Source of the DNA: Gemmatimonadota bacterium
Lineage (GTDB): Bacteria; Gemmatimonadota; Gemmatimonadetes; Gemmatimonadales; GWC2-71-9
Direction: 5' to 3'
DNA length: 42,320 nucleotides
Assembly (NCBI GenBank): GCA_029862925.1
Contig: JAOTWJ010000011.1
Location: 1-42,320, forward strand
This document shows, in pieces, positions 1 through 42,320 of this stretch. The first letter of the stretch is position 1, and each line of letters starts with the position of its first letter. The notes below the pieces were generated by a model. That model did no database searches. It saw nothing but the letters and a program-made list of their open reading frames with translations, and was not told the DNA's origin. The position numbers were made by a program, and so were the translations under genes.

Positions 1-177
1 GACATCGTGAACGTGATGGGAGGCTCGATCGCGATTGGGCACCCATTTGGCGCAACCGGCGGCCGGGTGACGCTCACCCTGGTGCACGAGATGCAGCGGC
101 GCGACGTCCAGTTCGGCCTGATCTCGGTCTGCGCCCAGGGCGGCATGGGCTTCGCGATGGTGCTGGAGCGAGCATGA
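1..177 (+). CDS. Acetyl-CoA acyltransferase (thiolase), C-terminal end only
   Basis: The last 58 codons of a thiolase, cut by the window edge. It would catalyse the final thiolytic step of fatty-acid beta-oxidation in the cytoplasm. The tail shows two family active-site signatures: the GHPFGATGG block with its catalytic histidine, and a CAQGGMG block with the second catalytic cysteine that acts as acid/base. The TGA stop (175-177) overlaps the ATG of the next gene (174-176). The two genes are therefore translationally coupled and form a fadI/fadJ-like or fadA/fadB-like pair. The substrate chain-length class cannot be judged from the tail. Confidence 0.93.
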
Positions 178-2303
178 CAGCCTTTACCACGACGGTCGCG
201 GACGGCATCGCCCGTCTGGTGCTCGATCTGCCGCATGAACCGATCAACAAGATCACCCGCGGGGTGCGAGAGGAGCTCGAGCAGCTGGTGGAGGAGGTGG
301 CCCGGGATGCCGCCATCCGTGCAGTGGTGCTGCTGTCGGGCAAGTCGGACACGTTCATCGCGGGCGCCGACATCGACGAATTCGTCGCACTACGGACCCG
401 CGACGAGGCCTACGCGCTCGTCAAGGGCGGACAGGCGCTCATCAATCGGCTGCCTGCCCTGGGCAAGCCGGTGGTGGCGGCCATCCACGGCGCCTGTCTC
501 GGCGGTGGACTCGAAGCGGCACTGGCGTGCACCTATCGGCTCGCGACCGAGCACGACAAGACGAAGATCGGCCTGCCCGAGGTGCAGCTGGGGATCATCC
601 CGGCCGCGGGCGGGTGTCAGCGACTGCCGCGCCTGATCGGGATCCAGGCGGCCCTGGACATCATCCTGGCCGGGAAGACGCTCCCGGCCAAGTCCGCCTT
701 CCGACGGGGGATCGTCGACGAACTGGTGCATCCGGCGGTGCTGGAGCGCGAAGCGATGCGCGCGGCGCGCCAACTGGCCGGCGGGTGGCGGCCCGCCCGC
801 CCGGGCGGCGGTGTGAAGGCCGCGTTGCTCGAAAAGAACCCGGCCGGTCGAGCGCTGGTGTTCGCCCTCGCGCGCAAACAGGTTCGGGCCAAGACCGGGG
901 GGCACTACCCGGCGCCGCTTACCGCCCTGCAGGCCGTGGAGCACGGCCTGCGCTATGGGGTCGACGCGGGGCTCGATTTCGAGGCGGCGAGTTTCGCGGA
1001 TCTCGCCGTGGGGGACGTGTCCCGCGAGTTGGTCCGCATCTTCTTCGCGACCACCGCTCTCAAGAAGGATTTTGGCGTGGCCGACGCGCCGGAGCCCCGT
1101 CCTGTCGAGCGGCTCGGCGTCGCCGGCGCGGGATTCATGGGCGCGGGGATCGGCGGGACCGCGGTGACACAGGCGGGCGTCGACGTGCGGTTGCGGGATA
1201 CCAGCCTGACGGCGGTCGGGAAGGGACTCGCCGCGGCGCGACGCATCGTGGACGACCGGCTCAAGCGGCGGCGCATCAGCAAGTACGAGCATCGCCGGCT
1301 CACGGCCCAACTGTCGGGCGGGACGGGATGGGCAGGGTTTCGGCGGGCCGATCTGGTGATCGAAGCCGTGTTCGAGGATCTCGACGTCAAGCACGCCGTG
1401 TTTCGCGAGCTGGAGGCGGAGGTCGGGGAGGAATGCATCCTCGCTTCGAATACCAGCACGATCCCGATCGAGCGTATCAGCGCGGTGCTGAGCCGCCCGG
1501 AGCGCGTCCTCGGCATGCACTTCTTCTCGCCGGTCGAGAAGATGCCGTTGCTCGAAGTCATCGTGACCGGACAAACCTCGCCCTCGGCGACCGCCACCGC
1601 GGTGGCGTTCGGGCGCCGGATGGGGAAGACGGTGGTCGTCGTCCAAGACCATCCCGGCTTCTGGGTGAATCGCATTCTCGCGCCGTACCTCAATGAGGCG
1701 GGACGGCTCGTGGCGGAGGGCGTCGAGATCGAAGGGCTCGATCGCCTGATGAAGCGGTTCGGCTTTCCGGTGGGGCCGATCACGCTGCTGGACGAAATCG
1801 GGCTCGACGTCGGGCTCAAGGCGTCGAGTGTGCTGCACGAGGCGTTCGGCGATCGCATGCGTCCCCAGGAGGGGCTCAAGGCCGTCGTCGCCGCGGGGCG
1901 CTTGGGGCGCAAGAGCGGCGGGGGCTTCTATCGCTATAAGAAAGGCAAGCGCCGGGGGGTCGACGAGTCGATCTACGCGCTGATCGGGACCCAGCCCGGC
2001 TCCGCGACGATCGCGGACGCCGATGTTCGGGACCGCCTGCTGTACGCCATGCTGAACGAAGCGGTGCGGGCGCTCGACGAAGGCGTCGTGCGCTCGCCCC
2101 GGGACGGCGACATCGCCGCCATCTTCGGCATCGGCTACCCACCATTCCTCGGTGGCCCGCTGCGGACGCTGGATCGCGCCGGGATTCCCCAGGCCGTCGA
2201 GATCCTGCGCCGACTCACGACGGCCTACGGCGACCGGTTCACCCCGGCGCCCCGGCTCGAGCGGATGGCCGCCGACGGCGAGCGCTTCTACCCCGACGAC
2301 TGA
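174..2303 (+). CDS. fadJ: Fatty-acid oxidation complex alpha subunit: enoyl-CoA hydratase / 3-hydroxyacyl-CoA dehydrogenase
   Basis: A 709-residue bifunctional beta-oxidation enzyme, the usual length for FadJ/FadB. The N-terminal crotonase domain (about 1-200) has the oxyanion-hole block [12 protein letters not shown] and the [10 protein letters not shown] block carrying the conserved glutamates. The central NAD-binding domain (from about 315) opens with the Rossmann motif [13 protein letters not shown]. It contains SNTST and [16 protein letters not shown], whose histidine is the dehydrogenase catalytic base. A C-terminal dehydrogenase helical region completes the protein. The start overlaps the thiolase stop (ATGA). 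FadJ and FadB cannot be separated by reading alone; the order thiolase then alpha subunit resembles fadI-fadJ. Confidence 0.93.
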
Positions 2304-2321
2304 TTCGAAACGGACCGAGAC

Positions 2322-3260
2322 ATGCTGCGGAGCAGCTTCCTGTGGCTCAGCGAGCAGCGAAGCATCTTCGAGTTCATCAAGCGCAACGGTCTGGCGCGCC
2401 GGTTCGCCTCGCGCTTCGTGGCGGGGGAGACCCTCGATCACGCGATGACCGCCACGCGGGAGCTGAACGCCAAGGACATCAGCGTCAGTCTTGACCTGCT
2501 GGGCGAGAGCGTCACGACGCCGGAGGAGGCGACCGGAGCGCGCGACGCGGCCGTCGCGATTCTGGACCGGATTCAGGCCGTCGGTGTCCGCGCGAATCTG
2601 TCGATCAAGCTCACCCAGATGGGGCTCGATCTCGACCAGGCCCTCGCAGCCGCCAACGTGACTGCCATCCTCGAACGCGCGCGCGCCCACGGCATCTTCG
2701 TGCGGATCGACATGGAAGCGTCGGAGTACGTCCAGCGCACGCTGGACCTGTTCCACACGCAGCTGCTCGGTGCGTACGGGGATCTGGTAGGGGTGGTCAT
2801 TCAGACGATGCTGCGGCGGGCGGAGACGGACGTCGAGGCGCTGCTCGCCGCGCGGGCCCGCGTCCGCCTCGTGAAAGGCGCGTACCAGGAGCCCGACTCG
2901 GTGGCGTTTCCCGCCAAGCGGGACGTGGACGCGACGTTTGCCAGCCTGAGCGAACGGATGCTGGAGCGGGGGAACTACCCCGCCTTTGCGACGCATGACG
3001 AGCGGCTCATCACGCACGTGAAACGGTACGCGCGGGCGCACGACATCCCCGCGGAGCGGTTCGAGTTTCAGCTGCTCTACGGGGTGCGCCGCGATCTTCA
3101 GGAGCAGCTCCGCCGGGAAGGGTACAACGTACGGGTGTATGTCCCCTACGGCACCGAATGGTATCCGTACCTCATGCGCCGCCTGGCGGAACGGCCGGCG
3201 AACGTCGCGTTCATGGTCGGCAGCCTGGCCCGCGAGACGTTCGGTCGCCGCGCTTCCTGA
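2322..3260 (+). CDS. Proline dehydrogenase (FAD-dependent)
   Basis: A 312-residue monofunctional proline dehydrogenase, the size of the Bacillus/Thermus type rather than the long PutA fusion. It oxidises proline to pyrroline-5-carboxylate using FAD. Recognisable barrel blocks are DLLGESV, RIDMEAS, LVKGAYQEP, ATHDERLI, FQLLYGVR and the C-terminal YVPYGTEWYPYLMRRLAERPANV with paired arginines expected to bind the substrate carboxylate. It starts 18 nt after the fadJ-like stop, so it is probably in the same operon. No P5C dehydrogenase lies nearby. The stop TGA (3258-3260) overlaps the next ATG. Confidence 0.93.
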   Translation: MLRSSFLWLSEQRSIFEFIKRNGLARRFASRFVAGETLDHAMTATRELNAKDISVSLDLLGESVTTPEEATGARDAAVAILDRIQAVGVRANLSIKLTQMGLDLDQALAAANVTAILERARAHGIFVRIDMEASEYVQRTLDLFHTQLLGAYGDLVGVVIQTMLRRAETDVEALLAARARVRLVKGAYQEPDSVAFPAKRDVDATFASLSERMLERGNYPAFATHDERLITHVKRYARAHDIPAERFEFQLLYGVRRDLQEQLRREGYNVRVYVPYGTEWYPYLMRRLAERPANVAFMVGSLARETFGRRAS

Positions 3261-3580
3261 TGGACGACGCGACCTACGGCGGGTACGTCGCCCGACACGG
3301 GCGCCCCCCGGCGTTCACCGGGAGCGACGGCGCGTCGTACTCGGTGGCCGTCCTGGTGGACGCGGCACCGAGTGGCTCCGCCCGGTACGGAGCCGCCTTC
3401 CTGTTCGTGCGCTGGTCGCCGGCGGGTGACCGCCCGGCTGGTCACGTCGAATCCGGGTTCCTGACGTACGGGGACACTCCGGATGCGGCCGAGCTGGGAT
3501 TGCGGGAGATCTCGCTGTTCGACATCAAAGCCCACCTCGACCGCGCCATCGCGGCGCGCGTCGACTTTCCCGACCCGTAG
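3260..3580 (+). CDS. Small conserved-looking protein of unknown function
   Basis: A 106-residue protein. I chose the ATG at 3260 because it overlaps the proline dehydrogenase stop (TGATG), implying translational coupling. An upstream in-frame start would sit inside the previous gene. The sequence has an alternating strand-like pattern in the middle (SYSVAVLVD, GAAFLFVRW, VESGFLTYG), then a helical end (LFDIKAHLDRAIAAR). No signal peptide or catalytic motif is evident. I do not recognise the family. Its position between proline dehydrogenase and rsgA does not define a role. Confidence 0.75.
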   Translation: MDDATYGGYVARHGRPPAFTGSDGASYSVAVLVDAAPSGSARYGAAFLFVRWSPAGDRPAGHVESGFLTYGDTPDAAELGLREISLFDIKAHLDRAIAARVDFPDP

Positions 3581-3582
3581 CG

Positions 3583-4488
3583 TTGCCCGACGGCATCGTC
3601 TTGTCGTGTACGGGCGGTCGGTATGGGGTCTACGTGGACGGCCACCGGCTCGAAGCCGTCCTGCGGGGCCGCATGAAGCACCGGTCGGACGAGACGGTCT
3701 TGGTCGGAGACCGGGTGGTCCTGGCGCTGCATGGTCCCGAGGCGGCGACCATCGAGGGTATCCACCCGCGGCGCACGCTGCTGCGGCGCCGCAGCCCCGG
3801 GCGGGCCCGGGGCGTACGGGCGCTCGCGGCGAACATCGATCAGGTCGTGGTGGTCGGCGCCGCACGGATGCCTGACTGGGATCCGGCCCTCATGGACCGG
3901 TTCACCGCTGTGGCGGAGGCGAACGACCTCCCGATCGTGATCGTGGTGAACAAGGCAGATCTGGATGCCTCGGCCACGGCGCACGGGGTCCCCTACCGGC
4001 AAGCGGGCTACCCCGTGATCGTCACGAGCGCAACGGCGGGAACCGGGCTGGGCGCGCTGCGTCGGCAGCTGGCGGGTGCCGTCTCGCTGTTCACTGGTCC
4101 CACGGGAGTGGGAAAATCGACGCTGCTCAACGCGCTGGTCCCCGGACTCACGCTGCGGACGGCTGTCGTGAGCCGCCGATCGCACGCGGGGCGGCATACG
4201 ACCGTGGCCGCAGAGATGCACCCCTTGGGGGACGAGGGATTCGTGGTGGATACACCGGGCCTTCGCGACATCGGGCTCTGGGGGCTGGACCCACTGGAAG
4301 TGGGAGCGGCGTTCCCGGAATTCGCCTCCCGGCGGGACGGGTGTCGATTTGACAACTGCCGGCATCGGGACGAACCGAGTTGTGCGGTGCGCGCGGCCGT
4401 CGACCGGGGCGACATCGCCGGAACTCGATACACCTCGTACCGCCGCCTGCTCGACGAGGCGGAAGCCGCCGCCCGACCGTGGACGTGA
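3583..4488 (+). CDS. rsgA: Ribosome small subunit-dependent GTPase A
   Basis: A 301-residue circularly permuted GTPase that assists late 30S subunit maturation. An N-terminal OB-fold (about 1-75) binds the ribosome. The G motifs occur in permuted order: G4 NKAD, then the P-loop GPTGVGKST, then G3 DTPG. The C-terminal zinc knuckle is visible as CRFDNCRHRDEPSC. The only sensible start is the TTG at 3583, 2 nt after the previous stop, and it gives a full-length OB-fold. It is co-oriented and tightly packed with the upstream genes. Confidence 0.94.
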   Translation: MPDGIVLSCTGGRYGVYVDGHRLEAVLRGRMKHRSDETVLVGDRVVLALHGPEAATIEGIHPRRTLLRRRSPGRARGVRALAANIDQVVVVGAARMPDWDPALMDRFTAVAEANDLPIVIVVNKADLDASATAHGVPYRQAGYPVIVTSATAGTGLGALRRQLAGAVSLFTGPTGVGKSTLLNALVPGLTLRTAVVSRRSHAGRHTTVAAEMHPLGDEGFVVDTPGLRDIGLWGLDPLEVGAAFPEFASRRDGCRFDNCRHRDEPSCAVRAAVDRGDIAGTRYTSYRRLLDEAEAAARPWT

Positions 4489-4493
4489 GACTC

Positions 4494-4509
4494 CCGGGCG
4501 ACAGCCCGG
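4494..4509. repeat. Small GC hairpin after rsgA
   Basis: CCGGGC (4494-4499), loop GACA, GCCCGG (4504-4509): a perfect 6-bp stem 5 nt after the rsgA stop. There is no following T run, so it is at best a weak processing or termination site. The remaining space to the next start (4510-4569) shows no clear -10 box. Confidence 0.3.
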
Positions 4510-4569
4510 CCGGGACTGGCGAGGACCGGGTCCCTGCGCCAACGTGTTGGGCGACCGAGTGAATGCGAC

Positions 4570-5778
4570 ATGTCTGCTGCCGTGCTTCCCCCGCTGATCG
4601 CCCCCTTCGCCGCCGAACGATATCGCGCGGTGGACCGGCTGGGCGACCTCGTTGCCCCTCCCTACGACGTCATCTCGATGACGTTCCGCGACACGCTCGC
4701 GGCACGCCATCCCCACAACATCGTGCGACTCATTCTGCCGAGTGGACCGGGGAACCGGTACGACGCGGCGGCGAAGCTCCTCGCGCAATGGCGTGCCGAG
4801 GGGGTGCTCGAGCGTGATCCGGCGCCCGGCGTCTACGTCGTGCAGCAGGAGTTCCTGACGCCCGACGGCCGCACCCACCTCCGGACCGGCGTCATCGCGG
4901 GTCTCCATGTCGAGCCGTACGATGCGGGTCGGGTGCGTCCGCACGAGCACACGCATCGCGGGCCGAAAGAGGACAGGCTGGCACTCGCGCGCGCCACTGG
5001 CGCGATGCTCGAGACGATCTTCGTGCTCGCGCGCGACGAGCGCGGCCACCTCCAGCGGCGGCTGGACGGTGTCACGCACCATGAACCGCTGGCCGTCGCC
5101 GAGCTCGATGGGGTCGCGATCGGACTGTGGCGGGTGGGGGGCGTGCAGGGGCGCGAGATCGCCCACGCGGTGGGCGACGGGCCGCTGTACATCGCCGACG
5201 GCCACCATCGGTTTGAGACCGCCAATGCCTTGCGGGCGGAGCTCCCCGTGGCGGAGCGGATGCCGGCCCTCGTGGTGCCGCTGCGCGACCCCGGGCTGTT
5301 CGTGTTGCCCACTCACCGACTGGTGACGGGCACGCCCATCGATCCCGTGGCGCTCGTGACGGCCTGGGCGCGTCACTTTGCGGTGGACGAGCGTGAGGCC
5401 GAGTTGGACCCGCGGGGCCTGTTGGAGGGACTCGGGGCCGGGGCGTCGGCGGTGGTGGTGCTGCCGCAGGGGCGGGTGCTGGCGCTCTCAGCTCCGAGTC
5501 CGCAGGACGGGGAGCTCGAGATCGCCGTGGTCGAGCGCGACGTCGTGCAACCCCTGCTGGCCGCGGCGGGTCCCGCGGGCGCGCTCAGCTACACCGCGCA
5601 TCCCGGTGAGGTGTTCGATGCGGTCGGGCGGGGCTCCGCTGCGGCGGGCGTGCTGGTCCGGCCGACTCCGGTCGAGCGTGTTCTGGCGGTGGCGGACGCG
5701 CGCGGCGTCATGCCGCCCAAGTCCACGTATTTCGCGCCGAAAGTGCCCAGCGGCCTCGTGTTTCTCCCCTACGTCTGA
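4570..5778 (+). CDS. DUF1015 family protein
   Basis: A 402-residue cytoplasmic protein of the DUF1015 family (COG4198), typical in length. The recognisable N-terminus is APFAAERYRAVDRLGDLVAPPYDVIS. It is followed by RPHEHTHRGPKEDRLAL and the central YIADGHHRFETA block, the strongest family signature. The C-terminus MPPKSTYFAPKVPSGLVFLPYV is also characteristic. The biochemical role is not established to my knowledge; the charged HTHRGPKEDR and GHHRF blocks look like a ligand or phosphate site, which is inference. A small helical-protein gene follows after 29 nt. Confidence 0.88.
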   Translation: MSAAVLPPLIAPFAAERYRAVDRLGDLVAPPYDVISMTFRDTLAARHPHNIVRLILPSGPGNRYDAAAKLLAQWRAEGVLERDPAPGVYVVQQEFLTPDGRTHLRTGVIAGLHVEPYDAGRVRPHEHTHRGPKEDRLALARATGAMLETIFVLARDERGHLQRRLDGVTHHEPLAVAELDGVAIGLWRVGGVQGREIAHAVGDGPLYIADGHHRFETANALRAELPVAERMPALVVPLRDPGLFVLPTHRLVTGTPIDPVALVTAWARHFAVDEREAELDPRGLLEGLGAGASAVVVLPQGRVLALSAPSPQDGELEIAVVERDVVQPLLAAAGPAGALSYTAHPGEVFDAVGRGSAAAGVLVRPTPVERVLAVADARGVMPPKSTYFAPKVPSGLVFLPYV

Positions 5779-5807
5779 ACCGAGCCGGACGTCTACCGGA
5801 GTCAACG

Positions 5808-6059
5808 ATGAGTCCCCGATCGCGCCAACGGATCCTGGAGAACCTCGAAGCGGTCTATCGCGAGGCCTATGATCGGGCGAAGGCGCTCAGCGACGAGCCG
5901 CGGATGACCGAACTCGACGCGTCCTTCCAGCGCGAGCAACTCCTGCTCGAAGTTCTGCTCGACATCCGCGACGGACTGTATGCGATCGGCGAGGCGCCAT
6001 CCTCGACATCGGCTCTGGAGAAGCTCGACGTGTTGCGGAAGCTCACCCGACTGCGCTGA
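5808..6059 (+). CDS. Small helical protein, unknown function
   Basis: An 83-residue, highly charged, predicted mostly alpha-helical protein with no signal peptide or cysteine. A Shine-Dalgarno GGAG (5798-5801) lies 6 nt before the ATG, which supports the start. It sits between the DUF1015 gene and the S41 protease, all co-oriented with short gaps, so it is probably co-transcribed. I do not recognise the family. The heptad-like leucines in the second half could mediate a coiled-coil or helical bundle. Confidence 0.75.
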   Translation: MSPRSRQRILENLEAVYREAYDRAKALSDEPRMTELDASFQREQLLLEVLLDIRDGLYAIGEAPSSTSALEKLDVLRKLTRLR

Positions 6060-6103
6060 TCCCCAGCGGCGTCATCCGGCGCCCACTGTCAACGGGGGCC
6101 CTC

Positions 6104-7663
6104 ATGCTGCTGCCACTCCGATCCGTCCTGCTGGTCTGCGTCGCGATGGTGCCGGCGCGGCTGGGTGTCGCCCAGGCCCGGTCGAACTACGAAGAGCTCC
6201 AGACGTTCTCCGGCGTGCTGAACCACATCCGCGTCAACTACGTGGACTCGGTGCACTACGGGGACTTGGTGCGCGCGGCGATCGATGGCGTGCTGCGCTC
6301 GCTCGACCCGCACAGCCGCTTCGTTGCGCGAGAGGACGTCGAACGGGGTGCCGCACTCCAGCGCGGCGACCTGGGCTCGGTGGGCCTGGTCCTGGAAGAC
6401 GTAGATGGGCTGCCGACGGTGCTCACCGTGCTGGACCGGAGCCCGGCGGACAAGAAGGGCATTGCGGCGGGCGACCGCGTCGTGGCGATCGATGACACGA
6501 CGATAGCCGGCCTGGACGCCAAGACGGTAGAGCTCAGGCTCGCGGGGAAGCCGGGCAGCCGCGTGACGCTCTCGTTGGAACGCGGCCCCCGCCTGGAGCC
6601 CCAGTCCTACCGCGTCGCGCTCAAGCGTGAGCGCATCGTCCCGCGGTCGGTCGGCATGGTGCACCTGCTGGACCGGACGACGGGATACGTCTGGCTGGCC
6701 GAGTTCGGCAGCAAGGCACCCGATGAGCTGGAGAAGGCCATCAACCAGGTCAGGCGTGACGGGGCCCGGCAACTGGTGCTCGATCTGCGAGGCAACCCGG
6801 GCGGGAGCGTCGCGGCCTCGGTGGAGATCGCCTCGCTGTTCCTGCCGCGCAACACGCTCGTGTTCCGCACCTGCGGTCGCAAGCGGGACGTCGACGAGGA
6901 CTTCGTGACCAAGAGAGACGGGAAGTTCCGCGACCTTCCCTTGATCGTGTTGATCGACCGGCGCAGTGCCAGCGCGTCGGAGGCCCTGGCAGGGTCGCTC
7001 CAGGATCACGATCGGGCGTTGCTGGTCGGCAGCCGCAGCTTCGGCAAGGCCCTGATGCAGGCGCCGTTCGTGCTTCCCGCGGGCGATATCGTGTGGCTCA
7101 CGATCGGACGCGTACTGACCCCGAGCGGACGCTTCATCCAGCGCCGCTATCAGGACCTGCGGGCGGAACAGTACTTGAGCTTTGCGGGGCGTTCCGGCGC
7201 CGAGCGGGATACGGCGGAGGTGTTCCACACGACGGCGGGGCGTGCGGTGCGCGGCGGTGGCGGCATCCGGCCGGACGTCGAGGTGTCCGAGCCCCGCGCC
7301 ATCCCGGTGTGGCATGCCGTCGCGGCGGACTCCGGATTCGATGATGCGGTGGCCGACAGCGTGGGGTTTGACCTGCCGCCGGGCGATCAGGCACGCGCGG
7401 AGTGGGAGTCCGACGCCCAGCGGTGGCACGCGGATCTGCTCGCGCCGTTTCTCGCGAGAGTCCGGCAGCGGCTGGGGGTCACGGCGGTCCCGGACAGCGC
7501 GCTAGCCTGGCGGTTGACGCGCGGCCTCGCGGCGCGGACCATCGAGGTGCGTTGGGGGGCGGACGCGCGGGACGCGTTCCTCCTGCGGACCGATCCGGTG
7601 ACCGCGCTCGCCGTGGCGCAGTTCCCCGGGCTCGCGGCCCGGCTGGCCCCACCCGGGCAGTAG
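6104..7663 (+). CDS. S41 carboxyl-terminal processing protease with PDZ domain
   Basis: A 519-residue exported protease of the CtpA/Prc type. An N-terminal signal segment (about 1-24, [17 protein letters not shown] then VAQA) sends it to the periplasm. A PDZ domain (about 85-165) recognises substrate C-termini. The catalytic core shows the SASASE motif (nucleophile most likely Ser290) and SFGK with general-base Lys315. The spacing of 25 equals that of E. coli Prc. The C-terminal 150 residues are a less conserved helical extension. It probably trims envelope proteins or peptidoglycan hydrolases. The gene follows the small helical-protein gene by 44 nt. Confidence 0.92.
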
Positions 7664-7665
7664 GC

Positions 7666-7671
7666 TATTTT
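7666..7671 (+). promoter_or_regulatory. Putative -10 box, leaderless start of the E1 gene
   Basis: TATTTT, then 6 nt, then the ATG at 7678. The spacing would put transcription initiation at or next to the A of the start codon. No Shine-Dalgarno sequence fits in between. This supports both the chosen start and a promoter separate from the protease gene, which ends at 7663. Confidence 0.45.
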
Positions 7672-7677
7672 TGGCCG

Positions 7678-9822
7678 ATGCCTCCCAAGACCGGATCTCG
7701 GACCAACCCCAGTGCCCGGCGGGCGACGGCGGTACGCCTCGAGAAGGCGGAGCTGCTGGACATGTACCGGCTCATGCTGCTGTCCCGGCGCATCGACGAC
7801 AAGGAGATCCAGCTCAAGCGGCAGAACAAGATCTTCTTCCAGATCTCCGGCGCCGGGCACGAGGCCATCCTCGTGGCAGCGGGCAAGGTGTTCAAACCCG
7901 CCTACGACTGGTTCTACCCGTACTACCGCGACCGGGCGCTGTGCCTGGCGCTCGGTATGACCCCAACCGAGATGCTCCTCGAAGCGGTGGCTGCCGCCGA
8001 CGATCCCAATTCGGGGGGACGCCAGATGCCCTCGCATTGGGGGCACGAGGCACTCAACATCGTCAGCTCGTCGAGCCCCACGGGGACGCAGTACCTCAAC
8101 GCGGTCGGCTGCGCGGAAGCCTGGTACCGCTACGACCGGATCGCGACGATCCCCGATCGGCTGGAGCGGATCAGGAGCGACGAAGTGGTGTTCTGCTCCT
8201 CCGGTGACGGCACGACGAGCGAAGGCGAGTTCTGGGAGGCGCTCAACTCGGCGAGCACCCTCAAACTCCCGGTCGTGTTCGTGATCGAGGACAACAAGTA
8301 CGCGATCTCGGTTCCGGTCGAGGTGCAGACGGCGGGGGGCTCCATCTCGAAGCTGCTGGCGGGGTTTCCACACTTCCATATCGAAGAGGTGGACGGCTGT
8401 GACCCCCTCGCGTCCTACGAATCGCTGACGCGTGCGGTGCAGTACTGCCGGGCCCGGCGCGGGCCGGCGCTCGTGCACGCGCACGTGATCCGGCCGTACT
8501 CCCACTCGCTGTCGGACGACGAGGTGATGTACAAGACGACGGAGGAGCGGGAGGCGGAGGCCGAGCGCGACCCGCTGCGCACGTACCCGGAATACCTGCT
8601 GGCCGAGGGCCATGCCACCGAAGCGGAGCTGGACGAGATTCGGGCGAAGGTCGACGAGGAACTGGAGATCGCCACGGAGATCGCGCTCGCCTCGCCCCAG
8701 CCGGGGCCGGAGACCGTGTACGCGTACGTGTACTCGCCCGACGTGGATCCCACAGCCGAGCCGTTTGATACCGAAGACGATCCGCAGTTCGAGGGCCAGC
8801 CCACGACGATGGTGGATCTCCTCAACAAGTGCATGGAAGACGAGATGCGGCGGGACCCGCGCATCCTGATTTTCGGCGAGGACGTGGCGGACACGTCGCG
8901 CGAGGAGTATGTCGACCGCGTCAAGGGCAAGGGCGGGGTCTTCAAGGTGACGTGGCTGCTCCAGAAGAAGTTCGGGCACGATCGCGTCTACAACTCGCCC
9001 CTGGCGGAGGCGAACATCGTCGGCCGGGCGATCGGGCTGGCGACCCGCGGCCTGAAGCCCGTCGTGGAGATCCAGTTCTTCGACTATATCTGGCCGGCGT
9101 ATCACCAGATCCGGAACGAGCTCGCCCTACTCCGCTGGCGGAGCAACAACGCCTTCAGCGCCCCCGTCGTGATTCGTGCGACGTACGGCGGCTACCTGAA
9201 GGGCGGTGCCGTGTACCATTCGCAAACCGGCGCGTCGCTGTTCACGCACATCCCGGGACTCCGGGTGGTGTGCCCCGCCACCGCGCTCGATGCCGGCGGC
9301 CTGCTGCGCACGGCCATTCGATGTGACGACCCCGTGCTGTTTCTGGAGCACAAGCACCTGTACCGCCAGACATACAACAAGGGCTCCTACCCCGGGCCGA
9401 ACTTCATGATTCCGTTCGGCAAGGCGAAGGTGGTCCGCGCCGGCACCGACGTCACGGTGATCACGTATGGGGCGGTCGTGCAGCGGACGCTCACTGCGGC
9501 CAAGCTGGTCGAGGAGTCGGACGGGATCAGCGTCGAGGTGCTCGATCTGCGGTCTCTGAACCCGGTGGACTGGGAGCGGATCGGCGCGTCCGTGCGCAAG
9601 ACCAACAAAGTGCTGGTTGCCTACGAGGATTCGCTTTCCTGGGGGTATGGCGCGGAGATCGCGGCGCGGATCGCCGACGAGCATTTCGCCTGGCTGGACG
9701 CACCCGTCAAGCGACTGGCGGCGACCGATACGTTCGTCGCGTATGCGCCGGAACTGGAAGAGGTAATTCTGCCGCAGGCGGAAGGGATCGCGGAGGGGAT
9801 CCGCGCGCTGCACCGGTTCTAG
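7678..9822 (+). CDS. Fused alpha-beta E1 component of a 2-oxoacid (branched-chain type) dehydrogenase
   Basis: A 714-residue thiamine-diphosphate enzyme with both E1 subunits in one chain. The alpha half (about 1-370) has the [15 protein letters not shown]...EDNKYAIS segment, the GDG-to-N motif that binds Mg-ThDP. The beta half starts near residue 380 ([20 protein letters not shown]) and has [20 protein letters not shown] and [15 protein letters not shown]. It would decarboxylate a 2-oxoacid, probably 2-oxoisovalerate-like, and pass the acyl group to an E2 lipoyl protein that is not in this window. The start at 7678 is preferred over an upstream in-frame start inside the protease gene. Its TAG stop lies on a CTAG shared with the convergent kinase stop. 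Confidence 0.92.
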
Positions 9823-11684
9823 CGCTCCAGCTCCCTGCGAATCTCGCTCGCGGCCCCAATCGCGGCTTCGACGTCCTCGCTCAGCACGCGCGCCGCCTGC
9901 GTGGCGCTCGTGAGGTCATCGAGCACCGCGCTGACGCCGGCCGAGCGCAGCCGCAGCAGGTCGAACCGGACGTTCTGGACCGCCAGCACGCAGGCTTCGA
10001 ACTGCGCTTCGAGGGACTTGCGACGCTCCACCAACTCGCCGAGTACCCCGCGCTGGCGCTCGATCAGCTCGATTCGGCGATCGTCGCCGCCCTCGTCGCG
10101 CAGGTTCTTGATGCGCGCCTCGAGCCGGGCCAACGTCTCCGGATCCACTTCGCCTTCCATTTGCGACAGCGTGCGTGCGAGGTCGAGCGCTCGGCGCGCC
10201 AGGCCCTCCACGGTCTGCACGACGTCGGGCAACAACGCCCGCTCGGAGGCCGGCAGCTTGTCCACGATCTGGCGGATGGCCGCCTGGTCGCGGCGCAGCT
10301 GGGTGATCTGCTCGGCCAATGGCCCGAAGTCCTCGTCGGCGCCGACGTCCCTGGCGCCACGCAGTTGTTTGGGGGCGGCCGTCGCCGGCATGCGGGCCTC
10401 CACGGCGTCAGGGGCCGGCGGCCGATTGAGCACGTCGCGCCAACTGTACCCGGCCTGCCACAGCTTGGCGTAGCGCGTGCCGATGCCGAACCCCCAGATG
10501 CCGGCCACCAAGAGAAACCAGGGCTCGGTGATGCCCGTCCCTACGTTGATCAGCATCAGCGCCCCGGAGACGGCGGCCCAGCGGGAGAATTCGGCGCGGA
10601 AGCTTCGGACGATCTCGGGTTCCCGCGACCGCCGCCCCGCGGCGGCGGGATCGAGCGGACGATGGCGATCCGGCCCGCGACGCTCGTGTCCGCGCTCCAC
10701 GCCCCGTTCCCCGCGGCTCCAGGCCCGGTCCAAGGCGACCCCGGCGTTGGCTGCCGACGGGCGCGGACGCGGCGGCGGCGGACGGTACGGGCCGGACGAA
10801 CGGTTCTCCAACGCGCGCCGCAGCGATTCGGCCGTCGGCCACCGGGCGTTCGGGTCTTTCTCCAGACACCGCATGATGGCCGTGGCCAGGTCGTCGGGGA
10901 TATCCGTCTGCGTCCGCTTGATGTCGGGGGCCGGTTCGGAGATGTGCTTCATCAAGATCCCGGGCACCGTGGGCGCATGAAACGGGAGCTCGCCCGTGGC
11001 CATCTCGTAGGCGACCACCCCCAGCGCGTAGAGATCGCTGCGGGCGTCGATGTCGCGCTCGCCTGCGGCCTGCTCCGGACTCATGTAATGCGGCGTGCCG
11101 ATCGCGATGCCGGTTCCCGTCAGGGTTCCGGGGCTCGCTTCCGAGAGCGCCTTGGCGATCCCGAAGTCGGTCACCATGACGCGACGCCGCGTACCCTCCA
11201 GCAGAATGTTGTCGGGTTTGATGTCGCGATGGACGACGCCGAGCGCATGCGCCATGCCCAGGGCGTCGGCGGTCTCCTTCATGATGCGACGGACCTCTTC
11301 GGCCGGCAGCGCGCGGCGGCGCTTGAGCCGCGCGCCCAGCGACTCGCCGTCCACGAAGCCCATCACGAAGTAAACGAGCCCGCCCTCGTCACCGACCGCG
11401 TGGATCGGCACGATGTGCGGGTGCGACAGGCGCGCGGCCGTTTGGGCCTCGCGCATGAACCGGATCTTGATCTCTTGGCGAAAGGCCAGTTCGGGAGGCA
11501 ACACCTTGATGGCCACCCGACGCCGGAGGGCGAGATCGCGCGCGGCAAAGACGACTCCCATGCCGCCCCGCCCGATCTCACGCTCCAGTTCGTATGCGCC
11601 TTCGAGCACCTGTGCCAGGCGCTCGGCGAGCGGGTTCTCTTCGAGAAGAGCGTCGTCCATTGGCACGCGCTTGATCAGGGGCAT
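9819..11684 (-). CDS. Membrane-associated serine/threonine protein kinase with C-terminal coiled coil
   Basis: A 621-residue Hanks-type kinase. Catalytic domain about 33-295: glycine loop GRGGMGVVF, Lys60 in [15 protein letters not shown] with Asp154, DFG Asp173, activation segment [10 protein letters not shown], and [15 protein letters not shown]. After a proline/arginine-rich linker come two hydrophobic segments (about 365-405) typical of 2TM kinases. A long, charged, probably coiled-coil tail follows (about 455-615). Kinase and tail therefore lie on the same side of the membrane. Target unknown. The start may instead be Met9 (11660), because a -10-like TAATGT abuts the first ATG. The stop shares a CTAG with the E1 gene. 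Confidence 0.9.
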
Positions 11685-11690
11685 ACATTA
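11684..11690. promoter_or_regulatory. Symmetric -10 box TACATTA between kinase and divergent small gene
   Basis: TACATTA reads as TACATT on the plus strand and TAATGT on the minus strand, fitting the TAnnnTA form seen at bidirectional promoters. It lies in the 58-bp gap between the kinase (minus) and the small gene at 11743 (plus). On the minus strand, initiation would fall inside the first annotated kinase codons, arguing for a start at 11660. Confidence 0.35.
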
Positions 11691-11742
11691 GTCCGCGTCC
11701 GAGACGCTGGCAACCTGCACCAGACGGGAGGCGCGCGGCTCG

Positions 11743-11994
11743 ATGCGTTGGATTACCGATGATGCCGGCCGCCGGTGGGCGGCAGAACGCGTCGGCCGGA
11801 CCTCTGGTCTCGTCTCTACGAAGCGGAAGGCCGGAGGTTTCCCGCAACCGGCCGATATCGTCCGCTTCGAGTGCCAGTCCGACCCCCAAGAGCCGGCCCG
11901 CGAGATCACGACGCGCGCCGGCCTGCTCGAGCAATTGACCGACTCCGAGCTCAAGGCGCTCCTCCACAGCGCGCCGCGCGCCCCCTCGTCCTGA
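11743..11994 (+). CDS. Small conserved-looking protein, unknown function
   Basis: An 83-residue soluble protein with composition like a real gene: WITDDAGRRW at the start, PADIVRFECQSD in the middle and a helical LLEQLTDSELKALLHSA end. Overlapping minus-strand frames here are arginine-rich and look like shadows. It is divergent from the kinase across a 58-bp promoter region and 185 bp upstream of lon. No motif is recognised. One cysteine; no signal peptide. Confidence 0.65.
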   Translation: MRWITDDAGRRWAAERVGRTSGLVSTKRKAGGFPQPADIVRFECQSDPQEPAREITTRAGLLEQLTDSELKALLHSAPRAPSS

Positions 11995-12179
11995 GCCACG
12001 CAAAGCGTTTTCCTGCCAATCTGGCACGAACGGCGAGATCGCGGCGTCCAACACGGCGGGAACGGCACGTCATGGAGCGGGGTTCAGACCAATGAGGCAG
12101 TCTTTGGTGGCACGGCCGCTGCGCTCAGGAGATCGGACGATTTGGGCCGCGGCGGGCGGCGGAGAGGCGTGAGCGACTG
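11995..12179 (+). promoter_or_regulatory. lon upstream region
   Basis: A 185-bp non-coding stretch. It holds a small inverted repeat TGCCA-ATC-TGGCA (12014-12026) and a purine-rich GGAGAGG (12161-12167) that is 12 nt from the lon ATG, rather far for a ribosome binding site. I see no CIRCE-type heat-shock operator and no convincing sigma-54 or heat-shock sigma promoter. Confidence 0.3.
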
Positions 12180-14663
12180 ATGAGTGAACTGACCCCCTTC
12201 CAGGGCCTGGAGCGGATCCGGCTGCCGGTGCTGCCGCTGCGCGAGGTCGTGCTGTTCCCCGGTGTCACGGCACCGATCGGTGCCGGTCGACCGGGCACGC
12301 TGCGCGCGATCGAGGCGGCACTGAAACGCGAAGACCGGCGGATCTTCGCGGTGTGCCAGCGCGAGAATACCGACCAAGTCGAGGCGGCCGGTCTGTACAC
12401 GACGGGCACGGTGGCCAAGATCGGGCAGATCCAGCGCGGGCTCGGTGGTGTCCAGTTGCTGCTGCACGGCGAGTTCCGGTCGAGCGTGCTGCAGTACTCC
12501 GAGGTCGAGGGGTACATCGAATCGGTCGTGTGTCGCACGCCGGACTTGCCGCCGCTTGACGCGGAGGAGGCGGCGTTCCTGGCGCTGCACCGTGAGGTAC
12601 GCGAGCGCGCGGCGGAACTCGGCCAGAAGTCGGGACTGGCGGAGGAGGTCGTGGAGCAGGTGCTGGAAGGGGTGGCGGATCCGGGACGCTTCGCCGACCT
12701 CGTCGCCGGCTATCTCGACATCTCGTCCAAGGAGCGTCAGGCGCTGCTCGAGACGCTCGCCGTGGAAGAGCGGCTGCGGCGCGTCCTGATTCACGTGCAG
12801 CGGCAGATTGGCCTGCTCGACGCGCAGCAGGACATCAAGTCGAAGGTGCAGGAGGAGCTCGGTGAGCGCCAGCGCGAGATGTTCCTGCGCGAGCAGCTCA
12901 AGGCCATCCGGAAAGAGCTCGGCGAGGACGACGACGAGCAGGTGGCCGACGAGCTGCGCCAGCGGCTCGAGGAGATCGTGTTGCCGGAGGAAGCGCGCAA
13001 GGAAGTCAAGCGGGAGCTCGGTCGTCTGTCGCGCGCCCCGCGCGAGTCCATGGAGGCCCAGGTCATCCGCACCTACCTCGAAACGATCGCCGAATTGCCG
13101 TGGAACGAGCGCAGCGAGGAGCACTTCGATCTGAAGCGTGCCGCGACGATCCTGGACGAGGATCATTTCGGTCTGCAGGACGTGAAGGACCGTGTGCTGG
13201 AGTTCCTCGCCGTACGCCAGCTGCGCGCCCAGCTCGACGATGCGGCGGCGCGGGGCCTCCCGACGGGGGAGTATCCGGTGCCCGGCAACGAGGACGACCG
13301 CCGCGCCAAGGGGTCGATCCTGCTGTTCGTCGGGCCGCCGGGTGTGGGAAAGACCTCCATCGCCAAGTCGATCGCCCGGGCGATGGGGCGCGAGTACGTG
13401 CGCATCTCGCTGGGCGGCGCCCGCGACGAGGCGGACATTCGCGGGCATCGCCGGACGTACGTGGGCGCCATGCCGGGACGGATCATTCAGGGCATGAAGA
13501 AGGCCGGCGCGAAGAACCCGGTGTTCCTCCTCGACGAAGTGGACAAGCTCGGCGTGTCGTTCCAGGGCGACCCTGCGGCCGCGTTGCTCGAAGTGCTCGA
13601 TCCCGCGCAGAACGACTCATTCACCGATCACTTCCTGGGGGTCCCGTTCGACCTCTCCGAGGTGCTGTTCATCGCCACGGCGAACTTCCTGCAGAACATC
13701 CCGGCGCCGTTGCTCGACCGGATGGAGATGGTGGAGTTTTCGGGCTACACCGAGCAGGAGAAGCTGAGCATCGCGCGGCGGTATCTCATTCCGCGCCAAA
13801 CCGGTGAAGCGGGCCTGCTTCCCGATCAGTTGGAGATCATCGATCAGGCGCTGACCACGGTCATCGCGGGGTACACGCGCGAAGCGGGTGTGCGGCAGCT
13901 CGAGCGCGAAATCGGCAAGGTCGCCCGCAAGGTGGCGCGCCAGATCGCAGCCGGTGACAAGGAGCGCGTCACCGTCACCGCCGAGGCGGTCGACGAACTG
14001 CTGGGACGGGCCCGCGTGCACCCCGAGCGTGCTGCCCGCGAGGCGGAGGTGGGGATCGCGACGGGCATGTACTACACGCCCGTGGGCGGCGACATCATGT
14101 TCGTCGAAGCGTCGGTGATGCGGGGGAAGGGCGATCTCGTGCTCACCGGACAGCTGGGTGACGTGATGAAGGAGTCGGCCCGGGCGGGGCTCACCTACGC
14201 GAAAACGCACGCGGACGAGTTGGGTATTCCGGGCGACCGGTTCCTCGAGAAGGACGTGCACATTCACGTCCCTGCGGGCGCCGTACCGAAAGAAGGGTCG
14301 TCGGCGGGCATCACCATGGCGACTGCATTGGTGAGCGCGCTGTCCGGCATGTGCGTCCGGCACGACCTGGCGATGACCGGCGAGGTCACGCTCTCGGGCC
14401 GCGTCCTGCCGATTGGCGGCGTGAAGGAGAAGGTCCTGGGAGCCCTTCGGGCGGGCATCACAACGGTCGTCCTGCCCAAGGAGAACCTCGCCGACCTCGA
14501 CGACATCCGAGAGGACGAGCGGGCCAAGCTGACGGTGCACGCCGTCGAACACCTCTCCGAGGTGTTCGACATCGCCCTCCACCAGCCCGAGGAGCCTGCC
14601 AGCGGCAAGGTGCGTCGCAAGGGCGAGCCGCAGACCGAGGACCTGGCACTCACGGGCAACTAG
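12180..14663 (+). CDS. lon: ATP-dependent Lon protease
   Basis: An 827-residue LonA protease that degrades misfolded and regulatory proteins in the cytoplasm. The N-terminal LAN domain (about 1-210, LPVLPLREVVLFPGV) binds substrate. A long helical linker follows (about 225-300, KSKVQEELGERQREMFLREQ). The AAA+ module has Walker A GPPGVGKTS (near 385) and Walker B VFLLDEVDK. The C-terminal peptidase domain carries the catalytic dyad Ser708 (PKEGSSAG) and Lys751 (GGVKEK). The 43-residue spacing matches E. coli Ser679/Lys722. The ATG at 12180 gives the full LAN domain. It is monocistronic, with a strong hairpin after it. Confidence 0.96.
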   Translation: MSELTPFQGLERIRLPVLPLREVVLFPGVTAPIGAGRPGTLRAIEAALKREDRRIFAVCQRENTDQVEAAGLYTTGTVAKIGQIQRGLGGVQLLLHGEFRSSVLQYSEVEGYIESVVCRTPDLPPLDAEEAAFLALHREVRERAAELGQKSGLAEEVVEQVLEGVADPGRFADLVAGYLDISSKERQALLETLAVEERLRRVLIHVQRQIGLLDAQQDIKSKVQEELGERQREMFLREQLKAIRKELGEDDDEQVADELRQRLEEIVLPEEARKEVKRELGRLSRAPRESMEAQVIRTYLETIAELPWNERSEEHFDLKRAATILDEDHFGLQDVKDRVLEFLAVRQLRAQLDDAAARGLPTGEYPVPGNEDDRRAKGSILLFVGPPGVGKTSIAKSIARAMGREYVRISLGGARDEADIRGHRRTYVGAMPGRIIQGMKKAGAKNPVFLLDEVDKLGVSFQGDPAAALLEVLDPAQNDSFTDHFLGVPFDLSEVLFIATANFLQNIPAPLLDRMEMVEFSGYTEQEKLSIARRYLIPRQTGEAGLLPDQLEIIDQALTTVIAGYTREAGVRQLEREIGKVARKVARQIAAGDKERVTVTAEAVDELLGRARVHPERAAREAEVGIATGMYYTPVGGDIMFVEASVMRGKGDLVLTGQLGDVMKESARAGLTYAKTHADELGIPGDRFLEKDVHIHVPAGAVPKEGSSAGITMATALVSALSGMCVRHDLAMTGEVTLSGRVLPIGGVKEKVLGALRAGITTVVLPKENLADLDDIREDERAKLTVHAVEHLSEVFDIALHQPEEPASGKVRRKGEPQTEDLALTGN

Positions 14664-14686
14664 CACCCGCGACGCGCAACAGCGAC

Positions 14687-14718
14687 GCCGGGCGGCTCTC
14701 TGCGGAGAGCCGCCCGGC
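14687..14718. terminator. Strong hairpin between convergent lon and tetR genes
   Basis: A perfect 14-bp stem, GCCGGGCGGCTCTC (14687-14700) and GAGAGCCGCCCGGC (14705-14718), with a TGCG loop. It starts 24 nt after the lon stop and precedes the 3' end of the convergent TetR gene, so it could terminate both. No long T run follows on either side, so termination would rely on the very stable stem or on an accessory factor. Confidence 0.6.
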
Positions 14719-14771
14719 TCGTTACGGCCCGGTGCAGCTCCCGCGGCACCAGCGCCGTTGCCGACCGGGAC

Positions 14772-15338
14772 TTACCAGGTCAGCGCCCGCAGCAGCAGGC
14801 TCGCGACGTCCGCCGGCCACCGGTCGGGCGCGTCGGCGCCAATCGCCAGCGTGGGGGCCAGGCCGTGATAGCCCGCGCAGAGGACGAGCACTTGGCGTGC
14901 GAGGGAGGCCGGATCGACGTCATCGCGGAAGTACCCCTGCCCCTGGCCGTCAGACACGACCGTGGCGAACGCCTCGAGCCAGGCCGCGACGCGCTGGACC
15001 ACGACGGCGCGTGCTTCGGCGGTCAACTGGCGTTCGGTGAGGGACGTCGCGAGCGCCGGATCCCGGAGCAACTCGGTGCAAACTGCTTCGATGGCGCGGC
15101 GCAAGCGCTCGGGAGGTGCGGTCGAGAGGGTGGGAGGGTTGTTGGGGACGCTGGAGGTGCGGGCAACGGCGGCGTGGAGACCGGCCTTCGAGCCAAAGTA
15201 GTAGTAGAGGAGCTGCTTGTTGACCGTAGCCCGCTCAGCGATTCGGGCTACCCGGGCACCGGAGTATCCGAACTCCGCGAACTCGCGCCGGGCAGCAGCG
15301 AGCAGTCGATCTCTTCGCGATTCAGTGGTTTGAGCCAT
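14772..15338 (-). CDS. TetR-family transcriptional regulator
   Basis: A 188-residue TetR-type repressor. The N-terminal helix-turn-helix (about 8-55) is clear: RRDRLLAAARREFAEFGYSGARVARIAERATVNKQLLYYYFGSKAGL. The C-terminal part is a helical ligand/dimerisation domain. The effector is unknown; no pump or degradative operon is adjacent, so the target may be itself or a distant locus. A TTGACA-containing promoter and a TCAACC/GGTTGA inverted repeat lie directly upstream (15339-15386), which suggests autoregulation. It follows the TrmB-like gene on the same strand but has its own promoter. Confidence 0.9.
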   Translation of the reverse strand: MAQTTESRRDRLLAAARREFAEFGYSGARVARIAERATVNKQLLYYYFGSKAGLHAAVARTSSVPNNPPTLSTAPPERLRRAIEAVCTELLRDPALATSLTERQLTAEARAVVVQRVAAWLEAFATVVSDGQGQGYFRDDVDPASLARQVLVLCAGYHGLAPTLAIGADAPDRWPADVASLLLRALTW

Positions 15339-15354
15339 TCAACCAACCGGTTGA
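15339..15354. promoter_or_regulatory. Probable operator of the TetR-family gene at 14772
   Basis: TCAACC-AACC-GGTTGA (6-bp arms, 4-nt spacer) touches the start codon and contains the 10-bp palindrome CAACCGGTTG (15344-15353). It lies where the transcription start should be, a typical autoregulatory TetR operator position. Confidence 0.5.
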
Positions 15355-15386
15355 TGTATAGTGCGGTTGGATGCGCCCGGTGTCAA
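15355..15386 (-). promoter_or_regulatory. Promoter of the TetR-family gene
   Basis: On the minus strand a perfect -35 TTGACA (15386-15381) is followed by CACTATACAT. The -10 could be CACTAT (17-nt spacer) or TATACA (20-nt spacer, 15360-15355). The -35 overlaps the stop region of the upstream TrmB-like gene. Confidence 0.5.
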
Positions 15387-16069
15387 GCTCCGGTCAGGCT
15401 CGTAATCGCGGCGTCCACGAGGCCCACCACCAGGGGGGTGGTTGCCCAGTAGCCCAGGATCTCGGGCTCGAGTGTCGCGGCGAGGGCGCCGTCGGCGATC
15501 AACAGGAACGCCGGGGAGGCGAACAACCCTGCCATGCGCTCCGGTTCGACCACCGCGATTACAGCCGGCGACACCCCCTCGGCCGTCCCCACCGACCAAA
15601 CGGTGAATGGGCGTCCGGCCGCGGCTCGGGCGCGAAACGCCGGACCCAGCTCGCGCAGGTCGGCCGGCCGGCCAACGCACCGGACCGGCCCGTCGGCCCG
15701 GACAATCGCCCGGGTTGCCGCTTCCCGCACGGCGCGCTCGCCCCGCAGCTCGATCAGCGGTTCCGCCCCTTGCGGCGGCTGCGCCGTGACCTGCCGCTCC
15801 AACCGGTCGAGTTTCCGCGTCTCGTGCTCGATGATTAGCGTCAGCAGCGCCTGGGGATGGAGGGCCCGGTACCGGCGGGGGGTGCCCTCGAGGAGCGCCG
15901 CCGCGCCTTTGGTCACCAACCCGTCGAGAGCCTGGTAGGCGTTGGCGCGCGCAATCCCGAGTCGCTTGGCCACGGCATAGCCACTCGCTGGGCCCAGGTC
16001 GACCAGGGCGGAGTACGCGGCGGCTTCCGTGGGGGTGAAACCAAAGGGCGTGAGATCGACAAGCGGCAT
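15383..16069 (-). CDS. TrmB-family transcriptional regulator
   Basis: A 228-residue regulator. The winged helix (about 5-75) is typical of TrmB proteins: FGFTPTEAAAYSALVDLGPASGYAVAKRLGIARANAYQALDGLVTKGAA. A helical segment follows, then a C-terminal effector-binding-like region with short strands (PVRCVGRPADL, RPFTVWSVG, FLLIADGALAATLE). Members of the family often sense sugars, but the ligand cannot be read here. The promoter region (16074-16092) has an inverted repeat overlapping a -10 box 7 nt from the ATG, so the mRNA is probably leaderless and self-regulated. Confidence 0.85.
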   Translation of the reverse strand: MPLVDLTPFGFTPTEAAAYSALVDLGPASGYAVAKRLGIARANAYQALDGLVTKGAAALLEGTPRRYRALHPQALLTLIIEHETRKLDRLERQVTAQPPQGAEPLIELRGERAVREAATRAIVRADGPVRCVGRPADLRELGPAFRARAAAGRPFTVWSVGTAEGVSPAVIAVVEPERMAGLFASPAFLLIADGALAATLEPEILGYWATTPLVVGLVDAAITSLTGA

Positions 16070-16073
16070 GGAG

Positions 16074-16092
16074 AGTAGTCTATATCACTACT
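16074..16092 (-). promoter_or_regulatory. Inverted repeat and -10 box of the TrmB-like gene
   Basis: AGTAGT (16074-16079) and ACTACT (16087-16092) are separated by CTATATC. An alternative 7-bp pairing is GAGTAGT (16073-16079) with ACTACTC (16090-16096). On the minus strand TAGACT (16082-16077) sits 7 nt before the ATG at 16069. A protein on the repeat would cover the promoter. Confidence 0.45.
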
Positions 16093-16122
16093 ACTCCAGC
16101 AACAACCTCGGAATCCCCGAAC

Positions 16123-17085
16123 TCACGTGTATTCGAGCGTCCAGCCGGCCGCCTTCGCGATCAGGGCGAGTCGGAACGTCACGTCGGCCTGGCGCCGCTC
16201 CATCGTCTTCCCGTCCAGTTCGAGCGGAAACGCGAAGTCGGCCAGCTTCGACGGCGACTTGGGAAGCGAGCGCAGGCTTTTCGGCGACCACACCCCGTGC
16301 TTGTCCACGTCGCTCAGCAGGCGCGCCAGCACTCTGAGCGCGACCTCGTTGGTGTGCAGCATCCCGAGCCGCGCCAGCAACTCCATCCAATAGAGCGCGA
16401 GCGGGAGGTCCTTGGCATTTCCGCTGCGGTCCGCCTCGATGGGATTCCCGAGCAGTTGGTACGTGGGCTGAATGATCTTCCGCCCGATGGGGAGGACGTA
16501 CTTCTTCTTGGGAGCCGGCTGCGCGAGAAAGGAACAAAGCCGTTCCACGAATCCGGCCCGCTCGCGCTGAAGCGAGGGCATGTACGCCACGACCGCTACC
16601 GAGAGCACGGTGGGGGGAGTCGTTTCCGGATGGAGGATGTTCCGGTTTCCCTTGCGGACGATCGGCTTCGCTGCCAACTCGGAACGGAGGAAGTGCGACA
16701 CTTGGGACGCCATGCGGTGGGCGGCCCCCCGGACCCGTGGGTCCTCGACCCTGCCCGCGTGCGCCAGCGCGGCGGTTGCCGCCTCGCGGAACAGCGCCCG
16801 CGACCACGCCGCGAGTTCCGGGTTCCCCTTTGCCGCAGACTTGTACTCCGCCAGCAGGTCAGGCGACTCGTCCCGCGACAGCAGGCGGTAGAAGTAGCGG
16901 TCGGTTTCGCGGAACACGCGGTCTTCGTGCGGGACCCCCAACTCCAGCAAGTGGCGGTACTGCGCCACCGTCCCGACGTCCTTCCACCCCAGCGTCTTGT
17001 TGGAAGCCAGCCCGAGTACGTTGTCGCCCCATAAGCCGGACTTCCTCTGCTTCTTGATGGTCTGCGCGACCCGCTTGTACGCCAT
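16123..17085 (-). CDS. Unrecognised protein, probably the main part of a gene with an abnormal 5' end
   Basis: 320 residues from the first in-frame ATG. The sequence is soluble and mostly helical: LWGDNVLGLASNKTLGWKDVGTV near the start, FRETDRYFYRLLSRDESPDLL, and a C-terminal LPKSPSKLADFAFPLELDGKT...TFRLALIAKAAGWTLEY. The repeating helical pairs vaguely suggest an alpha/alpha-toroid fold, but I cannot name a family. The frame stays open and protein-like upstream of this ATG, so this is probably not the true N-terminus. GC content is visibly lower and codon choice less biased than in neighbours, which suggests horizontal acquisition. Confidence 0.7.
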   Translation of the reverse strand: MAYKRVAQTIKKQRKSGLWGDNVLGLASNKTLGWKDVGTVAQYRHLLELGVPHEDRVFRETDRYFYRLLSRDESPDLLAEYKSAAKGNPELAAWSRALFREAATAALAHAGRVEDPRVRGAAHRMASQVSHFLRSELAAKPIVRKGNRNILHPETTPPTVLSVAVVAYMPSLQRERAGFVERLCSFLAQPAPKKKYVLPIGRKIIQPTYQLLGNPIEADRSGNAKDLPLALYWMELLARLGMLHTNEVALRVLARLLSDVDKHGVWSPKSLRSLPKSPSKLADFAFPLELDGKTMERRQADVTFRLALIAKAAGWTLEYT

Positions 17086-17304
17086 GACCTCGGCGCGCAG
17101 GGTCGCGTAGTCCTCGGGCGTTGCGGCCCCGGGGGGGAGAATGTCAGTGACCGTGCGCCACTTGATGGGGGCGCAGGCGTTGGCGCGGAGCCAGCTGACG
17201 GGAACTCGGTGTCCGGTAGGGAGATCCAGAGCTACCCCCTCGATGGGAAGGTCTGGGTAAAGAGCCGGCGGAACATAGTCCGTTTGTCGCTCCCGAGCCA
17301 GGGG
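17086..17304 (-). other. In-frame coding-like 5' extension lacking a standard start codon
   Basis: The same frame as the gene at 16123 runs open to a stop at 17371. From about 17304 down it reads like real protein: TDYVPPALYPDLPIEG, LDLPTGHRVPVSWLRANA, APIKWRTVTDILPPG. There is no ATG, GTG or TTG in it; the only candidate is a CTG at 17301-17299. An ATG at 17276-17274 lies in another frame, which stops after 14 codons at a run of five G/C (17235-17239). Either the start is unusual, the gene lost its 5' end where it joins the stop of the gene at 17315, or one base is missing in the homopolymer. Confidence 0.5.
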
Positions 17305-17314
17305 AGGAACGGGG

Positions 17315-18199
17315 CTACGGGCAGCGCACGATCGTGATCGCGCCGTCGGCGGCGAACGCCCGTTCGCTGGTCAGGATGAGACGGCCGTCCGGGAGGAAGT
17401 CCACCGCCTCCCCCTGAGGCTCCAGCCCGCCCACCCAACAGGGCGGGCCGTCGGCCAGCCACCGGGTCCCCTCGACGCGGAACCGGTACAGCTCGGTATG
17501 GGTGCGCAGCACGACTGTGCTGCCGTCCGGCGTCATCGCCCCCCCGGTGATCCACCGACCGATGAGCGGCTGGGGGTGGATCGGGATCGTGTCGGCCCGG
17601 ACGACGACGGTGGAGTCCGTACCCCACGACTGCGGGGCGATGGCGTAGCGCAGGATCGGTCCCGAGCGGCCCTTCGTGACGATGAAGAGGGTGCCATGCG
17701 GATCGGCCACCAGGGCCTCCGCGTCCCGCGCGCCGTCGGCGTAGCGAACCCGCAGCGCGCGGGCCGGCTCCGTGTGCTGGATTCTGGGAGCCGGGGCGAC
17801 CTCGGGTTCCGGGACGGCGTACAGCACGACCCGTGCACGCCGTTCCTCGTTGTCGCCGATGTCCGCCAGGAACAGACACACGCGGTCGGGCCAGGTGCCC
17901 GGTGGGCAGGGCGCGAGCGCGAGGTCCTCCCAGTCGATGGCGCGCGCGCCGGTCACCCGGAACTTGGCACGCAACCGCCCGGTGGAATCGATGGCGTACA
18001 GGAACGGCCCGTCACCCGAGTCGTTGTGGCTCCAGAGAATCCCGGGCGCGAGTCGACTCACCGCGACGCCGGAGCTTTCCACGAGGCCCGCGGCGCGCAC
18101 CCCGCCCGTGCGGACGGCCGCCACCGGCACGGCGCTCTGGGCGGCGGCCGCGTGCACGGTCAGCAACAGGGCGATGACCAGGACCGGGATCGAGCGCAC
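17315..18199 (-). CDS. Secreted protein of unknown function, beta-propeller-like
   Basis: 294 residues from a GTG at 18199. The first residues form a signal peptide (MRSIPVLVIALLLTVHAAAAQ), so the protein is exported. The mature part has repeating strand blocks: SSGVAVSRLAPGILWSHNDSGDGPFLYAID, WEDLALAPCP, LFLADIGDNEERR, DAEALVADPHGTLFIVTKG, LILTSERAFAADGAITIVRC. These resemble secreted propeller proteins with the SHNDSG and ADIGDN signatures, possibly calcium-binding. Two cysteine pairs may form disulfides. The GTG start is supported by a -10 TACAAT 5 nt upstream. The large open frame further upstream on this strand is only a shadow of the aconitase-type gene. Confidence 0.85.
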   Translation of the reverse strand: MRSIPVLVIALLLTVHAAAAQSAVPVAAVRTGGVRAAGLVESSGVAVSRLAPGILWSHNDSGDGPFLYAIDSTGRLRAKFRVTGARAIDWEDLALAPCPPGTWPDRVCLFLADIGDNEERRARVVLYAVPEPEVAPAPRIQHTEPARALRVRYADGARDAEALVADPHGTLFIVTKGRSGPILRYAIAPQSWGTDSTVVVRADTIPIHPQPLIGRWITGGAMTPDGSTVVLRTHTELYRFRVEGTRWLADGPPCWVGGLEPQGEAVDFLPDGRLILTSERAFAADGAITIVRCP

Positions 18200-18203
18200 G
18201 GCG

Positions 18204-18210
18204 TATTGTA
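18204..18210. promoter_or_regulatory. Symmetric -10 box TATTGTA between divergent genes
   Basis: TACAAT on the minus strand lies 5 nt from the GTG of the secreted-protein gene, implying a leaderless mRNA. TATTGT on the plus strand could serve the aconitase-type gene with a leader of about 40 nt. A second plus-strand candidate, CACATT (18243-18248), is 8 nt from that gene's ATG. Confidence 0.45.
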
Positions 18211-18256
18211 CTCCCCGGCTTGCCGGTGAGGGAGGCCGGCGGCACATTCCCCCTCT

Positions 18257-20299
18257 ATGATCGAGAGCCTCAAGACGCGCCCCGTCGCGAAGCGCACCGC
18301 GGAGGTACGCTTGGCGGGTCGGGTGCTGTTGCTCGCCGATGACGCGGATCTGGTCCGGCGGCAGCTCGCCGGGGAGGATCTCGCCTGGCCGCTCGCCGCG
18401 CCGCTGCGTGACAACATCTCCACCGACGAGATCACGCCGGCCTACATCTGCTACTACTACGACGAGACGCTCGGGGATTTCCCGTATCTGGGGCTCAAGG
18501 CCGGCGGTGAATTCCCCATCACCCGAGGCAGCGTGCGGAGCGGCGGGTTCGTCTGCTCTGTGGCCGGCACGCGCCGGGGCAAGGGGTCGTCGCGGGAGCA
18601 GTCGCCCTACGCGGAGATGTGCGCCGGGATCGCACTCGTGATCGCCGAGAGCATCGAGCGAATCTACCGCGAGAACTGCCAGAACCTGGGGTTGCTGGCC
18701 AGCACCGATTTCGGCCTCATCGAACGTGTGCGGCGGGGCGAGGCGATTCCGCTCGCCGAGTTCACCCGGGGCGAAGGCGAGATCACGCGGGGCATCATCG
18801 AGTACGGCGGGCTGTTTCAGTACAACGTGGCGCGGCTGCAGGGTTGCGTGGTCGTGCCGGCGGTGACGACCGGCCGGCGCCCGCTGACGCTCGCCGAGAA
18901 GATCCTCGCGCGCCACTGGGTGACGGATCTCGCCGAGGACCGGGTCGGCGTCCCGTTCGTGCAGCCGGGCGACGAGGGGTTCGTGCGCACGGATGTGCGG
19001 TTCAGCCACGAATACGTGACGCCGATGGCGGCCATCTTCTGGCGGGACTACGTCGGGGAGGACGAGCGGATCGCGGACCCCGGGTCGGTGTTTCTGTTCC
19101 GGGATCACCTCACGTTTCTCGATCTCGCGATGACCGAGGAACGGAAGGCCGACGGTCTGCTCGACGTCGCCCTGGAACTGAAGCAGAAGCAGGAGGAGTT
19201 CGCGGCGCGGCAGGGCGTGAAGCTCTATGGCGAGCTGCCGCGCGTGCTGCAGGGGCGGTTCGGGATCCCCACGGGCTCCGAGGCGATCTGTCACTCGAAG
19301 ATCCTCGAGTCCCACGCGCTGCCGGGACACCTGATCATCGGGAGCGACTCGCACACCCCGCACGCCGGGGCGATCGGCGCCGTCGCGTTCGGCGTTGGCA
19401 CCACCGCGATCTTCAATTCGTGGCTCACCAAGGACGTGCGGCTCAAGGTGCCGCCGTCGGTGCTGGTCCGCGTGACCGGGGACAAGCCGGACGGGGTCAC
19501 CGCCAAGGACTACATGCTGCAGATCCTGCGGCAGCCGTACGTGAAGGACGGGCACGCCATCGGCAAGATCGTCGAGTACGCGGGCGACGCCGTGGCGGCG
19601 CTCTCGATCGACGAGCGCGCGACGATGACGAACATGGCGGCCGAGGTGGGTGCCTTCACGGGGATCATCGCGCCGGACGAACGGACGGTGGAGTTCCTGG
19701 TGCGGGAGCGGGGGTTGCGGGCCGCCGACGTCCGGCAGCTGCTCGACGGCCTGCGGTCGGATCCCGATGCCGTGTACGAGACGGTGATCGACATCGACGC
19801 GAGCACACTGGAACCCATGGTGGCGCTCCCGGGCGACCCGGGCAACGGGCTGTTCATCCGGGAACTCGGCGACCGGGTGATGGTGGACATCGCCTACGCC
19901 GGCTCGTGCACGGCCGGCAAGAAATCCGACATGGACATGTACGCCGCGGTGTTCCGCGACGCGTTGGACAGGGGCCAGCGGATTCACCCGACCGTGCGGT
20001 GCTACGTCCAGTGCGGCTCGCAGGAGGTGAAACGCTACTGCGAACAGCAGGGCTACCTCGACGTCTTCCGCACGGTCGGGGCGGTGTTCATCGAGCCCTC
20101 GTGCGGCGCGTGCATTAATGCCGGTCCGGGGGTCTCGTACGACCGGGACACGGTCACGATTTCGGCAATCAACCGGAACTTCCCGGGACGGTCGGGGCCG
20201 GGGCAGTTGTACCTGGCGAGCCCGTACACCACGGCGGCGAGTGCCCTCGCGGGCTACATCACCGCGTGGGAGCCGCACGGCGCCCCGGTCGGCGCCTAG
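18257..20299 (+). CDS. Aconitase-superfamily hydratase with N-terminal swivel domain
   Basis: A 680-residue Fe-S hydro-lyase related to aconitase and isopropylmalate dehydratase. The order is permuted: the swivel (small-subunit) domain comes first (about 45-170, PLRDNISTDEITPAY, GSSREQSPYAEMCAG), then the catalytic domains. Catalytic signatures are SDSHTPHAGAIGAVAFGVGTT, AGSCTAGKKSDMD and EPSCGACIN; the last two supply three cysteines positioned as 4Fe-4S ligands. AcnB also has an N-terminal swivel, but this protein lacks its long HEAT-like leader. The substrate (citrate, isopropylmalate or another hydroxyacid) is not decided by sequence reading. Divergent promoter with the secreted-protein gene. 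Confidence 0.88.
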   Translation: MIESLKTRPVAKRTAEVRLAGRVLLLADDADLVRRQLAGEDLAWPLAAPLRDNISTDEITPAYICYYYDETLGDFPYLGLKAGGEFPITRGSVRSGGFVCSVAGTRRGKGSSREQSPYAEMCAGIALVIAESIERIYRENCQNLGLLASTDFGLIERVRRGEAIPLAEFTRGEGEITRGIIEYGGLFQYNVARLQGCVVVPAVTTGRRPLTLAEKILARHWVTDLAEDRVGVPFVQPGDEGFVRTDVRFSHEYVTPMAAIFWRDYVGEDERIADPGSVFLFRDHLTFLDLAMTEERKADGLLDVALELKQKQEEFAARQGVKLYGELPRVLQGRFGIPTGSEAICHSKILESHALPGHLIIGSDSHTPHAGAIGAVAFGVGTTAIFNSWLTKDVRLKVPPSVLVRVTGDKPDGVTAKDYMLQILRQPYVKDGHAIGKIVEYAGDAVAALSIDERATMTNMAAEVGAFTGIIAPDERTVEFLVRERGLRAADVRQLLDGLRSDPDAVYETVIDIDASTLEPMVALPGDPGNGLFIRELGDRVMVDIAYAGSCTAGKKSDMDMYAAVFRDALDRGQRIHPTVRCYVQCGSQEVKRYCEQQGYLDVFRTVGAVFIEPSCGACINAGPGVSYDRDTVTISAINRNFPGRSGPGQLYLASPYTTAASALAGYITAWEPHGAPVGA

Positions 20300-20320
20300 C
20301 GAACGCCCGCGGGCGCCCCG

Positions 20321-21148
20321 TCAGCGGATGACTAGACCCGCGTAGGCCACCACTTGCGCGTCGTCGCCCGTTACCCAGCCACTGTGCCGGTAGTCCACCA
20401 CTTGGGCGGCGGTCGCGCCCAGGCGACGCGCGGTCTCCAGGGCGACGGCAGCCGGCGCGCGGCCGCACATCGTGATGTGGTGGCGGTGGCAGGCGTCGAG
20501 CAGGGCCTCGCCGTCGAGCCGCTCCGCGGCATCGAGGGCCAGCCGGTCCTTCCGGGCCGCCTGCTCGGCCGACTCGTAGTGGGTCATGTCGCTCGAGGCC
20601 AGGAGCAGCACATCCTGTGGCCAGTCGCGCACCAGGAGGGCGAGGTCCTCCGCGAGCTGCCGGCACCGCGCCCAGTCGTCCCACGCCAGGACCACTGGAA
20701 CGATCGCGCACTCCCGCTCCGCGACTTGGAGAAAAGGCAGCTCGACTTCGATCGCGTGTTCGGCCAGGTGGGCGACCGGGTCGTGCGTCGCGAGCGCGCA
20801 TCGGGTCGTGAGCGCTTCGGCAAAGGCGTGCGCCACCGGGACCTCGCCCAGCGGCGTGCCAAACGCGCCGTGCGCCCAGACGCTCGCGCCGCCCGGCGCG
20901 CCGACACGCCCCGTGTGGTTGGGCGCGAGGATGACGACCACGGGTGGCAGGGTGAGACGGCGAAACACATGGGCGGCACAGCGGCCCGAGTAGATCAGCC
21001 CCGCGTGCGGCGCGAGCGCGGCCCGTGCGGGGGCAGGGTCGCCGCTGGCCTCCGCGAGACACGCGCCCACGAGCTCGCGCAGCTCGCCGGCGTTGCGCGG
21101 GTAGAACGCCCCGGCGACGGCGGGACGGCGGACCTCGGCAGCCGACAT
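20321..21148 (-). CDS. MEMO1-family protein (AmmeMemoRadiSam protein B type)
   Basis: A 275-residue protein of the MEMO family, related to extradiol dioxygenases. The family start VRRPAVAGAFYPRNAGELR is clear. Putative metal or active-site residues are the histidines in APHAGLIYSG, APNHTGRV and SDMTHYE and the cysteine in HHITMCGR. In many prokaryotes the family occurs with AMMECR1 and a radical SAM protein; neither is here. The function is unresolved. The ATG at 21148 has an upstream AAAGGGACG that may bind the ribosome and a TACAAT box 28 nt away, so unlike its divergent neighbour it has a leader. Confidence 0.9.
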   Translation of the reverse strand: MSAAEVRRPAVAGAFYPRNAGELRELVGACLAEASGDPAPARAALAPHAGLIYSGRCAAHVFRRLTLPPVVVILAPNHTGRVGAPGGASVWAHGAFGTPLGEVPVAHAFAEALTTRCALATHDPVAHLAEHAIEVELPFLQVAERECAIVPVVLAWDDWARCRQLAEDLALLVRDWPQDVLLLASSDMTHYESAEQAARKDRLALDAAERLDGEALLDACHRHHITMCGRAPAAVALETARRLGATAAQVVDYRHSGWVTGDDAQVVAYAGLVIR

Positions 21149-21175
21149 GAGACGTCCCTTTCCGGCTCCCGATCC

Positions 21176-21182
21176 TATTGTA
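21176..21182. promoter_or_regulatory. Symmetric -10 box TATTGTA in the MEMO/argE-like divergent region
   Basis: Identical to the box at 18204. On the minus strand TACAAT (21182-21177) is 28 nt from the MEMO-family ATG, giving a leader of about 21 nt. The plus-strand reading is possible, but the M20 gene has a closer box of its own. Confidence 0.4.
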
Positions 21183-21233
21183 CCGTCCGACGGTCTCGCC
21201 GACCAGCGTCGTGCAGCCGCCTCGGGCCCGTGT

Positions 21234-21239
21234 TATCAT
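21234..21239 (+). promoter_or_regulatory. -10 box TATCAT, leaderless start of the M20 gene
   Basis: TATCAT is followed by 7 nt and the ATG at 21247, placing transcription start at the start codon. It fixes the N-terminus at MTRLDDVALLQRLV, which aligns with the usual start of ArgE-type deacetylases. Confidence 0.5.
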
Positions 21240-21246
21240 CGAGGCC

Positions 21247-22404
21247 ATGACACGCCTCGATGACGTGGCGCTGCTGCAGCGGCTGGTCGCGTTCGACACC
21301 GTCAGTCAACGCAGCAACCTCCCCCTGCTGGATTTCCTCGCCGACTACCTCGACGGCCCCGGCGTCCGCATCTCCCAACTCGCAGCTCCGGACGGTCTCA
21401 AGGCCAATCTGCTGGTCGAGCTGGGACCGACGCCCGACGGCACGCGCGGCGGATTGCTCCTGTCGGGCCATACCGACGTCGTTCCCGCCGACGAGACGGA
21501 CTGGGTGAGCGACCCGTTTCGGCTGAGCGAGCGCGAGGGCAGGCTCTTCGGACGAGGCGCGGCGGACATGAAGGGGTTCCTCGCCGTGGCCACGAACGTG
21601 GCCGCCGCGGTGTCGCCCGCCGGGCTCCGTCAGCCGCTGGTGCTCCTTTTTACGTACGACGAAGAAGTCGGAACGCTCGGCGCGCGGCACTTCGTGGATG
21701 GATGGACGCATCGGGAACGGTTGCCTCGGGCCGTCTTGATCGGCGAACCGACGCGGTTACGTGTGGTCGCGGCCCACAAGGGCTTCGTGCACGTGCGGGT
21801 GGACCTCTCAGGCGTGAGCGCCCACAGCGGCTATCCCCACCTCGGGCGATCGGCCATCGAACCCGCCGCCGAGGTCGTCCGGGCGCTCACGGCGGTGCGT
21901 CGCCAGCTCGAGGCCGAGCGGGTGTCGAGCAGCGCGTGGTTTCCGGAAGTGCCGTTCGTGCCGCTCAACGTGGGGGTCATTCACGGCGGCGCCGCGCCGA
22001 ACGTGATTCCCGATCGCTGTACGCTGGAGATCACCCTGCGGCCGTTACCGGGCATGGACGCGGCGCCGCTCCTGGATCGCGTGCAGGACGCCGTGCGGGC
22101 GTCGGCGGGAGCGGCGCCCTGGGCCTGTACGGTGGTCAGCGAGAGCCCCCCGATGCTCACGGCACCGGAGACCCCGATCCTGCGGGCGCTGGGGGCGATA
22201 ACCGGTCAGGTCACGCCGGAGACGGTCTCCTACGCGACGGACGCGGGCTGGCTGCAGACCCTGGACTGCGATTGCGCCGTGTGTGGCCCTGGAGATATCG
22301 CCACGGCCCACAAGCCGAACGAGCACATGCCCGTTGCGGACTTGCGTGGCGCTCGAGACCTCGTGGAACGGTTGGTGACGCGATGCTGCGGTGGGGACGC
22401 CTGA
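21247..22404 (+). CDS. argE: M20-family acetylornithine deacetylase-like protein
   Basis: A 385-residue metallohydrolase of the ArgE/DapE/CPG2 family. The closest match by pattern is acetylornithine deacetylase, which releases ornithine in arginine synthesis. Zinc ligands and catalytic residues are visible: His in SGHTDVVPA, Asp in GAADMKGFLA, Glu-Glu in TYDEEVGTLG, Glu/Asp region in IGEPT, and His in AHKPNEHMPV. The dimerisation lid lies at about 175-285 (KGFVHVRVDLSGVSAHSGYP). The start at 21247 has a -10 box 7 nt upstream. No other arginine gene is nearby, so specificity is not certain. It is convergent with the DUF4015 gene over 19 nt. Confidence 0.82.
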   Translation: MTRLDDVALLQRLVAFDTVSQRSNLPLLDFLADYLDGPGVRISQLAAPDGLKANLLVELGPTPDGTRGGLLLSGHTDVVPADETDWVSDPFRLSEREGRLFGRGAADMKGFLAVATNVAAAVSPAGLRQPLVLLFTYDEEVGTLGARHFVDGWTHRERLPRAVLIGEPTRLRVVAAHKGFVHVRVDLSGVSAHSGYPHLGRSAIEPAAEVVRALTAVRRQLEAERVSSSAWFPEVPFVPLNVGVIHGGAAPNVIPDRCTLEITLRPLPGMDAAPLLDRVQDAVRASAGAAPWACTVVSESPPMLTAPETPILRALGAITGQVTPETVSYATDAGWLQTLDCDCAVCGPGDIATAHKPNEHMPVADLRGARDLVERLVTRCCGGDA

Positions 22405-22423
22405 GCGCCGAGGCGCCGGTCGT

Positions 22424-23656
22424 TCAGCGAGGGGGTTCGCCGACGCCGGTCGAGGCCGGCACGGTGCTCGCGATCCGGGCGCGCGAAGGGCGGAAAGCAG
22501 CCGTCGGGTAGTTGCCGCTCGAATTCCACAGAATCCAATCCGAAAGTCCCAGGGCTTCGGTCGCTTCGATCTGCGCCCGCACGTCCGCCGCCGTGTAGCG
22601 CACGCGGAAGATCGAGAAGGACTGGAGATAGGGCCGAATCGTCGCCGACCGTGGCATCGCCCGCGACCGCTCGATGGCGTCGATGAGTGCCCGCCGCACC
22701 GTTTCGTACGGCGAGGCATTGGGGTGGGCGATCCCGTAGGACCCGCGGCGGTAGTGGCTCGGGTAGACCATGGGCAGTACGACATCCGCTTCGGCGGCGA
22801 GGTCCTCCCACACCTGTCCGATGCCAAGGTCACCCGTGGTGCTGGTCGTGAGACCGAAGATATCGAGGGTGAAGGGGACACCGAGCGCCGCCACGCGTTC
22901 TTTCATCAGGCGCACGTTGCGCCGGATGGCCGACCGTTTGCTGTCTCCGTCGCGCCGGCTGGGATAGACCGTGCGGTTCAAGCGTGCCGGCGGCTCGTCG
23001 GGGAAACGGACGTAATCGAACTGCACTTCGTCGAATCCGAGCAGGACGGCCTCTTCGGCCAGCTGAGCGGCGTAGATCCACACCGAGTCGTGAAACGCGT
23101 CCACCCACGGCTCGCCGAGCCCGTCGATCCAGAGCCCGCCGCCTTCATCGTGAATGGCCCAGTCGTGCTTGCCCCGGGCGAGCAACGGATCGCGGGCGAC
23201 GACGATCCGCGCGATGGCGTGGATGCCGCGGTCGCGGAGGGCGGCCAGGCGCTCGCGTGGATCGCGCACGCTCGGCGCGCGATTGGCTCCGATCTCGCGG
23301 GCGGTCGGCACGGCCGATGGGTACGTCAACTCGCCCGTGGCATCCTTCACGTCGATCACGAAGGCGTTGATCTCGGTGGAATCGGCGAGCCGAATCAGGT
23401 CGTAGAACTTCGTCCGCGCAAACACCCACCGGTTGAGATAGATGCCGCGCACCACCGGTGGCGGCTCCCCGGGCGGGGGCGGGGGCAGAACGATCCCCGC
23501 CATCCGGTGCGGGAGCAGCTCGCTGAGGTAGTCGGGGCGCCGAGTGCCGTGATGGGGCGGTCCTGGGGCCCGGGCCGCCGGCTCCTGCGCCGCAAGCCCC
23601 GGGACCCCGGCAAGGAGGGCCGCCGTCACCAGGAGCGGACCGACGGGCGGGCGCAC
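22424..23656 (-). CDS. Exported DUF4015-type putative glycoside hydrolase
   Basis: 410 residues beginning with a signal peptide (PLLVTAALLAGVPGLAAQ). A proline-rich spacer follows (LPPPPPGEPPP), then a TIM-barrel-like domain from about residue 75. Barrel blocks: VRGIYLNRWVFA, INAFVIDVKDATGELTYPS, IHAIARIVVARDPLLA, WIDGLGEPWVDAF, LLGFDEVQFDYVRFPDE, FTLDIFGLTT, VVLPMVYPSHY. The EVQFDYVRFP block is the DUF4015 hallmark and probably carries catalytic acids; the substrate is unknown. The GTG start at 23656 follows the M14 gene's TAG by one base, so the pair is coupled. Confidence 0.87.
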   Translation of the reverse strand: MRPPVGPLLVTAALLAGVPGLAAQEPAARAPGPPHHGTRRPDYLSELLPHRMAGIVLPPPPPGEPPPVVRGIYLNRWVFARTKFYDLIRLADSTEINAFVIDVKDATGELTYPSAVPTAREIGANRAPSVRDPRERLAALRDRGIHAIARIVVARDPLLARGKHDWAIHDEGGGLWIDGLGEPWVDAFHDSVWIYAAQLAEEAVLLGFDEVQFDYVRFPDEPPARLNRTVYPSRRDGDSKRSAIRRNVRLMKERVAALGVPFTLDIFGLTTSTTGDLGIGQVWEDLAAEADVVLPMVYPSHYRRGSYGIAHPNASPYETVRRALIDAIERSRAMPRSATIRPYLQSFSIFRVRYTAADVRAQIEATEALGLSDWILWNSSGNYPTAAFRPSRARIASTVPASTGVGEPPR

Positions 23657-23657
23657 G

Positions 23658-26018
23658 CTAGTGGAGTTCTCCCCGCAAGGCGTTGAACAACAGCGGATAG
23701 GTCGCCAGCGACTGGCCGCGGTACTGCGGCCGGAACCCGAATAGTACTACCCGGCCGGTCCCGACACGAACCTCGATGAGCGCGGGCCGACCGGCGACCC
23801 GGCCCCGTCCCAGGACCCATCCCGAGAGCAACACGGCGGTCGAGTCGGCCGGGAATCGGGCCACGGCGCGCGCCCGGCTGGAATCCGTGATCTCGAATAC
23901 CGGGCTCCGCTCGAACCACGCGATGGTCTGGGCGGGCATGCCCCGCGTGAGGGCGTGCGCCGTATCCAGCTCCAGCCGGAAGATCGACCCGGGCGCGAAG
24001 AACTGCTCAGCGCTCCAGTCGCTCGCCACGTCCCGCACCGGGAGGTCCAACGCGTCGATCGCCCACCGGCTCGCCCCGTCCACCGCCACCAGGGTCCCGC
24101 CCTCCCGCACGAACGCGCGCAACGCCGCCACGCCATCCCGTCCGAGCCCGCCGGCGTACGGAGCGGGATACTCGGCCGGCAGCCCTTGCTCGATGTCGCG
24201 GCTCGACAAGTCAGGTACGACGATCGCGTCGAAGCCCGCCCGCAGGTGGCCTGTCCGGATGACGGAGTCCGTGAGCGACACGTACGGCACGCGCCACGTG
24301 TCGAACACCCAACGGGTCCACCCCTCATCCATCGGGGCGGTGTAGCTGCGGTAGACCCCGATCCGGCGCGCGCGCGGGCTGACAGGCGCGCGGGCCGAGA
24401 GCCCCGAGTAGGCGTACTCGGGGGCGGGAATGCTCACCGGCTCGCTGAGGCTCACGGCGAGGCTGTCGTGCACTTCGACAACCTGCACACCCATGAGGAG
24501 CGGGAGTGTGTGCGCCGTCACATCATAGGGCGGACGCGGGGGGCCGCCGACGGAGGCACGCAGATCCGGGTACCGCTGCCGTTCGAGGAGGGCCTTGGCG
24601 AACGCCGCATACGGCTGTCGCAGGACGATGGCGTACGTGCCGGTGGCGTATTCGGCGCCGTCCAGCGTCATGGGAGCGCGCGTCGCTCGGATTTCGACCA
24701 ATCCCCGCTGGAGAATGCCGAGCATCGTGCGCAGGGCGGTCTCCGGCTGTCCCTCGCGGGGGATGACGAACGCGTACGGCCATTCTTCCCACCCGCGCAC
24801 GGCGCGTTCGCCGATGGCCAGGAAATTCCGCAGCCACCGATCCCGATCGACGGCGGCCTGCCGCACGAGCGCAAAGGCGGCGTCGCTCTGGTAGGCCACG
24901 ATGTCGGTCAGTGTCCAGCGGCCGCCCGGCCACGGTTCCGGGAAGTTCCAGCTGCGCTGGTCGGCTTCGAAGCCGCGGCGGCCCCGCAGCCGGTCGGGCG
25001 GCACGTCAATGGTCGTCGCGAGCCGGGCACTGGCTGTCTCGGAGAGAATCCGGACCCCGCCGTGGTAGTGCTGGTACGCCCGCGCCGGTGTCCAGGCGTC
25101 GTAGGTGGCGTGGACCACGATCCCGGTCTTACCCTGCCCGGCGAGCTCCCAGGCGACCGCCGTCCCCAAGGCGTTGACCCCCCAGACGATCAGCGGATCG
25201 ACGTTGGGCTCGATCGGATCGATGAACGGCGGGAGAAACAGCCGGCTGCCGAACGGGCCCTGCTGGTGGATGTCGTGCACGATGTGCGGGTGCCAGACAT
25301 TGTGGAGGCTGTCCACCGTGAGCCGGGTCTCGATCTGGGTGAACGCGTACCAGTCCCGGTTGTTGTCATGACCGACGTACGGGTGATACAGCTCGGGGGG
25401 GCCGAGTCCCTCCGCCGTCGTGCCAAGGGTGCGCTCGTACCACCGGGCGACGATGGTCACGCCGTCGGGGTTGAGCGATGGGACGAGGACCACGACGGTC
25501 TCGTCGAGGATGTGGGTGGTCTCCGCGTCGCTGGCCGTGGCGAGGCGGTGCGCGAGCACGGCCGGCGCCAAGTGGCCGCCCACCTCGGTCGAGTGGATGC
25601 TGGAGGTGATCAACACGATCGCCCGCCCGTCGCGGACCAGCCGGTCGCGCTCGGCGGCCGAGGTGATCCGGCGCGGATCCGCCAGCCGGGCGTTGACGTC
25701 CCGGATCTCGTCCAGGCGTTGGAGATTGTCTGCGCTGGAGATCACGAGGGCGATGAACGGCGCCCCGTTGGTGGTGCGTCCCAGCACCCGCAGCTCGACC
25801 CGATCGCTGGCCGCCGCAAGCTGGCGGTAGTAGTCGACCAGCACCGGCCATTCGGCCAGCCGCCGCTCGGTCCCCGGCACGAACCCGAGCACATCCTCTG
25901 GGCGGGGCACGGTTTGTCCCGCCGCCGCTCCGACCGCCAGACCCAGAAGGAGCGCGGCCGTCCCAGGGGCCACAAACCCCGCTGCGGGGTTGCGGCGTCG
26001 TTGCCGCGTACTGAGCAT
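23658..26018 (-). CDS. Exported M14-family zinc carboxypeptidase, long form
   Basis: A 786-residue secreted metallopeptidase. An N-terminal hydrophobic signal (AALLLGLAVGAAAGQ) is preceded by a basic stretch. The M14 domain has the zinc site HSTE in ITSSIHSTEVGGHL, the distal histidine in DIHQQGPFG, substrate-binding SLNPDG and HDNNRDWYAF, and the likely catalytic Glu in ILSETAS. The C-terminal 350 residues include a glutamine-amidotransferase-like region (RIGVYRSY, YVSLTDSVI, AIVVPDLS, FVREGGTLVAVDGASRW). It probably degrades peptides outside the cytoplasm. A strong ribosome binding site GGAGGAG (26033-26027) lies 8 nt before the ATG. Between Kelch-like lipoprotein and glycosidase genes in one run. 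Confidence 0.9.
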   Translation of the reverse strand: MLSTRQRRRNPAAGFVAPGTAALLLGLAVGAAAGQTVPRPEDVLGFVPGTERRLAEWPVLVDYYRQLAAASDRVELRVLGRTTNGAPFIALVISSADNLQRLDEIRDVNARLADPRRITSAAERDRLVRDGRAIVLITSSIHSTEVGGHLAPAVLAHRLATASDAETTHILDETVVVLVPSLNPDGVTIVARWYERTLGTTAEGLGPPELYHPYVGHDNNRDWYAFTQIETRLTVDSLHNVWHPHIVHDIHQQGPFGSRLFLPPFIDPIEPNVDPLIVWGVNALGTAVAWELAGQGKTGIVVHATYDAWTPARAYQHYHGGVRILSETASARLATTIDVPPDRLRGRRGFEADQRSWNFPEPWPGGRWTLTDIVAYQSDAAFALVRQAAVDRDRWLRNFLAIGERAVRGWEEWPYAFVIPREGQPETALRTMLGILQRGLVEIRATRAPMTLDGAEYATGTYAIVLRQPYAAFAKALLERQRYPDLRASVGGPPRPPYDVTAHTLPLLMGVQVVEVHDSLAVSLSEPVSIPAPEYAYSGLSARAPVSPRARRIGVYRSYTAPMDEGWTRWVFDTWRVPYVSLTDSVIRTGHLRAGFDAIVVPDLSSRDIEQGLPAEYPAPYAGGLGRDGVAALRAFVREGGTLVAVDGASRWAIDALDLPVRDVASDWSAEQFFAPGSIFRLELDTAHALTRGMPAQTIAWFERSPVFEITDSSRARAVARFPADSTAVLLSGWVLGRGRVAGRPALIEVRVGTGRVVLFGFRPQYRGQSLATYPLLFNALRGELH

Positions 26019-26026
26019 CGTTCGAA

Positions 26027-26033
26027 CTCCTCC
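26027..26033 (-). promoter_or_regulatory. Ribosome binding site of the M14 peptidase gene
   Basis: GGAGGAG on the minus strand, 8 nt from the ATG at 26018. It is the clearest Shine-Dalgarno sequence in the window and marks the M14 gene as an internal operon gene, in contrast to the leaderless first gene at 27460. Confidence 0.75.
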
Positions 26034-26044
26034 GGCGGGGAGTG

Positions 26045-27460
26045 CTACTGTGACCAGGTGCGGGAGGTGACGCCGGCCGGCGTTCGTCCGCCGATGACGA
26101 GGCCGCGGCTCCCCCCGGAGGCCGTCGGCGACGCTGGCGCCCCGAAGCTCCAGGGCGGTCCGCCGAGGGCGCTCGCGATCGTGGCCTGCGGCAGCTCCTG
26201 GAACGTACTCAGCGAACCATCCGCCGCGACCAAGGCGAATTCGGTCTCACCCGAAGAGGGCATGCCGGCGTAGACGCCCCCGGTGACGACGAGGGCATCG
26301 TCCAGCGCGAACGCGCCGTGACGCGCGCGCGGGTAGGTGAGCGTGACGCCCAGCTCGGTCCAGACGGAGTCGGCGAAGGCACCGGTCTGGCGGCTCAGGG
26401 GGATGGCCAGCACGGACGCACTGAGGGCCGTGGTGTCGGCGGTGCTGTCGAGCCGGACCAGCCCCCGCTCGCCACCGATCACGTAGAGCATGGTCCCGGC
26501 GACCACCGCCGCGGCGAAGGCCCGGCCTTCGGGCAGGCGGGGACCGGCAAACCAGCCGTTGAGGGTGCCATCGGCGCGAATCCGCGCCACACTGACGGTC
26601 GGTGACGCGAGCGAGTCGAGGCCGACGCCGCCGATCACGTAGAGCGTGCCGTAGGCCAGCGCTACCGCCACGCCGGCGCGCGCGCCCGGCAGGGGGGTCA
26701 GCGGCGTCCAGAGCCCGTAGGATCCCTGGGCGGTGAGCGCGATCCCGAGCACATCCGGGAGCAGGCGAAGGGTCGAGTCGGCTCCGCCGACCACGTAGGC
26801 CACCCCTTCCAGGGACAACGGTGCGTTGGTGCGATCGGCGCCGACGACGGCATGATGCCGGCGGGGCGCCGGCACGATCGTGTCCGGCGCGGCGCGCCAG
26901 CTGACCACGCGACCCTCGGCGTCGATGGTGCCGAGGAACGTGGCCTCGGAGAGGCGGCCATCCGTGCGTCTCCCACCGTACGCGATGAGCAGACCGGCCA
27001 GCGTCCCGCCGGAGGCAAACCGGAGCGTGGCTGCCTGCAGGTCGGTCAGCGGGAGCGGGAGGTTCGGTCCCTCGACCCACGGCCGGTCGGCGGCCGTGTA
27101 CGGCGTGTGGTCCCGCGCGAACAGGTCGAGGGGCCCAAGCGTGTCCCGGTCGGTGATCACGTACGTGGGTCCGGTGACGACATCCGCTGGAAGCACCGCG
27201 TGCACCGCGCCATCCTCCCACGACAGCACGGCCGCCGTTCCCGGTCCGCTCGCCGTCGTGACGAGGATCGTGCCGCCGCCCTGGGCGGCACCGAACCCGA
27301 ATCCCACCCACGCGGCGGTGTCGCCGGGTGCGACGATCGGGACGAGCGCGCGGTTCACCGATTCCAAGTTGGGCGCGGCTACGGTCGGCGCGGTGCTGCC
27401 GCCGCAGGCGGCGGCGCCGAGCGCGAGGGCGGTGATGAGGGCCAGAGACGTGGCGTGCAT
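26045..27460 (-). CDS. Kelch-repeat-like lipoprotein
   Basis: A 471-residue lipoprotein. The signal ends in the lipobox LGAAACG, so the cysteine would be lipidated. A short IPT/TIG-like strand region (APGDTAAWVGFGFG, about 40-115) is followed by Kelch-type propeller blades: LLIAYGGRRTDGRLSEATFLG, GVAYVVGGADS, GTLYVIGGVGLDS, TMLYVIGGERG, DALVVTGGVYAG, GLVIGGRTPAG. The double-glycine pattern recurs about every 50-70 residues. Ligand unknown. It is the first gene of a minus-strand run with the M14 peptidase and DUF4015 genes; a -10 TATCTC is 7 nt from the ATG. Confidence 0.85.
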   Translation of the reverse strand: MHATSLALITALALGAAACGGSTAPTVAAPNLESVNRALVPIVAPGDTAAWVGFGFGAAQGGGTILVTTASGPGTAAVLSWEDGAVHAVLPADVVTGPTYVITDRDTLGPLDLFARDHTPYTAADRPWVEGPNLPLPLTDLQAATLRFASGGTLAGLLIAYGGRRTDGRLSEATFLGTIDAEGRVVSWRAAPDTIVPAPRRHHAVVGADRTNAPLSLEGVAYVVGGADSTLRLLPDVLGIALTAQGSYGLWTPLTPLPGARAGVAVALAYGTLYVIGGVGLDSLASPTVSVARIRADGTLNGWFAGPRLPEGRAFAAAVVAGTMLYVIGGERGLVRLDSTADTTALSASVLAIPLSRQTGAFADSVWTELGVTLTYPRARHGAFALDDALVVTGGVYAGMPSSGETEFALVAADGSLSTFQELPQATIASALGGPPWSFGAPASPTASGGSRGLVIGGRTPAGVTSRTWSQ

Positions 27461-27467
27461 GCTAGGC

Positions 27468-27473
27468 GAGATA
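27468..27473 (-). promoter_or_regulatory. -10-like box TATCTC of the Kelch lipoprotein operon
   Basis: TATCTC on the minus strand, 7 nt from the ATG at 27460, predicts a leaderless first message for the lipoprotein, peptidase and glycosidase run. Confidence 0.35.
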
Positions 27474-27501
27474 CCCCGGGCGGGCCGGGGCGGTTCGCAG
27501 G

Positions 27502-29586
27502 TCAGACCCCGGCCGCGGGCTCGCCGCGGATCAGCCGCACGCTGTCCGCCAGCCGCTGGGAGATGGCGGCAAGCTCCCGCGCGCCGCGCTCGAGATCCTC
27601 GGCCGACCGGCGTTGGTCGACGGCGTCGCGCGCCACCGCGGCCGCTTCCGTGGCGGATCGCGCGGCCGCGTCCTTCGCGTGCGTCAGGGTCTTGGCCGCG
27701 CTTTCGGCGAGCTTCAAGCTATCGCGGGGGGCGTCGGCGATCTCCTCGCCAACCCGGCGCGTGTCCTCGGCGGCGCGCACGATACCGGTGAGGTCCTCGC
27801 GCCAGCGCTGGGAAACCTGGGCCAGGTTGCCGAGCCGGTCGCCGATGTCTTCGAGCAGCCGGGCGGCACGATCGAGGACCCGGCGGGTGGCCTGGGCACT
27901 GCGGCTCATGTTGCGAGCGGCCTGGGCACTCTCCTCCGCGAGCTTGCGGACCTCGTCCGCGACGACGGAGAAGCCGCGGCCGTGGACGCCGGCGCGTGCG
28001 GCCTCGATCGTCGCATTGAGGGCGAGCAGATTGGTCTGGTTGGCAATGGAGGCGATGGTCTCGGCGAACCGCTCGACGTCCTGCGACGCATCGCGCAGGG
28101 ACGCGACCTCGGTGGCGCCCTGCCCGATGGTCGTCCCGAGCTCGATGAGCTGCTCGGCGGCGCCGGCGCTCGCGTTGCGCACGTCCAGCGCCCGCTCCGC
28201 CATGGCGCGCGTCGCATCGCGCGCCCGCCCTGCGGCCTCCGTGGCGTGGCGGACGCCCTGCGCGACGCGCGTCAGCCCCTCCGCCGCCTCCGTCACCTGT
28301 GCCGCCGCTTGCTCGGCTTCCGCTTCCGCTCGGGACGCGCGCGTTGCCACGTCCACGGCCGTCGCCCGGATCGCGGCCATCGTATCCGTGAGACGGCGGA
28401 CGAAGTCGGTGGCGTGATCCGACGAGTCGGCGACCGGGCGGACGAGCGAACTGAGCGCGATCGAGAGTGCCAGCTGCGGCGCCAGCAGGTTGAGCAGATC
28501 GCCGTCCGCGTCCCGGTACACGCCTTCGTCACGGTGGCGGACGTTCCACACGCCCACGAGCTCGGTTCCCTGGAGGAGGGGGACCAGCACCTCCGAGCCG
28601 GACCGTTCCTGGCCCTCGAGCTGGAGTGACCGCGCGCCGCCAACGACCGGCTGACGGCGGCGCAGCGCGAGACCGGTGAACCCCTGGTCCGCCGGGAACG
28701 TCAGGCCGGCACCTGCGCGCGTGTCGGCGAGCACTTCGACCGTTCGCGTCCGTTCGTCAAAGCGGCCGAATCCCATGTCCGTCCACGGGACCAGGTGGTG
28801 GGTCAACTGACGGATCCGCTCGAAGCTGCGTTCGATGCTCACTTCGGCGGCCACGGCGCCGGCCAGGCGGTGGACGAGCCGAAGCTCGTCAGCCCGGACC
28901 GCGGCGGCGATAACCCAGTACGTGAGGACGAAGGCGGCGAGCAGCAGTCCGCCGACGACAAAGGCGGGGCCGATCGTGACGTCCGCCGCGGCGAGGGACG
29001 CCCAGCCGAGCGCAAACGCGACCGAGGCGGCGTAGACCACGCCTTCCCAGCGGAACGTCAGCTTCGCGTCACTCCACTCGAACATGCCCTGGAGCGCGAG
29101 TTCGAGGTAGAACGTCCCGTTCACGACGACGGGGAGCGTGGCTGCGAGCAGGATGAGGGGGCCGAGATTGGCGGCGGTCAGCGCCGGGGCACCGGTGAGG
29201 CCACCGACGGTGTCGTAGAGCAGCCCCGTCAACGTGGTCCCGAAGGCGAGGTGGGCGGCGACGATCAGCACGCCGCGCGGAGCCGCCCGCCTGAGGAACA
29301 GATCCCCGAAGACCTGCCCGACCACCGTGACGACGACGGCGAACGCCCACCCGTGCACCAGTTGAGCCGCCAGCACCACGGCTAGCACGAACGACGCGAA
29401 GCCCTTGCCCGGCAGGGCGATGCCGAATCGGCGCGTGAGGGAAGCGACGGCGGCAAACAGCACCACGTCGAGGAGCAGGGCGCCCGCCGACCGTGGGGAG
29501 GTCGTGGCGAGCGCAGAGATGCCCCCGAGCAGGCCGGCGCCAGCGCCGACCACGACGGCGGCGCGGAGCCACGCGGCGCGCCGCAT
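27502..29586 (-). CDS. Methyl-accepting-chemotaxis-like protein with membrane and GAF domains
   Basis: 694 residues from the ATG at 29586; the longer open frame upstream is arginine/serine-rich and overlaps the selenoprotein gene, so I reject it. Residues about 8-230 form six to eight membrane helices, resembling an integral-membrane sensor. A GAF domain follows (about 245-385, [34 protein letters not shown]). The C-terminal signalling domain has the receptor hairpin tip ([33 protein letters not shown] near 515-555) that contacts CheA/CheW. There is no periplasmic loop of normal receptor size and no HAMP domain that I can see, and no che genes nearby. It may drive a non-flagellar output. Confidence 0.85.
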
Positions 29587-29711
29587 GCGGGCGGCAGGGG
29601 TATCCGGAATACGTGTCTCGCGGACGAGGGTGCGGCGGGAATGTTGCGGGTTCCCGCGGATTGTGCAAGCGCTGCGTGGCGAGGACGGACGGTCGGAGTG
29701 TAAGTTCGAGC
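29587..29711. promoter_or_regulatory. Divergent region between the chemoreceptor-like gene and the selenoprotein gene
   Basis: 125 bp. Minus-strand TATTCC (29611-29606) lies 19 nt from the receptor ATG. Plus-strand TAAGTT (29701-29706) is 5 nt from the selenoprotein ATG and predicts a leaderless or nearly leaderless mRNA. No good -35 or Shine-Dalgarno sequence is seen on the plus side. Confidence 0.35.
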
Positions 29712-29945
29712 ATGCGAATCGGCATTCAATACTGCGTGCCCTGAAACTACAAACCCCAAGCCGCCGGTCTGGCGGCCGAGCTGCAGGCACGCTATCCCGA
29801 CGCGGCCATCCGGCTGATCGAGTCGTCGGGCGGGGCCTTCGAGGTTTCGGTGGACGGAACCGTGCTCTTCTCCAAGCTGCGGCTCAAGCGCCACCCGGAG
29901 CCGGGTGAGGTGCTCGGGCTCATTGAGCAACACTCGAGGCGGTGA
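29712..29945 (+). CDS. Selenoprotein W-like (SelT/SelW/SelH, Rdx family) with UGA-encoded selenocysteine
   Basis: A 77-residue protein if the in-frame TGA at 29742-29744 is read as selenocysteine (residue 11). The start [10 protein letters not shown] leads to the redox motif C-V-P-U, followed by [13 protein letters not shown] and the family block [16 protein letters not shown], then RHPEPGEV. These match the Rdx thioredoxin-like family, whose members carry CxxC or CxxU after the first strand. A SECIS-like hairpin lies just downstream of the UGA. Normal calling would leave only a 10-residue peptide. The true stop (29943-29945) is one base before the phosphofructokinase ATG, so translation of the two is linked. 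Likely a small cytosolic thiol/selenol oxidoreductase; the physiological partner is unknown. Confidence 0.88.
29742..29776 (+). promoter_or_regulatory. UGA codon plus bacterial SECIS-like hairpin
   Basis: UGA at 29742-29744, a 15-nt spacer, then GCCGCC (29760-29765), apical loop GGUCU (29766-29770) and GGCGGC (29771-29776). The stem is perfect. The GGUCU loop is identical to that of the E. coli fdhF SECIS, where the G and U contact SelB. The 21-nt distance from UGA to loop falls in the usual bacterial range. The hairpin lies inside the coding sequence, as bacterial SECIS elements do. Confidence 0.82.
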
Positions 29946-29946
29946 C

Positions 29947-31026
29947 ATGCGCATCGCGATCTCCACGGGGGGCGGCGACGCGCCCGGACTGAACGCCGTC
30001 ATCCGCGCGGTGGTGCTTTCCGCGCTGCAGCGCGGGTGGGAAGTGCTGGGCATTCAACGCGGGTTCGGAGGCCTGCTGGGTGACGCACAGGTGGTGCCGG
30101 TGACGCGGGAGACGGTCCGCGGGATCACGCACCTGGGCGGCACCATCTTGGGGACGACCAATCGCGGGAATCCGTTCGCGTGGCCGGTCACGCGACCGGA
30201 CGGAGTGGTCGAGGAAGTCGACCGATCGGACGAGGTCCTGGACGGATTCCGACAGCTGACCCTCGACGCGATGATCGTCGTGGGGGGCGACGGCACGCTG
30301 CAGATCGGCAAACGGCTCGGCGAAAAGGGGCTACCGCTGGTGGGCGTGCCGAAGACGATCGACAACGACGTCCGTGGTACGGTGATCACCTTCGGATTCG
30401 ATACGGCGGTCAACACCGCCACCGATGCGATCGACAAGCTCCATTCGACGGCGGAAAGCCACCAGCGCGTGTTCGTGGTGGAGGTGATGGGCCGGCACGC
30501 CGGCTGGATTGCCCTGAACTCCGGGCTGGCCGGCACGGCCGACGTGATCCTGCTTCCCGAGATTCCCTTCGACATCGAGCGGGTGTGCGACAAGATCCGG
30601 CAGCGCGAGGCCGACGGCCGCCGGTTCAGCATCGTCGTCGCGGCAGAGGGCGCCACGCCCGTGGGCGGGGAGTTGGTGTTCCAACAAGGCACCGCGCCGG
30701 GACGGGTAGCCCGACTCGGCGGTATCGGCGAGCGGGTGGCCGACCAGATCGAGGCGCGCACGGGCAAGGAAACGCGGTCGGTGGTGCTGGGCCATCTGCA
30801 GCGGGGCGGCTCGCCGACGACGTTCGACCGGCTGCTCGCCTTGCGGTTCGGCGCGGCGGCCGTGCGGGCGGTCGAGGCGGGTCAGTTCGGGCAGATGGTG
30901 GCGCTCGATCCGCCACACATCGTCACCGTGCCGCTCGAGGAGGCGCTCCATGGCCACAGCGGGGTGCCGCTCGACCACGATTCCATTCAGACCGCACGGG
31001 ACCTGGGGATTTCGCTGGGCGACTGA
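29947..31026 (+). CDS. pfkA: 6-phosphofructokinase
   Basis: A 359-residue PFK-A family enzyme that phosphorylates fructose 6-phosphate in glycolysis. Motifs: ISTGGGDAPGLNAVIRAVV at the N-terminus, VVGGDGTLQIG, GVPKTIDNDV with catalytic Asp, EVMGRHAGWIAL, VVLGHLQRGGSPT. The phosphate-donor determinants are mixed: glycine in GGDGT (ATP type) but lysine in PKTIDND (common in PPi-type and some non-allosteric ATP enzymes). The donor is therefore uncertain, with ATP favoured. The ATG at 29947 follows the selenoprotein stop by one base; an upstream in-frame ATG (29905) would lie inside that gene. Confidence 0.93.
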   Translation: MRIAISTGGGDAPGLNAVIRAVVLSALQRGWEVLGIQRGFGGLLGDAQVVPVTRETVRGITHLGGTILGTTNRGNPFAWPVTRPDGVVEEVDRSDEVLDGFRQLTLDAMIVVGGDGTLQIGKRLGEKGLPLVGVPKTIDNDVRGTVITFGFDTAVNTATDAIDKLHSTAESHQRVFVVEVMGRHAGWIALNSGLAGTADVILLPEIPFDIERVCDKIRQREADGRRFSIVVAAEGATPVGGELVFQQGTAPGRVARLGGIGERVADQIEARTGKETRSVVLGHLQRGGSPTTFDRLLALRFGAAAVRAVEAGQFGQMVALDPPHIVTVPLEEALHGHSGVPLDHDSIQTARDLGISLGD

Positions 31027-31042
31027 CGGACGGGCGGTCGGC

Positions 31043-31109
31043 CGGAAGGACGGAAAAAGGCGCGAGTCAGTTTCGACACGGTCCGTCCGTCCGCCATTCC
31101 GTCCTTCCG
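31043..31109. repeat. Long inverted repeat between pfkA and the helicase gene
   Basis: A perfect 13-bp pair, CGGAAGGACGGAA (31043-31055) and TTCCGTCCTTCCG (31097-31109), encloses 41 nt. The whole gap is rich in GGACGG/CCGTCC words in both orientations, so other pairings are possible. It could end pfkA transcripts or form a structured site just before the helicase -10 box (31115). Confidence 0.55.
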
Positions 31110-31114
31110 CCCGT

Positions 31115-31120
31115 TATTGT
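31115..31120 (+). promoter_or_regulatory. -10 box TATTGT, leaderless start of the helicase gene
   Basis: TATTGT is followed by 7 nt and the GTG at 31128. This supports GTG as the start and a leaderless mRNA. It is the same hexamer as in the boxes at 18204 and 21176. Confidence 0.5.
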
Positions 31121-31127
31121 TCTCCCC

Positions 31128-33692
31128 GTGACCGATCCCCACCCCTCCCACCCCGTTCGCGATCACTACTTGCCGCCGGACCGCGAGGCCTATCGCCGCG
31201 CGGAGCCGCCGACGGGTCGAGTCATCGTGATCGCCCCCACGCGGGCCGCCTGCGAGACCATCGAACTGGCCCTTGGGCTGCGCATCGCCACCGTGCTCGA
31301 GCGGGAGCATGGCGAGGACGTGCGCGCCCTCGCGCGCAGCGACGCCGGGTTCGGGATCGTCGCCGGCACAGGCACGGGCAAGACACTCGCGATTCGGCCG
31401 ATCGCCGAGGAGATCCTGCGCAGCCCCCTCCGGGTGGGCGTGGTCAACCGCGAGCGCGAGGCCACGCCCGATACCCCATCGTGGAACGTCGTGATCGTCA
31501 CGACGGGCATCGCGCGGCGCTGGTTCCAGGATGACCTGATCGACCCGCACGACACACTCGTGGTGGACGAGATCCACCAGACCTCGGCGGAGCTTGAGCT
31601 CTGCCTCGCCCTCGGGAAGCGAGTCGGCTGCCGGTTCATCTGGCTGTCGGCGACGGTGGATCCCGCGTTCTACCGCGCGTACCTGGGGTCGCGGGAGGTG
31701 CTGGAGACGTCGGCCTTCGATCCGCAGCTCGCGGCCCGCGTGCAGGTGCGGGTGCAGGATGCGCTGGAGTTCCTGGACGACGGGTTTCAGCGACGCATCG
31801 CCCGCGAGCGGCGCGGGGTGGCCGTGTTCCTGCCCACCCGCGCAGAAGTCGAGGCGGTCGCGACGGAGCTGGGAGACGGGCATCGCGGGCTGCACGCCGC
31901 GTTCTACCATGGGGGCGAGCCCATCCGCGTGATCCGACCGTTTCTGGACGGGACGGTGGACAAACCGTTTCTGCTCGCGATGACGGCGGCAGGGCAGTCG
32001 GCCCTCAACATCTCGGGTCTCGACACCGTCGTCATCTACGATGCGCGATACGCGAACGTGATCGAGCGGGGCCGGAACGTGCTCACCCGGCAGTACCTCG
32101 GCGCGAACGAGATTCTCCAGATGGCGGGGCGCGTCCACGGCCGGGTCGCCAATGGCGAGGTCTACATCCTGACCGATCGGGAGATCGACTTCACGGCGCT
32201 CCGGCCCACGCCGCCGGAGTTCCAGCTCGGCGGGGATTCCGAGCGCGTGGCGCTCACGGCGGCGGCGATCGGCGTGGACCTCACCGCGCTGGAGTTGCCG
32301 GTACCGCTGGATCGGCGGGCCTATCGCGCGGCGCTGCAGCGGCTCACCGATCGCGGGATCGTCGAAGCGGCCCGCCTCACCACCTACGGGCGGAACGTGG
32401 AGGCGATGCCGGTGGAGCGCCCCTGGGGCGAACTGCTGGTGCATGCCGATGCCGAGCTGACGCCGTTCGTCGCCGTCGCGGCGAACGTGGATTCGCTCCA
32501 TCGGATGACGCGCGACGAGCGAGACCTACGCGGGCTGGTGGTGCACGGGAGCGATCACCTCACCGCCTACAACGTCTACGCCGAGGCGGTGAACCTGCAC
32601 GCTGAGCTGGGCGAGGTCTACGGGCTGCCCCGCCACCTCTTCCGGGAGACCGTCGGCGAGTGGGCGGAGCATCGGGGCGTCCTCGTCAAGGCGCTGGAGG
32701 ATGTGGCGCTGGGCATGGCGTCCGTGTATCGGACGCTCGAGGTCCCGCTGCCCGTCACGCTGCCGCCGGCCCGGGGCGGACCCCTCCGTGGGTTTCGCGA
32801 CCTCGTGGCGCGCGTGATGCCGTTCGAGCTGGTGATCGACCAGACGACGGCCAACGGCGAGGCGGTGCGCGTCTCCCGCGGATCGTTGTGTTCGCCCACC
32901 GCGGCCGTCGCAGGGCAGATCCGGTACTTCGCCGACCGGTTCGGTGTACCGCGCGGGGCCATCGAGGGCACCGAGGTTCCCTTTGATCTCATTCAGCGGT
33001 ATGCGACGCGCGGGGCGCCGACGGTGCGGTTTCGCGATCAGCGCCGTCATCGGGGACTCGTCGTGGAGCGCGTCACGGGCTACTTCGGCTTCGAGCTGGA
33101 CCGCGAGCGCGAGGCGCTGGTGGGCCGGTTCCCCGACGAGCTCGCGACGGCCGCGCGCCTGGCCATCGCCGAGGCGCTGGTGGCCGGGACCAGTCCCCAC
33201 CCCGATCAACGGCAGATCGCCCGGGCCATTCAGCGTTTGGACGAGTACTGGCGGCGCTCGGGCGGCCAGGAAGAGCGCGCGAGCCCCGATGAAGTGGCGG
33301 CACTGCTGGTGCGACAACTGGACCAGGTGACCAGCTGGGAGGAGTTCCTGCACACGCGGCTCGCACTCGATCCGGCGGCCCTCGTCCCGACGATCCGGCG
33401 CGCCGAGCTTGATGCGTTGGCCTCGTCGGTGGCACTCTACGGTGACCGGATCCCGCTCCACTACGAGATCGATCACGGAGAACCCGTGGTACGCCTGCGG
33501 CTGCGCGAGGGGAAAGCGCGCCGCCTGCGACGGCGCGACCTGCCGACCTTTGACCGGCCCGTTCGGTTTACCGTGATGCGAGGGCGCAGCGAGGTCCTGC
33601 AGGCCCGGTCGATCGAAGAGCTCGAAAAAGGACTCGCGACCCTCGGAACGGCCAAGCACCGCGCTCGTCGAGGGCGTCGGAGTCGCCGCTAA
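31128..33692 (+). CDS. DEAH-box helicase, HrpA-like
   Basis: 854 residues from GTG 31128; the large open frame upstream is a shadow of pfkA. An SF2 helicase of the DEAH type: motif I GTGTGKT (about 81-88), motif II DEIH (147-150), motif III LSAT (about 173), motif VI QMAGRVHGR (about 331). A winged-helix/ratchet-like region follows. The C-terminal 400 residues are unusual for the family but contain IPLHYEIDHGEPVVRLRL, reminiscent of the end of HrpA. It is shorter than E. coli HrpA (about 1300). The protein ends in a basic tail (KHRARRGRRSRR) suited to RNA binding. Probably an RNA helicase in mRNA or ribosome metabolism. It is convergent with the TetR gene with one base between stops. Confidence 0.87.
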   Translation: MTDPHPSHPVRDHYLPPDREAYRRAEPPTGRVIVIAPTRAACETIELALGLRIATVLEREHGEDVRALARSDAGFGIVAGTGTGKTLAIRPIAEEILRSPLRVGVVNREREATPDTPSWNVVIVTTGIARRWFQDDLIDPHDTLVVDEIHQTSAELELCLALGKRVGCRFIWLSATVDPAFYRAYLGSREVLETSAFDPQLAARVQVRVQDALEFLDDGFQRRIARERRGVAVFLPTRAEVEAVATELGDGHRGLHAAFYHGGEPIRVIRPFLDGTVDKPFLLAMTAAGQSALNISGLDTVVIYDARYANVIERGRNVLTRQYLGANEILQMAGRVHGRVANGEVYILTDREIDFTALRPTPPEFQLGGDSERVALTAAAIGVDLTALELPVPLDRRAYRAALQRLTDRGIVEAARLTTYGRNVEAMPVERPWGELLVHADAELTPFVAVAANVDSLHRMTRDERDLRGLVVHGSDHLTAYNVYAEAVNLHAELGEVYGLPRHLFRETVGEWAEHRGVLVKALEDVALGMASVYRTLEVPLPVTLPPARGGPLRGFRDLVARVMPFELVIDQTTANGEAVRVSRGSLCSPTAAVAGQIRYFADRFGVPRGAIEGTEVPFDLIQRYATRGAPTVRFRDQRRHRGLVVERVTGYFGFELDREREALVGRFPDELATAARLAIAEALVAGTSPHPDQRQIARAIQRLDEYWRRSGGQEERASPDEVAALLVRQLDQVTSWEEFLHTRLALDPAALVPTIRRAELDALASSVALYGDRIPLHYEIDHGEPVVRLRLREGKARRLRRRDLPTFDRPVRFTVMRGRSEVLQARSIEELEKGLATLGTAKHRARRGRRSRR

Positions 33693-33693
33693 G

Positions 33694-34293
33694 TCAGCGT
33701 ATCGGTCGGGTGAGCGAGAGCATCCCGGCCCAGAACGCCGACCATGCCGGCTCGAGCTGGTCCTCCTCGATCCCCCCGGCCATCTGGATGGCGAGTCCCT
33801 CGATGGCGGCCGCCAGCAACGCCGCGAGGTCCGCAGTGGGAACGGTTGGAATCATCGCCATACGACGAAACAGGCCCGTGAGCTCATGGGCGAGCAGTTC
33901 GATGAAACGCTTCCGCTGCTTGCTGACTGTCCGGTCAACCATATCGCCAAAGCCGCTCGCGAGCTCGTTACATGCACGGGTCACGCCTGAGCGAGCCTCG
34001 TTTCCAACCAGACCCCAGCCGGCATTGATCGCCTGGGTGGGGTCCTTCCGCTCGAGTGCTGCCTGCCACGCCGTGACCCTATCGTCCCAGAGGCGCTCGG
34101 CCGCGGCGGAGAAAAGGGCCGCCTTTGTCTTGAAGTGGTAATTGACGAGTCCCTTTGCACAGCCAGCCCGGCGCGCGACCGCCTCGATCGTGAGTCCCTT
34201 GGCCGAAGCCGACCCCATAGCCTCCACGGTGGCGGCGAGAATCCGACCCCGTGCTTCCGGTACGCCCAACTGGTTGCTTCGTCTCCTTGGCAT
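33694..34293 (-). CDS. TetR-family transcriptional regulator
   Basis: 199 residues from the ATG at 34293, chosen because GAGGAG (34302-34297) precedes it; a TTG start at 34338 would add 15 residues. The helix-turn-helix is EARGRILAATVEAMGSASAKGLTIEAVARRAGCAKGLVNYHFKTKAALFSAA, followed by a helical sensor domain. The effector is unknown. A perfect palindrome at 34372-34387 in the upstream region is a likely binding site. The divergent neighbour is a PAS-Fis regulator with an outer-membrane protein gene, which may be the target. Confidence 0.89.
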   Translation of the reverse strand: MPRRRSNQLGVPEARGRILAATVEAMGSASAKGLTIEAVARRAGCAKGLVNYHFKTKAALFSAAAERLWDDRVTAWQAALERKDPTQAINAGWGLVGNEARSGVTRACNELASGFGDMVDRTVSKQRKRFIELLAHELTGLFRRMAMIPTVPTADLAALLAAAIEGLAIQMAGGIEEDQLEPAWSAFWAGMLSLTRPIR

Positions 34294-34556
34294 CGGCTCC
34301 TCACGCGATGCGGGAATAGTGGCTGTACGGTCGGTCAATTTTCACCAAACACGACGATCCGTCAAGTTTGACTGACTACATAGTCAGCCTTGCGATCGAT
34401 GGTCGCCCGGGATCATGGCGCGCCCCACGGCTCGCCGGCGGCCGGCGTGGTCTCGGTACCCCAAGCCCGTGGCGCCGGCGAGAGGCAGATAGCGGGCACG
34501 GGGTAGCCGAAGGTGCATGGTGAAACCGGGCCCTGGCACCGCGCGTACGTCGAGAC
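34294..34556. promoter_or_regulatory. Divergent control region between TetR and PAS-Fis genes
   Basis: 263 bp without a gene. It holds the TetR ribosome site, a half-site-like GGTCGGTCAA (34330-34339), the palindrome at 34372-34387, and a plus-strand TTGACT (34368-34373) with TGCGAT 17 nt downstream as a possible promoter overlapping the palindrome. The PAS-Fis ATG at 34557 also has TACGTC 5 nt upstream (34546-34551). The middle (34400-34540) shows nothing else clear. Confidence 0.35.
34372..34387. promoter_or_regulatory. Probable TetR operator
   Basis: CTGACTA-CA-TAGTCAG is a perfect 7-bp-arm palindrome with a 2-nt centre, preceded by TTGACTGACTA context. Size and symmetry suit a TetR dimer. 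It is 79 bp from the TetR ATG and overlaps the best -35/-10 candidate on the plus strand. Confidence 0.55.
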
Positions 34557-35045
34557 ATGAGCGGCACGCGCACATCCTCCGGCGGCGGCCTGTTTTCTCC
34601 GCTCGCCAAGTCGCTGCTTGACGGCTTCGGAGAAGCGGTGATCCTGTTCGATCCCGACGGACGGATTACGTACGCGAACGCCCGCGGTCAGCGCGTCCTC
34701 GATCGGTTATCGGATGCGAACGGTGTGAATACGCGTTCGCTGCTGCCCCGGCTCGGGCGCATGGGTGCGCGTATCGAACGTGTCGAAACCGGCACCGTCA
34801 CCGTGGGTCACGCGGTTTATGTGGCGGTCCCCGATGGCGAGGGTACGCTGGCCGACCAGGAGCGCCGAGCGATCCTCGAGGCGCTCAACGCCACGGGCTG
34901 GCGGTACACCGAAACGGCCCGCCGCCTGGGTATCTCCCGCACCACGCTGTGGCGTCGGCTGCGGACGTGGGGGATCGAGCCGCCGCCGGAGGTCACGGCC
35001 GAGCAGCCCCCGAGCGACGGCGACCCGGATACCGCGACGGGCTGA
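34557..35045 (+). CDS. PAS domain plus Fis-type helix-turn-helix regulator
   Basis: A 162-residue protein with a small PAS domain (about 15-70, LLDGFGEAVILFDPDGRITYANARGQRVL). A Fis-family DNA-binding domain follows (about 97-140, RRAILEALNATGWRYTETARRLGISRTTLWRRLRTWGI) as found at the C-terminus of NtrC-type activators. It lacks the AAA+ sigma-54-activating module, so it cannot act as a classical enhancer-binding protein. It may be a ligand-sensing repressor/activator. The TGA stop overlaps the ATG of the following outer-membrane gene (TGATG), linking regulator and membrane protein. Confidence 0.85.
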   Translation: MSGTRTSSGGGLFSPLAKSLLDGFGEAVILFDPDGRITYANARGQRVLDRLSDANGVNTRSLLPRLGRMGARIERVETGTVTVGHAVYVAVPDGEGTLADQERRAILEALNATGWRYTETARRLGISRTTLWRRLRTWGIEPPPEVTAEQPPSDGDPDTATG

Positions 35046-37210
35046 TGCGCCTGACGGTTCTGGCGGCGGCCCTGGCGGGCATCCCCGCGGTCGCATCCGG
35101 GCAGGCGGTGGACACCCTCGTCTATGCTGATCACTATACCCAGGCGCTCGTTACGCGGGCGCAGGGGCGCCACCTGCGCCAGGACTCCCTGCTGCAAGCC
35201 TATCGCGCGCTGGTGACCACGCGCGTGGACGTGAGTGCCGGTCGCAGTCGGTTCGCCAAGCAGTTCCCCCTGCTGGCGCACGAAACGACCGCCCTGCTGC
35301 ACTGGCAGCGGCCGAACGATCTGCGCGTCGAGGTGCTTGGCGTACGCCGGACCTCGGCGTTTCGGGATGTTCAGGCCCGGGTCGGCTACGACCGTCCCTG
35401 GTTCGTGCCTCGCGCGCTCGGCGACAGTATTCGGCTCATGGGGATTCCGGAGGCGGCTGCCCTGCATCCGCTCGCGCCGGGGGCTGAGCGCTACTATCGC
35501 TACGCCGTCGTGGATTCGGTGCTCGTCTCGCTCCCCGGTCGGACCATCCGGGCCGTCGGCATTCGGGTCACCCCTCGGGAACTGGCACCGGCGATGGTCG
35601 CGGGTGACCTCTGGGTGGATGCCGAAACCGCCGACGTCGTTCGCCTCATGGTCCGGTTCCTGGGTGAGTACCTGTGGGATCCGCCGGACGAGGACGATAC
35701 GCCCGAGGACAGTGCGCGGGCGCGACGCGGCACGCGCTGGGCCCAGCGATTCCTCACGGTAGACGCGGATCTGGAGTACTCGCTCGTCGAGAACCGGTTC
35801 TGGATGCCCTACCGGCAGATGCTCGCCGTGACGGCGGAGATCGACCTGCTGATTCGCGGTGCCATTCCGGTGCGCGCCGTCACGGTGTTTCGGGATTACA
35901 GCGTCAATACGGATGCTCCGCTCGCGCTGGACACGTTCGACCCCGTGTCCGACGACACGGGCCGCGGTGAGCGGGCCCAGACCCTGTGCCGCGAGCCCGG
36001 CGTCACGCGGTGCGACCGGGGGTCGCGAGACCAGTGGGGGTATGCGCGCCGCGGAACGTGGACCGCGGGACGCTGGGAGATCACCGTTCCGCCGCTCGAT
36101 TCGTTGGAGCAGTTTGCCTGGACGGCGCCTCTCACGCTGGATCTCGATGCCGGCGATTCGGAGCGGATCCGACGCGCGATCGCGGATCTGGGCCGGCTCG
36201 CCGAAGGCCTCCCGGGCGAGTGGCTCGGGCGTCGGGCGTGGGGTCTGGATCTCGCCGAGCTCGGGCGCATCGCCCGGTTCAACCGCGTACAGGGCGTGTC
36301 CCTGGGGTTGGGGGTCGTGCTGCGCCCCGGGGTCGCGTTCTCCACGCTGCACCTCGACGGTCGGCTCGGGCTCGCGGACCTGCGCCCCACCGGCGGCCTG
36401 ACGTGGCGGCGCGACGGGCCGTCCGGGCTGCTCGAAATCCGCGCGCACCGGCGGCTCGTGGAGGCGGAACCGTGGACCAACGGGCTCGGGTTGGGAAACT
36501 CGCTCAACGCGCTGTTCGCGGGGCATGATGATGCGGACTATTACCTCGTGACCGGCGGCGGACTGAGCTTCACGCCGTACGGCGGCCCACTGGCGGACGT
36601 CGAGTTGGCGGTCGGTGTGGAGGCGCACCGCGGCGCCATGACCGAAGCCGGGTCGGCGCTGAACGACTGGCTCGGCGGGTCCGGCGTGCTCCCACCCAAT
36701 CCCGACGTCGTCGCCGGCACGTTCCTGCGCACCGCTGTCCGTCCGACGCGCCGCCTCGGGGCGTCCCGGGTGCAGCTGGGAGTCGAAGGGCTCGTCGGCG
36801 ACAGCGCGGCGGGCGGGCGGGCGTGGCTAAACGCCAGGATCCCGTTCCGCCTGACCGGGCGCTCAGGGGCGCTGACACTCACGACGGGCCATGCCATCGG
36901 GGACAGCCTGCCGCAGTTGCGGTTCCGCGTGGGGGGTCCGGCCACGGTTCGCGGGTACGACTATGGAACCCGCGTCGGGCGGGGCATCTGGGCGGCCCAG
37001 CTCGACGTAGCCCTGAGCCGTCACTGGCTCGTGGCCCCGGTCGTGTTCGCCGATGTGGGAGACACGTACGGCAGCGACCGGTTCGACCCGCTCGTCGGAG
37101 TCGGCGGCGGGCTGTCGTTCTTCGGAGGGTGGCTCCGGTTCAATGGTGCCGTGGGCCTCAACCCCTCGGGGGATTTTCGGTTCGATCTGCTGTTCGGGGC
37201 CCCGCGCTAG
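35045..37210 (+). CDS. Outer-membrane protein with Omp85-like C-terminal barrel
   Basis: 721 residues. Signal peptide at the N-terminus (MRLTVLAAALAGIPAVASGQ). The first ~300 residues are a soluble strand-rich domain, somewhat like lipoprotein-carrier folds (LHWQRPNDLRVEVLGVRR, VAGDLWVDAETADVVRLMVRF). The last ~300 residues show alternating amphipathic strands. They carry the Omp85 signature FRVGGPATVRGYDYG and end in FNGAVGLNPSGDFRFDLLF, a typical barrel finish although the last residue is not aromatic. It could translocate or insert proteins or lipids, or be a porin-like receptor. Start at 35045 overlaps the PAS-Fis stop. Confidence 0.8.
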   Translation: MRLTVLAAALAGIPAVASGQAVDTLVYADHYTQALVTRAQGRHLRQDSLLQAYRALVTTRVDVSAGRSRFAKQFPLLAHETTALLHWQRPNDLRVEVLGVRRTSAFRDVQARVGYDRPWFVPRALGDSIRLMGIPEAAALHPLAPGAERYYRYAVVDSVLVSLPGRTIRAVGIRVTPRELAPAMVAGDLWVDAETADVVRLMVRFLGEYLWDPPDEDDTPEDSARARRGTRWAQRFLTVDADLEYSLVENRFWMPYRQMLAVTAEIDLLIRGAIPVRAVTVFRDYSVNTDAPLALDTFDPVSDDTGRGERAQTLCREPGVTRCDRGSRDQWGYARRGTWTAGRWEITVPPLDSLEQFAWTAPLTLDLDAGDSERIRRAIADLGRLAEGLPGEWLGRRAWGLDLAELGRIARFNRVQGVSLGLGVVLRPGVAFSTLHLDGRLGLADLRPTGGLTWRRDGPSGLLEIRAHRRLVEAEPWTNGLGLGNSLNALFAGHDDADYYLVTGGGLSFTPYGGPLADVELAVGVEAHRGAMTEAGSALNDWLGGSGVLPPNPDVVAGTFLRTAVRPTRRLGASRVQLGVEGLVGDSAAGGRAWLNARIPFRLTGRSGALTLTTGHAIGDSLPQLRFRVGGPATVRGYDYGTRVGRGIWAAQLDVALSRHWLVAPVVFADVGDTYGSDRFDPLVGVGGGLSFFGGWLRFNGAVGLNPSGDFRFDLLFGAPR

Positions 37211-37261
37211 GTCAACGCGGGAGCGGCGCGGTCCCAAGTGGCGCCCCATCGCTGCACTGTC

Positions 37262-37267
37262 TACGTT
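37262..37267 (+). promoter_or_regulatory. -10-like TACGTT before the thioesterase gene
   Basis: TACGTT is followed by 8 nt and the ATG at 37276; no ribosome binding site lies between. Consistent with the leaderless pattern elsewhere in the window. Confidence 0.35.
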
Positions 37268-37275
37268 CCAAGCCC

Positions 37276-37746
37276 ATGACGCGCCGCCCTTTCACGATCG
37301 ATGAATACGTCCGCTGGTCCGACGTGGACCACGCGGGCATCATCTTCTACGGCGCCTATGTGCGGTTCTTCGAGATCGCCGAGACCGAGATGTTTCGATC
37401 CGCGGGGCTGCCGTACGGGGAGTTCTTCCATCGGTTCGGCATCTGGCTTCCGCGGGCGCATTTCGACTGCGATTTCACGTATCCGGCACGGCTCGACGAC
37501 CGGTTGCGGGTCGCCACGTACGTCAGCCAATTCGGGCGGAGCTCGCTCACCCTGAGTTTCGAGGTGCTGCACGTCGAGGCCGGGCGGCTCGCCGCCACGG
37601 CGCACGAGGTGCTCGTCTGCACGGACCGGGAGACGCTGACGTCGCGTTCCCTGCCGGCCGAGCTGCGGACGGTGTTGGAGCAGTTTGCGTTCACGGAAGC
37701 GGAGGTGCGGGGGCACCTCGGGCTCAACCAGGGAGTGGAAGCATGA
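37276..37746 (+). CDS. Acyl-CoA thioesterase, hotdog fold (4HBT/YbgC-like)
   Basis: A 156-residue hotdog-fold thioesterase that hydrolyses acyl-CoA or a related thioester. The N-terminal active-site block VRWSDVDHAGIIFYGAYVRFFE carries the aspartate typical of 4HBT/YbgC enzymes. Further strands LTLSFEVLHVEAGRLAATAHEVLVC complete the fold. The substrate is not predictable from this. The last codons overlap the start of the lipoprotein gene (ATGA, 37743-37746), so the pair is co-translated. Confidence 0.9.
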   Translation: MTRRPFTIDEYVRWSDVDHAGIIFYGAYVRFFEIAETEMFRSAGLPYGEFFHRFGIWLPRAHFDCDFTYPARLDDRLRVATYVSQFGRSSLTLSFEVLHVEAGRLAATAHEVLVCTDRETLTSRSLPAELRTVLEQFAFTEAEVRGHLGLNQGVEA

Positions 37747-38378
37747 GAATCCATGCGGGCGCGCTCGTGCTCGTGGTCGTGGCCTGCGGCGGCGAGCGGT
37801 CCGATCAGCCGGCGGTCGTGACGTCGGACGACTCGATCGAGGCGGCCATCGCGGCCGCGAGCGACACCACGCTTCCGCCCATGCCGGCGCTGCCGGGTCG
37901 GCGCGGCGGGCAGATGACCGTGCGAGCCGTGGGAGTTCTCGATTTCGAGAAGACCTGGCCGGCGCGGGCGGGTCGCTGCGCCCGTCCCGCGATGATCCTG
38001 GTGGTGGCCGAGGAGCCGGGCAGTGGGGGCTCCGTGCTCCTGCAGCTGCCGGATTCGGGGCCCCTGACGGGCGGATATCCGGTAAAGATCGCCGACTCGA
38101 CCGGGGTGCCGGCGGCTCCGGCGGCGCAACTGGGGTTCCAGTTCTTCCAGGAGCGCTCATCGGATGCGTATCAAGCGGCGGAAGGCAGCGTGGAGGTGTA
38201 CAGTCTCGACGACCTGCGTGTGAGTGGGCAGTTCACGGCGACCGTGCGGCACATCGTGAACGAACGGCGCGCGCGCGTCGCCGGGGTGTTCCACGGAGTG
38301 GATGTCGAGGCCCTTCCGCCTGACTGGTGCGAGCAAGCGCAAGCCGCGCAAGACTCGCTCCGGAAGCAGTCTCCGTGA
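37743..38378 (+). CDS. Putative lipoprotein, unknown function
   Basis: 211 residues. A short signal (MRIHAGALVLVVVACGG) ends in a lipobox VVAC, so the mature protein should be lipid-anchored. The rest is strand-rich (GQMTVRAVGVLDFEKTW, MILVVAEEP, SVEVYSLDDLRVSGQFTATVRH) with an extra cysteine in AGRCARP and one in PDWCEQ, possibly a disulfide. No family recognised. It overlaps the thioesterase stop by 4 nt. Confidence 0.8.
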   Translation: MRIHAGALVLVVVACGGERSDQPAVVTSDDSIEAAIAAASDTTLPPMPALPGRRGGQMTVRAVGVLDFEKTWPARAGRCARPAMILVVAEEPGSGGSVLLQLPDSGPLTGGYPVKIADSTGVPAAPAAQLGFQFFQERSSDAYQAAEGSVEVYSLDDLRVSGQFTATVRHIVNERRARVAGVFHGVDVEALPPDWCEQAQAAQDSLRKQSP

Positions 38379-38408
38379 CGCGGCGGTGGACGCCTTTCCG
38401 CGCCACGC

Positions 38409-38414
38409 TACATT
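38409..38414 (+). promoter_or_regulatory. -10 box TACATT, leaderless start of ispH
   Basis: TACATT, 7 nt, then ATG at 38422, in the 43-bp gap after the lipoprotein gene. It supports this ATG over a longer upstream frame. Confidence 0.5.
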
Positions 38415-38421
38415 GACCCTT

Positions 38422-39612
38422 ATGGAGTCTACGTACTTCCGCAAAGGCTTTGGGCTGAAACGCGAGATCGAATCCGATCTCGCGAGCTATCACAGCGCGT
38501 TGGTGAACCGGCTGAAGGCGGAAGACTTCACGCTCACCGTCGGGGATCTGACCTTCCGTCTGGCCCGGGAGTTCGGCTTCTGCTACGGCGTGGACCGAGC
38601 GGTTGAGTATGCCTATGAGTCCCGCCGCAAGTTCCCCGACCGGCGGCTGTTTCTCGTCGGGGAGATCATCCACAATCCGCATGTGAACGCGCGGCTCCAA
38701 GCGCTGGACATCACGATCCTCGGCTATGATCCCGACGGGGCCTTCGACTTTTCCACCATCGGGCCCGAGGACGTCGTGCTCATGCCGGCGTTCGGCGTGT
38801 CGGTCGCCGATTTCGAGCGCCTGCGGGCCATCGGCTGCGTCGTGGTCGACACCACGTGCGGCTCGGTGCTCAACGTATGGAAGCGCGTCGAACGGTATGC
38901 CAAGGACGGTTTCACGTCGGTCGTGCACGGCAAGCACTACCACGAGGAAACGAAGGCGACCGTCAGTCAGGTCACGAAGTACGAGGGTGGGAAGTACCTC
39001 ATCCTCCTCAACATGGAGGAGGCGGAGATCGTCTGCCGGTTCATCGAGCGGGAAGACAACCTGGAGGAAATGGAGCGGCTGTTCCGCCATCGGGTCTCGG
39101 ACGGCTTCGTATTCGCCCGGGATCTCGCGAAGGTCGGGGTGGCCAATCAAACGACCATGCTGGCCAAGGAGTCGCTCGCGATCGCCGCACGCATCGGGCG
39201 GGCACTCGAGGCCCGCCACGGGCGCGATGCACTGGACGCCCACTTCCGGAGTTTCGACACCATCTGCTCGGCGACGCAGGACCGGCAGGATGCGGTGCTG
39301 GAGCTGATCGAGGAGCCCCTCGATGTGATGTTGGTGATCGGCGGCTACAACTCGAGTAACACGACCAACCTCGCCAGGATCTGCGCGCAGCACGTCCGCA
39401 CCTACCACATTGCCGACGGGGCGTGCATCGCGCCCGAGACCAGCACGATCCGGCACAAGCCGGTCGATGAGACGGAGGAGCGGGAGGACGGAGGCTGGCT
39501 GGACGCGGTGCGGCGGATCGGGCTCACGGCGGGCGCGTCGACGCCGAACAACAAGATCGGGGAAGCGGTAGAGCGGATTCTGGCGACCAAGGGGCTCGGG
39601 CTGGACGGCTAG
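38422..39612 (+). CDS. ispH: 4-hydroxy-3-methylbut-2-enyl diphosphate reductase, long form
   Basis: A 396-residue IspH (LytB), the last enzyme of the MEP isoprenoid pathway, making IPP and DMAPP. It is of the longer plant/cyanobacterial type rather than the ~315-residue E. coli type. The three Fe-S cysteines are visible: EFGFCYGVDRAVEYAYE, VVDTTCGSVLNVWKRV and TICSATQDRQDAV. HGKHYHEETKAT holds the conserved histidine and catalytic Glu, and YNSSNTTNL binds substrate phosphate. The start at 38422 has a -10 box 7 nt upstream and leaves the ~40-residue N-terminal extension typical of this type. Confidence 0.94.
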   Translation: MESTYFRKGFGLKREIESDLASYHSALVNRLKAEDFTLTVGDLTFRLAREFGFCYGVDRAVEYAYESRRKFPDRRLFLVGEIIHNPHVNARLQALDITILGYDPDGAFDFSTIGPEDVVLMPAFGVSVADFERLRAIGCVVVDTTCGSVLNVWKRVERYAKDGFTSVVHGKHYHEETKATVSQVTKYEGGKYLILLNMEEAEIVCRFIEREDNLEEMERLFRHRVSDGFVFARDLAKVGVANQTTMLAKESLAIAARIGRALEARHGRDALDAHFRSFDTICSATQDRQDAVLELIEEPLDVMLVIGGYNSSNTTNLARICAQHVRTYHIADGACIAPETSTIRHKPVDETEEREDGGWLDAVRRIGLTAGASTPNNKIGEAVERILATKGLGLDG

Positions 39613-39706
39613 ACGGCTCCCGGCCGGGCGTGTTCCCGAGTTCCAGGGTCCCGCCTCCCGTACCGCTCGCGTGCCGCCAGGCGCGGCGTGGCCGAGACCG
39701 GACTGA
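39613..39706. other. Convergent gap between ispH and fabH
   Basis: 94 bp between convergent stops. It contains only a short CCCGGCCGGG palindrome near 39620 and no convincing terminator hairpin. Confidence 0.3.
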
Positions 39707-40708
39707 TCAGTATCGCAACAGGCTGGCGGCCCAGGTAAATCCCGACCCGAACGACGCCAGGCACACGAGATCGCCGCGCTTCACCGTGCCCGCCCGCACG
39801 GCCTCGGAGAACGCGATGGGGATCGATCCCGCCGTCGTGTTGCCGTAGCGCTGGATGTTGCTGTAGACCTTCGCTTCCGGCAGGTCGAGCCGTTTCCGCA
39901 CCGCCTCGGTGATCCGCATGTTGGCCTGGTGGGGGATCACGAGCGCGAGCTGATCCGGCGTGACGCCGTGATCCGCGAGCACCTCGAGGATGACCGCCGG
40001 GAACTTCGTGACGGCGTGCTTGAAGACCTCCCGGCCGTTCATGTAGATGCCGGACGAGCCGTCGTCGATCATCTCCTTGGAGATCCAGGGCCGATTGGCC
40101 GCGCCCGGGCGCCGGATGCACAGCTCGAGGGCGTACTTGCCGTTGCTGTGCATGCGGTGCCCCAGCACGTGGCTCCCATCCCTGCCGCCCGTAACTTCGA
40201 GGCAGGCGGCGCCGGCCCCGTCGCCGAACAGCACGGCCGTGTCGCGCCCCTCCGTAGTGAGCCGTAGTGCGGGAGACTGCAGCTCGGCGCCGATCAGCAG
40301 GATGCGGTCGTACGTGCCCATGCGGATCAGGCCGTCGGCGGCGGACAGGCCGTACACGAACCCGGTGCACTGGTTCCGGATGTCCATCGCGCCCACCTCG
40401 CCGAGCCCCAATTGGTGCTGCAGGAGCACGCCATTGCCGGGAAAAAAGAGGTCGGGCGACAGGGTGGCGAAGACGATGAATTGCACGTCGTCGGGCGTCC
40501 ACCCCGCAGCGTCCAGCGCATGTCGCGCGGCTTCGGCGGCCATGTCGGTACAGGTCGTGTCGTCGGCAGCGAAGTGACGCTCCTGGATCCCGGACCGTTC
40601 CTGAATCCAGGCGTCCGACGTGTCCATGAGCTGCTCGAGGTCGTGGTTGGTCACGACTCGGGGGGGCACGTAGTGTCCGAGGCCGGCGATGCGTGTCAGG
40701 CGTGTCAT
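39707..40708 (-). CDS. fabH: 3-oxoacyl-ACP synthase III
   Basis: A 333-residue KAS III that starts fatty-acid synthesis by condensing an acyl-CoA with malonyl-ACP. The catalytic triad is present: Cys in [11 protein letters not shown], His in IPHQANMRI and Asn in [10 protein letters not shown]. The dimer/CoA region [14 protein letters not shown] is typical. It lies downstream of a class I fumarase with an overlapping start (ATG within TCATGA, 40705-40708), so the two are in one operon, a metabolic mix rather than a fab cluster. Some KAS III proteins make other products; sequence alone supports standard FabH. Confidence 0.92.
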
Positions 40709-42315
40709 GATTGGGCGAAGAAGTCGTTGCCTTTGTCGTCGATCAGAATGAACGCGGGGAAGTCCTGGACCTCGATGCGATAGATCGCCTCCATGCCAAG
40801 CTCGGGGTACTCGACCAGGTCGACGTTCGTGATGTGCTCCTTGGCCAGGATCGCCGCCGGGCCGCCGATGGAGCCGAGGTAGAAGCCACCGTGCGTCCGG
40901 CAGGCGTCCACGACCTGCTTGCCGCGGTTCCCCTTGGCGATCATCACCATCGAGCCGCCGCGCGACTGGAACAGGTCCACGTACGAGTCCATGCGGCCGG
41001 CGGTGGTGGGCCCGAACGACCCGGACGGCAAGCCCTCCGGGGTCTTCGCCGGGCCGGCATAGTACACCGGATGGTCCTTGAAGTACTGCGGCAGCTCTTC
41101 ACCGCGATCGAGCCGCTCCTTGAGCTTGGCGTGCGCGATGTCGCGCGCCACGACGATGGGACCCGAGAGCGCCAGTCTGGTCTTCACGGGATGCCGGTGA
41201 AGCTCGGCGAGAATGTCCCGCATCGGGCGGTTCAAGTCGATCCGCACGATGCCGCCGTCTTCCGCCCGGCGAACGCGGTCGGGGATGAAACGGCCGGGGT
41301 TCCGCTCGAGTTGCTCGAGCCAGATCCCGTCGCGTGTGATCTTCGCCTTGATGTTGCGATGGGCGGAGCAGGAGACGCCCATGCCGATGGGACAGGACGC
41401 GCCATGTCGGGGGAGGCGTATCACGCGCACGTCGACGGCGAAGTACTTGCCGCCGAACTGGGCGCCGATGCCCGTCTTCCACGCCGCCTCGAGCAAGCGC
41501 GACTCGAGTTCGGGATCCCGAAACGCCCGTCCGTAGCGGTCGCCGCTGATCGGCAGTGTATCGAGATATCCCGTCGTGGCGAGCTTCACCGTCTTGAGAC
41601 AGGTCTCCGCCGACGTGCCGCCGATCACGAAGGCCAAGTGGTACGGTGGGCACGCCGCGGTGCCGAGTGTGCGCATCTTCTCCGCGAGGTACCGTTCCAG
41701 GCTTTCGGGGTTCAAGAGCGCCTTGGTCTCCTGGAACAGATAGGTCTTGTTGGCGGAGCCGCCACCCTTGGCCACGAACAACAGCGTGTATTCCATCCCG
41801 TCGGTCGCGTGAATCTCGATCTGGGCCGGCAGGTTGGTGCCCGAGTTCTTTTCCTGGTAGAGATTGATGGGCAGCGTCTGGGAGTACCTGAGGTTCTCTT
41901 TCTGATACGTTTCCCAGATGCCGCGCGTGAGGTACTCCTCGTCCCGCACGCCGGTCCAGACGCGTTGCCCCTTCTTGGCGAACACGGTGGCGGTGCCGGT
42001 ATCCTGACAGAACGGGAGCACCATGTGGGCCGACTCTTCGGCGTTCCGCAGCATCGCGAGGGCGACGGCGCGATCGTTGTCGCTGGCGTCGGAATCCTCG
42101 AGGATCGCGGCGACCTGGGCGAGGTGGCCAGGCCGCATGAGAAACGAGGCGTCGCGCATCGCCTCGCGCGCGAGCATGGTCAAGGCGGCGGGTTCGATCT
42201 TCAGGACGTCGGCCCCGTCGAAGCGGGCGACGGAGGTGTGCGCCTCGCTCAGGAGTCGGTAGGGCGTCTCGTCCTTGCCGAGCGGATACGGATCCTGCCA
42301 GAGCGGGTCGGTCAT
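40705..42315 (-). CDS. Class I fumarate hydratase (Fe-S)
   Basis: A 536-residue two-domain class I fumarase, the size of FumA/FumB, interconverting fumarate and malate in the TCA cycle. The N-terminal part carries the likely 4Fe-4S cysteines in [31 protein letters not shown] and [15 protein letters not shown]. The C-terminal swivel-like domain (from about 350) has [30 protein letters not shown] and [11 protein letters not shown]. The ATG at 42315 is only 5 bases from the window edge, so its promoter is not visible. The stop overlaps the fabH start. Confidence 0.93.
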
Positions 42316-42320
42316 GGGAG

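Follow-up and report, generated by a model that had tools for sequence, protein, structure and literature searches.

Reading frame of the selW-like gene

The window, by which we mean the whole stretch of 42,320 nucleotides that was analysed, holds on its plus strand a small reading frame that is crossed by a UGA after ten codons and resumes in good order beyond it, which raises the question of whether this codon ends translation or is translated as selenocysteine (Sec). The codon is almost certainly read as Sec, and we infer the insertion itself from the frame, its conservation among relatives, the machinery genes of the same genome, the constraint on the hairpin that follows the codon and the predicted fold of the product. 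In the explanation that we propose, SelB together with Sec-tRNA-Sec would bind the hairpin shortly past the UGA, selenocysteine would be inserted at residue 11 of a SelW-like protein of the Rdx family, strand 1 would thereby end in a CxxU redox site, and expression would be coupled with that of the downstream gene, pfkA, as a two-gene transcript (Table 1). We hold this explanation, taken as a whole, with very high confidence.

Table 1. Features of the selW-pfkA locus, in positions of the window.
Feature	Position	Strand	Basis
selW-like selenoprotein gene (predicted), 77 residues including Sec11, with terminal UGA stop	29712..29945	+	Rdx family
In-frame UGA, almost certainly the Sec codon, U of C8-V-P-U11	29742..29744	+	Codon conserved as UGA/Cys
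Putative SECIS hairpin, stem GCCGCC/GGCGGC (6 bp), apical loop GGUCU (29766-29770)	29760..29776	+	Comparative constraint
pfkA, 6-phosphofructokinase, 359 aa	29947..31026	+	PF00365, TIGR02483, linkage

Rereading the window bore out what the first-pass annotation had described, namely the frame, the UGA of the CVPU motif, the perfect 6-bp hairpin with its GGUCU loop and the start of pfkA one base downstream. The two arms of the hairpin occupy 29760-29765 and 29771-29776, beginning 15 nt past the Sec UGA. Among perfect hairpins of 6 bp with a 5-nt loop on the plus strand of the window, there are 36 when any loop is allowed, and the one in selW is the only one with a GGTCT loop. The product ends in EQHSRR, the terminal stop of selW is itself a UGA (29943-29945), and the ATG of pfkA at 29947 lies 1 nt past it.

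The claim that standard gene calling yields nothing here was only partly right, since an 83-aa ORF with a GTG start (29493-29744, plus strand) lies in the selW frame and terminates exactly at the Sec UGA, so that a gene finder could call a spurious truncated gene. The minus strand holds an ORF (27505-29790) whose domains are GAF and methyl-accepting chemotaxis signalling. The GTG assigned to it mechanically as a start lies antisense over the start of selW, so the ORF probably begins further in. The same strand also has an ORF for a Kelch-repeat protein (26048-27460).

Family and fold

The product matches the Pfam family Rdx, PF10262, when it is read with Cys for Sec (E 1.4e-20, 73.7 bits against a cut-off of 22.6), as well as the NCBIfam model NF041051 for SelTWH (94.7 bits, curated cut-off 88) and TIGR02174 (64.2 bits, cut-off 34.2). 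When the query and 30 relatives are aligned, the only invariant columns among these 31 sequences are C8, residue 11 (U or C), G41 and F43. The AlphaFold2 model has a pLDDT of 97.0, and its best Foldseek matches are the SelW-related structures 2fa8, 2obk, 2ojl and 3dex, with TM scores of about 0.83-0.89 and RMSD of 1.2-1.5 A, 2fa8 and 2ojl being at about 0.87-0.89. With profile scores over their cut-offs, a CxxU motif aligned with the Cys of homologues and a thioredoxin-like SelW fold in the model, we conclude that the gene encodes a SelW-like (Rdx) protein with a predicted thioredoxin-like fold. By analogy with its family, the protein would be a thiol/selenol oxidoreductase.

Atu0228 of Agrobacterium tumefaciens (2fa8) has the fold in common with our model (TM about 0.87, RMSD 1.2 A) and is matched by phmmer at E 2.9e-9, but in this and other Cys-type SelW-related proteins of known structure, Cys stands where the selW-like gene would have Sec. 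Mouse selenoprotein W (2npb) shares the family and the CxxU motif but is distant from the SelW-like protein (23% identity, TM 0.64). Eukaryotic SECIS elements are located in the 3' UTR, whereas those of bacteria are inside the coding sequence (PMC1088965).

Linkage to pfkA

For relatives, 84,980 species genomes were scanned, and a further 298 genomes were drawn evenly from the window's phylum. Of 90 loci within the phylum, 65 have pfkA in the same orientation and no more than 100 nt downstream, made up of 33/43 in the window's family, 28/33 in the rest of the order and 4/14 in other orders of the class. Outside the phylum the linkage was found in none of 12 loci, one of which (L018) is cut short by a contig end. 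The product of pfkA in the window matches PF00365 (1.2e-106) and NCBIfam TIGR02483 PFK_mixed (444 bits). A promoter and terminator scan found none, and selW and pfkA are probably co-transcribed as a two-gene transcript.

Here 1 nt separates the two genes, and 17 of the 65 linked relatives have them overlapping by 4 nt (ATGA). With such spacing, read-through of the UGA could couple to pfkA translation. This gives some weight to a reading in which the gene is mainly regulatory and works as a selenium-sensing leader switch, with the choice between a stop at codon 11 and read-through setting the translation of pfkA. We regard such a switch as improbable, since the protein is conserved over its full length with a complete SelW fold, SelW genes that have no pfkA linkage still have the UGA, and the Cys form of one genome (G129) retains the linkage. 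These points leave room for coupling, which may exist as a side effect.

In this phylum, SelW might serve phosphofructokinase as a dedicated redox partner or as its regulator, a role that we consider doubtful. Were it true, entry into glycolysis would be adjusted to the supply of selenium and to the redox state, either via contact with PfkA or via UGA read-through coupled to pfkA translation, and a role at PfkA would give bacterial SelW a defined function. A literature search on phosphofructokinase, SelW and selenoprotein found, within the library covered, no paper on selW-pfkA linkage.

Conservation of the UGA codon and the downstream frame

The scan of 84,980 genomes gave 13 relatives, of which 10 have UGA and 3 have Cys at the Sec codon, and their record names place them in the Gemmatimonadota, Planctomycetota, Chloroflexi/Dehalococcoidales, Alphaproteobacteria, Deltaproteobacteria and Nitrospirae. 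In the draw from the phylum, 151 of 298 genomes have a homologue, which is of the UGA form in 149 and of the Cys form in two (G129 and G052, both TGC). Base by base across 103 loci, the codon is TGA in 98, TGC in 4 and TGT in 1. The first-pass annotation had proposed aligning Cys homologues at this position, and in the five loci that have Cys, it falls at exactly that codon.

Many homologues share the sequence downstream of the UGA and keep its frame. The closest relative, L010, comes from a Gemmatimonadota MAG and is 73% identical (its PfkA is 82% identical to that of the window), which makes it most likely that the window belongs to this phylum too. After the UGA, comparison of selW with L010 gives pS 0.47 and pN 0.17, or dN 0.19 and dS 0.75, and past the hairpin only, dN 0.21 and dS 0.90. 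Since dN is far below dS, the downstream frame is maintained as protein. Disrupted downstream frames in close relatives would have spoken against the gene, and what the comparison shows is purifying selection after the UGA.

A draft assembly of 290 contigs that is 90% complete, as this one is, could contain a former Cys codon (TGC or TGT) that has mutated to TGA or was misread as such, in a gene that is dead. With the same UGA in 98 loci from several phyla and separately sequenced genomes, and with purifying selection past it as well as a conserved SECIS, we find a pseudogene or a sequencing error extremely improbable.

We set aside a median pN/pS of 0.76 over close pairs because sequences of unequal length had been compared unaligned, an artefact that L124 shows. 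This locus (in G013) encodes a SelW of the UGA form that seems to have lost around two dozen residues by a deletion inside its second half. It still overlaps pfkA and is possibly a decaying copy.

The hairpin as an RNA element

Searched against the covariance models of Rfam, the hairpin had no match even at E 1, nor does the folding energy of the single sequence stand out (z -0.71), so the case for a SECIS was built on comparative evidence. Over 95 distinct hairpin regions, stem pairs 1 to 6 are standard in 93, 97, 98, 84, 100 and 98%, pair 4 being the weakest position of the stem. Compensatory changes are seen at pair 3 (C-G to G-C and T-A), pair 4 (G-C to T-A, A-T and C-G) and pair 5 (C-G to T-A). 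As a null, the six codons were recoded synonymously at the genes' own codon usage, using 94 distinct sequences. The number of paired positions, out of six, is 5.72 observed against 4.60 +/- 0.08 under this null, all six pairs are formed in 74% against 14%, and GU is present in the loop in 86% against 9.6%. The codon usage in the loop is skewed. Where the loop codon is Gly, it is GGT in 52 of 53 genes, compared with 71 of the 587 Gly codons that lie farther along these genes (P 7e-41).

All of the loop pentamers that we tallied have G at position 2, and the commonest after GGUCU are AGUUU, AGUCU, AGGCU and AGGUU. The published description of bacterial SECIS elements places a guanosine in an apical loop of small size (PMC1088965), and the loop G of the selW hairpins, which lie just past the UGA and have such a small loop, fits this description. 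These comparisons show that selection acts on the hairpin as RNA.

Distant loci (L017-L019) have a less regular hairpin, L019 with 5/6 pairs in the same register and L017 and L018 with 3/6, L017 folding a shifted stem instead. In the Cys form of G129 (L102), 5/6 stem pairs are left and the loop G is lost, and this locus is likely a Sec-to-Cys conversion with a fossil hairpin.

Selenocysteine machinery

The first-pass annotation predicted that the organism has a Sec-insertion system, and selA, selB, tRNA-Sec (selC) and selD were all found in the genome, including the two, selB and selC, whose absence it had named as fatal to the idea. The tRNA-Sec scores 69.3 bits, over the Rfam cut-off, and is called by ARAGORN as tRNA-SeC with anticodon tca, and selA matches at 480 bits. 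For selB, a match of 316 bits covers the N-terminal part and lies close to where contig C255 ends, and contig C275 opens with a match to a C-terminal stretch of the profile, consistent with one gene split by the assembly. Pairs of SelB and SECIS can be specific to a species. The selD match (369 bits; L032:1091-2062, contig C45) has its own in-frame UGA near the N-terminus, in HGAGUACK, so the genome would have at least two selenoprotein genes.

Across the 298 phylum genomes, selA was detected in 221 and tRNA-Sec in 216. Among the 149 with the UGA form, 140 have selA, 137 have tRNA-Sec and 148 have at least one of them, while 85 of the 149 genomes without the UGA form have selA and/or tRNA-Sec (Fisher P 7.5e-22, a value that overstates the evidence because the genomes are akin to one another). 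The direction of this profile, taken from gene content, matches what Sec use would predict. In a single UGA-form genome, G038, neither selA nor tRNA-Sec was found, possibly because the genome is incomplete. Neither was found in the two Cys-form genomes, G129 and G052, the former being one contig that is listed as 100% complete.

The UGA could also be read as some other residue (e.g. Trp or Cys), independently of SelB and a SECIS, if the code were reassigned or the codon simply suppressed, and the frame would again be open past it. We give this almost no credence because selW's own terminal codon is a UGA that works as a stop just before pfkA, the UGA form tracks the Sec machinery and the hairpin is constrained. 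The reading of the locus as a hidden SelW/Rdx selenoprotein, put forward in the first pass, is thus supported by family, machinery, exchange of UGA and Cys, and constraint on the hairpin.

Relation to known bacterial SelW

SelW-like selenoproteins have long been known in bacteria, since at least 2005 (PMC1088965, PMC1794560, PMC2398784). Represented by 427 Sec and 56 Cys sequences, SelW is among the most widespread selenoproteins of the Global Ocean Sampling set (PMC2398784). It has been listed with the families that have few Cys homologues, or none, in organisms containing Sec (PMC1794560), and its function in bacteria has been described as unclear (PMC1088965). The kind is therefore already known, and what looks new, compared with known bacterial SelW, is that roughly one in two of the sampled genomes in one phylum carries the gene, usually right before pfkA. 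Two bacterial surveys checked for the name of this phylum do not have it in their main text (PMC1794560, PMC5029168).

Routine gene finders would cut a small selenoprotein of this type short or leave it out, which matters when it is so widespread in the phylum, and the conserved pfkA linkage offers a concrete, testable lead on the role of bacterial SelW, a question that the early surveys left open. Epsilonproteobacterial SelW genes, which also have UGA and SECIS, were wholly missed by annotation (PMC4607533); they belong to another phylum, and pfkA is unmentioned in that paper. Otherwise the gene has the features of bacterial SelW-like selenoproteins in general, with the same CxxU position, the Rdx match, a SECIS downstream of the UGA, and Sec common and Cys few among organisms that decode Sec, in line with earlier reports (PMC1794560, PMC2398784).
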